The notes beneath the pieces were generated by a model, which saw only the letters and a program-made list of their open reading frames with translations, did no database searches and had not been told where the DNA came from. Below, piece after piece: positions 1-64,000 of a DNA stretch of 64,000 nucleotides. Where the stretch lies: assembly GCF_024519455.1 (NCBI RefSeq), contig NZ_JALJRY010000026.1, forward strand, positions 1-64,000. Reading direction: 5' to 3'. A program made the position numbers and the translations under genes. Position 1 is the first letter of the stretch; the number at the start of each line of letters is the position of its first letter. The stretch comes from Streptomyces sp. STR69 (GTDB lineage: Bacteria > Actinomycetota > Actinomycetes > Streptomycetales > Streptomycetaceae).

Positions 1-48
1 ATGGTACTGCAGGGGGGACCCTGTGGGAGAGTAGGACGCCGCCGAACA
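1..48 (+). rRNA. 5S rRNA, 3' end (partial)
   Basis: The first ~48 bases match the conserved 3' half of Streptomyces 5S rRNA: the GGUACUGCAGGGGGGACCCUGUGGGAGAGUAGG region and the terminal GCCGCCGAACA. The 5' part lies outside the window, so the window begins at the tail of an rRNA operon. The exact mature 3' end, around 46-48, is estimated from homology. Confidence 0.93.
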
Positions 49-55
49 AATATTG

Positions 56-100
56 AAAGGGTTGGATCCTGAACTTCGGTTCGCGGTCCAACCCTTTTTT
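56..100 (+). terminator. rRNA operon terminator
   Basis: An 11-bp stem (AAAGGGTTGGA at 56-66 pairing with TCCAACCCTTT at 87-97) encloses a ~20-nt loop and is followed by a T tract. It lies about 8 nt after the 5S end, as expected for an intrinsic terminator of an rrn operon. Confidence 0.9.
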
Positions 101-145
101 GTTGGGCGTCACTTGAAGTTCACATTGCGCAATCACCATCCGAGC

Positions 146-823
146 ATGGGTACTGCTGCAATGCTCAGGGCCGCAGGCGTCGGACTCGGTGACGAGGTCG
201 TCGTGCCGGCGTTCGGGAACGTGGAAGTCGCCGAGGCCGTCACTCTCGCGGGTGGGCTGCCGGTGTTCGCCGACATAGATCCGGTGACCTACTGCCTCGA
301 CGCGTCCGCTGTCGAAGCGGCCGTAACTCCGCGTACCGCGGCGATAGTTGTCGTACATCGCTTCGGTCGGTCTGCTGATGTCGCGCGGTTGCTCGGTGTC
401 GGGCAGCGGCATGGGCTGCTGGTGCTGCAGCAGGGGGAGTCCGAGGCGCCGTACGACGAGGTGGCTCAGCGGCGGGAGCGGGCTTCCTATCTTGATGCGA
501 AGTTGCGTGGGGTGCGGACGCCCGATGGTGGGGACGGGCACACCTACCAGCAGTACGTCGTGCGGGTGCCGGGGAACGGGCGGCCGGATCGGGATGCCTT
601 CGCTCGGGCCGTGCGCGGTAGGGGAGTTGAGTGCCGGGTGCCGGTGAAGACTCCGGTGCATAGGCTGCCGGAATTCCGGCGGTGCGTGGCTCTGCCCGAG
701 ACCGAACGGGCTGCGGACGAGACGCTCGCGCTGCCGGTGGACGCCTCGTTGACCAAGCGGGAGATGCAGCGGATCGTGTCCGCGTGCAACGCGCTCGGGG
801 GACTGTTGCAGCCCGCTTTCTGA
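146..823 (+). CDS. Degenerate DegT/DnrJ/EryC1/StrS aminotransferase-like protein
   Basis: The 225-residue protein resembles the two ends of sugar aminotransferases of the DegT/StrS fold. The N-terminal half carries the family stretches GVGLGDEVVVPAF, PVFADIDPVTYCLD and TPRTAAIVVVHRFG. The C-terminal half carries the small-domain stretches YQQYVVRV and GRGVECRVPVKTPVH. The middle ~110 residues of a normal ~370-residue enzyme are missing. That segment contains the cofactor-stacking Asp (here HGLLVLQQGE instead of an ED-AAQ loop) and the PLP-binding Lys. It therefore cannot be a standard PLP enzyme. The frame stays open upstream to a TTG at 53, but that start lies inside the rRNA terminator, so the ATG at 146 is preferred; a CACCAT -10-like box sits 6 nt before it. 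It is probably a relic or a repurposed fold. Function unknown. Confidence 0.6.
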   Translation: MGTAAMLRAAGVGLGDEVVVPAFGNVEVAEAVTLAGGLPVFADIDPVTYCLDASAVEAAVTPRTAAIVVVHRFGRSADVARLLGVGQRHGLLVLQQGESEAPYDEVAQRRERASYLDAKLRGVRTPDGGDGHTYQQYVVRVPGNGRPDRDAFARAVRGRGVECRVPVKTPVHRLPEFRRCVALPETERAADETLALPVDASLTKREMQRIVSACNALGGLLQPAF

Positions 824-848
824 CCGAGTCGGAGTCGGGCTGCGGTGG

Positions 849-878
849 TTGGGCGCACGGGCCTGTTCGGGGTATGAT
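849..878 (+). promoter_or_regulatory. Promoter of tRNA-Thr
   Basis: TTGGGC at 849-854, an 18-nt spacer and TATGAT at 873-878 form a good vegetative-sigma promoter about 40 nt before the tRNA. The tRNA would be transcribed alone and stop at the hairpin at 1002-1030. Confidence 0.6.
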
Positions 879-918
879 TCTTTTCGTCGCCGCGAGGGAA
901 ACCTTGGGAAAGCGACAG

Positions 919-994
919 GCCCTCTTAGCTCAGTCGGTAGAGCGTCTCCATGGTAAGGAGAAGGTCAACGGTTCGATTCCGTTAGAGGGCTCCA
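919..994 (+). tRNA. tRNA-Thr (anticodon GGT)
   Basis: The acceptor stem GCCCTCT pairs with AGAGGGC. The D arm is AGCTCAGTCGGTAGAGC, and the anticodon stem TCTCC/GGAGA closes the loop ATGGTAA with anticodon GGT, which reads ACC and ACT. The T arm contains GGTTCGATTCC. The discriminator base is T and CCA is encoded (992-994). All four arms fold canonically. Confidence 0.97.
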
Positions 995-1001
995 GTAGTT
1001 G

Positions 1002-1030
1002 AAAGGCCCCGCCCAATTGGGCGGGGCCTT
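1002..1030. terminator. Bidirectional terminator between tRNA-Thr and osaC
   Basis: A near-perfect hairpin (AAAGGCCCCGCCC, loop AATT, GGGCGGGGCCTTT) lies between two convergent units and can serve both strands through its A- and T-rich ends. Confidence 0.88.
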
Positions 1031-1044
1031 TCGCGTGTTCGGGG

Positions 1045-3795
1045 TCAGTCCTTCTGGAGGCCCGGGACCCGCATGGCGAGGATGGCCATGTCGTCGGACG
1101 GGGCGTCCGACGCGAATCGTTCGACCGCGCGCATGATGCGGGCCGCGACTGCGCCGGCCGTCAGGCCCGTGCAGGTGGTGAGGACGTCGGTGAGGCCGTC
1201 GTCGCCCAACATGCGGGTGCCTTCGCGGCGTTCCGTGACGCCGTCCGTGACGCACAGGAGGACGTCGCCGGGGTCGAGGGTGACTGTCTGCTCGTAGAGC
1301 TCCAGGTCGTCCATGACGCCGAGGAGGGGCTGGGGTTCGGCGGCCGGTTCGACTGTGCCGTCCTGGCGTAGGCGGAGCGGGAGGGGGTGGCCGGCGCAGA
1401 CGACCTTCAGCTTGGCGCTGCCGTCCTCCTGGGGCCACAACTCGCCGTAGAGGAGGGTCAGGAAGCGGCTGCGGGCGCCCTCGTCGAGGATCGCGGAGTT
1501 GAGGCGCTCCAGGACGGCGGGGCCGCCGAAACCCTCTCTGGCGAGCAGGCGGAGGGCGTGGCGGGCCAGGCCGGTGACCGCCGCTGCCTCGGGGCCGGTG
1601 CCGCAGACGTCGCCGATGGCGAAGCCGTAGACGCCGTCGCGGATGGGGAACAAGTCGTAGAAGTCGCCGCCGACTTCGTTGCCCTCGCCGGCCGCGCGGT
1701 AGATGACCTCGACCTCTACGCCCTCGATGTGCGGGAGGTCGGGGGGCAGGAGGCTGCGCTGGAGGGACTGGCTGATGGCCGTGCGCTCCGAGTACAGGCG
1801 GGCGTTGTCGAGGGCGAGGGCGGCTCGGCGGCTCAAGTCCTCGGCCAGTTCCAGGATTTCCTGGCGGAAGTGTTCGTCGGTGGGCTTGCCGAGGGTCAGC
1901 ATGCCGATGACGCGGTTGCGGGCGACCAGGGGGAGGACCACTGTTTCGCCGCCGACTGCCGAGGCAGTGGCGAGAGTTGGGCCGATGCCCGAGCTGACGC
2001 GGCGGGTCGGTTCGCCGAGGCCGAGGCTGCGCATGGAGGTGCGCAGGGCCGCCTGGTGGGCGGCCTCGGCGGGGGCGGCCCAGACGCGGGCGCCGGGGGT
2101 GGGTACCGGGTCCGGAGGCGCGATCTTCGAGAGCAACGACTTGATGCCGTCGATGAGTTCCTCGTCCTCGTGCAGGACGTACGAGAGGTACGGGTCCGAG
2201 GCCTGGTCGGCGATCGTGTAGACCGCGCACCAGGTGGCCAGGGTCGGGACCGTCATCTGGGCCATCAGGGCCAGGGTTTGATCGCGATCCAGGGTGCCGG
2301 CGAGGAGGTCGGAGGCCTCGACCAGGAAGCTGAGTGAGCCGCGGCGCAGGCGTTCCAGTTCGCCCAGGCGGGCCGACTCGACCGCCAACGCGATGCGGTC
2401 GGCGGCGAATTGGAGCCGTAGCGCTTCTTCGTTCGAATACTTGTTGGGGCCTTCGGCGGCGACTCCCAGGGAGCCGGTGAGGCGGCCTTCCACCTTCAGG
2501 GGGACGGTGACGACCGAGCGCATTCCGGTGCCGCTGAGGAGCGGTACGGCGCCCGGGACGGCCTGGAGGTCCTCGTGGACGGCCGGCATGCGGGCTGAGC
2601 CGTAGCGGCCGGGGCCCGCTTCGACGGGCACGCGCGCGAAGCGTTGGCGTGCGGAGGGCAGGCCGGTGGAGGCGCGGACCTCCAACTCCGTTTCGTCGTC
2701 GGTCGCGAGGAGGAGGAAGGCGGAGTCTCCGTCGAGCATGTCGCGGGCGCGCTCGACCGTGCGCTGGAGGAGGCCGTCGAGGTCGTCCGGCGCGGGGGAG
2801 CCGATGAACACCTCGAAGGGGTCGGTGTTCTGGCCGTCCGGGGTGGACGCCGCGTCGGGGGCGGGGCCGCGCAACGGGGTCTGCAGAACCGCGCGTTCGT
2901 GGTCCCTCACCAGAAGGCACACGGTTGACGGCTCGCCGCCGGTGTCGCGGACGCGGAGGTGGGAGGCGTACACGGGGATCACGCGGCCGTCGGCGCCGCG
3001 GATGCCGTAACTGCCCTCCCATCGGGAGAGACGCAGTGCCTCGGCGATGCCGGTGCTGGTGCCCGGGGTGTGCGGCCAGGCCGCGAGGTCGGTCAGGGGC
3101 TTGCCGGTAACCTGCTCGGGGGCGTAGCCGAAGAGTTCCTCGGCGTCCTCGTTCCAGGACGCGATGGAGCCCGTACGGTCGATCTGGACGACCGCGACGC
3201 GGACCCTGCCGTCGGCGAGCGGGAGGAGGGCGGCCGGCAGGGACGGGCCGGCCGCGCGGGTGCCCACCGGGCGGGCGGGGAGGTCGAGTTGGAACCAGAC
3301 CAGTTTCTGCGTGGGGGTGTAGTCGACGCCCCAGCGGCTGGCCAGGGCCGCGCACAGCTGGAGGCCTCGGCCGCCCTCGCGGTCCGGGCTGCTCATGGTG
3401 ATCGCGGCCCCCTGGAGGGGGATCTCGCGCTCCGGATAGTGGTCGGCGACCTCGATCCGCACACCGTCGTCACTCCGTAGGCACAGAACATCCGCAGCTG
3501 TGCCCGCGTGGACCACGGCGTTGGTCACCAGCTCGCTGGTGAGGACCACGGCGTCGTCGACGATGTCGGCGAAGCCCCAGCCCTGCAGGGTGTCGCGGAC
3601 GAACGACCGCGCGGTGGCGACCGATCGTCCGGCGGGCTCGAAGCTGGCTGCCGCGCGCGCGGTGATCACAGAACTCCTCGGCCTGTTGTCGGCGGGCAGG
3701 GGCCCATGGCCGATCGGCGCCTGCCGGGGCAACGGCTGGTTCCCGGTCGGCGGGGGATCCTGGGGCGTTCCTCCAGGATGCAGTCCGGTGGTCAT
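1045..3795 (-). CDS. osaC: OsaC-like multidomain regulator: RsbW-type kinase, PAS, two GAF, PP2C phosphatase
   Basis: This 916-residue protein combines switch-type sensing and partner-switching modules. Residues ~35-160 form an RsbW-like HATPase (N box ELVTNAVVHAGT, G box GGRGLQL). A PAS domain (~185-290, ASWNEDAEELFGY) and two GAF-like domains (~325-665) follow. The C-terminal ~235 residues form a SpoIIE/RsbU PP2C phosphatase with VGGDFYD, IGDVCGTG, DGVTE and SDDMAIL, which supply the metal-binding aspartates. I chose the ATG at 3795 because GGAGGGG precedes it by ~9 nt; a longer frame to 3900 lacks such a site. It is divergent from osaA-osaB. In S. coelicolor the protein in this position, OsaC, is known to bind SigB and help return osmotic-stress transcription to baseline; identity here rests on domain order and location. 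CGT in place of the common GHG turn in the PP2C motif is a frequent variant. Confidence 0.88.
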   Translation of the reverse strand: MTTGLHPGGTPQDPPPTGNQPLPRQAPIGHGPLPADNRPRSSVITARAAASFEPAGRSVATARSFVRDTLQGWGFADIVDDAVVLTSELVTNAVVHAGTAADVLCLRSDDGVRIEVADHYPEREIPLQGAAITMSSPDREGGRGLQLCAALASRWGVDYTPTQKLVWFQLDLPARPVGTRAAGPSLPAALLPLADGRVRVAVVQIDRTGSIASWNEDAEELFGYAPEQVTGKPLTDLAAWPHTPGTSTGIAEALRLSRWEGSYGIRGADGRVIPVYASHLRVRDTGGEPSTVCLLVRDHERAVLQTPLRGPAPDAASTPDGQNTDPFEVFIGSPAPDDLDGLLQRTVERARDMLDGDSAFLLLATDDETELEVRASTGLPSARQRFARVPVEAGPGRYGSARMPAVHEDLQAVPGAVPLLSGTGMRSVVTVPLKVEGRLTGSLGVAAEGPNKYSNEEALRLQFAADRIALAVESARLGELERLRRGSLSFLVEASDLLAGTLDRDQTLALMAQMTVPTLATWCAVYTIADQASDPYLSYVLHEDEELIDGIKSLLSKIAPPDPVPTPGARVWAAPAEAAHQAALRTSMRSLGLGEPTRRVSSGIGPTLATASAVGGETVVLPLVARNRVIGMLTLGKPTDEHFRQEILELAEDLSRRAALALDNARLYSERTAISQSLQRSLLPPDLPHIEGVEVEVIYRAAGEGNEVGGDFYDLFPIRDGVYGFAIGDVCGTGPEAAAVTGLARHALRLLAREGFGGPAVLERLNSAILDEGARSRFLTLLYGELWPQEDGSAKLKVVCAGHPLPLRLRQDGTVEPAAEPQPLLGVMDDLELYEQTVTLDPGDVLLCVTDGVTERREGTRMLGDDGLTDVLTTCTGLTAGAVAARIMRAVERFASDAPSDDMAILAMRVPGLQKD

Positions 3796-4179
3796 GGTGC
3801 GGTGCCCCTCCGATGCCTGCCCGCTCGTGCTCGTGCCACCGCCCAGGCCGGACGGAACCGGCGCGGCTGGACAGCCGCATGCAAGGTTACTTACCTTCAC
3901 CGTCCATGCGGATGCCGGTCCGCAGTGTTTCCGTCCTCAGGGTGTGCGGACCGTGTGCGAAGCTGCCGAACTGTTATGGCCTGGTTCAGGCAGGGTGAAA
4001 CACTGGGCAGGATTCTGGTGACGGTCCGGGCAGGCCGGGTGTCTTCTGTGTACTGCGGGCAGCAGGCCTTGTTGAAGGCCGGTAAACCGGGCAGAGATAC
4101 GCGGCAGTGACTGATACGCCGAGCAGTAGCACCCAGCACAGCAGTAGCAGCAACGGTCGACCCCTGCGGGAGGGACACA
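3796..4179. promoter_or_regulatory. Divergent regulatory region between osaC and osaA
   Basis: These 384 bases separate two divergent genes and must hold both promoters. The clearest element is an interrupted palindrome, AAGGT-tactt-ACCTT, at 3883-3897, about 90 nt upstream of osaC. The stretch just before osaA (4121-4155) repeats the motif AGCAGTAGCA. I see no confident -35/-10 pair or SigB-type promoter, and no convincing small gene. Confidence 0.4.
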
Positions 4180-7100
4180 GTGGAGTCTGGCGCAGCGACG
4201 CGGGCCACCAGGACGCGCGCGAAAGGCGGACAGTCCCTGAAGGACCAGCGCAAACCGCGCAATGGGACCACGGAAGTGGACGCGGCCTCCTTGGACCGGC
4301 TGCTGACCGCTCTGGTCGCCATGCGGGACGGGAACTTCCGCAAGCGGCTCACGGTGTCCGGCGACGGCGTGATGTCGGAGATCGCCGCCGTGTTCAACGA
4401 GGTGGCCGACCGTAATCTGCACCTCACGGGTGAGCTGTCGCGGGTGCGGCGCATGGTGGGACGTGAGGGAAAGCTCACGGAGCGGCTGGAGGCGGGCGCC
4501 TACGAGGGTTCCTGGGCGACCGCCATCGACGCCTCCAACGCGCTCGTGGACGACCTCGTACGGCCCGTCTCAGAGGTCGGACGGGTGCTCTCCGCGGTGG
4601 CGGAGGGTGATCTGTCGCCGCGCATGGAGCTGCGGACGCAGGCGCAGGACGACGGGAACGGGCATCCGCTGCGCGGGGAGTTCCTGAAGGTCGGGCGGAC
4701 GGTCAACAATCTGGTCGACCAGCTGTCGACGTTCACCGACGAGGTCACCCGCGTGGCCAGTGAGGTGGGCACCGAGGGCAAGCTGGGCGGGCAGGCACGC
4801 GTGCGTGGCATGTCCGGCTCCTGGAAGGACCTCACGGAGTCCGTCAACACGATGGCGTATCGGCTGACGGCCCAGGTGCGGGACATCGCGCTGGTGACCA
4901 CGGCGGTTGCCAAGGGTGACCTGTCGCGGAAGGTCACCGTCCATGTCGCCGGCGAGATGCTGGAGTTGAAGAACACCGTCAACACGATGGTGGACCAGCT
5001 GTCGTCGTTCTCCTCCGAGGTGACGCGAGTCGCCCGCGAGGTGGGCACCGAGGGCGAGTTGGGCGGCCAGGCGCAGGTGCCGGGTGTGGCCGGGGTGTGG
5101 AAGGACCTCACCGACTCGGTCAACATCATGGCCGGCAACCTGACGGCCCAGGTGCGCGGGATCGCCCAGGTGACGACGGCTGTCGCCAACGGTGACCTGT
5201 CGCAGAAGGTGACCGTGTCGGCGCGGGGCGAGGTCGCCCAGCTCGCCGAGACGATCAACCAGATGACCGAGACGCTGCGCACCTTCGCGGACGAGGTCAC
5301 GCGCGTGGCCAACGAGGTCGGCGCCGAGGGGCAGCTCGGCGGGCAGGCGAACGTGCCGGGTGCGGCGGGGACGTGGAAGGACCTCACCGACTCGGTGAAC
5401 ACGGTCTTCCGGAACCTGACGATCCAGGTGCGGGACATCGCCGCCGTGACGACCGCCGTGGCCAGTGGTGACCTGTCCCAGAAGGTCACCGTGAACGTGG
5501 CCGGCGAGATGCTGGAGCTGAAGAACACCGTCAACGGGATGGTTGATCAACTGTCCTCGTTCGGTGCCGAGGTCACGCGCGTGGCGCGCGAGATCGGTGT
5601 CGAGGGCGAGTTGGGCGGCCAGGCGCAGGTGCCGGGCGCGGCCGGTACATGGAAGGACTTGACCGACTCGGTCAACACTGCATTCCGCAACCTCACCGGC
5701 CAGGTGCGCAACATCGCCCAGGTGACGACGGCCGTGGCCAACGGCGATCTGTCGCAGAAGGTCACCGTCGATGTCTCCGGCGAGATGCTTCAGTTGAAAA
5801 ACACCGTCAACACGATGGTCGACCAACTGTCGTCGTTCGCCGACCAGGTGACCCGCATGGCCCGTGACGTGGGCACCGAGGGCCGGCTCGGCGGCCAGGC
5901 GCGCGTGGACGGCGTCTCGGGCACCTGGAAGGAACTCACCGACTCCGTCAACTCGATGGCCGGGAACCTGACCTCCCAGGTGCGCAACATCGCCCAGGTG
6001 ACGACGGCGGTGGCCCAGGGCGACCTGTCCCAGAAGATCGACGTGGACGCGCGCGGGGAGATCCTGGAGCTGAAGAACACCATCAACACGATGGTTGATC
6101 AACTCTCCGCGTTCGCCGACCAGGTGACCCGGGTGGCCCGCGATGTGGGCACGGAGGGCCGGCTCGGCGGACAGGCGCAGGTGCCCGGTGTCGCCGGTGT
6201 GTGGCGCGACCTGACCGACTCGGTGAACGGCATGGCCGGCAACCTCACCGCCCAGGTGCGCAACATCGCGCAGGTCGCGACCGCGGTGGCCCGGGGTGAC
6301 CTGTCCCAGAAGATCACCGTGGACGCGCGCGGCGAGATCCTGGAGCTGAAGAACACCCTGAACACGATGGTGGACCAGCTGTCCTCGTTCGCCGAGGAGG
6401 TCACGCGCGTGGCCCGCGAGGTGGGCACCGAGGGGCAGTTGGGCGGTCAGGCCGAGGTGCAGGGTGTCTCCGGCACCTGGAAGGACCTCACCCAGTCGGT
6501 GAACTTCATGGCGAACAACCTGACCATCCAGGTGCGCCAGATCGCCGAGGTCACGACCGCCGTCGCCAAGGGCGACCTGTCCAAGAAGATCACTGTTGAC
6601 GCGAAGGGCGAGATCCTTGAGCTCGTCACGACGGTCAACACCATGGTTGATCAACTCTCGTCGTTCGCCGAGCAGGTGACCCGGGTGGCCCGTGAGGTGG
6701 GCACCGAGGGCATCCTTGGCGGCCAGGCGCACGTACCGGGCATCACCGGCATCTGGAAGGACCTCAGCGGCAACGTCAACCTGATGGCCAACAACCTGAC
6801 CATGCAGGTGCGGAACATCTCCCAGGTCGCGGCGGCCGTCGCCAACGGCGACCTGACCCGGACGGTGACGATCGAGGCGCGCGGCGAGGTCCAGCAGCTC
6901 GCCGACACCTTCAACACCATGGTGAAGACGCTGAGTTCGTTCGCCGACCAGGTCACCAAGGTGGCCCGCGAGGTGGGCACGGACGGCATCCTGGGCGGCC
7001 AGGCGCATGTGCCGGGGGTGGCGGGTACCTGGAAGGACCTCACCGACTCGGTGAACGGCATGGCGTCCAACCTGACCGGCCAGGTGCGCAACATCGCGAT

Positions 7101-9648
7101 GGTCACCACGGCCATCGCCAAGGGTGACTTGACCAAGAAGATCGACATTGACGCCCGCGGCGAGATCCTGGAACTCAAGACGACGATCAACACCATGGTT
7201 GATCAGCTGTCCAGTTTCGCCGAGGAGGTCACCCGCGTGGCCCGCGAGGTGGGCACGGAGGGCCAGCTCGGCGGCCAGGCACGCGTGCGTGACGTCGACG
7301 GCACCTGGCGCGACCTCACCGAGTCGGTGAACGAGATGGCCGGGAACCTGACCCGCCAGGTGCGTGCCATCGCGCGCGTGGCGACCGCGGTGACCCGGGG
7401 CGACCTGAACCTGAAGATCGACGTGGACGCGTCCGGGGAGATCCAGGAACTCCAGGACTACATCAACAAGATGATCGCCAACCTGCGCGACACCACGATC
7501 GCCAACAAGGAGCAGGACTGGCTCAAGGGCAACCTCGCCCGCATCTCGGCGCTGATGCAGGGCCGCCGCGACCTGGACGACGTCGCCTCGCTGATCATGA
7601 GCGAACTGACACCGGTGGTCTCCGCACAGCACGGCGCGTTCTTCCTCGCGCTGCCCCTGGCGGACGCGGAGGGCGAGGAGGCGTACGAACTGCGCATGCT
7701 CGGGTCCTACGGCTACTCCATGGGCTCCATGCCGACGTCGTTCAGGCCCGGTGAGGCGCTCATCGGGACGGCCGCCCAGGAGCGGCGCACGATCCTCGTG
7801 GAGAACGCGCCCAGCGGCTATCTGAAGATCTCCTCGGGGCTCGGAGAAGCACCGCCCGCGCAGGTGATCGTGCTGCCGGTGCTGTTCGAGGGGAAGGTGC
7901 TCGGCGTCATCGAGCTGGCCTCCTTCACGCCCTTCACCCAGATCCAGAAGGACTTCCTCAACCAGATCGCCGAGATGATCGCGACCAGCGTCAACACCAT
8001 CTCCGTCAACACCAAGACGGAGCTGCTGCTGAAACAGTCCCAGGAGCTGACCGAGCAACTCCAGGAGCGGTCGGACGAGTTGGAGAACCGGCAGAAGGCA
8101 CTCCAGTCGTCCAACGCCGAACTGGAGGAGAAGGCCGAGCTGTTGGCCCAGCAGAACCGGGACATCGAGGTCAAGAACACCGAGATCGAGGAGGCCCGGC
8201 AGGTCCTGGAGGAGCGCGCCGAGCAGCTCGCCGTATCGATGCGCTACAAGAGCGAGTTCCTCGCCAACATGTCGCACGAGCTGCGCACACCGCTCAACTC
8301 GCTGCTGATCCTGGCCAAGTTGCTCGCCGACAACGCGGAGGGGAACCTCTCCCCGAAGCAGGTCGAGTTCGCCGAGACGATCCACGGCGCGGGGTCCGAC
8401 CTGCTCCAGCTGATCAACGACATCCTCGACCTGTCGAAGGTCGAGGCAGGCAAGATGGACGTCTCACCGACGCGCATCGCGCTCGTCCAACTCGTCGACT
8501 ACGTAGAGGCCACTTTCCGTCCGCTGACCGCGGAGAAGGGCCTCGACCTGTCCGTACGGGTGTCGCCGGAACTCCCCGCCACGCTCCACACCGACGAGCA
8601 GCGGCTGCTCCAGGTGCTGCGCAACCTGCTGTCCAACGCGGTGAAGTTCACCGACTCCGGAGCGGTCGAACTGGTCATCCGGCCGGCCGGCGCGGATGTG
8701 CCGGTGGCGATCCGGGAGCAGCTCCTGGAGGCCGGTTCGCTGCGTGACGCGGACGCCGACCTGATCGCGTTCTCGGTGACCGACACCGGGATCGGGATCG
8801 CGGGCAGCAAGATGCGGGTCATCTTCGAGGCGTTCAAGCAGGCGGACGGTACGACCAGTCGCAAGTACGGCGGTACCGGCCTCGGGTTGTCGATCTCCCG
8901 GGAGATCGCGCAGCTGCTCGGCGGTGAGATCTTCGCGCAGAGCGAACCGGGACGGGGTTCGACGTTCACGCTGTATTTGCCGCTGCACCCGAGCGAACTG
9001 CCCCCGCAGGGCTACCAGCAGCTGCCCGCACTGGAGGCGGGCGATCTCGTGGCGTCGTCCGCAGCGGAACTCGCCGAGCTGTCGGAGCGGAGCGAGGTGG
9101 ACATCGAGACGCCGGCCGAGGTGAAGTCGTACCACGAGACGCAGAACGGTGCCGCCGCGCTCTTCAGGAGGCGTCGTAGGGCCGTCGAGCAGTCCGCCCT
9201 GCTGGGGCAGACCGTACGGGACCAGTGGGCGTCCGAGGAGGCTGCGCCCCCATCGCGCCAGGGGATCCGGTTCAACGGGGAGAAGGTGCTGATCGTCGAC
9301 GACGACATCCGCAACGTCTTCGCGCTGACGAGTGTCCTGGAGCAGCACGGGCTGTCCGTGCTGTACGCGGAGAACGGCCGTGAGGGCATCGAAGTCCTGG
9401 AGCAGCACGACGATGTGACGGTCGTTCTGATGGACATCATGATGCCCGAGATGGACGGATACGCGACGACGACGGCGGTCCGCAGGATGCCGCAGTTCGC
9501 CGGGCTGCCGATCATCGCGCTGACCGCGAAGGCGATGAAGGGCGACCGGGAGAAGGCGATCGAGTCCGGCGCCTCGGACTACGTCACCAAGCCGGTCGAT
9601 CCCGATCACCTGTTGTCGGTGATGGAGCAGTGGATGCGTCCGGAGTGA
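4180..9648 (+). CDS. osaA: Hybrid sensor histidine kinase OsaA with 12 HAMP-type repeats
   Basis: This 1822-residue hybrid kinase has no obvious membrane segment, so it should be cytoplasmic. One divergent N-terminal HAMP-like unit precedes an uninterrupted run with signature A(V/I)A-x-GDLS-x-K and (N/I)TMVDQLSSF; twelve units are countable, ten of them exactly 92 residues long. A GAF domain (~1115-1275) and a long coiled coil (~1285-1355) lead into a HisKA domain. The phospho-acceptor is His1366 in [11 protein letters not shown]. The HATPase carries [15 protein letters not shown] and [10 protein letters not shown]-terminal receiver has acceptor Asp1752 ([11 protein letters not shown]) and a conserved Lys in VTKPVD. 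It starts at GTG 4180 with GGGAGGGA 5 nt upstream. In S. coelicolor OsaA acts with OsaB in osmoadaptation; the assignment here is by architecture and neighbourhood. Confidence 0.93.
4705..7464 (+). repeat. Tandem array: ten exact-length 276-bp HAMP-coding units in osaA
   Basis: Units begin at 4705, 4981, 5257, 5533, 5809, 6085, 6361, 6637, 6913 and 7189, each with AAC followed by codons for (T/Q/G)M(V/T). All are 276 bp with no indel between them. Conserved blocks recur in phase, for example GGTGACCTGTC(G/C)CAGAAG and GAGGTCACGCGCGTGGC. An eleventh, divergent unit starts at 7465 and runs into the GAF domain. The array can recombine in units of 92 codons. Confidence 0.95.
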
Positions 9649-9934
9649 CGGAAACGACCGGACCTGACGGGAAAGCAGTGGGAACGGTGCGGGGAACGTT
9701 CGGCGTGCACGGGGAGTTGCTGACTCACTGTGTCCGAAGCCGTGTAGAAGCACGGGATTCGGGGAACCTTCTGGTCTCCCGCTACGTTTCTGCTTCGTGC
9801 ACAGTGACATCGCGGTGACAGGGTGTGGCGACAGGCGGGGTGCGGCTACCATGACCGGCACAAGGACGGGCGGCGCAAGAGAGTCGTCCTCTGGGGCGGC
9901 GCCCGGTGCACATCCGGGGCGAGGAGGGCGGGCC

Positions 9935-10618
9935 ATGGTGCAGAAGGCCAAGATCCTCCTGGTCGATGACCGGCCGGAGAATCTGCTGGCGCTGGAGGCC
10001 ATCCTCTCTGCGCTCGATCAGACACTGGTTCGGGCATCGTCCGGGGAGGAAGCGCTCAAAGCACTGCTCACGGACGACTTCGCGGTCATTCTGCTGGACG
10101 TCCAGATGCCAGGCATGGACGGTTTCGAAACCGCCGCGCACATCAAGCGACGGGAGCGGACCCGGGACATCCCGATCATCTTCCTCACCGCGATCAACCA
10201 CGGCCCGCACCACACCTTCCGGGGTTACGCGGCGGGCGCGGTCGACTACATCTCCAAGCCGTTCGATCCGTGGGTGCTGCGCGCGAAGGTCTCGGTCTTC
10301 GTCGAGCTGTACATGAAGAACTGCCAACTGCGGGAGCAGGCAGCCCTGTTGCGGCTCCAGTTGGAGGGCGGGGGCAAGCCCGCGGTCGGTGCGGCCAAGG
10401 AACCGGCCGGACTGCTCGCCGAGCTGTCGGCGCGGCTCGCGGCCGTCGAGGAGCAGGCGGAGGCGCTGTCCAAGCAACTCGACGACGAGTCGGCGGACGC
10501 GGCGGCCGTGGCCACCGCGGCCCATCTCGAACGCAAACTCACCGGGCTGCGCCGGGCACTCGACGCCCTGGAGCCGGGCACCGGCACCGGAGCACCTTCG
10601 CTCCCGTCGCAGAACTGA
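9935..10618 (+). CDS. osaB: Response regulator OsaB (receiver plus coiled coil, no DNA-binding domain)
   Basis: The 227-residue protein has an N-terminal receiver (residues 5-125) with acidic pair DD11-12, acceptor Asp55 in LLDVQMPGMDG, Thr in FLTA and Lys in ISKPFDP. The remainder (~135-225) is Ala/Glu/Leu-rich, predicted coiled coil, without an HTH. Output is therefore likely through protein contacts. The start chosen is ATG 9935 with GAGGAGGG 6 nt upstream; ATG 9851 is an in-frame alternative. It follows osaA by 286 bp, so it may have its own promoter. In S. coelicolor osaB is needed for growth and differentiation under osmotic stress, and OsaA is the presumed phosphodonor. Confidence 0.88.
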   Translation: MVQKAKILLVDDRPENLLALEAILSALDQTLVRASSGEEALKALLTDDFAVILLDVQMPGMDGFETAAHIKRRERTRDIPIIFLTAINHGPHHTFRGYAAGAVDYISKPFDPWVLRAKVSVFVELYMKNCQLREQAALLRLQLEGGGKPAVGAAKEPAGLLAELSARLAAVEEQAEALSKQLDDESADAAAVATAAHLERKLTGLRRALDALEPGTGTGAPSLPSQN

Positions 10619-10728
10619 CGTCCGCCGCGGGCGCAGTTGTGCGTGAGTGGGCGTCAGTTCCCCGTCCCGTACGGGCGACACGAACGGGTGAAGCAGTGGG
10701 CACACGTGTCCCCTGCGCTCTCCACAGG

Positions 10729-10734
10729 TAACCT
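10729..10734 (+). promoter_or_regulatory. -10 box of a leaderless ftsK promoter
   Basis: TAACCT at 10729-10734 ends 7 nt before the ATG at 10742, so the transcript should begin at or next to the start codon. No Shine-Dalgarno sequence is present. The -35 region (GTGTCC at 10706, spacer 17) is weak. Confidence 0.5.
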
Positions 10735-10741
10735 CACACCT

Positions 10742-13447
10742 ATGGCCTCACGTCCCTCCGCAGCCAAGAAGCAGCCCGCCAAGAGGGCTGCTCCGGCGAA
10801 GGCTCCGGCGAAGAAGGCCGCCGCGAAAAGGGCTCCGGCGAAGAAGGCGGTCGCCAAGAAGACCGCCCGCCCGGCGCCCAAGCCCGCGCCCAGCCCGACC
10901 GGTGGCATCGTCAAACTCGTGCGCGCCATCTGGCTGGGCACCGCGCACGCCGTCGGCGCCGTGTTCCGCGGCATAGGGCAGGGTGCGAAGAACTTGGACC
11001 CGGCCCACCGCAAGGACGGCGTCGCGCTGCTCCTGTTCGGCCTCGCGCTGATCGTCGCCGCCGGCACCTGGGCCGACCTGCGCGGCCCGGTCGGCGACCT
11101 CGTCGAGATCCTGGTGACGGGCGCCTTCGGCCGGCTCGACCTGCTCGTGCCGATACTGCTCGCGGTGATCGCCGTGCGCTTCATCCGGCACCCGGAGAAG
11201 CCCGAGGCCAACGGCCGCATCGTGATCGGCCTCTCCGCGCTCGTCATCGGCGTCCTCGGTCAGGTCCACATCGCCTGCGGCGCGCCCGCCCGCAGCGACG
11301 GCATGCAGGCGATAAGGGACGCCGGCGGCCTGATCGGCTGGGGCGTGGCGACCCCGCTGACGTACACGATGGGCGAGGTGCTCGCCGTACCCCTGCTCGT
11401 GCTGCTCACGATCTTCGGGCTGCTGGTCGTCACGGCCACGCCCGTCAACGCCATCCCGCAGCGCCTGCGGCTGCTCGGGGTGAAGCTGGGCATCGTCCAC
11501 GACCCCGAGGACGAGGACGAGTTCGGCGAGGACGACGAGCGCTACGACGAGCAGTGGCGCGAGGCCCTGCCCGCGCGCCCCCGCAGGCGCGGGAGCGACC
11601 CCGAGGCGTACGACCCCGACAGCGCGGAGCAGGAGGCCCTCACCAGGCGCCGGAGCCGCCCCCGGCGTTCCGCGGTGCCCCAGCCCGACATGCACCGCCC
11701 CATGGACGCCGTGGACGTCGCAGCGGCCGCCGCAGCCGCGCTCGACGGGGCCGTCCTGCACGGCATGCCGCCCTCGCCGATCGTCGCCGACCTCACCCAG
11801 GGCGTACGGGTGGGAGGCGACCGCGAGGACACCACCCCGACGCCCGTCCCGGCCCCCGCCGCGCGCCCCAAGCAGGAGAAGCTCAAAGGCGAGGTCATGG
11901 ACCTCACGAAGGCGCCCCCGGAGGAGGTCCGCGACCTCCCGCCGCGCGCCGAACAGCTCCAGCTCTCCGGCGACATCACATACTCGCTGCCCTCACTCGA
12001 CCTCCTCACGCGCGGAGGCCCCGGCAAGGCACGCAGCGCCGCGAACGACGCCGTGGTCGCCTCCCTGACGAACGTCTTCTCCGAGTTCAAGGTCGACGCC
12101 GCCGTCACCGGCTTCACGCGCGGGCCCACGGTCACGCGCTACGAGGTCGAACTCGGCCCGGCCGTCAAGGTGGAGCGGATCACCGCTCTCACGAAGAACA
12201 TCGCCTACGCCGTCGCCAGCCCCGATGTGCGGATCATCAGCCCGATCCCCGGCAAGTCCGCGGTCGGCATCGAGATCCCGAACACGGACCGGGAGATGGT
12301 CAACGTAGGAGATGTCCTGCGCCTCGCGGACGCCGCCGAGGACGACCACCCGATGCTCGTGGCGCTCGGCAAGGACGTCGAGGGCGGCTACGTCATGGCC
12401 AACATGGCGAAGATGCCGCACATCCTGGTGGCCGGTGCCACCGGCTCCGGCAAGTCGTCCTGCATCAACTGCCTGATCACGTCGATCATGTGCCGCGCGA
12501 CCCCCGAGGACGTCCGCATGGTCCTCGTCGACCCCAAGCGCGTCGAACTGACCGCCTACGAAGGCATCCCGCACCTGATCACGCCCATCATCACCAACCC
12601 GAAGCGGGCCGCCGAGGCGCTCCAGTGGGTCGTACGCGAGATGGACCTCAGGTATGACGACCTCGCTGCCTTCGGGTACCGGCACATCGACGACTTCAAC
12701 CAGGCGATCCGCGACGGAAAGCTGAAGACTCCGGACGGCAGTGAGCGGGAGCTCAAGACCTATCCGTACCTCCTGGTGATCGTCGACGAGCTCGCCGACC
12801 TGATGATGGTCGCGCCGAGGGACGTCGAGGACTCGATCGTGCGCATCACGCAGCTCGCGCGTGCGGCCGGCATCCACCTGGTGCTCGCGACACAGCGCCC
12901 CTCCGTGGACGTCGTCACCGGTCTGATCAAGGCGAACGTGCCCTCCAGGCTCGCGTTCGCCACCTCCTCGCTCGCCGACTCCCGGGTCATCCTCGACCAG
13001 CCCGGCGCGGAGAAACTGATCGGCAAGGGCGACGGGCTCTACCTGCCGATGGGTCAGAACAAGCCCACCCGTATGCAGGGCGCCTTCGTCACCGAGGACG
13101 AGATCCACGCCGTCGTACAGCACTGCAAGGACCAGATGACCCCGGTCTTCCGGGAGGACGTCACCGTCGGCACCAAGCAGAAGAAGGAGATCGACGAGGA
13201 CATCGGCGACGACCTCGATCTGCTGTGCCAGGCGGCCGAGCTGGTCGTGTCCACGCAGTTCGGGTCCACCTCGATGCTCCAGCGCAAGCTGCGCGTCGGC
13301 TTCGCCAAGGCCGGGCGGCTCATGGACCTCATGGAGTCCCGGGGCATCGTCGGACCCAGTGAGGGGTCCAAGGCCCGAGACGTCCTTGTGAAGGGCGACG
13401 AGCTGGACGGCGTGCTCGCGGTGATCCGCGGGGAGTCCGAGGGCTAG
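10742..13447 (+). CDS. ftsK: DNA translocase FtsK/SpoIIIE
   Basis: The 901-residue septal DNA pump moves chromosome ends out of closing septa, which in Streptomyces matters in sporulation. A Lys/Ala/Pro-rich basic head (residues 1-60) precedes four membrane segments (~95-240) and an acidic/Arg-rich linker (~255-430). The motor follows, with Walker A GATGSGKS near residues 565-572, Walker B LLVIVDELADLMM, and LATQRPSVDVVTG. The C-terminal winged-helix gamma domain, which reads orientation sequences, ends the protein (STSMLQRKLRVGFAKAGRLMDLMESRGIVGPSEG). ATG 10742 was chosen because a -10 box sits 7 nt upstream and no better ribosome site exists. The longer open frame to 10637 encodes nothing conserved. 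Confidence 0.95.
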   Translation: MASRPSAAKKQPAKRAAPAKAPAKKAAAKRAPAKKAVAKKTARPAPKPAPSPTGGIVKLVRAIWLGTAHAVGAVFRGIGQGAKNLDPAHRKDGVALLLFGLALIVAAGTWADLRGPVGDLVEILVTGAFGRLDLLVPILLAVIAVRFIRHPEKPEANGRIVIGLSALVIGVLGQVHIACGAPARSDGMQAIRDAGGLIGWGVATPLTYTMGEVLAVPLLVLLTIFGLLVVTATPVNAIPQRLRLLGVKLGIVHDPEDEDEFGEDDERYDEQWREALPARPRRRGSDPEAYDPDSAEQEALTRRRSRPRRSAVPQPDMHRPMDAVDVAAAAAAALDGAVLHGMPPSPIVADLTQGVRVGGDREDTTPTPVPAPAARPKQEKLKGEVMDLTKAPPEEVRDLPPRAEQLQLSGDITYSLPSLDLLTRGGPGKARSAANDAVVASLTNVFSEFKVDAAVTGFTRGPTVTRYEVELGPAVKVERITALTKNIAYAVASPDVRIISPIPGKSAVGIEIPNTDREMVNVGDVLRLADAAEDDHPMLVALGKDVEGGYVMANMAKMPHILVAGATGSGKSSCINCLITSIMCRATPEDVRMVLVDPKRVELTAYEGIPHLITPIITNPKRAAEALQWVVREMDLRYDDLAAFGYRHIDDFNQAIRDGKLKTPDGSERELKTYPYLLVIVDELADLMMVAPRDVEDSIVRITQLARAAGIHLVLATQRPSVDVVTGLIKANVPSRLAFATSSLADSRVILDQPGAEKLIGKGDGLYLPMGQNKPTRMQGAFVTEDEIHAVVQHCKDQMTPVFREDVTVGTKQKKEIDEDIGDDLDLLCQAAELVVSTQFGSTSMLQRKLRVGFAKAGRLMDLMESRGIVGPSEGSKARDVLVKGDELDGVLAVIRGESEG

Positions 13448-13714
13448 GAGCGGGTAGGCGGTTCCCCGAGGGGGTGCGACCGGCCGTGACTCACCCGTTA
13501 GAGATCGTCGGGCAACCGTTTCCCTTTGCCGTACGTCAAGTTGAGCGAGAGGACAGATGGGGCTCCCACCATGGGGTCCGTGTCTGGCCCGCCATCGGCC
13601 TGTCCGGCCATACCGATGGCGTACAAAGTCCCACCGCCCGGTTGCCCCACCCTTTCATACCCCCCCTAGACTGAACCTCCAGCACAGGCGGCTACACGCT
13701 CGAAAGGCGCCCCC

Positions 13715-14575
13715 GTGTCCATCGGCAACTCCCCTCAAGACGAGCGTCCGTTCGAAGACGGTCGCTCCGAAGACGGTCATGAGGAAGCAGCCCGCCCTTC
13801 CGTCGGCCGAGCCCTGCAGCAGGCACGTATCGCCGCCGGGCTGACCGTCGACGACGTCAGCAGTGTCACCCGCGTCCGCATCGCCATCGTGCACGCCATC
13901 GAAGCCGACGACTTCACGCCCTGCGGCGGTGACGTCTACGCCCGCGGGCACATCCGGACCCTCGCCAGGGCCGTACACATCGATCCCGCCCCGCTCCTCG
14001 CGCGCTACGACGACGATCACGGCGGACGCCCGGCCCCGACGCCGGCGGCACCTCTCTTCGAGGCGGAACGTATCCGTCCGGAGCGGCGGGGCCCCAACTG
14101 GACCGCGGCCATGGTCGCCGCGATCGTCGCCGTGGTCGGCTTCGTCGGATTCACCGCCTTCAAGGGCGGCGACAGCGACACCGACGCCAAGTCGCAGGTC
14201 GCCCAGGGAGCTTCGCCCAGCGCCAGCAAACCCGCCAAGCCGACGCCCTCGAACACCGATTCCGCCGCCCCCAAGTCCGACCCCTCCGACAGTGCCATCG
14301 CCGCCGCGCCGCAGGACAAGGTGACGGTCCAGGTGACCGCGGTCGACGGCCGCAGCTGGATCTCCGCCAAGAACCACAACGGCCGGATGCTCTTCGACGG
14401 ACTCCTCAAGAAGGGCGAGTCCAAGACCTTCCAGGACAGCTCGAAGGTCAACCTGATCCTCGGCGACGCCGGCGCGATCCAGCTCTACGTCAACGGCAAG
14501 AAGATCGAGGACGACTTCCAGCCCGGAGCAGTGGAGCGTCTCACGTACACGAAGGGCGACCCCGAGGTCGGATGA
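13715..14575 (+). CDS. RodZ-like HTH membrane protein with C-terminal DUF4115-type domain
   Basis: The protein has 286 residues. Residues ~27-110 form a Cro/XRE-like HTH of the RodZ type (GRALQQARIAAGLTVDDVSSVTRVRIAIVHAIE). One membrane segment follows (~130-146, AMVAAIVAVVGFVGFTAF), then a Ser/Pro/Ala linker, then an extracellular beta domain (~200-286, DKVTVQVTAVDGRSWISA ... LFDGLLKKGE). This is the RodZ domain order, linking cytoskeleton or division proteins to the envelope, and it sits next to ftsK. GTG 13715 is preceded by GAAAGG with 8-nt spacing. The downstream terminator at 14611 closes the unit. I cannot tell whether it contacts MreB. Confidence 0.8.
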   Translation: MSIGNSPQDERPFEDGRSEDGHEEAARPSVGRALQQARIAAGLTVDDVSSVTRVRIAIVHAIEADDFTPCGGDVYARGHIRTLARAVHIDPAPLLARYDDDHGGRPAPTPAAPLFEAERIRPERRGPNWTAAMVAAIVAVVGFVGFTAFKGGDSDTDAKSQVAQGASPSASKPAKPTPSNTDSAAPKSDPSDSAIAAAPQDKVTVQVTAVDGRSWISAKNHNGRMLFDGLLKKGESKTFQDSSKVNLILGDAGAIQLYVNGKKIEDDFQPGAVERLTYTKGDPEVG

Positions 14576-14610
14576 GCGGACCGGTAAACGGTCCTACGGG
14601 GTGACTGTTC

Positions 14611-14640
14611 AAGGGGTTGGCCAAGATCGGCCAACCCCTT
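14611..14640 (+). terminator. Terminator after the RodZ-like gene
   Basis: A 12-bp perfect stem (AAGGGGTTGGCC / GGCCAACCCCTT) closes a 6-nt loop 36 nt after the stop codon. There is no long T tract. It separates this gene from rimO, which has its own promoter. Confidence 0.8.
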
Positions 14641-14649
14641 CGACGTGGG

Positions 14650-14672
14650 GTGTCAGTGGGACGAAGTAGTCT
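14650..14672 (+). promoter_or_regulatory. RecA-NDp (PafBC-type) promoter of rimO, leaderless
   Basis: GTGTCAGTG (14650-14658), exactly 8 nt, then TAGTCT (14667-14672), matches the actinobacterial LexA-independent DNA-damage promoter TTGTCRGTG-N8-TAnnnT at every position except the first. The ATG follows after 7 nt, so the mRNA should be leaderless; no Shine-Dalgarno sequence is present. Confidence 0.75.
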
Positions 14673-14679
14673 TGAGCCC

Positions 14680-16152
14680 ATGCCTGAACGCCGTACCGTC
14701 GCACTCGTCACTCTTGGCTGCGCCCGTAACGAGGTGGACTCGGAGGAGCTCGCAGGCCGCTTGGAGGCGGACGGCTGGCAACTCGTGGAGGACGCCGAGG
14801 ACGCGGACGTCGCCGTCGTCAACACCTGTGGCTTCGTCGAGGCCGCCAAGAAGGACTCCGTGGACGCCCTCCTGGAGGCCAACGACCTCAAGGGTCACGG
14901 CAGAACGCAGGCCGTCGTGGCGGTGGGCTGCATGGCCGAGCGATACGGCAAGGAACTCGCCGAGGCGCTCCCCGAGGCCGACGGAGTGCTCGGCTTCGAC
15001 GACTACGCCGACATCTCCGACCGCCTGCAGACCATCCTGAACGGCGGCATCCACGCCTCGCACACCCCGCGCGACCGCCGCAAACTGCTGCCGATCAGCC
15101 CCGCCGAGCGGCAGGAGTCCGCCGCCGACGTCGCGCTGCCCGGCCACGGCCCGGTCGACCTCCCGGACGGCCTCGCGCCCGCCTCGGGCCCCCGCGCGCC
15201 CCTGCGCCGCCGCCTGGACGGCTCCCCGGTCGCCTCGGTGAAGCTCGCCTCCGGCTGCGACCGGCGCTGCTCCTTCTGCGCCATCCCGTCCTTCCGCGGT
15301 TCCTTCATCTCCCGCCGTCCGAGCGACGTCCTGAACGAGACGCGCTGGCTGGCCGAGCAGGGCGTCAAGGAGGTCATGCTGGTCTCCGAGAACAACACGT
15401 CCTACGGCAAGGACCTGGGCGACATCCGCCTCCTGGAGACGCTGCTGCCCGAGCTGGCGGACATCGACGGCCTGGAGCGCGTGCGCGTGAGCTACCTCCA
15501 GCCGGCCGAGATGCGCCCCGGCCTCATCGACGTGCTCACCTCCACGCCTAAGGTCGCGCCCTACTTCGACCTGTCCTTCCAGCACTCCGCGCCCGATGTG
15601 CTGCGCTCCATGCGCCGCTTCGGCGACACCGACCGCTTCCTCGAACTGCTCGACACCATCCGCTCCAAGGCCCCGCAGGCCGGCGTGCGCTCGAACTTCA
15701 TCGTCGGCTTCCCCGGCGAGACCGAGGCCGACCTCGCCGAACTGGAGCGCTTCCTGAACGGCGCCCGCCTGGACGCCATCGGCGTCTTCGGCTACTCCGA
15801 CGAGGAGGGCACGGAGGCGGCGACGTACGACAAGAAGCTCGACCAGGACGTCGTCGACGCGCGGCTCGCGCACATCTCGCGGCTCGCCGAGGAACTCGTC
15901 TCGCAGCGCGCCGAGGAGCGCGTCGGCGAGACCGTGCACGTGCTGGTGGAGTCGGTGGACTCCGAGGACGGCGCCTACGGCCGCGGCGAGCACCAGGCGC
16001 CGGAGACGGACGGCCAGGTGCTCCTCACGAGCGGCGAAGGCCTGAGCGTCGGCCGTATGGTCGAGGCGAAGGTGGTCGGTACGGAAGGTGTCGACCTGGT
16101 GGCCGAGCCGCTCCTGGGCTCGCTCGCGTGTAGTGAGGAGGCGGGCAGATGA
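14680..16152 (+). CDS. rimO: Ribosomal protein S12 methylthiotransferase RimO
   Basis: This 490-residue radical-SAM enzyme adds a methylthio group to a conserved Asp of ribosomal protein S12. The N-terminal UPF0004 domain has its three iron-sulfur Cys in [14 protein letters not shown] and VGCMAE. The radical-SAM cluster is CDRRCSFC (~residues 193-200), and a C-terminal TRAM-like domain ends the protein. RimO rather than MiaB is supported by the [11 protein letters not shown] and [16 protein letters not shown] regions and by a separate miaB at 49203. It overlaps pgsA by 4 bp (ATGA), so rimO-pgsA-cinA is translationally linked. An insert of ~50 Pro/Ala/Arg-rich residues (~145-190) precedes the SAM domain, as is common in Streptomyces. 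Confidence 0.94.
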
Positions 16153-16958
16153 CCGGAGTCCCGGCATCGGCGGCGGGCGGCACCTCCAGCGCGAACGGCG
16201 CGCCCGCAAGCGCGGGTTCCGGTGCGGCCTCCGGTGGCGCCCCTTCCGGCGCGATGTCGGGCAGTGTCTCGGGTGGCACCCCGTCCGGTGCTGTCCCGGC
16301 CGGCGCCTCCGGTGTGCCCGGTGGCCCGAGGCCGGCGCGCGGTGCGAAGGTCGTCGCCGCCGCCGTCAACCAGGCGAGCGTCTGGAACATCGCCAACCTG
16401 CTGACCATGCTCCGGCTGTTGCTCGTCCCCGGCTTCGTCGCCCTGATGCTGGCCGACGGCGGGTACGACCCGGCGATGCGCTCGTTCGCCTGGGCGGCGT
16501 TCGCCATCGCCATGATCACTGACCTGTTCGACGGCCATCTGGCGCGCACCTACGATCTCGTCACCGACTTCGGGAAGATCGCCGACCCCATCGCCGACAA
16601 GGCGATCATGGGTGCGGCGCTGATCTGTCTGTCCTCGCTCGGCGATCTCCCGTGGTGGGTGACCGTCGTCATCCTCGGCCGGGAACTCGGGATCACGCTG
16701 CTGCGTTTTCTTGTCATCCGGTACGGCGTCATTCCCGCGTCGCGCGGCGGCAAGTTGAAGACGCTCACGCAGGGCATCGCCGTAGGGATGTATGTGCTGG
16801 CGCTCACGGGATGGCTGGCGACCCTGAGGTTCTGGGTGATGGCGGCGGCGGTCATTTTGACCGTGCTGACCGGGCTCGACTATGTGAGACAGGCCATTGT
16901 GTTGCGCAGGCAGGGAATCGCCGAGCGCAGGGCGGCGTCGGAGGAGACGGAAGCGTGA
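16149..16958 (+). CDS. pgsA: CDP-diacylglycerol-glycerol-3-phosphate 3-phosphatidyltransferase
   Basis: This 269-residue membrane enzyme makes phosphatidylglycerophosphate from CDP-diacylglycerol and glycerol-3-phosphate. The CDP-alcohol phosphotransferase signature DGx2ARx8Gx3Dx3D is complete (DGHLAR ... [11 protein letters not shown], ~residues 127-149). About five to six membrane segments follow the start of the core ([23 protein letters not shown]). The first ~60 residues are a Ser/Gly/Ala/Pro-rich extension not needed for the family fold. The start overlaps the rimO stop (ATGA), and its own stop overlaps the cinA start (GTGA). A start nearer the conserved core cannot be excluded. Confidence 0.92.
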
Positions 16959-17500
16959 GTTCCACGGCCACTGAAGTGGTGCGACTACTGACCGTGAGCG
17001 GTGCGACGCTCGCTGTCGCCGAGTCGCTCACCGGTGGTCTGGTTGCGGCGGAGATCACATCGGTGCCCGGGGCCTCCAAGGCCTTCCGCGGTTCGGTCAC
17101 CGCCTATGCCACCGAGTTGAAGCATCAGCTGCTTGGTGTCGATGCTGCCCTGCTGGCCGAGCGGGGTGCCGTAGATGCGCAGGTCGCGGCCCAGATGGCG
17201 GCCGGTGTGCGGAAGGCGCTGGGTGCCGATTGGGGCATCGCGACGACCGGCGTGGCGGGCCCGGAGCCGCAGGACGGGCAGCCCGTGGGCACCGTTTTCG
17301 TGGCCGTGGACGGCCCCTTTGGACCGGATTCGGATGCCGCCGGTGGCGGGAAAGTGGCCGCGCTGCGGTTGAACGGCGGCCGGGCGGAAATTCGTATGGA
17401 GAGTGTACGGAGCGTACTCGCGCTGCTTTTGGAGCGGCTCGTGAGCGAACAGACCGGGAATGAGCGGGCACAGGATACGGAACAGAACGGGGGGTTTTGA
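16955..17500 (+). CDS. CinA C-terminal-domain protein (nicotinamide-nucleotide amidase type)
   Basis: This 181-residue protein contains only the CinA C-terminal (PncC) domain, which in other bacteria deamidates nicotinamide mononucleotide in the pyridine-nucleotide salvage cycle. Family marks are VAESLTGGL near residue 22, GSVTAYATELK, LGADWGIATTGVAGPE and GTVFVAV. The N-terminal MoCF_biosynth half of full-length CinA is absent, as is usual in actinobacteria. GTG 16955 overlaps the pgsA stop. The C-terminal ~25 residues are polar and non-conserved. Confidence 0.88.
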   Translation: MSSTATEVVRLLTVSGATLAVAESLTGGLVAAEITSVPGASKAFRGSVTAYATELKHQLLGVDAALLAERGAVDAQVAAQMAAGVRKALGADWGIATTGVAGPEPQDGQPVGTVFVAVDGPFGPDSDAAGGGKVAALRLNGGRAEIRMESVRSVLALLLERLVSEQTGNERAQDTEQNGGF

Positions 17501-17613
17501 TGTTTGCAGCCCTGAGTGAACACGACATCGCTCCCCGCACGGCCGCGGCGCAAGGCGGTACGGTGGGGCGAGAAGGATGCGGCTACGCGGTCCGAGGAGG
17601 GAGCCACCGATGA
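17500..17613 (+). CDS. Possible 37-residue ORF bridging cinA and clgR
   Basis: ATG 17500 overlaps the cinA stop (TGATG), and its TGA overlaps the clgR ATG (ATGA at 17610-17613). The peptide would start [20 protein letters not shown]. Only about two thirds of its third positions are G or C, below the ~90% of neighbouring genes, and I recognise no family. The clgR ribosome site GAGGAGGGAG lies inside its end. It could be a coupling ORF or simply chance. Confidence 0.25.
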
Positions 17614-17984
17614 TTCTGCTCCGTCGCCTGCTGGGTGACGTGCTGCGTCGGCAGCGCCAGCGCCAGGGCCGTACTCTGCGCGAAGTCTCCTCGTCCGCCC
17701 GAGTCTCACTCGGCTATCTCTCCGAGGTGGAGCGGGGGCAGAAGGAGGCTTCCTCTGAACTGCTCTCCGCCATCTGCGACGCGTTGGACGTACGGATGTC
17801 CGAGCTCATGCGGGAAGTGAGCGACGAGCTCGCTCTCGCCGAGCTGGCCCAGTCTGCTGCGGCCACCGGTTCTGTGCCCACGTCGGTACGTCCGATGCTG
17901 GGTTCCGTGTCGGTGACCGGTGTGCCACCGGAACGGGTGACCATCAAGGCCCCCGCCGAGGCGGTGGACGTGGTCGCCGCGTGA
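17610..17984 (+). CDS. clgR: ClgR-family transcriptional regulator (clp gene regulator)
   Basis: The 124-residue XRE-type regulator has its HTH at ~13-65 ([22 protein letters not shown], then [14 protein letters not shown]). This is the typical ClgR sequence, and the pgsA-cinA-clgR order is shared with mycobacteria. ClgR activates clpP, lon and other proteolysis genes. The last residues are VVAA; in Streptomyces ClgR a C-terminal Ala-Ala is known to make the protein a ClpP substrate, giving feedback. GAGGAGGGAG precedes ATG 17610 at proper spacing. A strong terminator follows at 18041. Confidence 0.9.
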
Positions 17985-18040
17985 GGCTCACGCTGGTGTA
18001 GTCCGATGGGACGCCGACCGGCGTCGAGAATGTGTGCGAG

Positions 18041-18092
18041 CCCCGACCGGGGCCTTTCCGGGAAGACCTGGAGAGGTGCGGTCGGGGTTTTT
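18041..18092 (+). terminator. Terminator after clgR
   Basis: CCCCGACC at 18041-18048 pairs with GGTCGGGG at 18080-18087, followed by TTTTT. A second small hairpin (CCCCGACCGGGG) can form in the left arm. It lies 57 nt after the clgR stop. Confidence 0.75.
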
Positions 18093-18249
18093 CGCGTCTC
18101 GGGCGCCTGGTGAGTGGGGGAGCGGTCCGTTTGCCGGTGTGGTCCGGTGCGGTCATGGTTGAGGCGGGTGGTGCGTCCGTGTGCCGTCGATGCGCCCTCC
18201 TCGCGGGTGACCGCGGTGGCTTAGCGTCCGGCTGGAGGTGGTGGCGGCC

Positions 18250-18543
18250 ATGGCGGGGCGGATAGCGCGCTGGGGGGCTGCGCTGGGACTCGGGGCGCTG
18301 TGGTGGTGGGCCGTGCTGCGGCTCGCCCTGGCGCCGCACGCGGGCGCTCTGGAGGGGGCGGTCGCGGCCGGGGGATGGGGGCTGAGTCTGCTCCCGGTGC
18401 ACTGCATGCCCAAGGCGCGGGCGGCGGGAGCCGTGGCCGCGGGGCGGTGGAGGGAAGCCTGGCGGACGTCGGCCGCTGGGGAGGTGTCCGTCACCAGGGC
18501 ATCGCCACGCCCCCGTTCGGACGGAGGATCTGACCCGTCGTGA
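18250..18543 (+). CDS. Hypothetical small membrane protein
   Basis: A 97-residue open frame with strong G/C third-position bias. It starts at ATG 18250 with GGAGGTGG 8 nt upstream; a TAGCGT -10-like box lies at 18222-18227. Residues ~8-22 (WGAALGLGALWWWAVLRLAL) and ~31-45 form two short hydrophobic stretches. The 3' end overlaps the convergent SDR gene by 53 bp, and the last ~25 residues are probably dispensable. I recognise no family. Confidence 0.45.
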   Translation: MAGRIARWGAALGLGALWWWAVLRLALAPHAGALEGAVAAGGWGLSLLPVHCMPKARAAGAVAAGRWREAWRTSAAGEVSVTRASPRPRSDGGSDPS

Positions 18544-19255
18544 ACGACGACGCGTCGGACGCCAGATACAGCACGGCGTGCGCGATGTCCTCCGGCTCAC
18601 CTACCCGGCCCAGCGGCGACAGCCGGGCCATCATCGCCTCGGTACGGGCCTGCGCCTCGCCCTCGTGGTGATCGGTCATGGGTGTACGTATCCAGCCCGG
18701 CGCTACGGCGTTGACGCGGATGCCGTGCCGGCCGACCTCCGTCGCCAGCGTCTTCGTCAACTGCACGACGGCCGCCTTCGCGGCGCTGTAGCACAGCAGC
18801 CCGGACCCGCCGGTGTCGATCGCGCCCGAGGCCATGGTGACGATGCTGCCGCTGGTGCCGCGGTCGAGCATCAGCCGGGCCGCCTCCTGGCAGGCGTACA
18901 GCACTCCCTTGAAGTTGACGTTCAGCACCCGGTCGAGATCCTCCTCGCGAGTCTCCAGCACTGTGCTGCTGTGCATGATCCCGGCGACCGCGGCCATCAC
19001 ATGCAGCTCCTCGCAGGACTCGACGGCCTGCCGGAGCTGCGCGCGATCGGTGACGTCGAGGTGGTGGGTGCGGGCGGTGCCGCCCTTGTCCTTGATCAGG
19101 GTCGCCGTCTCGTGCAGGCCCTGCGGGTCACGGTCGGCGCAGTGCACGGTGGCACCCGCCTCGGCGAGCAGCACGGCGGACGCGCGGCCGATGCCGCTGG
19201 CGGCGCCGGTGACGAAAGCGGTGCGTCCGGTGAGGTCGTACGCCTTGACGGGCAT
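18491..19255 (-). CDS. Short-chain dehydrogenase/reductase (SDR)
   Basis: The 254-residue classical SDR has an NAD(P)-binding TGAASGIG near residue 15, the acidic DR after beta-2 (HCADRD), which favours NAD(H), and N-A-x-A replaced by AAVAGI. The catalytic Ser lies in VTMASGAI, and YSAAKAA carries Tyr-x3-Lys; PGWIRTPM follows. Substrate unknown. ATG 19255 is used because a TTGACG-N18-TACCGT promoter ends 6 nt before it, predicting a leaderless mRNA; 12 further codons upstream are open but fall inside that promoter. It lies downstream of nei2 on the same strand but has its own promoter. Confidence 0.85.
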   Translation of the reverse strand: MPVKAYDLTGRTAFVTGAASGIGRASAVLLAEAGATVHCADRDPQGLHETATLIKDKGGTARTHHLDVTDRAQLRQAVESCEELHVMAAVAGIMHSSTVLETREEDLDRVLNVNFKGVLYACQEAARLMLDRGTSGSIVTMASGAIDTGGSGLLCYSAAKAAVVQLTKTLATEVGRHGIRVNAVAPGWIRTPMTDHHEGEAQARTEAMMARLSPLGRVGEPEDIAHAVLYLASDASSFTTGQILRPNGGVAMPW

Positions 19256-19261
19256 GAAGCG

Positions 19262-19291
19262 ACGGTACGAGGGTTTCTGACGGGTCGTCAA
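19262..19291 (-). promoter_or_regulatory. Leaderless vegetative promoter of the SDR gene
   Basis: On the reverse strand TTGACG (19291-19286), 18 nt and TACCGT (19267-19262) form a near-consensus promoter. The SDR ATG starts 6 nt after the -10 box. It overlaps the last codons of nei2. Confidence 0.65.
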
Positions 19292-20166
19292 TTAGTCGTA
19301 CGGTGCTGACTTCCGCGAGGTGGGGAGGCGCCCGGCGCCGGTCCCACCTGGCAGGTCGGGCACCAGTAGGTGGGGCGCTCGCGGGAGCCGTCGCCCTGGT
19401 CCGCCGTGCGGATCGGGGTGCCGCAGCGCAGGCAGGGGCGGGGTGCGCGGCCGTAGACGAACAGGTCGGGGGTGTGGGGGCCGCCTGTGGGGCGGTTCGT
19501 GGAACCGTTCGCGATGTTGCTTGTGGTGTTGCGGACGGGGCGGTCGCGGTTGGCTTCCAGGAGTCGCTTGGCGATGGCGGGGAGCTTCGTGGCGCGGTCG
19601 GCGGGGAGGGCGCCGATGGGGAGCCAGGGGGTGGCGCCGAGGAGGAAGCAGAGTTCGCTTTTGTAGATGTTGCCGATACCGGCCAGGTTGCGCTGGTCGA
19701 GCAGGGCCTCGCCGAGGGGGCGGGAAGGATCGGCGAGGAGGTTTGCCAACGCCTGCTCGGGGTTCCAGTCGGGGCCCAGGAGGTCGGGGCCTAGGTGACC
19801 CACGGCGCGGTGTTCGTCGGAGGTGCGGAGGAGTTCCAGGACGGGGAGGCGGTAGCCGACGGCCGTGCGGTCGGCGGTGCCGAGGATCGCGCGGATCTGG
19901 TGGGCCGGGCCGCCACCGCTCCAGCGTCGGCCGTTGGCGTACACCCGCCAAGTGCCGTCCATGCGCAGGTGGGAGTGGAGGGTGAGGCCGCCCTCGATAC
20001 GGGTCAGCAGGTGCTTGCCCCGAGCTGTCACGTCCAGGACAGTGCGGCCGGTGAGGTCGGCCGTGGCGTACTTGGGGACCCTGAGGTCGCTACGGGTCAG
20101 CACCTTGCCCGCGAGGGCCGTGTGGAGGCGTTTCGCGGTCTGCCAGACGGTGTCGCCTTCAGGCAT
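19288..20166 (-). CDS. nei2: Fpg/Nei-family DNA glycosylase (Nei2-like)
   Basis: The 292-residue base-excision repair glycosylase/AP lyase starts MPEGDTVW, exposing catalytic Pro2 and Glu3; this is the Nei-type start. Lys in ARGKHLLTRIEG corresponds to the phosphate-contacting Lys of the fold. The helix-two-turn-helix is NLAGIGNIYKSELCFLLG, and a C-terminal zinc finger has CLRCG and WCPTCQ. It lies 40 bp after lhr on the same strand, as in mycobacteria (lhr next to nei2), suggesting an lhr-nei2 repair unit. A CACCCT box 6 nt before the ATG could also give an independent leaderless transcript. Confidence 0.9.
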   Translation of the reverse strand: MPEGDTVWQTAKRLHTALAGKVLTRSDLRVPKYATADLTGRTVLDVTARGKHLLTRIEGGLTLHSHLRMDGTWRVYANGRRWSGGGPAHQIRAILGTADRTAVGYRLPVLELLRTSDEHRAVGHLGPDLLGPDWNPEQALANLLADPSRPLGEALLDQRNLAGIGNIYKSELCFLLGATPWLPIGALPADRATKLPAIAKRLLEANRDRPVRNTTSNIANGSTNRPTGGPHTPDLFVYGRAPRPCLRCGTPIRTADQGDGSRERPTYWCPTCQVGPAPGASPPRGSQHRTTN

Positions 20167-20205
20167 GGGGCAAGGGTGGCATGGGGTGGTGGGGGTCGGT
20201 TCGGT

Positions 20206-25254
<5,049 letters not shown>

Positions 25255-25260
25255 GCGTCC

Positions 25261-25283
25261 ATCCTGCACCCGACCACTGACAA
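25261..25283 (-). promoter_or_regulatory. RecA-NDp (PafBC-type) promoter of lhr, leaderless
   Basis: Reading the reverse strand: TTGTCAGTG (25283-25275), exactly 8 nt, then CAGGAT (25266-25261), then 6 nt and the lhr ATG at 25254. The upstream element is a perfect match to TTGTCRGTG; the -10 keeps the A and final T but has C at its first base. Confidence 0.75.
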
Positions 25284-25366
25284 TGCGTCTGACCTGCGGG
25301 AATTCTCCGGCGACGGTTTGCAGGACGGTTTCTGTGCCTGCTGCCCGCGTGGCGGAGAATGGTCGT

Positions 25367-26353
25367 ATGGCAGGCACGGGCGAGCTGGCGAGGCACTGGC
25401 AGTACACGGAGCTGCCGGGGGTCGACCTGCTCCGCGCCCGGTACATCCGCAAGACGTTCGTACGGCACACGCACGAGAATTTCGTCATCGCCGCCATCGC
25501 GGACGGCGTCGAGGTGTTCCACCACGGTGGGGGCGACGTCTCCGCCGGGGCGGGGGCCCTGGCACTGGTCAATCCGGACACTCCGCACACCGGACGGGCG
25601 GGCGTGCCCGAGGGCTGGCGGTACGGCGCTGTCTATCCGTCGCCCGAGGTGGTGGCCGCGATAGCCGCCGAGACGACCTCCATCCGCGGTACTCCCGGCT
25701 TCGCCAGACCCGTGCTCGACGACCCCTACACAGTCGGGCTCATCCACCAGATCCTGCGTGCGGCCGAGGAGGGCAACGCACTCGCCGCCGACACCCTGCT
25801 GCGGGTCGCCGTCACCAGACTGCTCCGGCTGAACGGTGGATCGCTGCCGCAACGCGCCGTGCCCACGGCGGGCGGCCGGGTCGCCGCACGCGCGCGTGCC
25901 GTGCTGGAGGACCGGATGGTGGATCCGCCCACCCTGGAGCAGCTCGCCGGGGATCTGGGAACCAGCCCGTTCGCGCTGCTGCGCGCGTTCCGGGGCGCTT
26001 ACGGGATGCCGCCCCACACCTGGCTGACCGACGCCCGGGTGCGCCGGGCACGCCGGCTCCTGGACGCGGGTACGGCTCCCGCTGATGCCGCCGTAGCCGT
26101 CGGGTTCACGGATCAGCCGCACCTCAACCGGCACTTCGCCCGGATCGTGGGCGTGCCCCCGGGCGCGTACCAGCGGGAGCGCAAGAACGTACAAGACGCG
26201 GGACGGCGACTCCTCCTACCGTCCGACGTGTGCCAGAACAGATCGCTTCAGACGACATACGCACCCGAGCGGGAAGAGAACCGGACACCGAGGCCGGGAG
26301 CAAGCCGGACTCCGCCGTCGTACGGGACGCCCTCGGGGTCGGGATCGCCGTAG
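25367..26353 (+). CDS. AraC-family transcriptional regulator
   Basis: The 328-residue protein has an N-terminal cupin-type sensor (RHTHENFVIAAIADGVEVFHHGG, LVNPDTPHTG) and a C-terminal double HTH (LEQLAGDLGTSPFALLRAF and AVAVGFTDQPHLNRHFARIVGVPPGAYQ). The conserved fold ends near residue 275. The last ~45 residues are non-conserved and overlap the start of azlC by 124 bp in another frame. ATG 25367 lies 6 nt after a GAGAAT box with no Shine-Dalgarno sequence, so a leaderless mRNA is likely. This AraC type commonly accompanies azlCD, so it probably controls that exporter; the ligand is unknown. Confidence 0.86.
   Translation: MAGTGELARHWQYTELPGVDLLRARYIRKTFVRHTHENFVIAAIADGVEVFHHGGGDVSAGAGALALVNPDTPHTGRAGVPEGWRYGAVYPSPEVVAAIAAETTSIRGTPGFARPVLDDPYTVGLIHQILRAAEEGNALAADTLLRVAVTRLLRLNGGSLPQRAVPTAGGRVAARARAVLEDRMVDPPTLEQLAGDLGTSPFALLRAFRGAYGMPPHTWLTDARVRRARRLLDAGTAPADAAVAVGFTDQPHLNRHFARIVGVPPGAYQRERKNVQDAGRRLLLPSDVCQNRSLQTTYAPEREENRTPRPGASRTPPSYGTPSGSGSP
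26217..26222 (+). promoter_or_regulatory. -10 box of azlC promoter inside the AraC gene
   Basis: TACCGT (26217-26222) ends 7 nt before GTG 26230, with AAGACG at 26193 as a possible -35 (18-nt spacer). This would give a leaderless azlCD transcript independent of the regulator. Confidence 0.4.
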
Positions 26354-27000
26354 GGCTGTCGGGGTTCGCCTTCGGGGTGACCTCGGCCGGTGGCGGGCTC
26401 ACCCTGCTCCAGACCTGCGCTCTCAGCCTCCTGGTGTTCACCGGCGCCTCCCAGTTCGCGCTCGTGGGAGCGCTCGCGGCCGGCGGCAATCCACTCACCG
26501 CGGCGGCGGGAGCCTTCTTCCTCGGAGTGCGCAACACCTTCTACGGGTTGCGTCTCTCGCAGTTGCTGGCCCTCCCGCGCGCGGTGCGGCCGTTCGCCGC
26601 CCAGTGGGTCATCGACGAGACGACTGCCGTCACCCTCGCCCAGCCCACGCGGCGTGCCGCACGGATCGGGTTCACCGTCACCGGGCTCACCCTGTACGTG
26701 CTGTGGAACCTCACCACGCTGCTCGGCGCGCTGGGTGCCAAGGCCATCGGGGACACGGAGGCCTGGGGTCTCGACGCGGCAGGGCCCGCGGTCTTCCTGG
26801 CACTGCTCGCGCCCATGCTCACGACCACCACGGAGCGCGCCGTCGCCGCGCTGGCGGTCCTGCTGGGGCTGGGACTGCTGCCCGTGCTGCCGGCCGGAGT
26901 GCCGGTCCTGGCGGCGGCTCTCGCGGCGCCGATCGTCCTCTACGTAGAAGGCCGTCGGCAGGGCGGAACACGTAATGACGCACAGGAGGAAGACCGTTGA
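26230..27000 (+). CDS. azlC: AzlC-family branched-chain amino acid exporter large subunit
   Basis: The 256-residue membrane protein belongs to the AzlC/YgaZ family, which with AzlD exports branched-chain amino acids or methionine. Family marks are GLSGFAFGV, FTGASQFALVG, GVRNTFYGL and FAAQWVIDETTAV. About seven hydrophobic segments are visible. The first ~30 residues are polar and lie inside the AraC gene; a later start is possible, but GTG 26230 has a -10 box 7 nt upstream. Its stop overlaps the azlD TTG (TTGA). Confidence 0.88.
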   Translation: MPEQIASDDIRTRAGREPDTEAGSKPDSAVVRDALGVGIAVGLSGFAFGVTSAGGGLTLLQTCALSLLVFTGASQFALVGALAAGGNPLTAAAGAFFLGVRNTFYGLRLSQLLALPRAVRPFAAQWVIDETTAVTLAQPTRRAARIGFTVTGLTLYVLWNLTTLLGALGAKAIGDTEAWGLDAAGPAVFLALLAPMLTTTTERAVAALAVLLGLGLLPVLPAGVPVLAAALAAPIVLYVEGRRQGGTRNDAQEEDR

Positions 27001-27305
27001 CCGTCTGGATCGCGATCGCAGCGACCGCCCTCGGCTGCTACGTCGTCAAGCTCGCCGGACTCCTGGTACCCGCCGGTGCTCTGGAGCGTCCGCTCGTGAA
27101 GCGGCTGGCCGCCCTGCTGCCCGTCGCCCTCCTCGCCGCGCTCACGGCCCAGCAGACGTTCGCCGACGGGCACGCGCTCGTGCTCGACGCCCGGGCCGCG
27201 GGGCTCGCGGCGGCCGCCGTGGCGCTGGTGCTGCGGGCACCCTTCCTGCTCGTCGTCGCGGCGGCCGTGCTGGTGACGGCGGGTGTGCGGGCCATGGGCG
27301 GCTGA
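26997..27305 (+). CDS. azlD: AzlD-family transporter small subunit
   Basis: The 102-residue protein has four hydrophobic segments and the AzlD layout (short, LLPVALLAALTAQQTF in the middle). The TTG start at 26997 overlaps the azlC stop, and AGGAGGA stands 7 nt upstream inside azlC, so translation is coupled. It forms the exporter with AzlC. Confidence 0.86.
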   Translation: MTVWIAIAATALGCYVVKLAGLLVPAGALERPLVKRLAALLPVALLAALTAQQTFADGHALVLDARAAGLAAAAVALVLRAPFLLVVAAAVLVTAGVRAMGG

Positions 27306-27315
27306 GGCCCCGGAG

Positions 27316-28260
27316 TCAGCCGACAGAGCGGCCGTACGCCTTCAGGGTGCGCAGTGCCTGGATCGTCACCATGGGGCGTGCCTCCAGGGCGATGCCCGGC
27401 GCCCACTGGCGCCAGCGGATCGGCCAGCCGCCGTCCTCCCGCTGGCCGGCCGACAGATGGTCCAGGGAGCGGGCCATCTCGTCGTCCGTGAACCACGCGC
27501 GCGCGAGGGAACTCGGCGTCTTCGCGTAGTCGTACGGGAAGTGGTGCTCGCCCGGCGCGTATCCGGGGGCGACCGGGTAGGCCTCCAGGTGGTCCGGGTC
27601 CAGGGCGGCGAGGCGATGCTCGCGCACCAGGCGGCCGAGCCGGTCGGCGGCGGCCTCCGCGCGCGGGCGGTCGGGCGCCGAGTCCAGGAAGGCGACGGCG
27701 GCCTCGATCTCGTAGGGGTGCGACTTCTCCAGGGAGTCGACGGCCTGCCAGCAGAAGTCGGTGGCCCGGAACAGCCAGGCGTGCCACACCTCGTTGCGGT
27801 GCAGGAGGCCCACCACCGGCCCGGTGGCGAGGAGTTCACTGGGCGGGTCGTCCACGATCGGCACGAACGGCGCCGTCGGATAGCCGCGCTGGCCGGGAAG
27901 GATCGCCGGCAGGGCGCCGTCGGTGGTGGAGACCGAGGTCAGATAGCGGCACACGCGCTCCACCCGCTGCCCGCCGCAGCGCCCGATGGAGTCCAGGACG
28001 CGCAGTGCGTGCCCGGTGTGCAGCGGCTGGCTCACCGGGCCGCGCAGATCGGGTTCCAGCGCGTGCCCGTAACCGCCGTCCTCGTTGCGGTAGGCATCCA
28101 GCGCGATCTCCACAGGATCGGGCTCGCCGTTGAGGAAGTGGTACGCGAAGAGGCGCTGCTCCAGCACACGCGCGGTGAGCCAGACGAAGTGCTCGCCGCG
28201 GAAGAGCGGGGAGTGCGCCGGGGGCGTCGGGGGGAGTGGGGAAGCTCCTGTTTCGGCCAT
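27316..28260 (-). CDS. Hypothetical protein with alpha/alpha-toroid (terpene-cyclase-like) repeats
   Basis: The 314-residue protein has short repeats of the type ALDAYRNEDGGYGHALEPDL and GQREDGGWPIRW, similar to the QW-like repeats of squalene cyclase/prenyltransferase toroids. It lacks a recognisable DxDD acid motif. It has no signal peptide and no membrane segment. The start ATG 28260 lies 7 nt after TACGGT (28273-28268), so the mRNA is probably leaderless. It ends convergently 10 bp from azlD with no obvious hairpin. Function unknown; an enzyme acting on a prenyl or sugar-like substrate is only a fold-based guess. Confidence 0.65.
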   Translation of the reverse strand: MAETGASPLPPTPPAHSPLFRGEHFVWLTARVLEQRLFAYHFLNGEPDPVEIALDAYRNEDGGYGHALEPDLRGPVSQPLHTGHALRVLDSIGRCGGQRVERVCRYLTSVSTTDGALPAILPGQRGYPTAPFVPIVDDPPSELLATGPVVGLLHRNEVWHAWLFRATDFCWQAVDSLEKSHPYEIEAAVAFLDSAPDRPRAEAAADRLGRLVREHRLAALDPDHLEAYPVAPGYAPGEHHFPYDYAKTPSSLARAWFTDDEMARSLDHLSAGQREDGGWPIRWRQWAPGIALEARPMVTIQALRTLKAYGRSVG

Positions 28261-28340
28261 GCGTCAGACCGTAGGACGGAAAGCGGTCTCGGCAGGCGGT
28301 CCCGGCCCGGGCCCACTCTCAGGGGCGGGATACTGGTGTC

Positions 28341-28535
28341 ATGCGGTTGACGGTCTTCTGGCAGCGGATGACGGAGCACTTCGGCGCGGGGTCCGCCGAG
28401 AGCTTCGCGCGCGATCACGTGATGACGGAACTCGGCGGGCGGACGGTGCACGAGGCGCTGGACGCGGGCTGGGAGGCCAAGGACGTGTGGCGCGTGGTCT
28501 GCGCGGTCATGAACGTTCCGCAGGAAAGTCGCTGA
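28341..28535 (+). CDS. DUF3046 small protein
   Basis: The 64-residue protein (starts MRLTVFWQRMTEHFG, then HVMTELGGRTVHEALDAGW) is a full-length DUF3046 member, a small actinobacterial family that recurs just upstream of recA. ATG 28341 lies 6 nt after GATACT (28329-28334) without a ribosome site, so the mRNA is probably leaderless. Function unknown. Confidence 0.88.
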   Translation: MRLTVFWQRMTEHFGAGSAESFARDHVMTELGGRTVHEALDAGWEAKDVWRVVCAVMNVPQESR

Positions 28536-28565
28536 TCGGTCACGAAGATCGACGACGGTGACCGG

Positions 28566-28588
28566 TTGTCAGTGACGTAGGCGAGACT
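28566..28588 (+). promoter_or_regulatory. RecA-NDp (PafBC-type) promoter of the AI-2E-family gene
   Basis: TTGTCAGTG (28566-28574), 8 nt, then GAGACT (28583-28588), then 6 nt and GTG 28595. The upstream element matches perfectly; the -10 has G at its first base. No Shine-Dalgarno sequence. Confidence 0.65.
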
Positions 28589-28594
28589 TGCCCC

Positions 28595-30001
28595 GTGGCA
28601 TCCACTGACGAGAGCGGGCACGACGCCCCGCAGGCATCCCCGTTCGGTACGACGCCGCCGACCCGGCCCCCGGCCGACGGTGCCCCGTCGGGCACCGGCA
28701 TGCCGCGCTGGCTGCCGCGCGCCATGGTGCTGGCGCTCGCCCTCGTCGCCGTGTTCCAGCTGGGCAGTTGGGCCTTCCACCAGCTCATCGGGTTCCTGAT
28801 CAACATCCTCATCGCGTTCTTCCTGGCCCTCGCCATCGAGCCCGCGGTGAGCCGGATGTCCGCCTACGGCATGCGCCGCGGGCTGGCCACCTTCCTGGTC
28901 TTCCTCGGTCTGCTGATCGTGAGCGCCGGGTTCGTCACCCTGCTCGGCTCGATGCTCGCCGGCCAGATCATCAAGATGATCGAGGACTTCCCGAACTACC
29001 TCGACTCCGTCATCAACTGGGTCAACATGCACTTCCACACCGACCTGAGACGGGTCGACATCCAGGAGGGGCTGCTCCACTCCGACTGGCTGCGCAAGTA
29101 CGTCCAGAACAGCGCCACCGGCGTGCTGGACGTGTCCACCCAGGTCCTCGGCGGCCTCTTCCAACTGTTGACGATCGGCCTGTTCTCGTTCTACTTCGCC
29201 GCCGACGGGCCGCGACTGCGGCGCGCCCTGTGCTCCGTGCTGCCGCCCGCCCGGCAGGCCGAGGTGCTGCGCGCATGGGAGATCGCCGTCGACAAGACCG
29301 GCGGCTACATATACTCCCGCGGTCTGATGGCGCTGGTCTCCGGAGTGGCGCACTACATCCTGCTGCAGGCGCTGGGCATCCCGTACGCGCCCGTGCTCGC
29401 CGTCTGGGTGGGACTGGTCTCCCAGTTCATCCCGACCATCGGCACGTATCTCGCGGGCGCCCTGCCCATGCTGATCGCCTTCACCGTGGACCCCTGGTAC
29501 GCCCTGTGGGTACTGATCTTCGTCGTGGTCTACCAGCAGTTCGAGAACTACATGCTGCAGCCCAAGCTGACCGCGAAGACCGTCGACATCCACCCCGCAG
29601 TCGCCTTCGGCTCGGTCATCGCGGGCACCGCGCTCCTGGGTGCCGTGGGCGCGCTGATCTCCATTCCGGCCGTAGCCACGCTTCAGGCGTTCCTCGGGGC
29701 GTACGTGAAGCGGTACGCCGTCACGGACGACCCCCGGGTGCAGGGGCACCGGACCCGCGACTCCGGCGGACCTGGCCTGCTGGCACGGGTGGGAAGGCTG
29801 TGGGAACGGCGGCCGGGGGCGACGGAGCACACGGCGGCCGACTCCACCGGGACAGCCGGTTCCGGGGCGACCGGTTCCGAGTCAGCCGACTCCGGACCGA
29901 CTGATTCCGGGGCGACCGACTCCGGGGCGACTGGCTCCGGCCCCAAGAACTCCGGGCCGACCGACCCCGACCCGAGGGACTCCGGAGAAGGCTCCTCCTG
30001 A
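28595..30001 (+). CDS. AI-2E family transporter-like permease
   Basis: The 468-residue membrane protein has the AI-2E/PerM layout: seven to eight hydrophobic segments, an extracytoplasmic loop after segment 3 (residues ~125-185), and the conserved GLVSQFIPTIGTYLAGALP and VYQQFENYMLQPKLTAKTVDIHPAVAF. Members export small molecules or ions; the substrate is unknown. The C-terminal ~95 residues are Ser/Gly/Thr/Asp repeats (DSGATDSGATGSG and similar), probably disordered and cytoplasmic. It starts at GTG 28595 directly behind a damage-type promoter. Confidence 0.85.
   Translation: MASTDESGHDAPQASPFGTTPPTRPPADGAPSGTGMPRWLPRAMVLALALVAVFQLGSWAFHQLIGFLINILIAFFLALAIEPAVSRMSAYGMRRGLATFLVFLGLLIVSAGFVTLLGSMLAGQIIKMIEDFPNYLDSVINWVNMHFHTDLRRVDIQEGLLHSDWLRKYVQNSATGVLDVSTQVLGGLFQLLTIGLFSFYFAADGPRLRRALCSVLPPARQAEVLRAWEIAVDKTGGYIYSRGLMALVSGVAHYILLQALGIPYAPVLAVWVGLVSQFIPTIGTYLAGALPMLIAFTVDPWYALWVLIFVVVYQQFENYMLQPKLTAKTVDIHPAVAFGSVIAGTALLGAVGALISIPAVATLQAFLGAYVKRYAVTDDPRVQGHRTRDSGGPGLLARVGRLWERRPGATEHTAADSTGTAGSGATGSESADSGPTDSGATDSGATGSGPKNSGPTDPDPRDSGEGSS
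29860..29990 (+). repeat. Short imperfect coding repeats (Ser/Gly/Thr/Asp tail)
   Basis: Roughly 15-bp imperfect units such as GACTCCGGGGCGAC and GGTTCCGGGGCGAC recur in the end of the AI-2E-type gene, coding SGAT/SGPT-like units. The tract is a likely site of length variation between strains. Confidence 0.6.
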
Positions 30002-30035
30002 GGGATGACCCCGCGCGAGCACCAGGGCGTCGAGA

Positions 30036-30794
30036 TCAGTACGTGAGCGCGGCCCACACTCCGGCTCCGGCCACCGCGACGGCGTAGCAGCCGACCGCCA
30101 CCGCCACGGTCCGCAGCCGTACCGTCTCGCTCCAGGACGTGCGGGACAGCAGCCAGGCCAGGGTCGGCAGGACCAGGACGGCATGCAGGCTCACCCCGTG
30201 CAACGGCTTGAGCGGGGCCGTCGACTGGTAAGCCGCCTCCTGGTGACCTGTCCGGGCGAGGACGACCCCGCGCGCGATCATTGCGGCGCCCGAGGCCAGT
30301 GCGACGAGCAGGATCGCGAACCCGGAACGCACCGCGAGCGCCATCCCCGTGGGACCCGTCGGCCGGTGCCGGAAGGACGCCACCGCGAACACGGTGAGCA
30401 GTACCACGAGGACACCGCCGCCCACTGCGAGCGTCATGGACACCGCCGTGTCGAAGGGCGTCTCCATGTCGAGGTGCGACGGCACCCGGCGCCACGCCTG
30501 AAGGGTGATACCGCCGACCTCGACCACGCAGTCGGCGGCGAACACGACGAGCAGGACGGTGCGCAACCGGGCCCCGACTCGCAGATAGGACGTCACCCAG
30601 GTGACCGCGATCAGCGTCGCCCCGAAGGAGAGCCCGAACGTGACGGGCTTGCGCCAGGAGACGGGCCCGTACCAGGCGCCGCCGTCGACCGCGAACACCA
30701 CCAGGTGCACCAACCCGGAGAGGATCAGCAGGGCACCGGTCGCATGGCAGAGACGCTCGGCAGGGCGTACGTGGCTCTTCATGGCCCGAGTCAT
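30036..30794 (-). CDS. Hypothetical multi-pass membrane protein
   Basis: The 252-residue protein has about seven hydrophobic segments (for example GALLILSGLVHLVVFAV, FGLSFGATLIAVTWV, MTLAVGGGVLVVLLTVFAV, AVAVGCYAVAVAGAGVWAAL). Loops such as YGPVSWRKPVTFG are typical of a conserved Streptomyces membrane family of unknown role. ATG 30794 has GCGAGG ~8 nt upstream and is preferred over ATG 30782 and over a long Arg-rich frame extension. It is convergent with the AI-2E-type gene and divergent from recA. Confidence 0.7.
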   Translation of the reverse strand: MTRAMKSHVRPAERLCHATGALLILSGLVHLVVFAVDGGAWYGPVSWRKPVTFGLSFGATLIAVTWVTSYLRVGARLRTVLLVVFAADCVVEVGGITLQAWRRVPSHLDMETPFDTAVSMTLAVGGGVLVVLLTVFAVASFRHRPTGPTGMALAVRSGFAILLVALASGAAMIARGVVLARTGHQEAAYQSTAPLKPLHGVSLHAVLVLPTLAWLLSRTSWSETVRLRTVAVAVGCYAVAVAGAGVWAALTY

Positions 30795-31089
30795 GGCCCG
30801 AGCCTCGCGGGAACTCGCCGCGCAGTCGTCGTACGACCGAAGGCACCAGCCGTACGCCGACGGAAGTAGGGCTCCCCGGGGCGTGGCTACGAGTTCCCGA
30901 CGACGCGCCACCCACCGCCGGGGTGACCTTCCTGAACTGCGATGTGGCCGAGGCCGTCCGGATCGGGGTGGAGGCCGTCGGCGACGACCACTTGGCCGCG
31001 GTGAACGTGCGCTGTCGTCGGTCGCGACAGCCGGAGTTGGGTTCGGTGTGATCGGACGGCACAGATGGCGTGAGTGCCGCGTGGTGCGC

Positions 31090-31117
31090 TTGACACGAAA
31101 ATCGAACATCCATTCTC
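31090..31117 (+). promoter_or_regulatory. Upstream recA promoter with LexA (SOS) box
   Basis: TTGACA at 31090-31095 is a perfect -35 element. GAACATCCATTC (31104-31115) matches the Gram-positive SOS operator GAAC-N4-GTTC at 7 of 8 positions and covers the spacer and the -10 region (CATTCT or ATTCTC). LexA bound here would block RNA polymerase. Confidence 0.7.
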
Positions 31118-31212
31118 ATGGAAGCTCCGGCGAGGCCATGACGGGCATTTCGACAGGCCTTTGATGGTGAAGTGCCCGAGTTATCCACAGGCTGGACGGG
31201 CGTCGGGGCGCA

Positions 31213-31235
31213 TTGTCAGTGGCAGGCGTTAGCGT
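31213..31235 (+). promoter_or_regulatory. RecA-NDp (PafBC-type) promoter of recA
   Basis: TTGTCAGTG (31213-31221), exactly 8 nt, TAGCGT (31230-31235): a perfect match to TTGTCRGTG-N8-TAnnnT. Transcription should start near 31243, where an in-frame GTG stands 36 nt upstream of the usual recA ATG. Confidence 0.9.
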
Positions 31236-31278
31236 CTTTGACGTGAAACGATCGACTCAAGCAAACCGGGTGGAACCC

Positions 31279-32412
<1,134 letters not shown>

Positions 32413-32415
32413 CCC

Positions 32416-33435
32416 GTGACACGACGAACGGACTGGGCCGAGTACGCGTATCCCGGCGCCCCGCAGGGGCGCGGGGGAAACGGTGACGGCCCGGCCTACG
32501 GTGCGGACGGCGTACCGGAGGAGCCGTACGGCGTGGCCGGGCCGTACGGCGACGAGCCGGGCGGCGACTGGTCGTCCGGCGGCTTCGACGGTGAGACCGG
32601 TTCGCCTTTCGGCGGCTCGGAGCCCGGCGACGGTCCGGCGGGCACCGGTCGGCCTTTCAGAAGCTCGCCGCCTGGCGGCACTTTGCCCGGCGGCGAGTCC
32701 ACTGACGACGACGCACCCGGCCGCGGTTCGCGCCGCAGCCGTGGAGCGCGCGGCGGAGGCGGCGGGGACGGCTCATGGGAAGGCAGCTCACGGGAGGGTG
32801 GCTCACGCGGGGGCACGGCGCGTGGTGACGGCGCACGGGGTAGGCGTGGGCGCCGTGGCCGCGACTTCGGAGAGTCGTCCGGAGAGAACGGGGGTGACTT
32901 CTCCTCGTCGAGGGCCGAGAAGGAGGAGCCGCCGGCGGACCCGGCTGAGCGGGCGCGGGGCATCTGTCTGCGCCTGCTCACCGGGAACCCGCGCACCCGC
33001 AAGCAACTCGCGGACGCCCTGCGCAAGCGGGAGATCCCGGACGAGGTCGCGGACGAGGTGCTGTCGCGGTTCGAGGAGGTCGGACTGATCAACGACGGTG
33101 CGTTCGCGGACGCCTGGGTGGAGTCCCGGCACCACGGCCGGGGACTGGCGCGACGCGCGCTCGCCCAGGAACTGCGCACCAAGGGCGTCGACTCCACGCT
33201 GATCGACGAGGCCGTCTCCCAGCTCGACTCCGAGCAGGAAGAGGCGACGGCACGCGAACTGGTGGACCGCAAACTGCGGTCCACCCGGGGCCTCGACCGC
33301 GACAAGAGGCTACGGCGCCTCGCGGGCATGCTGGCCCGCAAGGGCTACTCCCAGGGCATGGCCCTGAGGGTGGTCCGCCAGGCGCTGGAAGAAGAGGGCG
33401 AGGACACGGAGTTCCTCGGGGACGAGGGGTACTGA
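32416..33435 (+). CDS. recX: RecA regulator RecX with long Gly-rich N-terminal extension
   Basis: The 339-residue protein modulates RecA filaments. The RecX three-helix repeats occupy residues ~175-325 (ICLRLLTGNPRTRKQLADAL, DEVLSRFEEVGLINDGAFADAWV, RLAGMLARKGYSQGMALRVVRQAL). The first ~170 residues are Gly/Ser/Asp/Arg-rich and look disordered; typical RecX is 150-270 residues in total. GTG 32416 begins 3 bp after the recA stop with no clear ribosome site, so translation is probably coupled to recA. Confidence 0.92.
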   Translation: MTRRTDWAEYAYPGAPQGRGGNGDGPAYGADGVPEEPYGVAGPYGDEPGGDWSSGGFDGETGSPFGGSEPGDGPAGTGRPFRSSPPGGTLPGGESTDDDAPGRGSRRSRGARGGGGGDGSWEGSSREGGSRGGTARGDGARGRRGRRGRDFGESSGENGGDFSSSRAEKEEPPADPAERARGICLRLLTGNPRTRKQLADALRKREIPDEVADEVLSRFEEVGLINDGAFADAWVESRHHGRGLARRALAQELRTKGVDSTLIDEAVSQLDSEQEEATARELVDRKLRSTRGLDRDKRLRRLAGMLARKGYSQGMALRVVRQALEEEGEDTEFLGDEGY

Positions 33436-33605
33436 TCCGAGTTCCTGTCCGGGTTTCCATCCGGGTTCCTGCCCGGTTCCGGCTTCTCGGTGGTGCACAC
33501 GGCCTGAACACGGTGGACGCGCGGGGGCGCCGACCGCGTTCAGGCGGGCACCGGCCGATGCCTCAGGTAGGGCTAACCCCCCGTTGAAGACGCCGGATTG
33601 CCGCA

Positions 33606-33639
33606 GTGCACAGACACCTGTGCACAAACGACTGTGTAC
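33606..33639 (+). promoter_or_regulatory. Operator-like palindrome upstream of the ArsR-type gene
   Basis: GTGCACAG-ACAC-CTGTGCAC (33606-33625) is a perfect 8-bp inverted repeat. A third half-site, CTGTGTAC, follows at 33632-33639, exactly 14 bp after the second half. The array ends 2 nt before the start codon at 33642 and probably covers the promoter, so autoregulation is likely. Confidence 0.65.
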
Positions 33640-33641
33640 GC

Positions 33642-34382
33642 ATGGCACAGGAACCCCGCACACCTGGCGCGGAGACACCCACCGAGCAGACCTCGTCGAC
33701 ACCCGCGCCGGTCGAGCTCTCCGACCTCGCCACGCTGAAGGCGCTCGCACAGCCCCGTCGACAGCGCATGCTCCAGCACCTCACCCTGCACGGCCCCGCG
33801 ACCTCGGCCACACTCGCCCGCGCACTGGGCCTGAACACCGGCTCCACCAGCTACCACCTGCGTGAACTCGCCCGCTACGGCTTCGTCGAGGAGACGGTGG
33901 CGGTGGCTGGGGCTGGGGCAGACGCGGAATTGGCGGCGGGACCGGAAGGGGAGACGGCGCGCGCACCCGGTCACAGTCACGGTCGCGAGCGCTGGTGGCG
34001 GGCTGTTCCCGGTGACCGGCGCTTTCCGCCGCGCAGTCGCCAGAGTGCCGAGATGCGGCACGTCATGGACGAGCTCAACCACCATGCGTACGCCGCCGAT
34101 CTGGAGCTCTTCGAGCAGTTCCAGCGGGACGCCACCGAGACCGGGCCGTGGGCGGACGCCTTCCCTTACTCGCGCGGCACCATCCGGCTGACGCTGCCCG
34201 AACTCGGGGCGTTCTTCGAGGAGTACATCGCCCTCCTCAACCGCTACAAGCGGCCCGAAGCCGAGACGCCGGCCGACGCCCGCACCGTACTCACCCGATT
34301 CCTCGCCTTCCCGGCACCCCTCGCCGAAGCCGAGCCCGAAGCTGACCCGGCGTGCAACGGAAAAGAGACCGAGCCCTCATGA
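33642..34382 (+). CDS. ArsR-like winged-helix transcriptional regulator
   Basis: The 246-residue protein has an N-terminal winged helix (~28-85: LATLKALAQPRRQRMLQHLTLHGPATSATLARALGLN, then GSTSYHLRELARYGFVEE) of the ArsR/HTH_20 type. Its ~140-residue C-terminal region with acidic and aromatic helices (DELNHHAYAADLELFEQFQRD) has no recognised metal-binding Cys pair. The ATG lies directly after an operator-like palindrome. Its stop overlaps the start of the permease gene (ATGA), so the two are co-transcribed and the permease is the likely target. Confidence 0.83.
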   Translation: MAQEPRTPGAETPTEQTSSTPAPVELSDLATLKALAQPRRQRMLQHLTLHGPATSATLARALGLNTGSTSYHLRELARYGFVEETVAVAGAGADAELAAGPEGETARAPGHSHGRERWWRAVPGDRRFPPRSRQSAEMRHVMDELNHHAYAADLELFEQFQRDATETGPWADAFPYSRGTIRLTLPELGAFFEEYIALLNRYKRPEAETPADARTVLTRFLAFPAPLAEAEPEADPACNGKETEPS

Positions 34383-37006
34383 TGCTGCGCTACGCCTTCC
34401 GGTCCGTCCGCGCCCGCAAGGCCGGTTTCCTCGGAGCCTTTCTCTCCCTGATGTGCGCGGCTGCCCTCATCACGGCCTGCGGCACTCTCCTCGACACCGG
34501 CCTGCGTGGCACCATCCGCACCGAGCGCTACGCGGCGAGCCCCGTCGTGGTCTCCGCCGATCAGAACGTCCACCGGACCACCGTCAAACACAAGAAGGGC
34601 AAGACCAAGGTCAAGCACAAGGCGAAACCGATCGCCGAGCGCGCCTGGCTCCCCGAGAACCTGGAAACCACGCTCGCACGCACCCCGGGCGTTGCCCGTG
34701 TCATCCCCGAACTGACCTTCCTGGCCCAGCCGTTGACACCCGCCGGCACCGGCGGCCGGACCGCCTACGGACACGCTTGGGACTCCGCCGCGGTGACGCC
34801 GTACCGGCTCGTCACCGGCAGCGCCCCGCGAGCCGCCACCGATCTCGTCATCGACCGCGACTTCGCCGGGCGGGCCCGGCTCCGGCCCGGCGACCGGCTC
34901 ACCGTCCAGTCCACACAGGCCCCGCGCGTCTACCGGATCACCGGAATCGCCGCTCCCGCCACGGCCGTACGCCATCAGACGTCGCTGTTCTTCTCCGCAG
35001 AAGAGGCCCGCCGTCTGGCCGCGCACCCCGGGCAGGTCACCGCGTTCGGAGTGCTCCCGGCCAAGGGCACAAGCGTGGATCGGCTGCGGCAGGCCGTCAC
35101 CACAGCCCTCCGCCGAACCACCACGCCCCCCTCACCCCCGGACACTGCAACCTCGCCCAGCCCCACCGTTCAAGTCACCGCCGGCGACGCCCGCGGCCCC
35201 GTCGAGTTCCTGGACGCCGCCACCGCCAGGACCAGGCTGGTCAGTATCGGGGGTGCGATGGGCGGCACCTCGTTGCTCGTGGCGGTTCTCGTGGTTGTCG
35301 GCACCTTCGTGCTCTCCGTCCAGCAGCGTCATCGCGAATTCGCCCTGCTCCGCGCCGTGGCCGCCACCTCCGGCCAGATCCGCCGACTCCTCGGCCGCGA
35401 GGCCCTGATCGTCGGCACGGTCGCCGGTGTCGCGGGCGCTCTGCTCGGGCTTCCGCTGGGCGCTTGGCTCTACGACAGGTTCGTCGCCCTGGGGGCCGTC
35501 CCGGCCACCCTCCAGCACACCACTGGTGTTGTCCCGCCGCTGGCCGCCCTCGTCGCGACCGCTCTCGGTGCCTGGACCGCCGCCCGGGTCGCCTCCCGCC
35601 GTATCTCCCGGATCCGCCCGGCCCAGGCACTGGCCGAAGCGGAAACGGGAGCAGGAGCAGGAACCGAAGCCGAGGCCAAGTCCGCGCGCACCCGCCTCAC
35701 GGCACGCGCCGGACTCACACGCGGTCGTCTCCTCGCCGGGCTCGTCCTTCTCGCGGGCGGTGTCGTGCTGGTCGCCGTGCTCAGCAAGCTGCGTACCGAG
35801 CCCGCCTCAACACCCGTGACCTTCCTGGCCGTTGTGGTCCTGTCCACCTCCGTAGCCCTTCTCGGGCCGCTCCTCGTCAAGGCAGCCGTCCTTGTCCTGC
35901 GCGGTCCCCTCCGGCGCAGCGGTCCGAGCGGTCGGCTGGCCACCGCCAACCTCCGAGGCAACGCCGCTCGCATGGCCTCCGTTGTCACCCCCCTCACCCT
36001 GCTGATCGGCATGACCTGCACCGTCCTGTTCGTCCAACCCACCCTCGGCGACGCCGCCCGCGCCCAGGCCCGTGAAGGTGTCCGTGCCGACTGGGTCGTC
36101 GCCTCCCAAGGACCCGGTGTCCCGGCCGAGGCCGCACGCCGACTCCGCGCGCGGCACGACATCGTCACCGAGGTCGTCCGTACGACCGTCCGTGTGGGCC
36201 TCGACAAATACGCGGCCCAAGGCGTCACACCCGCCGGGCTCACCCGCACCTGGGACCCCGACGTCACCGCCGGATCGCTCGACGGACTCACCGAGCACAC
36301 CGCGGCCGTAAGCGAACTGGCCGCGGACCAGCTCCACTTGAAGCCCGGTGGCATCCTGAAGCTCACACTCGGCGACGGCACGCCCGCCGCGCTCACCGTC
36401 GTCGCCGTCTACGCCAGGGGTCTCGGCTTCGGCGATCTCACCCTCGCGCACGATCTCGTCGCCCGGCATGTCGACAACCCGCTCGCCTCCTCCGTCCTCG
36501 TCAGCACGCCCCGTACACAGACACAACTCGCGACTACCCTCCGTGAGTTCCCGGGCATCCGTGTTCTCGCGCCGGCCGCCGCCGACTCGCTCCAGGCGCA
36601 GCGGCAGCAGGCGAACGCCGAGGTCAACTACCTGGCCATGGGCCTCGTCCTGGCCTTCACGGCCATCGCCGTGGTCAACACGCTCGCCATGTCGGTCGCC
36701 GAGCGGATCCGGGAGTTCGCGCTGCTGCGTCTCGCGGGCGCCACCCGCCGTCAGGTGCTGCGGATGCTGCGGATCGAGACGCTGTCGGTTGCGCTGCTCG
36801 CCACGGCGCTCGGCAGCGGTGTCGCCCTCGCCGTCCTGACCGCGTTCAGCATCGGGATGACCGGCCGGGCCGCGCCGTCGGTCACCCCTCTCGTGTACGT
36901 CACGGTGGTGACGGTCGGCGCGGCGCTCGCGCTCGTCGCCACGGCCCTGCCGGGGCGGGCGGCGCTTCGGGTGCGGGCGGTGACGGTGGCGACGGCGAGG
37001 GAGTAG
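34379..37006 (+). CDS. FtsX-like (MacB-type) ABC permease without a linked ATPase
   Basis: The 875-residue membrane protein has two FtsX-type modules: segment 1 (residues ~12-38), an extracytoplasmic domain, three segments ending near residue ~410; then a second extracytoplasmic domain and three C-terminal segments with VAERIREFALLRLAGATRRQVLRML. The first module has the parallel REFALLRAVAATSGQIRRLLGREALI. A Lys-rich stretch (KHKKGKTKVKHKAKP) follows segment 1. Such permeases export antibiotics, lipids or peptides and normally pair with an adjacent ATPase; none is coded within 5 kb on either side. Two ATGs in tandem (34379, 34382) are possible starts. Confidence 0.85.
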   Translation: MMLRYAFRSVRARKAGFLGAFLSLMCAAALITACGTLLDTGLRGTIRTERYAASPVVVSADQNVHRTTVKHKKGKTKVKHKAKPIAERAWLPENLETTLARTPGVARVIPELTFLAQPLTPAGTGGRTAYGHAWDSAAVTPYRLVTGSAPRAATDLVIDRDFAGRARLRPGDRLTVQSTQAPRVYRITGIAAPATAVRHQTSLFFSAEEARRLAAHPGQVTAFGVLPAKGTSVDRLRQAVTTALRRTTTPPSPPDTATSPSPTVQVTAGDARGPVEFLDAATARTRLVSIGGAMGGTSLLVAVLVVVGTFVLSVQQRHREFALLRAVAATSGQIRRLLGREALIVGTVAGVAGALLGLPLGAWLYDRFVALGAVPATLQHTTGVVPPLAALVATALGAWTAARVASRRISRIRPAQALAEAETGAGAGTEAEAKSARTRLTARAGLTRGRLLAGLVLLAGGVVLVAVLSKLRTEPASTPVTFLAVVVLSTSVALLGPLLVKAAVLVLRGPLRRSGPSGRLATANLRGNAARMASVVTPLTLLIGMTCTVLFVQPTLGDAARAQAREGVRADWVVASQGPGVPAEAARRLRARHDIVTEVVRTTVRVGLDKYAAQGVTPAGLTRTWDPDVTAGSLDGLTEHTAAVSELAADQLHLKPGGILKLTLGDGTPAALTVVAVYARGLGFGDLTLAHDLVARHVDNPLASSVLVSTPRTQTQLATTLREFPGIRVLAPAAADSLQAQRQQANAEVNYLAMGLVLAFTAIAVVNTLAMSVAERIREFALLRLAGATRRQVLRMLRIETLSVALLATALGSGVALAVLTAFSIGMTGRAAPSVTPLVYVTVVTVGAALALVATALPGRAALRVRAVTVATARE

Positions 37007-37222
37007 CCACTGGGTGCGACTCACTGTTTCCCGGTCGCCGGGGGTACGTGTTGCGCATGCTTAGTGTGCGGTCCGTGAAGGGTTCGCATGTTTGGTGCGG
37101 GAGTAGCTTCTGCTGCCGTCACTCCCCGGCCCTCCCGCCTGCTGAGCCGCAATCAGGCCCGCCTGAGCGTCTTCAGGCCGTTCCATCGGCCGATCCTTCG
37201 CATGTCATGAAAGGCGGCCCCC

Positions 37223-38185
37223 TTGTTCCCGCCCGCGCACCACCGAAGATCGCTGGTGGCCTCCCTGGTCGGTGTCGGCCTCTCACTGAGTGGCTGCGGT
37301 CTCGAATCGAGTGCCACGCCCGCCGACGACGGGCCGATCACGCTCGGGTTCGTCAACGGCGGCAGTACCGAGTTCCACACCTGTCTGCAGGAGTCGATCG
37401 CGAACACGGCCAAGAGCAACTTCGCGAAGCTCGTCACGGCCAACTCACATCAGGACGCCGCGCAGGAACTCTCCAACATCCAGACCATGATCGCGCGCCA
37501 TGTCGACGCGATCATCGTGCAGACCGTCAACACCGACGCGCTCAAGAGCGACATCGCCAAGGCCAAGAGGGCGCACATTCCGATCTTCCTGACCTCGGTC
37601 AGTGCCGATCCGTCCGACATCCTCGGAGCCGTCGTCGTCGACCTGAAGGCGGTGGGCAAGCTCGACGCCGACTGGATCGAGGACGACGCCGCCGGTCGTC
37701 AGGTGCAGGTGGCGGTCATCGCGGGTGCGCCGGGCGCCGCCTCCGACCTGCTCGTCGGCGGATTCACCAAGGGGCTGCCGGCGAACGTGAAGGTGGTCGC
37801 GAACCAGCCCGCCATGTTCGTCGCCGCGAAGGCGAAGACTGTCGCCGAGAGCATGATCAAGGCGCATCCCGGTCTGGACTACGCCTTCGTCGCCAACGAG
37901 GAGATGGCGTTCGCCGCCCGCAAGGCGTTCGACGCGGCCGGCGCCAAGGGCGTGAGGATCGTGACGGTCAACGGCACCGACGAGGCCCTCGCCGCCCTCA
38001 AGGACGGCCGCTTCGCCGCCACGGTCTCCAACTCGGCCAAGGACACCGGCGAACTGGCTGTCACCAACGCCATCAGCCTTCTCCGTAAGGAGAAGGTGGA
38101 GAAGATCGCCACGACCCCGGCCCGCCTGGTCACGAAGGCCAACGCGGACACCGCCCCGCTCTACTGCCCCTCCGACGGACTGTGA
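37223..38185 (+). CDS. Periplasmic sugar-binding-type lipoprotein (LacI-like fold)
   Basis: The 320-residue secreted lipoprotein has a signal peptide with lipobox LSLSGC, so it is anchored at Cys ~25. The remainder is a type-I periplasmic binding fold like ribose or autoinducer-2 receptors (ITLGFVNGGSTEFHTCLQE, MIARHVDAIIVQTVNTDAL, VRIVTVNGTDEALAALKDGRFAATVS). TTG 37223 is the likely start, with AAAGGCGG upstream. No ABC ATPase or permease of this class is nearby, so it is an orphan receptor. Confidence 0.75.
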   Translation: MFPPAHHRRSLVASLVGVGLSLSGCGLESSATPADDGPITLGFVNGGSTEFHTCLQESIANTAKSNFAKLVTANSHQDAAQELSNIQTMIARHVDAIIVQTVNTDALKSDIAKAKRAHIPIFLTSVSADPSDILGAVVVDLKAVGKLDADWIEDDAAGRQVQVAVIAGAPGAASDLLVGGFTKGLPANVKVVANQPAMFVAAKAKTVAESMIKAHPGLDYAFVANEEMAFAARKAFDAAGAKGVRIVTVNGTDEALAALKDGRFAATVSNSAKDTGELAVTNAISLLRKEKVEKIATTPARLVTKANADTAPLYCPSDGL

Positions 38186-38203
38186 GCCGAGGCGGGAGCC
38201 GGA

Positions 38204-38240
38204 CTGTCACGTGGTAGACACTGTGTCTACGACGTGACAG
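38204..38240. terminator. Strong bidirectional terminator hairpin
   Basis: CTGTCACGT-G-GTAGACA, loop CTG, TGTCTAC-G-ACGTGACAG: a 17-bp stem with one G-G mismatch. It separates the lipoprotein gene (+) from the rhodanese gene (-) and covers the last rhodanese codons. Confidence 0.85.
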
Positions 38241-38628
38241 GCAGTCCCGCTGCCTTCCAGGCCTGGAAGCCGCCGACCAGGTCCGTCGCGCGGTGCAGGC
38301 CCAGTCGGTGCAGGGACGCGGCGGCCAGGGTGGACGCGTAGCCCTCGTTGCAGATCACCACGACGCGCAGGTCGTGGCCGGTGGCCTCGGGGGAGCGGTG
38401 GCTGCCCTGGGGGTCGAGGCGCCACTCCAGTTCGTTGCGCTCGACGACCAGGGCGCCCGGGATGAGACCGTCCCGCTCGCGCAGGGCCGCGTAGCGGATG
38501 TCGACCAGGAGAGCCGTGCCGTCGCGGGCGGCGTCGTAAGCCGCCCGGGCCTCGATCCGCTGATAGTCCGCGCGAACCCCCTCCAGCAACTCGTCTATGC
38601 CGGGCGGCTGTTCGCGTACGGCACTCAC
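38227..38628 (-). CDS. Rhodanese-like domain protein
   Basis: This 133-residue single rhodanese domain has the persulfide-carrying Cys in VVICNEGYAST (six-residue active-site loop) and the substrate-entry motif LLVDIRYAALRERDGLIPGALVVERNELEW. It probably transfers sulfane sulfur. The GTG start at 38628 overlaps the stop of the cysteine dioxygenase gene (GTGA), so the two are translationally coupled and act on cysteine-derived sulfur together. Confidence 0.9.
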   Translation of the reverse strand: MSAVREQPPGIDELLEGVRADYQRIEARAAYDAARDGTALLVDIRYAALRERDGLIPGALVVERNELEWRLDPQGSHRSPEATGHDLRVVVICNEGYASTLAAASLHRLGLHRATDLVGGFQAWKAAGLPVTS

Positions 38629-39164
38629 TGCCAGTCCTCCGGGCGCTCGACCTGCTCCAGGCGCAGCACCGGGCCGGTGCGGCTGTAGCGGCGGATCTGC
38701 GGCAGCGGCGGGTAGTAGGCGTGGACGGAGATCGCGTGCTCTTCGGCGGACTCGTTGAGCACCTCGTGGACGTGGTGATGGCCGAAGGCGCGGCCCTTGC
38801 CGGTCGGCAGCCGCCGCTCGCGGTCCACACCCTCCTCCAGTTCGAGGGTCTTCCAGCCGTGGCTCGGGAGCCGGGCGGCGAGCGAGTTCTCCTTGAGCTC
38901 GCCGGCGGCGGTGAGGAAGGCGCCCACCGAGTCGGCGTGGTCGTGCCAGCCCGTTCCGCTGCCGGGCGGCCAGCCGATCAGCCAGGCCTCGCTGCCGCCG
39001 GGCCCTTCGAGCCGCACCCAGGTACGACCCTCGGGGTCGAGGGGGAGCGAGGCGATGAGCTCGGTGTCGGCGGCCGTACGCCGTACGAAGTCGAGCAGGT
39101 CCGCCTGTGTCGGAGCCGGGGCGGGCGCGGCGGGGGACGCTGAGGCAGAGGAGGAGACAGACAC
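38625..39164 (-). CDS. Cysteine dioxygenase family protein
   Basis: The 179-residue cupin carries the iron ligands of type-I cysteine dioxygenase: HDH in GTGWHDHADSVGAF and the later His in GHHHVHEV. The enzyme oxidises cysteine to cysteine sulfinate. GTG 39164 is the preferred start, with AGGA 8 nt upstream; an in-frame GTG lies at 39170 and the open frame continues to 39266 without support. A Cys-rich leader peptide gene (39244-39330) precedes it on the same transcript, so expression is probably tied to cysteine supply. Confidence 0.9.
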   Translation of the reverse strand: MSVSSSASASPAAPAPAPTQADLLDFVRRTAADTELIASLPLDPEGRTWVRLEGPGGSEAWLIGWPPGSGTGWHDHADSVGAFLTAAGELKENSLAARLPSHGWKTLELEEGVDRERRLPTGKGRAFGHHHVHEVLNESAEEHAISVHAYYPPLPQIRRYSRTGPVLRLEQVERPEDWQ

Positions 39165-39243
39165 GTGCACCGTCCTGATGAGTGTTCGCGAGGGCACGCG
39201 CGGACCCACAGAAAGGGCGCGCGCGAGTGAGAGAGATGCGAAT

Positions 39244-39330
39244 TCAGCAGGAGACGTGACAGACACAGCCCACGTAGCGGACGAGGTCCAGATGGACCTT
39301 CCGCCAGAGGTGGACAGAGGTGTCGGTCAT
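39244..39330 (-). CDS. Cys-rich leader peptide ahead of cysteine dioxygenase operon
   Basis: The 28-residue peptide starts MTDTSVHLWRKVHLDLVR and ends VGCVCHVSC with the stop directly after the last Cys. It has three Cys in its last seven residues. A promoter (39366-39338) ends 7 nt before the ATG, so the peptide is translated from a leaderless mRNA. The cysteine dioxygenase start lies 80 nt downstream. The arrangement fits a cis-acting attenuator in which ribosome stalling at Cys codons reports cysteinyl-tRNA; peptides with a similar H-(V/L)-D-L-x-R core and C-terminal Cys occur before sulfur genes in actinobacteria. Confidence 0.65.
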   Translation of the reverse strand: MTDTSVHLWRKVHLDLVRYVGCVCHVSC

Positions 39331-39337
39331 GATCCGG

Positions 39338-39366
39338 AGTACAGCACGACGGTGCATGCGGGTCAA
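39338..39366 (-). promoter_or_regulatory. Promoter of the leader-cysteine dioxygenase-rhodanese operon
   Basis: On the reverse strand TTGACC (39366-39361), a 17-nt spacer and TGTACT (39343-39338) form a vegetative-type promoter; the leader ATG (39330) follows after 7 nt. Confidence 0.6.
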
Positions 39367-39404
39367 CTCAGCGTCACTATGTGGACAGTTAACGTACGGA
39401 GGCC

Positions 39405-41054
39405 TCAGCGTGAGCCGGCCGTGGCCTCCGTCTTCGCCGGGCCGCCCAGGGTCGCTTCGGCCGCCGCGTACAGATCGGCCGGCCGCACCCCGCTCAGGGC
39501 GGTGACCAGATGTCCGTCGGGCCGTACGAGCAGGACCGTGTGGGCGGCGGCGCCCGGGTAGCTCTCGGCGACCAGCAGCTCGGCCGGGTGCGGCAGCGCC
39601 GTCACCGCGGCTGCCAGGCGTGGCATGACCCCGGCGGTCACCCAGTGCTTGCGCTCCCACACGCCCGTGCCCGGTGCGACCAGGACGACCAGCAGGGCAC
39701 CCCGCCCGAGGCGGTCCCGCAGCCGTACGAAGGAGCCGTCCTCCGCGGTGACCCGGACATCGATGACCGGCGCACCGGGCGGGGTGTCGACGGGGACCTC
39801 GCCCTCGATGTGCCGGGGCGCGAGCGGCGAGTCGGCGTACGCCCCAGGCGCACCGAGCGCCCCGCGCCCCAAGTGACCGTCCGTGAGCAGCGAGTCGTGG
39901 CCACGGGCCGAGCCGGGCACGACCGCGCGCAGCCCTGCACCGCCGCGCACCAAGGGCAGCGCCTGGTCGGCGGCGCGCAGCCGGGCCGCGACGACCGCCC
40001 GCCGCTCCGCCTGATAGCTGTCGAGCAACGCCTCGTGCGGCCCGTGGTGCCAGGACAGCGCCAGCTTCCAGGCGAGGTTGTCGGCGTCCCGCAGCCCCTC
40101 GTCCAGCCCCTGCGTACCGAGCGCCCCCAGCAGATGCGCCGCGTCCCCCGCGAGAAACACCCGCCCCACCCGCCACCGGCGCGCGAGCCGGTGGTGCACG
40201 GTGTGCACGCCGGTGTCGAGCAGTTCGTACGGCGGTGTCGGCCCCTCGGTCCAGCCCGCGAGGGTCTCCCGGATACGGGTGAGCAGCAGCTCGGGCGTGA
40301 CCAGGTCCTTGCCCGGCGGCAGCAGCCAGTCCAGGCGCCACACGCCGTCCGGGAGGGGGCGTCCGGTGACCTCCCCGGCCGAGGGCCCGGTCGTCCGCCA
40401 CGGCGGCACCCGGTGCAACAACGCCTGGTCGGGCCACGGAAGTTCCGTGCGCAGCGCGGCCACGGCGTGTCGTTCCACCGCCGTACGGCCGGGAAAGCGG
40501 ATGTCCAGGAGCTTGCGCACGGTGGAGCGCGGGCCGTCGCAGCCGACCAGGTAACTGCCGCGCCACCAGGTGCCCTTGGGGCCGCGGGTGTGGGCGGTGA
40601 CGCCCGAGGATTCCTGTTCGACCGCGTCGAGGCGGTTGTCCACGGCGAGTTTCACCAGCCGCTCGCCCGCGAGGGCCTGGCGCAGGGCACCGGTCAGCAC
40701 GTGCTGGGCGATGTGCAGGGGGGCGGCGATCCCTTCCTGGCCATCGGGGCCCGCCGCACCGGTGGCGCCCTCCGCGTCGTCACCCTGGGCGTCGAACCTG
40801 ACCTCGCGCATCACCTGCTTGCGCCGCATCGACCGCCATCCGGCCCAACGGAAACCGGCTTCGGAGAGCGGGAAACCCGTCAGGCGTTCGATGAGCGCGG
40901 CGGTGTCCTCGCGCAGTACCACCGTCCGCGCGAGCCGCTGTTCGTCCTTGCCCGGCCCCTCGTCGAGGATCACGGAGGGGACCTCCTGGCGGGCCAGCGC
41001 AAGGGCGAGCGTGAGTCCCACGGGCCCTGATCCGACGATGATCACCGGGTCCAT
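39405..41054 (-). CDS. FAD-dependent aromatic-type monooxygenase
   Basis: This 549-residue group-A flavoprotein monooxygenase (PheA/TfdB, FAD_binding_3) has GxGxxG in VIIVGSGPVGLTLALAL (residues 4-20), the DG motif in GCDGPRSTVRKLL, and GD in RVFLAGDAAHLLGALGTQGLDEGLRDADNLAWKLA. The C-terminal ~110 residues form a thioredoxin-like domain. It hydroxylates an aromatic or polyketide-like substrate that I cannot name. ATG 41054 follows CAGGGGGCAG; the frame extends to 41144 without support. It lies behind the LuxR-type gene on the same strand, with a 171-bp gap holding TTGACG at 41167-41162 as a possible -35. Confidence 0.85.
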   Translation of the reverse strand: MDPVIIVGSGPVGLTLALALARQEVPSVILDEGPGKDEQRLARTVVLREDTAALIERLTGFPLSEAGFRWAGWRSMRRKQVMREVRFDAQGDDAEGATGAAGPDGQEGIAAPLHIAQHVLTGALRQALAGERLVKLAVDNRLDAVEQESSGVTAHTRGPKGTWWRGSYLVGCDGPRSTVRKLLDIRFPGRTAVERHAVAALRTELPWPDQALLHRVPPWRTTGPSAGEVTGRPLPDGVWRLDWLLPPGKDLVTPELLLTRIRETLAGWTEGPTPPYELLDTGVHTVHHRLARRWRVGRVFLAGDAAHLLGALGTQGLDEGLRDADNLAWKLALSWHHGPHEALLDSYQAERRAVVAARLRAADQALPLVRGGAGLRAVVPGSARGHDSLLTDGHLGRGALGAPGAYADSPLAPRHIEGEVPVDTPPGAPVIDVRVTAEDGSFVRLRDRLGRGALLVVLVAPGTGVWERKHWVTAGVMPRLAAAVTALPHPAELLVAESYPGAAAHTVLLVRPDGHLVTALSGVRPADLYAAAEATLGGPAKTEATAGSR

Positions 41055-41225
41055 GGCGCGCTGCCCCCTGCCCGCAGTGGTGTCCTGAGGGACGTATGGA
41101 AACGGGCAGTTGGAGCGGGGTGCACGATCACAGAACGTATGCAACCCATTGCCGGTGCTTGCGTCAAGTGACGGAGGCGATGGCGGCCACCCCGCGCTGT
41201 TTCGCGGTCGATCCGGGTCGTGGGC

Positions 41226-41522
41226 CTACGCCGCGCAGGCCGTCATGCCGCGAGCGAGCCAAGCGACGTGAGCGGCGTGAACACGATTGGCGACATTGAG
41301 TTTGGAGCGGATGGACCGGACGTGATCTTTTACGGTTTCGGCGCTGATGGAGAGGCTGGTTGCGATCTCCCGGTTCGACATTCCGTGACCGAGGAGCTGC
41401 AGGACCCCCTGTTCTCTGCTGCTCAGGCGGTTGACATTTTCCCGGGCGGATTTCTCCCGCGGTGTCATGGACGCGGAGTCGAGGTATTCGCCGATCATCG
41501 ATTCGGAGATTTCCGGTGACAA
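41226..41522 (-). CDS. Small LuxR-type HTH protein without receiver domain
   Basis: The protein has 98 residues, of which ~33-95 form a LuxR/GerE HTH (LSSREQGVLQLLGHGMSNREIATSLSISAETVKDHVRSIRSKLNVANR). The N-terminal ~30 residues (ESMIGEYLDSASMTPREKS) contain no sensor domain. The start is uncertain: TTG 41522 gives the full frame; ATG 41498 is equally plausible. It stands upstream of the flavin monooxygenase on the same strand and may regulate it. Confidence 0.72.
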   Translation of the reverse strand: MSPEISESMIGEYLDSASMTPREKSARENVNRLSSREQGVLQLLGHGMSNREIATSLSISAETVKDHVRSIRSKLNVANRVHAAHVAWLARGMTACAA

Positions 41523-41557
41523 TGCGCGGCAGCCGCTCAGGACTGCCGGAATGGCCC

Positions 41558-41776
41558 ATGAGGCATGTCGACGTTCTCGGCGGCGGGTACAAGTGGCACT
41601 ACTCGGACAAGCAGTACCGCAGCCTCATGATGAGCAACACCCGGAACCACTACATTCACGTGACCTGCAAGGGATGCAAGAAATGGTGGGTGCGTGTTTC
41701 CGCCCCGCACCCCGAAGGCGGGAACACGGACGACTCCACGACCGTGGAGGCTGATCGACCAAGAATGCTTCAGTGA
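41558..41776 (+). CDS. Small hypothetical protein with a Cys-x2-Cys motif
   Basis: The 72-residue frame starts at ATG 41558 and contains GGGYKWHYSDKQYRSLMMSN and HVTCKGCKKWWVRVSAPHP, a knuckle-like CxxC with aromatic and basic flanks. Such residue content argues for a real protein rather than a shadow frame. The ribosome site is weak (GGAA 7 nt upstream). A 14-bp terminator hairpin follows directly. No family recognised. Confidence 0.55.
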   Translation: MRHVDVLGGGYKWHYSDKQYRSLMMSNTRNHYIHVTCKGCKKWWVRVSAPHPEGGNTDDSTTVEADRPRMLQ

Positions 41777-41781
41777 ACGGA

Positions 41782-41816
41782 CGAGGGGTGGTGCGACATA
41801 CACGCACCACCCCTCG
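41782..41816. terminator. Bidirectional terminator before gluD
   Basis: A perfect 14-bp stem (CGAGGGGTGGTGCG / CGCACCACCCCTCG) closes a 7-nt loop between the small CxxC gene (+) and gluD (-). Confidence 0.88.
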
Positions 41817-41848
41817 CGGGAAACCCGGTAATTCCCTGGACCTTATGC

Positions 41849-42754
41849 CTAGTCCTTGCCGCCCGGCTCGACCGGCGGAGCGTGGCCCACGGTCTCGAGA
41901 TCCTCGAGCATTTCCACACCGACCACGGCGCCCGTGCTCTTCTTGCTGCGCCGGAGCCTGCCCTCCAGCCAGCTTGCGAAGGTCGTGAGGGAGAAGTTGA
42001 TCAGGATGAAGATCACGGCCACCACCGTGAAGCTGGCGATGGTGTTGCCGTAGTAGCCGATCATCGTGTTGGCCGATGCGAGCAGTTCGGAGAACGTGAG
42101 CACCGCGCCGCCGAGGGCGGTGTCCTTCACGATCACGACGAGCTGGCTGACGAGGGCCGGGAGCATCACGGTGACCGACTGCGGCAGCAGGATCAGCCGC
42201 ATCACCTGGCCCTTGCGCAGACCGACCGCCATCGCCGCCTCGGTCTGGCCCTTCGGCAGGGCCAGAATGCCGGCCCGGACGATCTCCGCGAGGACCGAGG
42301 CGTTGTACAGCACGAGTCCCGTGACGACCGCGTACAGTGGACGGTCGTCCGAACCGACGTTTGTGTACTTGGCGAACAGAGCGAGCCCGAAGATCATCAG
42401 AACCAGCACCGGGATGGCGCGGAAGAACTCCACGACGATCGAGGCCGGTACGCGGACCCAGACGTGGTCCGAGAGCCGGGCGATGCCGAGGACGGCGCCG
42501 AGCGGCAGCGCGATGACCATACTGAGCGCCGCGGCCTTCAGGGTGTTCTGCAGCCCGGGCCAGATGTACGTGGACCAGGCCTCGGTGCTGGAGAAGAACG
42601 GCTTCCACAGCACCCAGTCGAGTTGGCCCTTGTCGTCGAGCTTGGTGTACACCCACCACAGCACCGCTGCCAGAGCGGCGAGGAAGACCGCTGTGTAGAG
42701 GACGTTCCGCCGCTTGGCGCTCGGCCCCTGGGCATCGTAGAGAACGGAAGTCAT
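41849..42754 (-). CDS. gluD: Glutamate ABC transporter permease GluD
   Basis: The 301-residue HisM-type inner-membrane permease has about six membrane segments and the EAA loop contacting the ATPase (YNASVLAEIVRAGILALPKGQTEAAMAVGL). GluD is the longer of the two permeases and has an N-terminal extension before segment 1 and a ~45-residue polar tail. ATG 42754 overlaps the gluC stop (ATGA). It is the last gene of the reverse-strand gluA-gluB-gluC-gluD operon. Confidence 0.92.
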   Translation of the reverse strand: MTSVLYDAQGPSAKRRNVLYTAVFLAALAAVLWWVYTKLDDKGQLDWVLWKPFFSSTEAWSTYIWPGLQNTLKAAALSMVIALPLGAVLGIARLSDHVWVRVPASIVVEFFRAIPVLVLMIFGLALFAKYTNVGSDDRPLYAVVTGLVLYNASVLAEIVRAGILALPKGQTEAAMAVGLRKGQVMRLILLPQSVTVMLPALVSQLVVIVKDTALGGAVLTFSELLASANTMIGYYGNTIASFTVVAVIFILINFSLTTFASWLEGRLRRSKKSTGAVVGVEMLEDLETVGHAPPVEPGGKD

Positions 42755-43416
42755 CGCTTCACCGCCACCTTCTTGCCCACCCAGCCGAGGATCAGGCCGG
42801 TCGGCAGCGTGAGGATCACGAAGCCCAGCGCGAAGATCGAGGCGATCGGGATGAGCTGGGCCTCCTTCTCGACCATCGTCTTCATCAGGGCCGCCGCCTC
42901 GGCGACGCCGATCGCGGCGGCCACCGTGGTGTTCTTGGTGAGCGCGATCAGAACGTTCGTCAGCGGGCCGACCGCCGAGCGGAACGCCTGCGGCAGCACG
43001 ACGAGCCGGAGCACCTGGGTGAAGCTGAGGCCGATCGCACGGGCCGCCTCCGCCTGTCCGACCGGCACCGTGTTGATGCCGGCCCGCAGTGCCTCGCACA
43101 CGAAGGCCGAGGTGTAGGCGGTCAGACCGAGCACGGCGAGCCGGAAGTTGATCGACTCGAACCTCTCCGCACCGAGGTTGATCCCCAGGGTCTGGCTCAG
43201 TCCCAGTGAGGTGAACAGGATGATCACGGTCAAAGGGATGTTCCGCACGATGTTCACGTAGGCGGTGGCGAAACCGCGCATCAGAGGTACCGGGCCGACG
43301 CGCATGGCGGTCAGCAGGGTTCCCCACACCAGGGAGCCGACGCCGGCGAGCAGGGTGAGCTGCACCGTCGTCCAGAAGGCACCTAGCAGGTCGTAACCAT
43401 CAAGAAAGTCGAACAC
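42751..43416 (-). CDS. gluC: Glutamate ABC transporter permease GluC
   Basis: The 221-residue permease has five to six membrane segments and the EAA loop YTSAFVCEALRAGINTVPVGQAEAARAIGL. It pairs with GluD to form the translocation pore for glutamate and related acidic amino acids. GTG 43416 is 76 bp after gluB. Confidence 0.92.
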   Translation of the reverse strand: MFDFLDGYDLLGAFWTTVQLTLLAGVGSLVWGTLLTAMRVGPVPLMRGFATAYVNIVRNIPLTVIILFTSLGLSQTLGINLGAERFESINFRLAVLGLTAYTSAFVCEALRAGINTVPVGQAEAARAIGLSFTQVLRLVVLPQAFRSAVGPLTNVLIALTKNTTVAAAIGVAEAAALMKTMVEKEAQLIPIASIFALGFVILTLPTGLILGWVGKKVAVKR

Positions 43417-43492
43417 GATTTCCCGCGCTTCCGCGTGTAGGGATGCCTCGGCGCGCCGCCCCCCGTGGGCGGCGCACCCGTCAGGCGTTGCT

Positions 43493-44341
43493 TCAGCTCT
43501 TGATGTCGCCGATCTTCGGCGCGGCCTCGTTCTTGTAGCCCGCCGGGCCGAAGTTCTTGTCGACGGCCTTCTGCCAGGAACCGTCGGACACCATCGACTC
43601 CAGGGCCGTGTTGATCTTGGCCTTGAGGGCGCTGCCCTTCTTGACGCCGATGCCGTAGTTCTCGTTGGTCATCTTGAAGCCGCCGAGCTTGAACTTGCCC
43701 TTGAACTGGGACTGCGAGGCGTAGCCGGCCAGGATGGAGTCGTCCGTGGTCAGCGCGTCGATGGCGCCGCTCTGCAGACCGGTGAGGCATGCCGAGTACG
43801 TCGGGTACACCTGCAGGTTGGCCTTGGGGGCCAGCTTGTCCTTGACGTTCTGCGCCGACGTCGAGCCGGTCACCGAACACAGCTTCTTGCTGTTGAGGTC
43901 CGACGGCGACTTGATCGAGCTGTCGTCGGCGCGGACCAGGACGTCCTGGTGGGCCAGCAGATACGGGCCGGCGAAGTCGACCGACTTCTGGCGCTCCGGG
44001 GTGATCGAGTACGAAGCGGCGATGAACTCGACGTCCCCGCGCTGCAGCATGGTCTCGCGGTCGGCGCTCTTCGACTCCTTCCACTCGATCTGGTCCGCGC
44101 TGTAGCCGAGCTTCTTGGCGATGTACGTCGCGACGTCGACGTCGAAACCGGCGTAACCCTGCGGCGTCTTCTGGCCGATGCCCGGCTGATCGAACTTGAT
44201 GCCGACGGTGATCTTCTTACTGCCGCCCGAGGAGCTGCCGCCGCTGTCCTTGTCATTGTCGTTGCTGGAGCCGCAAGCCGTGGCGGCGAGCGCGAGGGCG
44301 AGTACGGCGGCCGAGGCGGCGGTGACCTTGCGGAGCTTCAT
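43493..44341 (-). CDS. gluB: Glutamate-binding lipoprotein GluB
   Basis: The 282-residue secreted receptor of the glutamate transporter has a signal peptide ending in lipobox LAATAC, so Cys23 is lipidated. A polar Ser/Gly/Asp linker precedes the type-II binding fold (ITVGIKFDQPGIG, GYAGFDVDVATYIAKKLG, FIAASYSITPERQKSVDFAGPY, NYGIGVKKGSAL). ATG 44341 is preferred over ATG 44350 because AAAGGA stands 8 nt upstream. Confidence 0.93.
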   Translation of the reverse strand: MKLRKVTAASAAVLALALAATACGSSNDNDKDSGGSSSGGSKKITVGIKFDQPGIGQKTPQGYAGFDVDVATYIAKKLGYSADQIEWKESKSADRETMLQRGDVEFIAASYSITPERQKSVDFAGPYLLAHQDVLVRADDSSIKSPSDLNSKKLCSVTGSTSAQNVKDKLAPKANLQVYPTYSACLTGLQSGAIDALTTDDSILAGYASQSQFKGKFKLGGFKMTNENYGIGVKKGSALKAKINTALESMVSDGSWQKAVDKNFGPAGYKNEAAPKIGDIKS

Positions 44342-44361
44342 GGGGAACATCCTTTGAGTGG

Positions 44362-44381
44362 TGAAGACATGCAGGTCTTCA
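44362..44381. other. Hairpin in the gluA-gluB gap
   Basis: TGAAGAC (44362-44368), 6-nt loop, GTCTTCA (44375-44381) in the 74-bp gap. It may protect the 5' end of the gluB message or attenuate read-through from gluA, adjusting the receptor:ATPase ratio. Confidence 0.5.
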
Positions 44382-44415
44382 GTGATGAACGTCAGTAACG
44401 AAGAAGTTCAGGACG

Positions 44416-45192
44416 TCAGTGGTGGAGGATCTTCGACAGGAAGTCCTTGGCCCGGTCGCTGCGCGGGTTGCTGAAGAACTGGTCCGGCACGGCCTCTTCG
44501 ACGATGCGGCCGTCGGCCATGAACACGACTCGGTTCGCAGCCGAGCGAGCGAACCCCATTTCATGGGTGACGACGATCATCGTCATCCCGTCCCGGGCCA
44601 GCTGCTGCATGACCTCAAGGACCTCGTTGATCATCTCCGGGTCGAGCGCCGACGTCGGCTCGTCGAAGAGCATGACCTTGGGGTCCATGGCCAGCGCCCG
44701 CGCGATGGCGACACGCTGCTGCTGGCCGCCGGAGAGCTGGGCGGGGTACTTGTCCGCCTGGGTGGTCACGCCGACCCGGTCGAGCAGCGCACGCGCCTTC
44801 TCCTCGGCCTGCGCCTTGTCGGCCTTGCGGACCTTGATCTGACCCAGCATCACGTTCTCGAGCACCGTCTTGTGCGCGAAGAGGTTGAAGGACTGGAAGA
44901 CCATGCCCACGTCGGCCCGCAGCCGCGCGAGGGCCTTGCCCTCCGCGGGCAGCGGCTTGCCGTCGATCGTGATGTCGCCCGAATCGATCGTCTCCAGGCG
45001 GTTGATGGTGCGACACAGAGTGGACTTCCCGGACCCGGAAGGTCCGATCACCACGACGACCTCGCCGCGGGCGATCGTCAGATCGATGTCCTGGAGCACG
45101 TGCAACGCGCCGAAGTGCTTGTTGACGCTCTTCAGGACGACGAGTTCGCCGGTCGCGGCCACATCTTCCTTGGCCACCGATACTTCGGTCAT
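44416..45192 (-). CDS. gluA: Glutamate ABC transporter ATPase GluA
   Basis: The 258-residue polar-amino-acid ABC ATPase has Walker [11 protein letters not shown] loop FQSFNLF, signature [16 protein letters not shown], Walker [14 protein letters not shown] and switch His in VVTHEMGF, all intact. It energises GluC/GluD. It is first in the operon and divergent from the two-component regulator at 45481. Confidence 0.95.
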
Positions 45193-45259
45193 CGCTTGCT
45201 GGCTCCGTCCTCGTCGGTTGCGGAGGACAGTAGTGAGGCCTTACGACCAGCGTCATCAC

Positions 45260-45278
45260 ATCTGAGCGAGATCTGAGC
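45260..45278. promoter_or_regulatory. Direct-repeat candidate site for an OmpR-type regulator
   Basis: ATCTGAGC occurs twice (45260-45267 and 45271-45278), 11 bp apart centre to centre, between gluA and the response-regulator gene. OmpR/PhoB-type regulators typically bind tandem direct repeats with 10-11 bp periodicity, so autoregulation or control of gluA is plausible. Confidence 0.4.
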
Positions 45279-45480
45279 ATCACGATCGGATAGCAATCGG
45301 ACACGTGTTGTAGCACTTGCCGTGAGGACGCGTACCGGCTGCGTAACGGAAACCGCGCGCAACCGGAACCCCCTTGACGGCGTCTTCGTCCATCAGCGTG
45401 ACTGCCTGGGTGCACGCGCGCGTGAGACGTGCTTTCGTACAGGCCGAGACCATACGAACGATGAACCGGAGGGGGCCGGG

Positions 45481-46167
45481 ATGAGACTGCTCCTCGTCGA
45501 GGACGACAACCATGTCGCCGCCGCTCTGTCCGCGGTCCTGGCGCGGCACGGCTTCGACGTCACCCATGCCCGCAGCGGCGAGGAGGCCCTCCAGGCACTC
45601 GTCCCCGAGGGCGATGTCTTCGGAGTCGTCCTCCTCGACCTCGGCCTGCCCGACCAGGACGGCTACGAGGTCTGCGGCAAGATCCGCAAGCGCACCAGCA
45701 CCCCGGTGATCATGGTGACCGCGCGGTCCGACGTACGCTCCCGCATCCACGGCCTCAACCTCGGAGCCGACGACTACGTGGTGAAGCCGTACGACACCGG
45801 GGAGCTGTTGGCCCGCATCCACGCAGTCAGCCGGCGCAGTGTTCACGAGGACGCGGCCGGGGGCGGCGACACCGCGCTGCGGCTCGGCCCGGTGCGCATC
45901 GAACTGCCCACCCGCCAGGTCAGCGTGGACGGTTCGGTCGTCCAACTGACCCGCAAGGAGTTCGACCTGCTGGCCCTGCTGGCACAGCGTCCCGGGGTGG
46001 TGTTCCGGCGGGAGCAGATCATCAGCGAGGTGTGGCGCACCAGTTGGGAGGGCACGGGACGCACCCTGGAGGTTCACGTCGCGTCCCTGCGCGCCAAACT
46101 GCGGATGCCCGCGCTCATCGAGACCGTACGAGGCGTCGGCTACCGGCTCGTCGCCCCGGCCACGTAG
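45481..46167 (+). CDS. OmpR/PhoB-family response regulator
   Basis: The 228-residue protein has a receiver domain with acidic pair ED8-9, acceptor Asp53 in LLDLGLPDQDG, Thr in VMVTARSD and Lys in VVKPYDTGEL. A winged-helix effector (~130-225) follows: LTRKEFDLLALLAQRPGVVFRREQII and TLEVHVASLRAKL. ATG 45481 has GGAGGGGG 8 nt upstream. It is followed at 9 bp by its kinase. Confidence 0.93.
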   Translation: MRLLLVEDDNHVAAALSAVLARHGFDVTHARSGEEALQALVPEGDVFGVVLLDLGLPDQDGYEVCGKIRKRTSTPVIMVTARSDVRSRIHGLNLGADDYVVKPYDTGELLARIHAVSRRSVHEDAAGGGDTALRLGPVRIELPTRQVSVDGSVVQLTRKEFDLLALLAQRPGVVFRREQIISEVWRTSWEGTGRTLEVHVASLRAKLRMPALIETVRGVGYRLVAPAT

Positions 46168-46176
46168 CGGGCCCGG

Positions 46177-47589
46177 GTGCGCACACGTCTCCTCCCGCTG
46201 CTCATCGTCCTGATGGCGGCCGTTCTGCTCGCCCTCGGTGTCCCGCTCGCCATCAGCGTCGCCGCGGCCCAGCAGCAGAAGGTGATCGTCGACCGGATCG
46301 ACGACACCGCGCGGTTTGCGGCGCTCGCCCAGTTCGTCACCGACGCCCCCACGGGCAGCCGCCCCGCCGACATGGTCCCGGACGAACGCCAGCAGACCCT
46401 GGACCGCGAACTCGCCAGCTACTACGAGGTCTACGGCATCCGCGCGGGCGTCTTCTACCGCACCGACACCTCCATGGCGAACGCGCCGGACGACTTCCTG
46501 CTCCCCAAGGTCGGCGAGGTCCGCGAAGCCTTCGACGAGGCCCTGCTCAGCCGCCGCAGCCACGACCCGCAGCAGGTCTGGCCCTGGCAGCGACACCGCC
46601 TGGTCGTCGCCTCGCCGGTCATCCGGGACGGCGACGTCATCGCGGTCGTGGTCACCGACTCGCCCACCGGGCCGATGCGTTCGCGGACCCTGCGCGGCTG
46701 GCTGACGATCGGCGCGGGGGAGATCGGCGCCATGCTGCTGGCCGTGGGCGCCGCCCTGCGGCTGACCGGCTGGGTCCTGCGGCCCGTACGCGTGCTCGAC
46801 GCCACCACCCACGACATCGCCACCGGACGCCTCAAGTCCCGGGTCGCCGCGGCCGGCGGGCCGCCGGAACTCCGGCGCCTGGCCCGTTCGTTCAACGAGA
46901 TGGCGGACAACGTCGAGGACGTGCTGGAGCAGCAGCGCGCCTTCGTCGCCGACGCCTCGCACCAGTTGCGCAACCCGCTCTCGGCGCTGCTGCTGCGCAT
47001 CGAACTGCTCGCACTCGAACTGCCGGAGGACAACGACGAGATCGCCTCGGTCCGCACCGAGGGCAAACGCCTGACCCAGGTCCTGGACGACCTGCTCGAC
47101 CTGGCCCTGGCCGAACACGCGGAAGCGGACCTCAGGATCACCGACATCGGCGCGCTCACCGCCGAGCGTGTCGCCGCCTGGTCCCCGACGGCCGAGGCCA
47201 AGGGCGTGCGCCTGGTGGGCAGTTGTCCGCCCACTACCGCCTGGGCCGACCCGGTCACGCTGTCCAGCGCCCTGGACGCGGTGATCGACAACGCGGTGAA
47301 GTTCACGCCCGAGGACCAGTGCGTCGAGGTGACCGTCGCGTCGAACGGCGAGACCTCCACGGTCGTCGTCACGGACCACGGCCCGGGTCTCACCGAGGAG
47401 GAACTCGCCCGCGTAGGTGACCGCTTCTGGCGCAGCGGCCGGCACCAGAACATCAAGGGCTCCGGCCTCGGCCTGTCCATCTCCCAGGTCCTGCTGGCCG
47501 CGGGCGGCGGATCCCTGTCGTACGGCCACCACGAGCCGCACGGGCTCAAGGTGACCGTGTCGGTGCCCAGGAGCGGGCCGACGGCCTGA
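46177..47589 (+). CDS. Membrane sensor histidine kinase
   Basis: The 470-residue protein has membrane segment 1 at residues ~7-30, a ~130-residue extracytoplasmic sensor, segment 2 near 170-195, then HAMP. The HisKA domain carries phospho-His262 in DASHQLRNPLSALLLRIELL, and the HATPase has DNAVKFTPED, DHGPGL and GSGLGLSIS. GTG 46177 begins 9 bp after the regulator stop. The TAXI-type receptor encoded convergently just downstream may supply the signal, because some two-component systems use such binding proteins; this is inference. Confidence 0.93.
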   Translation: MRTRLLPLLIVLMAAVLLALGVPLAISVAAAQQQKVIVDRIDDTARFAALAQFVTDAPTGSRPADMVPDERQQTLDRELASYYEVYGIRAGVFYRTDTSMANAPDDFLLPKVGEVREAFDEALLSRRSHDPQQVWPWQRHRLVVASPVIRDGDVIAVVVTDSPTGPMRSRTLRGWLTIGAGEIGAMLLAVGAALRLTGWVLRPVRVLDATTHDIATGRLKSRVAAAGGPPELRRLARSFNEMADNVEDVLEQQRAFVADASHQLRNPLSALLLRIELLALELPEDNDEIASVRTEGKRLTQVLDDLLDLALAEHAEADLRITDIGALTAERVAAWSPTAEAKGVRLVGSCPPTTAWADPVTLSSALDAVIDNAVKFTPEDQCVEVTVASNGETSTVVVTDHGPGLTEEELARVGDRFWRSGRHQNIKGSGLGLSISQVLLAAGGGSLSYGHHEPHGLKVTVSVPRSGPTA

Positions 47590-47614
47590 GCGGGCGCCAA
47601 CGGCCCCTGTGCGC

Positions 47615-48613
47615 CTACGGCTTGACGGAGCGGTAGTAGCGCCGGGCGCCCTCGTGCAGGACCAGGGGGTCGGTGTAGATCGCCGTACGCAGGTCCACGA
47701 GCTGCGCGGAGTGCACATGCGCGCCGATACCGTCGCGGCTCTTGATCACGGTCCTGGTGATCCACTCGGTGAGCCTGGGGTTCAGGTCCTTGCGGGTCAT
47801 CAGCAGGTTGGAGACGGCGATGGTGGGCACCGTGGCCCCCCGCTGGATGTCGGGGTAGGCCGACTCCGGCATGTTGGTGGCACGGTAGTAGCGGGTGGCG
47901 TCGCTCTCCTCGTGCATCTTCGCCACGAGGGTGGCGTCTATCGGCACGAACCGGAACGCGTAGTGGGCGGCCAGGTCCTTCAGGCCGTCCGTCGGCAGCC
48001 CGCCGGACCAGAAGAAGGCGTCGAGCTTGCCCTGCTTGAGCAGGTCCGGCCCGGTGTCGATGCCGGCCGCCACCGGCTTGACGCCCTTCTTCGGGTCGAT
48101 GCCGGCCGCCGCGAGCACCCGGTTCGCGATCAGTCGCACGCCTGAGCGGTTCGGCCCTATGGCCACCCGCTTGTTCCGCAGATCGGCGACCGAGTTGATG
48201 TCCGAGTCGCGCGGGACGATGAGCTGGACGTAGTCGTCGTACAGCCGAGCGATCCCGCGCAGCCCGGCGGCACCGGGCTTCCCGTCCGCCTCGTACGTCT
48301 CCACCGCGTCGGCCGCGGCGATGGTGAAGTCGGCGTGGCCGGTCGCCACGCGCGCGACGTTCTCCTGCGACCCGTCGCTGTTCACCAGCTTCACCGTGAG
48401 GCCCGGCATGTCCTTGTCGAGCTCGGCGCGCAGCAGCTTGCCGTACTTCTGGTAGACCCCGAGCGGTGTCCCGGTACTGAAGGTGATCGTCCCGGTCGGC
48501 GGCTCGTCGCCCAGGGGAAGCAGCCACCACAGCAGCAGCCCGAACACGACGAAACCGGCCGCCGCGCCCTGCAGCGCCCGGCGCCTGCTGATACGGGAGA
48601 ACACCTTGAGCAT
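47615..48613 (-). CDS. TAXI-type solute receptor (TRAP family), membrane-anchored
   Basis: The 332-residue protein has an N-terminal uncleaved-looking anchor (SRRRALQGAAAGFVVFGLLLWWLLP) and a TAXI receptor domain (GTITFSTGTPLGVYQKYGKLL, DFTIAAADAVETYE, GVRLIANRVLAAAGI, DAFFWSGGLPTDGL). No TRAP permease is nearby. Position next to a sensor kinase suggests a sensing rather than a transport role. Start ATG 48613. Confidence 0.85.
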   Translation of the reverse strand: MLKVFSRISRRRALQGAAAGFVVFGLLLWWLLPLGDEPPTGTITFSTGTPLGVYQKYGKLLRAELDKDMPGLTVKLVNSDGSQENVARVATGHADFTIAAADAVETYEADGKPGAAGLRGIARLYDDYVQLIVPRDSDINSVADLRNKRVAIGPNRSGVRLIANRVLAAAGIDPKKGVKPVAAGIDTGPDLLKQGKLDAFFWSGGLPTDGLKDLAAHYAFRFVPIDATLVAKMHEESDATRYYRATNMPESAYPDIQRGATVPTIAVSNLLMTRKDLNPRLTEWITRTVIKSRDGIGAHVHSAQLVDLRTAIYTDPLVLHEGARRYYRSVKP

Positions 48614-48672
48614 GCGCGCGATCCTGCCAGCCCTTGACCGGTACTGACCAGGGCCGGGCTCGCCGGCCGGTG

Positions 48673-48695
48673 GTGTCAGTGGCAGCGGTTAGGGT
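48673..48695 (+). promoter_or_regulatory. RecA-NDp (PafBC-type) promoter of the mazG-like gene, leaderless
   Basis: GTGTCAGTG (48673-48681), 8 nt, TAGGGT (48690-48695), then 6 nt and ATG 48702. It matches the damage-promoter signature except at the first base. No Shine-Dalgarno sequence. Confidence 0.75.
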
Positions 48696-48701
48696 CGTGG
48701 C

Positions 48702-49139
48702 ATGAGTTCTTCGCCCGCCGACCTGGTCCGCGAATTCCACCGCGCCTTCGGGCTCGACGCCCGCAGCACACCCACCGAGGTCGCCCCCGACCTCGCCGCC
48801 CACCGAGGTGAACTGCTCGCCGAGGAGGCCGCGGAGGTTGCCGAGGTCTCGGTGAGCGGCCCTCTCGACCGACTGGCGCACGAACTGGCCGACGTCGTCT
48901 ACGTCGCCTACGGCACGGCCCTCGTCCACGGCGTGGACCTCGACGCGGTGATCGCCGAGGTCCACCGCTCCAACATGACCAAGATCGGCCCGGCCGGCGA
49001 GATCGTCCGCCGGGCCGACGGCAAGGTCCTCAAGGGCGAGCACTATGAGGTGCCGGATGTGCATGGGGTGCTGCGCAAGCAGGGGTGGGACGGTGGCCAC
49101 CGCGCCGGAACTCCGGATTCCGGCCGTGGCTCCGAGTGA
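48702..49139 (+). CDS. MazG-like nucleotide pyrophosphohydrolase
   Basis: The 145-residue all-alpha NTP-pyrophosphatase-type protein carries the metal-binding acidic pattern: ELLAEEAAEVAE, then LAHELADVVYVAYGTALVHG with E-x2-D, and a final HRSNMTKIG motif seen in MazG-like and dUTPase-like members. It probably hydrolyses non-canonical or oxidised (d)NTPs. Its promoter is of the DNA-damage type, fitting a sanitation role. It is followed by miaB, which has its own promoter. Confidence 0.85.
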   Translation: MSSSPADLVREFHRAFGLDARSTPTEVAPDLAAHRGELLAEEAAEVAEVSVSGPLDRLAHELADVVYVAYGTALVHGVDLDAVIAEVHRSNMTKIGPAGEIVRRADGKVLKGEHYEVPDVHGVLRKQGWDGGHRAGTPDSGRGSE

Positions 49140-49190
49140 TGTGAGCCACCGCGGTTCTCAGCCGCAGAAGGAGTCACTCCCGGCACCGCC

Positions 49191-49196
49191 TACCCT
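49191..49196 (+). promoter_or_regulatory. -10 box of a leaderless miaB promoter
   Basis: TACCCT (49191-49196) ends 6 nt before the miaB ATG at 49203, and no Shine-Dalgarno sequence is present. No RecA-NDp element lies at the required spacing. Confidence 0.45.
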
Positions 49197-49202
49197 TGTC
49201 GC

Positions 49203-50720
49203 ATGAGCAGCGGTGACCGGAGCGAGGCAGTGGACGTCAAAACGTACGAAGTGCGCACCTATGGGTGCCAGATGAACGTCCACGATTCCGAACGGCTCTC
49301 CGGTCTCCTGGAGGGTGCCGGTTACGTGCGCGCTCCCGAGGGGTCGGACGGTGACGCCGACGTCGTCGTCTTCAACACCTGCGCCGTGCGCGAGAACGCC
49401 GACAACCGGCTCTACGGCAACCTCGGGCGGCTCGCCCCGATGAAGACCAAGCGTCCCGGGATGCAGATCGCGGTCGGCGGCTGCCTCGCGCAGAAGGACC
49501 GCGACACCATCGTGAAGAAGGCGCCCTGGGTGGACGTCGTCTTCGGCACGCACAACATCGGCAAACTGCCCGTCCTGCTGGAACGCGCGCGGGTGCAGGA
49601 AGAGGCGCAGGTCGAGATCGCGGAGTCCCTGGAGGCCTTCCCCTCGACGCTCCCGACCCGGCGCGAGAGCGCCTACGCGGCCTGGGTGTCGATCTCCGTC
49701 GGCTGCAACAACACGTGCACCTTCTGCATCGTCCCGGCGCTGCGCGGCAAGGAGAAGGACCGCCGCACCGGCGACATCCTCGCCGAGATCGAGGCCCTGG
49801 TCGGCGAGGGTGTCTCCGAGATCACCCTGCTCGGCCAGAACGTCAACGCCTACGGCTCCGACATCGGCGACCGCGAGGCCTTCAGCAAGCTGCTGCGGGC
49901 CTGCGGGACCATCGACGGCCTGGAGCGCGTCCGCTTCACGTCCCCGCACCCGCGTGACTTCACCGACGACGTCATCGCCGCGATGGCCGAGACGCCGAAC
50001 GTGATGCCGCAGCTGCACATGCCCATGCAGTCCGGTTCCGACCCGATCCTGAAGGCCATGCGCCGGTCCTACCGCCAGGAGCGGTACCTGGGGATCATCG
50101 AGAAGGTCCGCGTGGCCATCCCGCACGCAGCCATCACCACCGACATCATCGTCGGCTTCCCCGGGGAGACCGAGGAGGACTTCGAGCAGACGATGCACGC
50201 GGTCCGCGAGGCCCGCTTCGCGCAAGCGTTTACGTTCCAGTACTCCAAGCGGCCCGGCACCCCGGCCGCGACCATGGAGAACCAGATCCCCAAGGAGGTC
50301 GTCCAGGAGCGCTACATGCGTCTCGTCGCCCTCCAGGAGGAGATCTCCTGGGACGAGAACAAGAAGCAGGTCGGCCGCACCCTGGAGCTGATGGTCGCCG
50401 AGGGCGAGGGCCGCAAGGACGGCGCCACCCACCGCCTCTCCGGCCGAGCCCCCGACAACCGCCTCGTCCACTTCACCAAGCCGGACCAGGAGGTCCGCCC
50501 CGGTGACGTGGTGACGGTCGAGATCACCTACGCCGCCCCGCACCACCTCCTTGCCGAGGGTCCCACCCTGAACGTGCGTCCCACGCGCGCGGGCGACGCC
50601 TGGGAGAAGCGGAACGCGGCCGAGGCCGCCAAGCCGGCCGGTGTGATGCTGGGCCTGCCGAAGATCGGCGCCCCCGCACCGCTGCCGGTCGCCACGGGGA
50701 GCGGTTGCGGCTGCGACTGA
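49203..50720 (+). CDS. miaB: tRNA-2-methylthio-N6-isopentenyladenosine-37 synthase MiaB
   Basis: The 505-residue radical-SAM methylthiotransferase acts on i6A37 of tRNAs after MiaA (52416). The UPF0004 domain has Cys in [24 protein letters not shown] and VGGCLAQKD; the SAM cluster is CNNTCTFC (~residues 176-183), and a TRAM domain follows near 395-465. The C-terminus ends GSGCGCD, a Cys-rich tail of unknown purpose. Confidence 0.96.
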
Positions 50721-50807
50721 GCCGAGGTGCGGGGGCGGGGCTCCCCGCGCCGCACGACTGTCCCCACGCCTGACGGCGGTACGTGCCCGACGGCGTGGCC
50801 GGGGCGA

Positions 50808-50830
50808 CTGTCGGTGCTCCTTGTTAGTGT
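50808..50830 (+). promoter_or_regulatory. RecA-NDp (PafBC-type) promoter of the LigB-like gene, leaderless
   Basis: CTGTCGGTG (50808-50816), exactly 8 nt, TAGTGT (50825-50830), then 7 nt and ATG 50838. It matches TTGTCRGTG-N8-TAnnnT except for the first base. Confidence 0.72.
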
Positions 50831-50837
50831 TCCGGCC

Positions 50838-51551
50838 ATGCTCGTAGCCGCCGCCGTCTGCCCCTGCCCTCCGCTTCTCGTCCCCGACGTCGCCGCCGGT
50901 GCCGCGTCCGAGCTGGACGCCGCGCGGGCCGCGTGCTCCGACGCGCTCGGCGTGCTCGCCGCCGCCCGGCCCGACCGTCTGGTGGTTGTCGGGCCCGCCG
51001 AGCAGAGCGGGCGCGGGCCGCATCCCGAGGGCACCCGGGGTTCGTTCCGCGGCTTCGGAGTGGACCTCGACGTACGGCTCGGGAGGGACAGGGCCGCCGT
51101 GCCGGAGCGGGTACTTCCCCCCTCGCTCGCCGTCGCCGCGTGGCTGCTGGAGCGGACCGGTTGGTCCGACGCCCCGATCGAGGGACTCGGTGTGGGCGAA
51201 CCGCTCCCGGCCAAGCGGTGCATCGAGGTCGGCAAGGACATCGTCGCGCAGGCCGAGCGGGTGGCCCTGCTGGTGATGGGCGACGCCAGCGCGTGCCGGA
51301 CCCTGAAGGCGCCGGGCTATCTCGACGAGCGCGCCGCACCCTTCGACGCTGAGGTCGCGCGAGCGCTGGGAGCAGCGGACGTGCCGGCCCTCAAGGCGCT
51401 GGACGCCGAGCTGGCGTACGAGCTGAAGGCCTCCGGCCGCGCCCCCTGGCAGGTTCTCGCGGGCGCGGCGGAGGGCGCGGACCTCGGCGGCGCGCTGCTG
51501 TACGAGGACGCGCCGTACGGGGTCGGATACCTGGTCGCGACCTGGTCGTAG
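50838..51551 (+). CDS. Conserved hypothetical protein, class III extradiol dioxygenase-like fold
   Basis: The 237-residue protein starts LVAAAVCPCPPLLVPDV and has DRLVVVGPAEQSG and ALLVMGDASACRTLKAPGY, arranged as in LigB/MEMO-like proteins. The usual His-His-Glu iron site is not evident, so it may not be a dioxygenase. Orthologues sit between miaB and miaA in many actinobacteria. A damage-type promoter directly precedes ATG 50838. Role unknown. Confidence 0.75.
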   Translation: MLVAAAVCPCPPLLVPDVAAGAASELDAARAACSDALGVLAAARPDRLVVVGPAEQSGRGPHPEGTRGSFRGFGVDLDVRLGRDRAAVPERVLPPSLAVAAWLLERTGWSDAPIEGLGVGEPLPAKRCIEVGKDIVAQAERVALLVMGDASACRTLKAPGYLDERAAPFDAEVARALGAADVPALKALDAELAYELKASGRAPWQVLAGAAEGADLGGALLYEDAPYGVGYLVATWS

Positions 51552-51587
51552 ACGCGGTGCGGCTGTGAACGTGGTGCAGCCGCGAAA

Positions 51588-51630
51588 CGGCGGACGGCCG
51601 GGGAGGCGAGCGCTCCGCGGCCGTCCGCCG
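51588..51630. terminator. Strong bidirectional terminator
   Basis: A perfect 13-bp stem (CGGCGGACGGCCG / CGGCCGTCCGCCG) is extended inside by GGAG/CTCC. It lies between the convergent LigB-like gene and the antitoxin-like gene. Confidence 0.88.
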
Positions 51631-51649
51631 ATCGATGTGCGGGTGTCGG

Positions 51650-51940
51650 TCAGGTGGTCGGCGGGGGCGAGTCCGGCGGTGTGGTCGTGCCGCCGCGCTC
51701 CGTCCCCGTGCCTCCCGCGCTTCCCGTGTCGTCCTTGTGCGCGAGTCGGTCCATGGCGTCCTTGGCCTTGCCCGTGCCCGTCTGGATCTTGTCGCTGTAC
51801 TTGCCCTTGGTCTTCTCGTCGACCATTTTCGCGGCCTTGTCGAGGCCGTTCTCGATCTTGCCTCCGTGCTGCTGCGCGAGGCCCGAGACCTTGTCCTTCG
51901 CCGGGGCGAGTTTGGCCTTCAAACTGTCCATCAGACCCAT
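51650..51940 (-). CDS. MT0933/Rv0909-type antitoxin-like protein
   Basis: The 96-residue Lys/Asp/Ala-rich helical protein has the pattern of the MT0933_antitox family (MGLMDSLKAKLAPAKDKV, GKIENGLDKAAKMVDEKTKG, KYSDKIQTGTGKAKDAM). The last ~25 residues are Gly/Thr/Pro-rich. GGAAGGTG precedes the ATG. Family members in mycobacteria neutralise SRPBCC-type toxins, but no toxin gene is adjacent here. It lies 23 bp after the 89-residue acidic protein and is probably co-transcribed. A stress-induced structural protein is an alternative reading. Confidence 0.75.
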   Translation of the reverse strand: MGLMDSLKAKLAPAKDKVSGLAQQHGGKIENGLDKAAKMVDEKTKGKYSDKIQTGTGKAKDAMDRLAHKDDTGSAGGTGTERGGTTTPPDSPPPTT

Positions 51941-51963
51941 GGTTCACCTTCCACGCGGGGCGG

Positions 51964-52233
51964 TTATGTGCGGGCGCCTTCACCGGCCTCGTTGTCGGCG
52001 GCCTCTTCGGCGGACTGCTGCTTGGGGATCTCGACGCAGTCCGCGGCCCCGACGGCCTCCGTCGCCGTCGTCTCCGCCGCTTCCTGAACGCCTGCCCCCG
52101 CCTCGGTCTCCGACACCTCGTCCGCCGCTTCGGCAGTGAGGTCCTCGACCGTCTCCGCGCCGGCCTGCGCTTCGGAGGTCGACGTCTCCTCCGTAGCCTT
52201 CGACCTCCGAAGAAGCCGGTCAAAAACGCCCAT
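51964..52233 (-). CDS. Small acidic hypothetical protein
   Basis: The 89-residue protein starts MGVFDRLLRRSKATEETS; the remainder is almost only Glu, Ala, Thr, Asp and Ser, so it is probably disordered. The short basic amphipathic start might bind membrane or a partner. GGAG 8 nt upstream supports ATG 52233. It is first gene of the pair with the antitoxin-like protein. The composition is unusual enough that it could be low-complexity but is well framed. No family recognised. Confidence 0.6.
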   Translation of the reverse strand: MGVFDRLLRRSKATEETSTSEAQAGAETVEDLTAEAADEVSETEAGAGVQEAAETTATEAVGAADCVEIPKQQSAEEAADNEAGEGART

Positions 52234-52415
52234 ATCCACTCCATACGTTACTCGTGCGGGGGAAATCCCGCGTAGCCCGGTGCGTCCGTTTGCGTCGCCC
52301 GGGTCGCCGCCTCCGGAAACCGGCGGCGGGACATCTCGCAACGGGCAACGACCCCGTAGGGGTGCCGACACGTAACTCGTTCGAGGCGAGGTCCGACGTT
52401 TGCGAGACTGGGAAC

Positions 52416-53354
52416 GTGAGCAGCGCACCCCCCGCCCCCCGAGTCATCGCCGTCGTCGGACCGACCGCGGCCGGAAAGTCCGATCTGGGCGTCTTCCTGG
52501 CCCAGCGTCTAGGTGGCGAGGTCGTCAACGCCGACTCCATGCAGCTGTACCGAGGGATGGACATCGGCACCGCCAAGCTGACGCCCGAGGAGCGCGGTGG
52601 CATCCCGCACCACCTCCTGGACATCTGGGACGTGACCGTCACGGCGTCCGTCGCCGAGTACCAGCGTCTCGCCCGCGAGCACATCGACGCCCTGCTCGCC
52701 GAGGGCCGCTGGCCGATCCTGGTCGGCGGCTCCGGGCTGTACGTGCGCGGGGCCGTCGACAACCTGGAGTTCCCCGGCACCGACCCCGAGGTCCGGGCCC
52801 GCCTGGAGGAAGAGCTCGCACTGCGCGGCTCCGGCGCCCTGCACGCCCGCCTGGCCGCCGCCGACCCCGAGGCCGCGCACGCGATCCTGCCCAGCAACGG
52901 CCGCCGTATCGTCCGCGCCCTGGAGGTCATCGAGATCACCGGCAAGCCCTTCACCGCCAACCTCCCGGGCCACGACTCGGTCTACGACACCGTCCAGATC
53001 GGCGTCGACGTGGCCCGCCCCGAGCTCGACGAGCGCATCGCGCGCCGGGTCGACCGGATGTGGAGCGCGGGGCTCGTCGACGAGGTGCGGGAGCTGGAGG
53101 CGCAGGGTCTGCGCGAGGGGGTCACCGCGTCCCGTGCGCTCGGCTATCAGCAGGTGCTCGCGGCGCTCGCGGGGGAGTGCACGGAACAGGAGGCGCGCGC
53201 GGAGACCGTGCGGGCCACCAAACGCTTCGCGCGCCGCCAGGATTCGTGGTTCAGACGCGATCCCCGGGTGCACTGGTTGAGTGGGGCTGCGGCCGATCTC
53301 GCAGAACTTCCGCACCTGGCACTGGCGTTGCTCGAACGACCGGTCACAGCCTGA
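52416..53354 (+). CDS. miaA: tRNA dimethylallyltransferase MiaA
   Basis: The 312-residue enzyme transfers the dimethylallyl group to A37 of UNN-reading tRNAs, the step before MiaB. The P-loop is GPTAAGKSD, then NADSMQLYRGMDIGTAK, HHLLDIWDV, GGSGLYVRG, and TKRFARRQDSWFRRDPRVHWL. GTG 52416 is 6 nt after GAGACT (52404-52409) without a ribosome site, so it is probably leaderless. The longer open frame to 52254 encodes nothing conserved. Confidence 0.95.
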   Translation: MSSAPPAPRVIAVVGPTAAGKSDLGVFLAQRLGGEVVNADSMQLYRGMDIGTAKLTPEERGGIPHHLLDIWDVTVTASVAEYQRLAREHIDALLAEGRWPILVGGSGLYVRGAVDNLEFPGTDPEVRARLEEELALRGSGALHARLAAADPEAAHAILPSNGRRIVRALEVIEITGKPFTANLPGHDSVYDTVQIGVDVARPELDERIARRVDRMWSAGLVDEVRELEAQGLREGVTASRALGYQQVLAALAGECTEQEARAETVRATKRFARRQDSWFRRDPRVHWLSGAAADLAELPHLALALLERPVTA

Positions 53355-53462
53355 TCACGTCATGGCATCGGGACGCTCCAGCCGCGGTTGCGGCCTCCGG
53401 GGGCGTGCCATCATCGAGCTTCGATCGACCAAGTGGAGTCCGAGTTGGGAGGGCGCGTGGCG

Positions 53463-53963
53463 ATGGAGGCCGGCCCTCGCGACACCGCAGAAGGCACTGA
53501 GCAGGTCACCGCGGACCGTGGTGAACCGGAAGAGGTCGACGGCCGACTGAGCCCGGACGGCCCGGACGAGATCCTGGGCGGCGTGACCGCAGACGGTCCC
53601 GGGCCCGACGAGATGTTCGCCGGTCCTGAGGTCGAGGTCGAGCTCCGTCCGCAACGTCGTCTGCGGATCTGGCAGCTCGCCCCCATCGTGGCCCTGGCCG
53701 CGGTCGGCTCCCTGATGTTCTCCTTCCCGCTCGCCTTCGACTTCGGCGACAGCGGGGCCGTGGTCGCCATGCTCGGCCTGCTCATCTGCTCCTGCGCGGC
53801 AGGCTGGGGCACGACGGCCGCCCGCCGCGTCGGTTACACCTGGCCCGGCTTCCCGCAGCGCGGCTCCGGGCGCCGCCCGGACTGGCGGGTCGTCATCGCC
53901 TACGCCCTGATGGTGGTCGTGGTCGTGGTTCTGGCCGTGTGGCGCGTGGCCAGGCTCCGCTAG
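53463..53963 (+). CDS. Hypothetical membrane protein between miaA and dapF
   Basis: The 166-residue protein has an acidic ~75-residue N-terminal region (Asp/Glu/Gly/Pro-rich), then RIWQLAPIVALAAVGSLMFSFPLAF, AVVAMLGLLICSCAAGWG and a C-terminal VIAYALMVVVVVVLAVW: three membrane segments. ATG 53463 has GGGAGGG 9 nt upstream; GTG 53457 is too close. No family recognised. Confidence 0.68.
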   Translation: MEAGPRDTAEGTEQVTADRGEPEEVDGRLSPDGPDEILGGVTADGPGPDEMFAGPEVEVELRPQRRLRIWQLAPIVALAAVGSLMFSFPLAFDFGDSGAVVAMLGLLICSCAAGWGTTAARRVGYTWPGFPQRGSGRRPDWRVVIAYALMVVVVVVLAVWRVARLR

Positions 53964-54055
53964 CCGCCGAGTTCGGTCGCAGCAGCCACAGGGGCCGGTC
54001 GCGTCGGCTGTCGAGGTCGGTCGCAACTGGTCGTCGGGATGTCGTAGCCACGCCG

Positions 54056-54061
54056 TACGAT
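54056..54061 (+). promoter_or_regulatory. -10 box of a leaderless dapF promoter
   Basis: TACGAT (54056-54061) ends 6 nt before ATG 54068. A GAGGA lies between them but would be too close to act as a ribosome site on a leaderless message. An ATGTCGTAG at the RecA-NDp spacing is only a partial match. Confidence 0.4.
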
Positions 54062-54067
54062 CGAGGA

Positions 54068-54937
54068 ATGAGCACGCGGATCGCCTTCCTCAAGGGGCAC
54101 GGCACCGAGAACGACTTCGTGATCGTCCCGGACCCCGAGAACGCCATCGACCTCTCCCCGGCCGCCGTGGCCGCCCTGTGCGACCGCCGCGCGGGCATCG
54201 GCGGGGACGGACTGCTGCATGTCGTGCGGTCCGCCGCGCACCCCGAGGCGCGGGACATGGCGTCCGAGGCGGAGTGGTTCATGGACTACCGCAACGGCGA
54301 CGGCTCGGTCTCCGAGATGTGCGGCAACGGAGTGCGTGTGTTCGCGCGCTATCTCCAGCGTGCCGGACATGTGGCCGCAGGGGACATCGCGGTCGCCACG
54401 CGCGGGGGAGTCAAGACCGTCCACCTCGCCAAGGACGGTGACGTCACGGTCGGCATGGGCAAGGCGCTTCTCCCCGAAGGGGATGTCACGGTGAGCGTCG
54501 GCGAGCGCAGCTGGCCCGCGCGGAACGTGAACATGGGCAACCCGCACGCGGTCGCCTTCGTCGACGACCTCGCGCACGCCGGAGACCTGTACTCCCCGCC
54601 GCCCTTCAGCCCGGCCGGCGCCTACCCGCAGGGTGTGAACGTCGAGTTCGTGGTCGACCGGGGCCCCGGCCACGTGGCCATGCGCGTGCACGAGCGCGGT
54701 GCGGGCGAGACCCGCTCGTGCGGCACGGGCGCGTGCGCGGTCGCCGTGGCCGCCGCCCGGCGCGACGGCGCCGACCCGGCCGTCACCGGAACGCGGGCGA
54801 CCTACACCGTCGACGTACCCGGGGGAACACTCGTGATCACCGAGTGGCCCGACGGCCGGATCGAGATGACCGGTCCCGCGGTGATCGTCGCCGAGGGCGA
54901 GATCGATGTCGAGTGGCTGGAAAGCGCCATCCGCTGA
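54068..54937 (+). CDS. dapF: Diaminopimelate epimerase DapF
   Basis: The 289-residue cofactor-independent racemase converts LL- to meso-diaminopimelate; LL-DAP itself is the peptidoglycan residue in Streptomyces, and meso-DAP feeds lysine. The two catalytic cysteines are Cys85 in EMCGNGVRVFARYL and Cys218 in TRSCGTGACAVAVA. NGDGS, NMGNPHAV and GVNVEFV are also conserved. The frame opens to 53939 inside the preceding gene, but ATG 54068 fits the family start (TRIAFLKGHGTENDFV). Confidence 0.96.
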   Translation: MSTRIAFLKGHGTENDFVIVPDPENAIDLSPAAVAALCDRRAGIGGDGLLHVVRSAAHPEARDMASEAEWFMDYRNGDGSVSEMCGNGVRVFARYLQRAGHVAAGDIAVATRGGVKTVHLAKDGDVTVGMGKALLPEGDVTVSVGERSWPARNVNMGNPHAVAFVDDLAHAGDLYSPPPFSPAGAYPQGVNVEFVVDRGPGHVAMRVHERGAGETRSCGTGACAVAVAAARRDGADPAVTGTRATYTVDVPGGTLVITEWPDGRIEMTGPAVIVAEGEIDVEWLESAIR

Positions 54938-55124
54938 ACGGGTGATTCGCAGTCCTGGCCGCCCCGGACACCCTGATCCGAAGTCTCCGGCGTCCGGCTC
55001 GGCTTGAAAGCACGGTCGGCCCGGCAGAGTGTGGCGGAAAACCGTAAACCTTCTGACCTTCGCTCGAATGGGTGATCCGTTTCACGCTCGGCGAGAGGCG
55101 GTCAGTCGCACGTGGTGGGCTCGG

Positions 55125-55130
55125 TAGCAT
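55125..55130 (+). promoter_or_regulatory. Possible -10 of rshA promoter
   Basis: TAGCAT at 55125-55130 stands 93 nt before the rshA start; GTCAGT (55101-55106) is 18 nt upstream as a weak -35. It is the best vegetative-type box in the 285-bp gap after dapF. Confidence 0.3.
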
Positions 55131-55222
55131 CAAGCACCGGCCCGGACGGGGGATCGTCACCATCCCCTGAGCCGAGTCCGCCATGGGGCACCCGTCCGCC
55201 GGTCAAGCAGCCGGAGGTGCCC

Positions 55223-57367
55223 ATGAGTGCGGAGGCCACGAACCCTGCGAGCCCAGGCCCTGTGACCAACACAGTGCCCCGCAGGAAGGCCCGCCCCCGG
55301 ATCGACCTGCGCCGGCTCGGCCGGGCCGCCCTGCTCGGTCCCACCGCCCGCGACCGGCTGCCCGACGCCATCGGCCATGTCGCCGAGGCCCATCGCGCCC
55401 ACTACCCCGACGCCGACCTCGAACCGCTGCGCCGCGCCTGGGTCCTGGCCGAGTCCTCGCACCGCGGCCAGATGCGCAAGAGCGGCGAGCCGTACATCAC
55501 ACACCCCCTCGCCGTGACCCTGATTCTCGCCGAACTCGGCGCCGAGACCACGACGTTGACGGCCTCTCTGCTCCACGACACCGTCGAGGACACGGAGGTG
55601 ACACTCGATCAGGTCGGCGAGGAGTTCGGCGCCGAGGTGCGCTATCTCGTCGACGGCGTAACGAAGTTGGAGAAGGTCGACTACGGCGCCGCGGCCGAGC
55701 CCGAGACCTTCCGTAAAATGCTCGTCGCCACCGGCAGCGACGTCCGCGTGATGTCGATCAAACTCGCCGACCGGCTGCACAACATGCGCACCCTGGGCGT
55801 GATGCGCCCCGAGAAGCAGGCCCGTATCGCCAAGGTCACCCGGGACGTCCTCATCCCGCTCGCCGAACGGCTCGGCGTCCAGGCACTCAAGACCGAACTG
55901 GAAGACCTGGTCTTCGCGATCCTGCACCCCGAGGAGTACGACCACACACGCGAGTTGATCGTCGACAACGCCTCCCGCGCGGACGACCCGCTCGCCGAGG
56001 TCACCGACGAGGTGCGCACCGTCCTGCGCGACGCCGACATCCAGGCCGAAGTCCTCATCCGGCCACGGCACTTCGTCTCCGTGCACCGCGTCGCCCGCAA
56101 GCGCGGCAGGCTGCGCGGCGCCGACTTCGGCCGCCTCCTGGTGCTCGTCAACGAGGACGCGGACTGCTACGGCGTCCTCGGCGAACTGCACACCTGCCTG
56201 AAACCCGTCGTCTCGGAGTTCAAGGACTTCATCGCCGTACCGAAGTTCAACCTTTACCAGTCGCTGCACACCGCCGTCGCCCACACCGACGGCCAGGTCG
56301 TCGAAGTCCTCATCCGCACCCACCAGATGCACAAGGTCGCCGAGGCCGGCGTCATCGCGCTCGGCAATCCCTACGCTCCTCCTTCGGAGGAGCAACAGGC
56401 CACGAGTGACGGGGAACGCGCCGACCCCACCCGGCCCGGCTGGCTCTCCCGCCTCCTCGACTGGCAGGAGGGCGCGCCCGACCCCGACACCTTCTGGTCG
56501 ACGCTCCGCGAGGACCTCGCCCAGGACCGCGAGATCACCGTGTTCCGGCCCGACGGCGGCACGCTGGGCCTGCCCGAGGGCGCGACCTGTGTGGACGCCG
56601 CGTACGCGCAGTACGGCGAGGACGCCCACGCCTGCATCGGCGCCCGCGTCAACGGCCGTCTGGCGACCCTCAGCACGGTTCTGCGGGACGGCGACACCGT
56701 CCAGCCCCTCATGGGCCAGGACCCGGCCTCCGAGCCCTCCAGGGAGTGGCTGGAGCACGCGCACACGCCCGCCGCCCGGATCGCCATCCAACGATGGCTC
56801 GCGGCGCACCCGGGCAGCGGCGACGCAGAGGGCACCGAGCCGGACACGGCGGCCCAGGACACGCAGACCGTGCGATCGGCGCCCCCCGCCGCCGAAGACG
56901 CCCCCACCAGCAACCCCGCCACCCCTGTCGTCGACCAGCCCGGCGCGACCGTACGGCTCGCCGGCTGCTGCACGCCCGTACCGCCCGACGAGGTCACCGG
57001 ATTCTCGGTGCGCGGCGGGGTCGTGACCGTCCACCGCGTCGAGTGCAGCGCGGTGACGCACATGAAGAGCGTGGGGCGCGCGGAGGTCGGTGTGCGCTGG
57101 GGCGACACCACCGAGTGCCGGGTCACGCTGGTAGCCGAATCGTTCGGCCGCCCCCATCTGCTGGCCGACCTCACCGAGGCCATGGCCCTGGAGGGGGCCG
57201 AGATCGTCTCGGCGACGGTCGAACCCCCGAGCCAGCAGCGCGTCCGCCACACCTACACCCTCCAACTCCCGGACGCTGCGCACCTCCCGGCCCTCATGCG
57301 GGCGATGCGCAATGTGCCGGGCGTCTACGACGTGAGCCGCGCGCAGCACCACACGACGGCCTTCTGA
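55223..57367 (+). CDS. rshA: RelA/SpoT homologue RshA ((p)ppGpp synthetase/hydrolase)
   Basis: The 714-residue long RSH protein has an HD hydrolase domain (~60-210) with SLLHDTVEDTEV and KLADRLHNMRTL, followed by a synthetase domain (~265-390) with FKDFIAVPKFNLYQSLHTAV and VEVLIRT. A TGS domain (~430-490, EITVFRPDGGTLGLPEGAT) and a C-terminal zinc-finger/ACT region (GCCTPV, HRVEC) complete it. ATG 55223 has CGGAGG 5 nt upstream. This locus next to hflX and dapF corresponds to rshA, the second long RSH gene of Streptomyces besides relA. The synthetase core diverges from RelA (RLLVLVNEDADCYGVLG), so the balance of synthesis and hydrolysis cannot be read from sequence. Confidence 0.92.
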   Translation: MSAEATNPASPGPVTNTVPRRKARPRIDLRRLGRAALLGPTARDRLPDAIGHVAEAHRAHYPDADLEPLRRAWVLAESSHRGQMRKSGEPYITHPLAVTLILAELGAETTTLTASLLHDTVEDTEVTLDQVGEEFGAEVRYLVDGVTKLEKVDYGAAAEPETFRKMLVATGSDVRVMSIKLADRLHNMRTLGVMRPEKQARIAKVTRDVLIPLAERLGVQALKTELEDLVFAILHPEEYDHTRELIVDNASRADDPLAEVTDEVRTVLRDADIQAEVLIRPRHFVSVHRVARKRGRLRGADFGRLLVLVNEDADCYGVLGELHTCLKPVVSEFKDFIAVPKFNLYQSLHTAVAHTDGQVVEVLIRTHQMHKVAEAGVIALGNPYAPPSEEQQATSDGERADPTRPGWLSRLLDWQEGAPDPDTFWSTLREDLAQDREITVFRPDGGTLGLPEGATCVDAAYAQYGEDAHACIGARVNGRLATLSTVLRDGDTVQPLMGQDPASEPSREWLEHAHTPAARIAIQRWLAAHPGSGDAEGTEPDTAAQDTQTVRSAPPAAEDAPTSNPATPVVDQPGATVRLAGCCTPVPPDEVTGFSVRGGVVTVHRVECSAVTHMKSVGRAEVGVRWGDTTECRVTLVAESFGRPHLLADLTEAMALEGAEIVSATVEPPSQQRVRHTYTLQLPDAAHLPALMRAMRNVPGVYDVSRAQHHTTAF

Positions 57368-57525
57368 CACCGGCTCAGGTCCGCGACTCCGCGTTCCCTC
57401 GGGGCACGCGCCCGCTTGCGCGCTCCGGCGTGCCCGGCGCCCCGTGGGCCCTCGGAAGACCTCGTTCGAGTGGGCCGGGCGCGAGTCGTCGACGTGCGGT
57501 ACGCGCGCGCTGGTAGCGGTGGTCC

Positions 57526-59013
57526 ATGCTGCTCACCCCCCGCACCGCCACCCCTGGGGCCGGTACCAGGGCTCCCCGACGGCTGAAGGCGGCCCTGCTC
57601 GCCTCCGCCGTGTCCGTCTGCCTCGTCGCCGCGAGCGCTCCGCCCACGCCCCTGGGCGTCGGTGACCGCCTCTTCCCGGACCTGGGCAACCCGGGCTACG
57701 ACGTGGCGTCGTACGACCTCTCCTTCGCCTATCCCGGCACCAACACCAAGCCCCTCCAGGCCGTCACCACCATCGACGCGTGGACCACGGAGTCCCTGGA
57801 CCGGATCAACCTCGACTTCGCACACGGCACCGTGGACTCGGTCGAGGTCGACGGGCGGCCGGCCACGTTCGCCAGCGCGGGCGAGGACCTGGTGGTGACG
57901 CCCGAGGAGCCGCTGTCCCAGGGCAGTTGGACGCGGATCACCGTGCGGCACACCAGCGACCCGGTCTCCGTCAAGGGCCAGGACGGCGGCTGGGTGCGCA
58001 CCAAGGACGGGCTCGCGATGGCCAACCAGGCCGATGCCGCGCACCTGGTGTTCCCGTGCAACGACCACCCCTCCGACAAGGCGATGTTCACCATCAGGGT
58101 CACCGCGCCCAACGCCTACACCGCCGTCGCCAACGGACTGCCGACCGGCGTCGACAAGACCGGCGCGAACACCACCTGGACGTACCGCACCCAGCACCCC
58201 ATGGCCACCGAACTCGCCCAGGTGTCCATCGGTCGCTCCGCCGTGCTGCACCGCACCGGACCGCACGACCTGCCGATGCGCGACGTCGTGCCCGCCAAGG
58301 ACGCCAAGCAGCTCGAACCGTGGCTGAAGAAGACCCCCGACCAGATCGCCTGGATGGAGAGCAAGGTCGGCCGGTACCCCTTCGAGACGTACGGCCTGCT
58401 CATGGCCGACGCGTCCACCGGCTTCGAGCTGGAGACCCAGACGATCTCTCTCTTCGAGAGAGATCTCTTCACCGAGCCCGCCTACCCCAAGTGGTACGTC
58501 GAGTCGATCATGGTGCACGAGCTGTCCCACCAGTGGTTCGGCGACAGCGTCAGCCCCCGCACCTGGTCCGACCTGTGGCTCAACGAAGGACACGCCACCT
58601 GGTACGAGGAGCTGTACGCGGAGGAGAAGGCGAACAAGCCCATGGAGACGCGCATGAAGGCCGCCTACGGCGCCTCCGACGGCTGGCGCGCCGCCGGCGG
58701 TCCGCCCGCGCTCCCCAAGGCGCCCGCACCCGGCCAGAAGATCAGCATCTTCCGCCCCAACGTCTACGACGGCGCCGCCCTCGTCCTCTATGCGCTGCGC
58801 CAGGAGATCGGCCGCCCCGCCTTCGAGCGCCTGGAGCGCACCTGGGTGAGCGTCCACCGGGACGGCACGGCCACCACCGCCGACTTCGAGGACCTCGCCT
58901 CCGCGATCTCCGGCCGCGACCTGAGCGACTTCTTCAAGGCCTGGCTCTACGGCGAGAAGACCCCGCCGATGCCGGGTCACCCGGACTGGACGTCGCAGGC
59001 ACCACTGAAATAA
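57526..59013 (+). CDS. Secreted M1-family metallopeptidase
   Basis: The 495-residue protein has an N-terminal signal peptide (LKAALLASAVSVCLVAASAPP). The gluzincin zinc site is complete: HELSHQWFGDSVSPRTW, and 18 residues on NEGHATW supplies the Glu ligand. The aminopeptidase substrate loop GFELETQT replaces GAMEN. It is ~350 residues shorter than full M1 aminopeptidases and lacks the large C-terminal helical domain. It probably trims exported peptides. Start ATG 57526; no clear ribosome site. An AGA (rare) codon occurs in a hairpin at 58443-58465. Confidence 0.87.
   Translation: MLLTPRTATPGAGTRAPRRLKAALLASAVSVCLVAASAPPTPLGVGDRLFPDLGNPGYDVASYDLSFAYPGTNTKPLQAVTTIDAWTTESLDRINLDFAHGTVDSVEVDGRPATFASAGEDLVVTPEEPLSQGSWTRITVRHTSDPVSVKGQDGGWVRTKDGLAMANQADAAHLVFPCNDHPSDKAMFTIRVTAPNAYTAVANGLPTGVDKTGANTTWTYRTQHPMATELAQVSIGRSAVLHRTGPHDLPMRDVVPAKDAKQLEPWLKKTPDQIAWMESKVGRYPFETYGLLMADASTGFELETQTISLFERDLFTEPAYPKWYVESIMVHELSHQWFGDSVSPRTWSDLWLNEGHATWYEELYAEEKANKPMETRMKAAYGASDGWRAAGGPPALPKAPAPGQKISIFRPNVYDGAALVLYALRQEIGRPAFERLERTWVSVHRDGTATTADFEDLASAISGRDLSDFFKAWLYGEKTPPMPGHPDWTSQAPLK
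58443..58465. repeat. Perfect inverted repeat inside the peptidase gene
   Basis: GATCTCTCTC (58443-58452), spacer TTC, GAGAGAGATC (58456-58465). The 10-bp arms are perfect, and the sequence codes TISLFERDLF. It would fold into a stable hairpin in mRNA and lies in a coding stretch otherwise unlike this composition. Confidence 0.8.
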
Positions 59014-59152
59014 GGCCGTGACGGGGCGATCCGTGCCGTGCGACCATCGTCGGGTCAGCGGAGCGGATCGCCCGGAATCTCCGGTGACCGGGAATCTCCG
59101 GGGACGCTCGCACGTTATGACTTCGCAGGACTCCCATCGACGTAAGGACCCA

Positions 59153-60646
59153 ATGACCTCCTCTTCTTCCCCTTCCCAGGACACTGAGCGCTCCGCGCAC
59201 ACCTACCCCGAAGGTCTTCGGGCCGATGCCCTGATGGAAGAGGACGTCGCCTGGAGCCACGAGATCGACGGAGACCGGGACGGCGACCAGTTCGACCGCT
59301 CCGAGCGCGCGGCCCTGCGCCGTGTAGCGGGCCTCTCCACCGAGCTTGAGGACGTCACCGAGGTCGAGTACCGACAGCTCCGCCTGGAGCGCGTCGTACT
59401 CGTCGGCGTCTGGACCACGGGAACGGCCCAGGACGCGGAGAACTCGCTCGCCGAGCTGGCCGCCCTCGCGGAGACCGCGGGCGCGCTCGTGCTCGACGGT
59501 GTCGTCCAGCGCCGCGACAAGCCCGACGCGGCCACCTACATCGGCTCCGGCAAGGCCAACGAACTGCGGGACATCGTCCTGGAGACCGGCGCCGACACCG
59601 TCGTCTGCGACGGTGAGCTGAGCCCGGGCCAGCTGATCCACCTCGAAGACGTCGTCAAGGTCAAGGTCATCGACCGTACGGCCCTGATCCTCGACATCTT
59701 CGCCCAGCACGCCAAGTCCCGTGAGGGCAAGGCGCAGGTCGCGCTCGCGCAGATGCAGTACATGCTGCCGAGGCTCCGCGGCTGGGGTCAGTCGCTGTCC
59801 CGTCAGATGGGCGGCGGCTCGGGCGGCGGCCTCGCCACCCGTGGTCCCGGTGAGACCAAGATCGAGACGGACCGGCGCCGTATCCGCGAGAAGATGGCGA
59901 AGATGCGCCGGGAGATCGCGGACATGAAGACCGGCCGTGACATCAAGCGCCAGGAGCGCCGTCGACACAAGGTGCCGTCGGTAGCGATCGCCGGTTACAC
60001 CAACGCCGGAAAGTCGTCTCTGCTGAACCGCCTCACGGGCGCGGGCGTGCTTGTCGAGAACGCACTGTTCGCGACCCTCGACCCGACCGTGCGCCGGGCC
60101 GAGACTCCGGGCGGACGGCTGTACACGCTGGTCGACACCGTCGGATTCGTCCGGCACCTGCCGCACCACCTGGTCGAGGCCTTCCGCTCCACGATGGAGG
60201 AGGTCGGCGACGCCGATCTGATCCTGCACGTGGTCGACGGTTCGCACCCGGTCCCGGAGGAGCAGCTGGCCGCCGTGCGCGAGGTGATCCGGGATGTCGG
60301 CGCCACCAAGGTGCCCGAGATCGTCGTGATCAACAAGGCGGACGCGGCGGACCCGTTGACGCTCCAGCGCCTGATGCGGAACGAGAAGCGGTCCATCGCC
60401 GTCTCGGCCCGCACCGGCCAGGGCATCGAGGAGCTGCTCGCGCTCATCGACAGCGAACTGCCGCGCCCCTCGGTCGAGATCGAGGCGCTCGTGCCGTACA
60501 CGCACGGCAAGCTGGTCGCCCGCGCCCACTCCGAGGGCGAGGTGATCTCCGAGGAGCACACCCCGGAGGGCACCCAGCTCAAGGTCCGGGTGCACGAGGA
60601 ACTGGCGGCGGATCTCGCGCCGTACGTCCCGGCACCGCTGGCCTGA
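59153..60646 (+). CDS. hflX: GTPase HflX
   Basis: This 497-residue ribosome-associated GTPase splits stalled or damaged ribosomes. The N-terminal HflX domain (ERVVLVGVWTTG, DAATYIGSGKANEL) and the helical linker (REGKAQVALAQMQYMLPRL, GPGETKIETDRRRI) precede the G domain: G1 GYTNAGKSSLLN, G2 LFATLDPTVR, G3 DTVGFV, G4 NKAD. ATG 59153 has AAGGA 6 nt upstream; ATG 59117 is an alternative start. The terminator at 60669 follows 22 bp after the stop. Confidence 0.95.
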   Translation: MTSSSSPSQDTERSAHTYPEGLRADALMEEDVAWSHEIDGDRDGDQFDRSERAALRRVAGLSTELEDVTEVEYRQLRLERVVLVGVWTTGTAQDAENSLAELAALAETAGALVLDGVVQRRDKPDAATYIGSGKANELRDIVLETGADTVVCDGELSPGQLIHLEDVVKVKVIDRTALILDIFAQHAKSREGKAQVALAQMQYMLPRLRGWGQSLSRQMGGGSGGGLATRGPGETKIETDRRRIREKMAKMRREIADMKTGRDIKRQERRRHKVPSVAIAGYTNAGKSSLLNRLTGAGVLVENALFATLDPTVRRAETPGGRLYTLVDTVGFVRHLPHHLVEAFRSTMEEVGDADLILHVVDGSHPVPEEQLAAVREVIRDVGATKVPEIVVINKADAADPLTLQRLMRNEKRSIAVSARTGQGIEELLALIDSELPRPSVEIEALVPYTHGKLVARAHSEGEVISEEHTPEGTQLKVRVHEELAADLAPYVPAPLA

Positions 60647-60668
60647 CGGCCGTAGCGCAGTAAGTCCT

Positions 60669-60701
60669 GAGGCTCGCCCCGGATCACCCGGGGCGAGCCT
60701 C
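60669..60701. terminator. Terminator between hflX and the protease gene
   Basis: A 12-bp perfect stem (GAGGCTCGCCCC / GGGGCGAGCCTC) encloses a 9-nt loop between convergent genes. Confidence 0.85.
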
Positions 60702-60709
60702 GGCCGTGT

Positions 60710-61939
60710 CTACTGTCCTGCGAACTTCTTGCTGACCGAGTCGTACACGCCCTTGGCCACGTCGCCCAGCCGCGGGCCCGCCAGCCAGCCCGAAGTCACC
60801 GGGCCGATCGAGGTGTTGGACACCAGCGCGGGCTTGCCGTCGGAGCCCGTCTCCACCCAGCCGCCGCCGGACGAACCACCGGTCATGCTGCAGCCGATGC
60901 GGTACATCGTCGGGTCCGAGGCGTTGATCGACAGCCGCCCCGGCTTGTCCGCGCACTGGTACAGCGTCGAACCGTCGTACGGCTTCGCCGCGGGGTAGCC
61001 GGTCGCCGTGATGCTCGATACCTTCGGCACGGCCGGCGCGTTGAAGTTCACCGGCAGCGCCGAACCGACCGTCTCCTCAAGGGACTTGCCCCCGCTGCCC
61101 TTCTCGGGCGTCACATGGATCACGGCGTAGTCGTACGACGAACCCTGCCCGCCCGTCTCGCCGCCCTGGTCGATCCACTGCTGCGAGGTCTGCGCCCAGT
61201 CGGCCCACCAGACACCGTACGGCGCGACCTGGGCCCGGGTGGCCGTCTCCAACTGGGCTGTCTTCATACCCGAGTTGTTGTACGACGGCACGAACGCGAG
61301 GTTGCGGTACCAGCCGCCCTTCTTGCCCGCGTGCACACAATGGCCCGCCGTCCACACCAGGTTGGACTTGCCCGGGTGCGCCGGGTCCTCCACGACCGTT
61401 GCCGAGCAGACCATCGTGCCCTCGGGGGCGTCGAAGAACACCTTGCCCGCCGTCGCCGCGTTGGCGTGGTACGTAGGCGACACGGCCTTCGCGTCCACCA
61501 CCGCGGGCGTCGGGTCGGTCACGCCCTGGTCACCGGAGATGTCGTTGGTGTCGACACCCTTGTCCGGGTCGTTGGCGTCCCGCATCCGGCCTGAACTCCA
61601 CAGCCCGTCGATGATCGGGTTGATGTAGTCGTTGGCCTCGCGCAGCCAGTCGTCCTTGTCCCAGTTCTTCCAGGCGCCGTGCTTCCACTTGTCGATGTCG
61701 ATCCCGTGCTCTTTGAGCTTGTTCTTGATGTCGTCCGGGATCTTGATCTTGCCGTCGCCGGTGTCACCGCTGGTCGCCGACGCGGTGGACCGGCCGTCCG
61801 CCTTGGTGTCACCGGAACCGCAGGCCGTCGCGGTGAGCGCGAGCGCCGAGGCGAGAGCGACGGCGGCCAGCACGGGGGTGGTTCCGCGACGCGCACCCCT
61901 CCCACGCCGGGCGGTGAAGGACGGCCGTATCGATCGCAT
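60710..61939 (-). CDS. Secreted trypsin-like serine protease lipoprotein
   Basis: The 409-residue protein has a signal with lipobox LTATAC, followed by GSGD. The catalytic triad is visible: His in VWTAGHCVH, Asp in SSYDYAVIHV, Ser in MTGGSSGGGWV. A ~130-residue N-terminal region rich in Lys/Asp/Trp (KWKHGAWKNWDKDDWLRE) may be a pro- or attachment domain. ATG 61939 is preferred, with GGGGGAG 8 nt upstream. It is probably a cell-surface V8-like protease. The operator-like repeats at 61996-62025 lie 57 bp upstream. Confidence 0.87.
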   Translation of the reverse strand: MRSIRPSFTARRGRGARRGTTPVLAAVALASALALTATACGSGDTKADGRSTASATSGDTGDGKIKIPDDIKNKLKEHGIDIDKWKHGAWKNWDKDDWLREANDYINPIIDGLWSSGRMRDANDPDKGVDTNDISGDQGVTDPTPAVVDAKAVSPTYHANAATAGKVFFDAPEGTMVCSATVVEDPAHPGKSNLVWTAGHCVHAGKKGGWYRNLAFVPSYNNSGMKTAQLETATRAQVAPYGVWWADWAQTSQQWIDQGGETGGQGSSYDYAVIHVTPEKGSGGKSLEETVGSALPVNFNAPAVPKVSSITATGYPAAKPYDGSTLYQCADKPGRLSINASDPTMYRIGCSMTGGSSGGGWVETGSDGKPALVSNTSIGPVTSGWLAGPRLGDVAKGVYDSVSKKFAGQ

Positions 61940-61995
61940 GGTCTTGACTCCCCCTGGAGTGAACGGATGGTGCGGCACGGCTGTGATCTCAGCCG

Positions 61996-62025
61996 GAACT
62001 CATGGTGAGTTCACGCCGAACTCAC
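61996..62025. promoter_or_regulatory. Repeated half-sites upstream of the protease gene
   Basis: GAACTCA (61996-62002) and its inverse TGAGTTC (62006-62012) form a palindrome with a 3-nt centre; a third copy, GAACTCAC, follows at 62018-62025, 22 bp (two helical turns) from the first. It lies in the divergent gap between the protease and the siderophore gene and looks like an operator for a dimeric regulator; the regulator is unknown. Confidence 0.5.
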
Positions 62026-62236
62026 GACCTACGGGAACGGCATCACACACTATGCGCTCGCTGTGGGGGACTTCCCACGGAACGGCAACGGTTTCGCTAC
62101 GGCAAGGATCTTGAAGCAACCCGTAACCCGTTGGGCGGTACGGGAGTTGGCTTCGACAGGGGCGGAGGGGGCTGCTGTCGATGCGTGGTCCGCTGTGCCC
62201 GGGGCGACGCGAGATCTCACATCCCGAGGAACAGTC

Positions 62237-64000
62237 TTGAACCCCACACCCACCCCTGGCAGCCACTCACACGAGCACACCTTGGCCACGGCGTCGGCCG
62301 AGTCCGTTCCCCGGCAGCAGCCGCGCAGCCCGGAAGTCAGCCGTCCCCGGGGCGCGGGCGCCGACCTCCTGGAGCATCCGGACCCCCGAACCGCCGCCCA
62401 GGCCGCGGCTGTTGAGAACCTGCTGCGCTGCTGGGTACGCGAAACGAACCTCCCAGCCCCCGATGACGGCACCCTCCGTATCCCCCTCCCCGCCAGCGGC
62501 ACGGCCCTGCACGCACAGGTCCAGTACTGGTCCCCAACCGGCTGGCACCGCTTCGGCGTTCCATATCTGTCCGACGCTCCCCACGGCGCACCACCGGCCG
62601 ACGCGGTGACGGTCGCGGCGTTGCTCGCCAGGGAGACGGCCGCGCGCGACGGCGATTCCGCACAGGAAGCGGCGGTGGTACCTGCGACGGCATCCGACAC
62701 CGGCACCGATCTGGTGGCCCGCGTCGCCGACTCCCTCCGACGTACCGTCACCTTCATCACCGACCGCCGCGCACACCCGGCGGACGGCCCGGATCTCTTC
62801 CTCTCCGCCGAACAGGCGCTCCTCCTCGGACACCCGCTCCACCCGACGGCCAAGAGTCGCGAGGGTCTCTCCGAGGCCGAAGTCCGGCTGTACTCACCGG
62901 AGTTGCGCGGCTCCTTCGCACTGCGCTGGCTGGCCGTCGCCCCCTCCGTACTCGCCACCGACTCGGCCTGGACCGAACGTGGCCGACCTGTCTCCGCCGC
63001 CCACCTCACGGCCCGACTCGCCGGAACCGGGCTGCCGTTGCCCGACGGGCACACCGCGCTCCCCCTGCACCCCTGGCAGTGGCGCGAGATCCGACACCGT
63101 GCCGACATCGCAGCCCTGATCGACGCCGGATTGATCCAGGACCTCGGCCCCTACGGCACCCGGTGGCACCCCACGTCCTCCGTACGAACCGTCCACCAAA
63201 CCGGCGCCCCCGCCATGCTCAAGCTGTCCCTGGGTCTCCGCATCACCAACTCCCGTCGTGAGAACCTCCGCAAAGAACTCCATCGCGGCGTAGAAGTGCA
63301 CCGCCTGCTGCGCAGCGGCCTGTCCCAGCAGTGGCAGGCCGTCCACCCGGGCTTCGACATCGTCCGTGACCCGGCCTGGCTGGCCGTCGACGCGCAGGCG
63401 GACGGGCGCGGTGCCGACCGTGACGCAGGGGGCACAGGAGGTACCCGTGCGCCCCTGGCCGGAATCGACGTGGTGATCCGGCACAACCCGTTCAGCCCGT
63501 CCGACGACGTCTCCTGCGTCGCCGGGCTTGTCTCACCCAGGCCGTACAGCTGGCGGAGCGCCACCGTCGGCGGACCGCAGGCGACTTCGCAGACCGGCCA
63601 CTTCGCGCCCGGTGCGCCTGTGCTGCGGTCCCGGCTGGCCGAGGTCGTCACCGGCCTCGCCGAGCGGACCGGCCGGTCCCGTGAAGCAGTCGCCGCGGAG
63701 TGGTTCCTGCGGTACCTGGAGCAGGTCGTCCGTCCCGTGCTGTGGCTGGACGGCGAGGCAGGTATCGCCCTGGAGGCGCACCAGCAGAACACGCTGCTCC
63801 TGCTGGACGGTGTGGGCTGGCCCGCAGGTGGCCGCTACCGCGACAACCAGGGCTACTACTTCCGGGCGTCCAGGCGCGTGGAGCTCGGCGCCCGCCTGCC
63901 CGGCATCGGCGAACACAGCGACACCTTCGTCTCCGACGAGGTCACCGACGAACGCTTCGCGTACTACCTCGCGATCAACAACGTGCTCGGTCTCATCGGA
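62237..64000 (+). CDS. IucA/IucC-family NIS siderophore synthetase (5' part, runs off window)
   Basis: 588 codons are visible and the frame is open to the last base. The protein has the NIS synthetase landmarks: GHPLHPTAKSREGL (ATP-binding), LPLHPWQWREI, TSSVRTVH, KLSLGLRITNSRRENL, IRHNPF and EAHQQNTLL. Such enzymes condense citrate or dicarboxylates with amines or amino alcohols to make siderophores. TTG 62237 is supported by GAGGA 6 nt upstream. No DmdR/IdeR iron box was found in the 297-bp gap upstream. The substrate cannot be inferred without the remainder of the cluster beyond 64000. Confidence 0.9.
   Translation, partial: MNPTPTPGSHSHEHTLATASAESVPRQQPRSPEVSRPRGAGADLLEHPDPRTAAQAAAVENLLRCWVRETNLPAPDDGTLRIPLPASGTALHAQVQYWSPTGWHRFGVPYLSDAPHGAPPADAVTVAALLARETAARDGDSAQEAAVVPATASDTGTDLVARVADSLRRTVTFITDRRAHPADGPDLFLSAEQALLLGHPLHPTAKSREGLSEAEVRLYSPELRGSFALRWLAVAPSVLATDSAWTERGRPVSAAHLTARLAGTGLPLPDGHTALPLHPWQWREIRHRADIAALIDAGLIQDLGPYGTRWHPTSSVRTVHQTGAPAMLKLSLGLRITNSRRENLRKELHRGVEVHRLLRSGLSQQWQAVHPGFDIVRDPAWLAVDAQADGRGADRDAGGTGGTRAPLAGIDVVIRHNPFSPSDDVSCVAGLVSPRPYSWRSATVGGPQATSQTGHFAPGAPVLRSRLAEVVTGLAERTGRSREAVAAEWFLRYLEQVVRPVLWLDGEAGIALEAHQQNTLLLLDGVGWPAGGRYRDNQGYYFRASRRVELGARLPGIGEHSDTFVSDEVTDERFAYYLAINNVLGLIG

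Follow-up and report, generated by a model that had tools for sequence, protein, structure and literature searches.

A conserved leader ORF as a putative cysteine-responsive translational attenuator of the cysteine dioxygenase operon in Streptomyces

The cysteine dioxygenase (CDO) gene in the 64,000-nucleotide stretch of Streptomyces sp. STR69 DNA analysed here (the window) is preceded by a 28-codon leader ORF, which we regard, with moderate confidence, as a cis-acting translational attenuator with low Cys-tRNA as the likeliest ON signal. As judged from its conservation, the leader ORF is under selection, and its sequence identifies it as an apparent member of a known cysteine-sensor group on an unexpected target. 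The new structural element described here is the complementarity between the final leader codons, CCG-UCC-UG, and the CDO Shine-Dalgarno (SD) element CAGGACGG. An initial annotation of this DNA had proposed cysteine-responsive attenuation. Its core, a conserved leader with Cys codons located in cis, is upheld, and the mechanism is refined to SD masking, the hairpin not being terminator-like. The mechanism class was probably right, and we add to it the masking of the SD by leader codons and the identity of the leader family.

Organization of the cysteine dioxygenase locus

The initial annotation had described a reverse-strand ORF of 28 codons from 39330 to 39244, followed by CDO and an overlapping rhodanese gene. 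We found the ORF, MTDTSVHLWRKVHLDLVRYVGCVCHVSC*, at the same coordinates, and the two downstream genes match PF05995 and PF00581 with an overlap of 4 nt (Table 1). Phmmer alignments give CDO an H-D-H region and an S-x-H-x-Y segment placed as in cysteine dioxygenases. A paralogous CDO with 39% identity is encoded elsewhere in the same genome. Convergent with the rhodanese gene lies a plus-strand gene (37223-38185) for a substrate-binding protein, nearest to the ribose ABC type; in a profile search its product matches NF007936 with E 1.1e-34, under the family cut-off.

Table 1. Features of the leader and CDO locus, in window coordinates.
Feature	Position	Strand	Basis
Putative -35 element TTGACC	39361..39366	minus	TTGA in 128/128, TTGAC in 119/128 Streptomyces loci
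-10-like element TGTACT, 7 nt ahead of leader ATG	39338..39343	minus	non-canonical vs TAnnnT
Leader ORF, 28 codons, MTDTSVHLWRKVHLDLVRYVGCVCHVSC*	39244..39330	minus	ORF translation, conservation
Cys22 codon, TGT in window	39265..39267	minus	Cys in 127/128 Streptomyces copies, TGC in 120
Cys24 codon TGT, 9 residues past motif Asp	39259..39261	minus	TGT in 128/128
Anti-SD TCCTG, codons 27-28, pairs with CAGGA	39248..39252	minus	complementarity, fold
5' stem side: stop TGA and TTCGC	39238..39246	minus	predicted fold
Inner GC-rich hairpin, species-variable, ends approximate	39192..39229	minus	predicted fold
3' stem side: GCGAA and TCA	39179..39189	minus	predicted fold
CDO SD element CAGGACGG	39170..39177	minus	CAGGACGG in 120/128 loci
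CDO gene (CDO_I)	38625..39164	minus	PF05995, E 8.8e-51; CDO structures matched
Rhodanese-domain gene	38227..38628	minus	PF00581; 4-nt overlap with CDO ORF
Gene with PF01494 FAD-binding domain, other flank of leader	39405-41054

The promoter that had been read upstream of the ORF, TTGACC-N17-TGTACT at a distance of 7 nt, has the letters as described, and these are conserved across 128 loci. The promoter spacer measures 17-18 nt in 126/127 Streptomyces loci. ACT lies 6-7 nt ahead of the leader start in 127/128 Streptomyces loci and TTGA is present in 128/128, so that initiation on a leaderless mRNA is likely. Support for the leader promoter comes from this conservation, as an automatic E. coli-type scan found 0 sites at the leader; the scan requires an A at -10 position 2, which TGTACT does not have.

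Conservation of the leader and its linkage to CDO

Conservation of the ORF in relatives, which the initial annotation had named as a test of its proposal, is extensive. In a search of 150 Streptomyces genomes, own genome included, 133 matched at E<=1; the leader is found at E<=1.1e-5 in 130/150, and the 3 further matches are weak. A close CDO ortholog (E<=5.4e-74) is likewise present in 130/150, the remaining 20 having distant homologs or nothing. Both lists of 130 comprise identical genomes; leader and close ortholog therefore co-occur in 130/130, and the leader occurs in 0/20 genomes without the close ortholog. For the counts below, 128 loci were drawn from the 130 genomes (G130 and G141 left out), with L129 and the duplicate L131 (G085) dropped before counting.

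The leader is followed by a CDO on its own strand in 127/129 loci (L129 with its CDO fragment counted, L131 excluded), and by the rhodanese gene, likewise on that strand, in 124/127 loci having CDO. The two exceptions for CDO are a contig edge (L025) and an orphan leader (L112). The orphan, in genome G012, consists of an intact leader and SD element, with the CDO of that genome about 1.1 Mb away (L204); within the stretch retrieved around this displaced CDO, no leader was found. In genome G119, a degenerate second leader adjoins a CDO fragment (L129).

Within the family, the leader matches at E<=0.01 in 35/61 sampled genomes and in 12/17 genera, Streptomyces included. Of these 35 matches, 27 come from other genera, and CDO lies downstream in 27/27, a count that covers the other-genus genomes with a leader match. 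A class-wide sample returned a leader match in 36/394 genomes, 33 of them Streptomyces. Among the non-Streptomyces matches, one leader (L200) stands 62 nt ahead of a CDO homolog with 35% identity, one (L202) is a family leader without CDO, and one (L201) is a chance match.

Constraint on the leader peptide and its codons

Across 128 copies, residues W9, R10, V12, H13, D15, R18, Y19 and C24 and the TGA stop codon are invariant, and the mean dN/dS of codons 6-24 is 0.24 (400 random pairs, 62 distinct sequences). The synonymous-site bias for which the initial annotation had suggested an alignment across Streptomyces is present as well: Cys24 is TGT in 128/128 copies and Ser27 is TCC in 124/128. 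In 18 long high-GC3 window ORFs, TGT makes up 13.6% of Cys codons (11/81) and TCC 43% of Ser codons. C28 is Cys in 115/128 copies and TGC in 108; these codon-conservation counts over 128 copies are not corrected for relatedness. Outside Streptomyces, some genera have A, S or T in place of Cys22, and one further Streptomyces (L206) has R. The invariant residues, the dN/dS value and the codon counts therefore argue that selection acts on more of the peptide than its Cys codons, and also on particular codons.

Further rare codons are favoured in the CDO leaders, namely AGG at Arg11 (118/128; 5% background), CAT at His13 (111/128; 12%) and TAT at Tyr19 (71/128; 9%). A palindrome at codons 11-16, GGTCCATATGGACC, whose 6-nt arms are complementary in 123/128 copies, was considered as an operator or hairpin and discounted, since it follows largely from the amino acids and the codon bias.

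Predicted masking of the CDO Shine-Dalgarno element by the leader tail

The pairing between leader tail and SD can be written CCGUCCUG/CAGGACGG. In the predicted fold of the window, the stem is formed by TCCTG, the TGA stop codon and TTCGC on one side, and by GCGAA, TCA and CAGGA on the other. A pattern search placed a GGA(A)CGG element within 260 nt past the leader stop in 128/128 loci. The spacer between leader stop and SD element spans 45-249 nt; the three values above 120 nt (L090, L094, L121) are doubtful. The tail CCGTCCTG, the exact reverse complement of CAGGACGG, occurs in 92/128 loci, and TCC is kept in 32/36 variants. Over 133 rows, made up of 128 Streptomyces loci and 9 others after removal of 4 that carry an additional A, the share of standard pairs lies between 89 and 100% at each of the 8 tail/SD positions; this mainly shows conservation of the tail, as the search pattern fixes most of the SD side.

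Folding was carried out for 124 loci, leaving out L035, L090, L094 and L121 with their long or N-containing spacers. The SD-tail pairing probability exceeds 0.5 in 116/124 loci (0.88 in the window), the other 8/124 lacking the pairing at this threshold. With codons 25-28 shuffled, 40/124 loci exceed 0.5 (mean of 5 shuffles), so that composition explains part, and not most, of the pairing. Bases past the stop codon are paired just upstream of the SD (probability >0.5) in 100/124 loci. Synonymous recoding of codons 25-28 raised the mean SD accessibility from 0.016 to 0.17 in 40 sampled loci, and at least 80% of the recodings were more open in 29/40. A two-sided change, TCCTG to TCCCG together with CAGGA to TGGGA, occurs in three loci of one other genus and represents perhaps one event. 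The evidence for pairing in these sequences thus consists mostly of invariance and synonymous constraint, with covariation limited to those three loci. Taken together, the leader sequence is predicted to be able to mask the downstream SD.

The window copy is a weak, atypical example of this masking. It possesses only a 5-bp anti-SD, complemented by the stop and post-stop pairs, and its recoding changes accessibility from 0.017 to 0.036. The GC-rich arms between 39180 and 39240, which the initial annotation had expected to form hairpins, do fold in prediction, with an unexceptional energy (z -1.6, 13/200 shuffles as good; a shorter stretch gave z -1.9). When five other loci were compared with their shuffles, the z values were 0.04 for L010, which thus folds no better than shuffled sequence, and -2.88, -3.13, -1.97 and -2.18 for the rest.

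Several loci depart from the common arrangement. L060, L064, L085 and L088 have an additional CAGGACC- or CAGACC-like copy a few bases ahead of the CAGGACGG element; three of them show weak predicted tail/SD pairing (0.16-0.30), and L060 reaches 0.66. By eye, the CDO leaders L180, L181, L183, L185, L186 and L189 of genus g143 end in ..CTAAR*, with no anti-SD tail. Also by eye, L180 carries UGUACGG...CCGUACA around the leader stop, and in L180 and L185 the CDO SD sits inside its own small hairpin (AGGGTGGTCACCCT, AGGGTGGTAACCCT). From these sequences, g143 looks like a case of the same leader on a different platform. The spacer of L043 contains several dozen C in a run, possibly an assembly artefact.

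Modelled ribosome positions on the leader

Modelled ribosome footprints on the 124 loci leave the SD closed over most of the leader, with a mean accessibility of 0.04-0.08 for P-site codons 1-21 and of 0.05 at codon 21 itself. Accessibility rises to 0.21 at P-site 22 and to 0.29-0.36 from 23 on, and the opening from P-site 22 is stable for footprint edges of 12-16 nt. Over the same edges, in 49 loci, a ribosome with C22 in the A site leaves an accessibility of 0.03-0.06 and one with C24 in the A site 0.22-0.26; this contrast fades at edges of 17-18 nt. In the window, accessibility is 0.24-0.44 at P-sites 22-27; once the stop codon occupies the A site, the modelled SD is nearly closed again (0.11). 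Ribosome position on the Cys codons accordingly changes SD accessibility in the model.

A traffic simulation of leader ribosomes, with rates of our own choosing, gave outcomes that depend on which codons are slowed. When C22, C24 and C28 are all slowed, the SD-open fraction changes from 0.19 to about 0.66; when C22 alone is slowed, it changes from 0.19 to 0.02. The plain prediction is therefore that Cys-tRNA shortage opens CDO, and a reversed sign would need dominance of C22.

The NF042934 leader family and its UGU codon

The initial annotation had linked the ORF to leader peptides before sulfur genes in actinobacteria, a kinship borne out at profile level. Against NF042934 ('putative leader peptide', cis_reg_atten; cut-off 27), the Streptomyces consensus scores 37.1 bits and the window copy 19.8. 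Seven non-Streptomyces CDO leaders score 28.4, 29.4, 27.9 and 29.4, and 11.6, 16.4 and 21.5 bits. The CDO leader shares the 19-position motif R-R-x-H-x-D-L-x-R-x-x-S/G-x-x-C, with the motif Cys 9 residues past the Asp in 128/128 copies, in a short ORF ahead of a sulfur gene. The CDO-leader consensus also matches the Ms5788A leader family with 18.3 bits (E 0.0014), below the curated cut-off of 45. Among the matches listed, the consensus has none to Ms4527A, and the window copy none to either family.

In its own genome, 18 NF042934 matches occur at E<=1, window copy included, 9 of them above the cut-off. Of 14 unrelated control genomes, 6 also match at E<=1, none above the cut-off. As controls match too, the weakest own-genome matches may be due to chance, and L148 was set aside. 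Ten paralog targets were annotated, leaving out the genes after L133, L134, L139, L141, L144 and L149, and 7/10 are clearly sulfur genes, mostly by best matches below family cut-offs. These encode a CysO-like MoaD/ThiS protein, the dimethylsulfone monooxygenase SfnG, a sulfurtransferase, an SsuA-like protein, a sulfite/nitrite reductase, an SsuC-like protein and an O-acetylhomoserine sulfhydrylase; a flavin reductase, an LLM monooxygenase and a sugar-type binding protein are less clear. Whereas the paralogs thus have mostly sulfur-acquisition targets, none of the ten is CDO, which makes the target in the window the odd one.

Tail/SD pairing is not a universal property of the paralogs: 11/13 leaders lack significant complementarity (start codons chosen by eye; L134, L141, L148 and L149 left out). 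The two significant cases are L138 (10 bp, 0/1000 shuffles) and L142 (8 bp, p 0.005), values not corrected for 13 tests. They precede the SfnG and LLM monooxygenase genes, and a modelled ribosome at their Cys codons opens the SD.

Beyond this family, NF042934 matches at E<=0.001 in 59/78 genomes of other families and in 0/14 controls. The motif Cys is TGT in 29/29 parsed class-wide leaders (30 loci returned, some genomes being close relatives), compared with 42/285 Cys codons of neighbouring ORFs and 14/62 other Cys codons of the same leaders. In own-genome leaders it is TGT in 16/17, window copy included, the other one having Ser, and in further CDO leaders in 30/30, one chance match set aside. 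Every checked leader that has the motif Cys therefore uses UGU, against a TGT background of about 14%. The loci covered are window 39259-39261, L132-L149, L209-L237, L173-L200, L205 and L206. The open-licence literature consulted contained no mention of this UGU use.

Relation to known leader peptides

By their names, families NF042933 and NF042936 presumably correspond to the leaders that Shell 2015 described ahead of cysA2/Msmeg_5788 and nirA/Msmeg_4527. For mycobacteria, that study, in the sections available, reports leaderless mRNAs on which conserved, cysteine-enriched small uORFs precede cysA2, Rv0485 and nirA (PMC4633059). Ms5788A (NF042933) and Ms4527A (NF042936), as far as described there, resemble the CDO leader in being short leaderless ORFs that lie in cis to sulfur genes and carry Cys codons close to their stop. 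They differ in that their Cys codons are clustered and their targets are assimilation or sulfurtransferase genes, as opposed to C22, C24 and C28 before a catabolic target. Cysteine-dependent attenuation in M. smegmatis is attributed to Canestrari 2020 in secondary sources (PMC13236596, PMC9031893, PMC9094748). Seliverstov 2005 predicted Cys-codon leaders without terminators before actinobacterial cys genes (PMC1262725); its accessible text names Mycobacterium, Propionibacterium and Bifidobacterium, and not Streptomyces or CDO, and proposes no SD sequestration. The leader uORFC-8-2 before cysS, as far as its source describes it (PMC8632094), likewise carries Cys codons, in tandem; it belongs to Rhodobacterales, has an intrinsic terminator and uses UGC as its dominant codon, in contrast to the invariant UGU of the CDO leader. 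None of the 8 leader peptides listed in the available portion of the S. lividans reannotation (PMC8079986) precedes CDO. Among titles and abstract openings of the open-licence literature, nothing relevant was found on a leader peptide before cysteine dioxygenase.

Discussion

The complementarity of tail and SD and the modelled SD opening from P-site 22 make a translational attenuator the most likely form of control. We postulate a transcription start at, or immediately beside, the leader ATG, with ribosomes that would translate the 28-codon leader directly. With no ribosome at the leader end, its final codons, joined in the window by the stop codon, would pair with the CDO SD, and this predicted fold would shut CDO-rhodanese translation. 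A ribosome halted with Cys24 (UGU) or Cys28 in the A site is modelled to cover the pairing strand and free the SD; averaged over loci, a ribosome holding the stop codon in its A site does the same in the model. The conserved nascent-chain motif R-R-x-H-x-D-L-x-R...C probably tunes the pause. At the weakest step of this scheme, low Cys-tRNA, and with it slow UGU decoding, would be the likeliest ON signal, a reading that follows from the geometry and from the kinship to leaders of sulfur-acquisition genes. From modelling and analogy, CDO would thus be switched ON by stalling and so by a shortage of cysteine, a predicted sign that is paradoxical and metabolically odd for an enzyme that degrades cysteine.

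The initial annotation had expected the sign to be the reverse of that in a biosynthetic operon, which the modelled stalls do not favour: those at Cys24 and Cys28 open the SD, and only a stall at Cys22 keeps it shut. The same attenuator could nevertheless work with opposite sign if scarce Cys-tRNA queued ribosomes at Cys22, leaving the hairpin shut, and ample cysteine led to CDO synthesis. We consider this unlikely, though it has clear points of support: a C22 stall in the A site leaves the SD at 0.03-0.06 versus 0.22-0.26 for C24 (49 loci), C22 is Cys in 127/128 Streptomyces copies, in the simulation with C22 alone slowed, starvation reduces the open fraction from 0.19 to 0.02, and the sign would agree both with a catabolic role and with the higher cdo mRNA levels seen on keratin. 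Against it, slowing C22, C24 and C28 together gives more opening under starvation, C22 and C24 stalls become less distinct at footprint edges of 17-18 nt, and some other genera retain leader and CDO but not C22, the universal Cys being C24. TnaC and SpeFL are arrest leader peptides that precede amino-acid-degrading genes and are conserved beyond the sensed residue, and the CDO leader resembles them in its target and its extra conserved residues. In a related scheme, the nascent chain would sense free cysteine or another thiol, and high cysteine would halt the ribosome near the stop and open CDO. The seven non-cysteine residues invariant over 128 species, the SD opening by modelled ribosomes held at the leader end and a catabolic target like that of TnaC and SpeFL are in keeping with such arrest. 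We hold it to be improbable, as the same motif precedes sulfur-acquisition genes, where ligand-induced opening would have the wrong sign, and as an invariant UGU is a signature at the level of the codon and not of the peptide.

Control at the level of transcription appears more improbable still. In that case, a pyrimidine-rich spacer would load Rho, or the hairpin would terminate, and the ribosome position would set read-through into CDO. By eye, the start of the spacer is C/T-rich in many loci, and Rho is proposed for mycobacterial cys leaders in the available text of PMC1262725. Yet the conserved element complements the SD, which Rho would not need, and a terminator-like site is absent; an attenuator built on an intrinsic terminator (GC hairpin and U run) was rejected, with 0 sites at window positions 37800-40500. 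It is highly improbable that the ORF arose by chance or encodes a small protein working in trans. The peptide is well conserved, as a trans-acting protein would be, but the leader lies beside CDO in 127/129 loci and its 3' codons are constrained as nucleotides (TCC in 124/128); conservation in 130/150 genomes makes a chance ORF untenable.

Apart from these alternatives, the translational attenuator favoured here can be placed in a broader and more speculative frame. UGU is a codon read by wobble, and tRNAs can be thiolated. The whole actinobacterial leader family might be a UGU-decoding sensor that Streptomyces has wired to its thiol dioxygenase-rhodanese genes, with CDO ON in sulfur shortage, an extension that we offer tentatively and regard as rather doubtful. 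If it holds, the conserved nascent chain would hold the ribosome and make the single wobble codon UGU rate-limiting. UGU decoding would then report sulfur status by way of Cys-tRNA charging, and possibly of a tRNA thiolation adjacent to the anticodon, and CDO would scavenge sulfite from thiols rather than merely dispose of excess cysteine. The occurrence of UGU at the motif Cys across the class is a sharp, testable clue to how leaders sense sulfur supply.

Cysteine-type leader control would be extended here to a cysteine-degrading operon, where the expected sign is reversed, and the sign of control bears on whether CDO physiology or leader logic has been misread. Pairing between leader codons and the SD provides a concrete, mutable mechanism. 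CDO output is also of practical interest, as accessible sections of PMC7181669 link CDO-made sulfite to keratin breakdown by Streptomyces. On feather medium, two cdo genes of Streptomyces SCUT-3 rise 50- and 8-fold in mRNA according to the same sections. In strain KKT, cdo mRNA on feathers at 96 h is 22- and 6-fold higher, and sulfate-assimilation genes rise too (PMC12763843, in the part available). These rises concern the mRNA level, with SCUT-3 genes that may or may not be the ortholog studied here, and fit either sign. The cysteine content of CDO was set aside as an argument on the sign, being suggestive only. As an observation on the protein itself, cysteine is absent from 118/126 CDO orthologs, a composition that might help translation during cysteine shortage.
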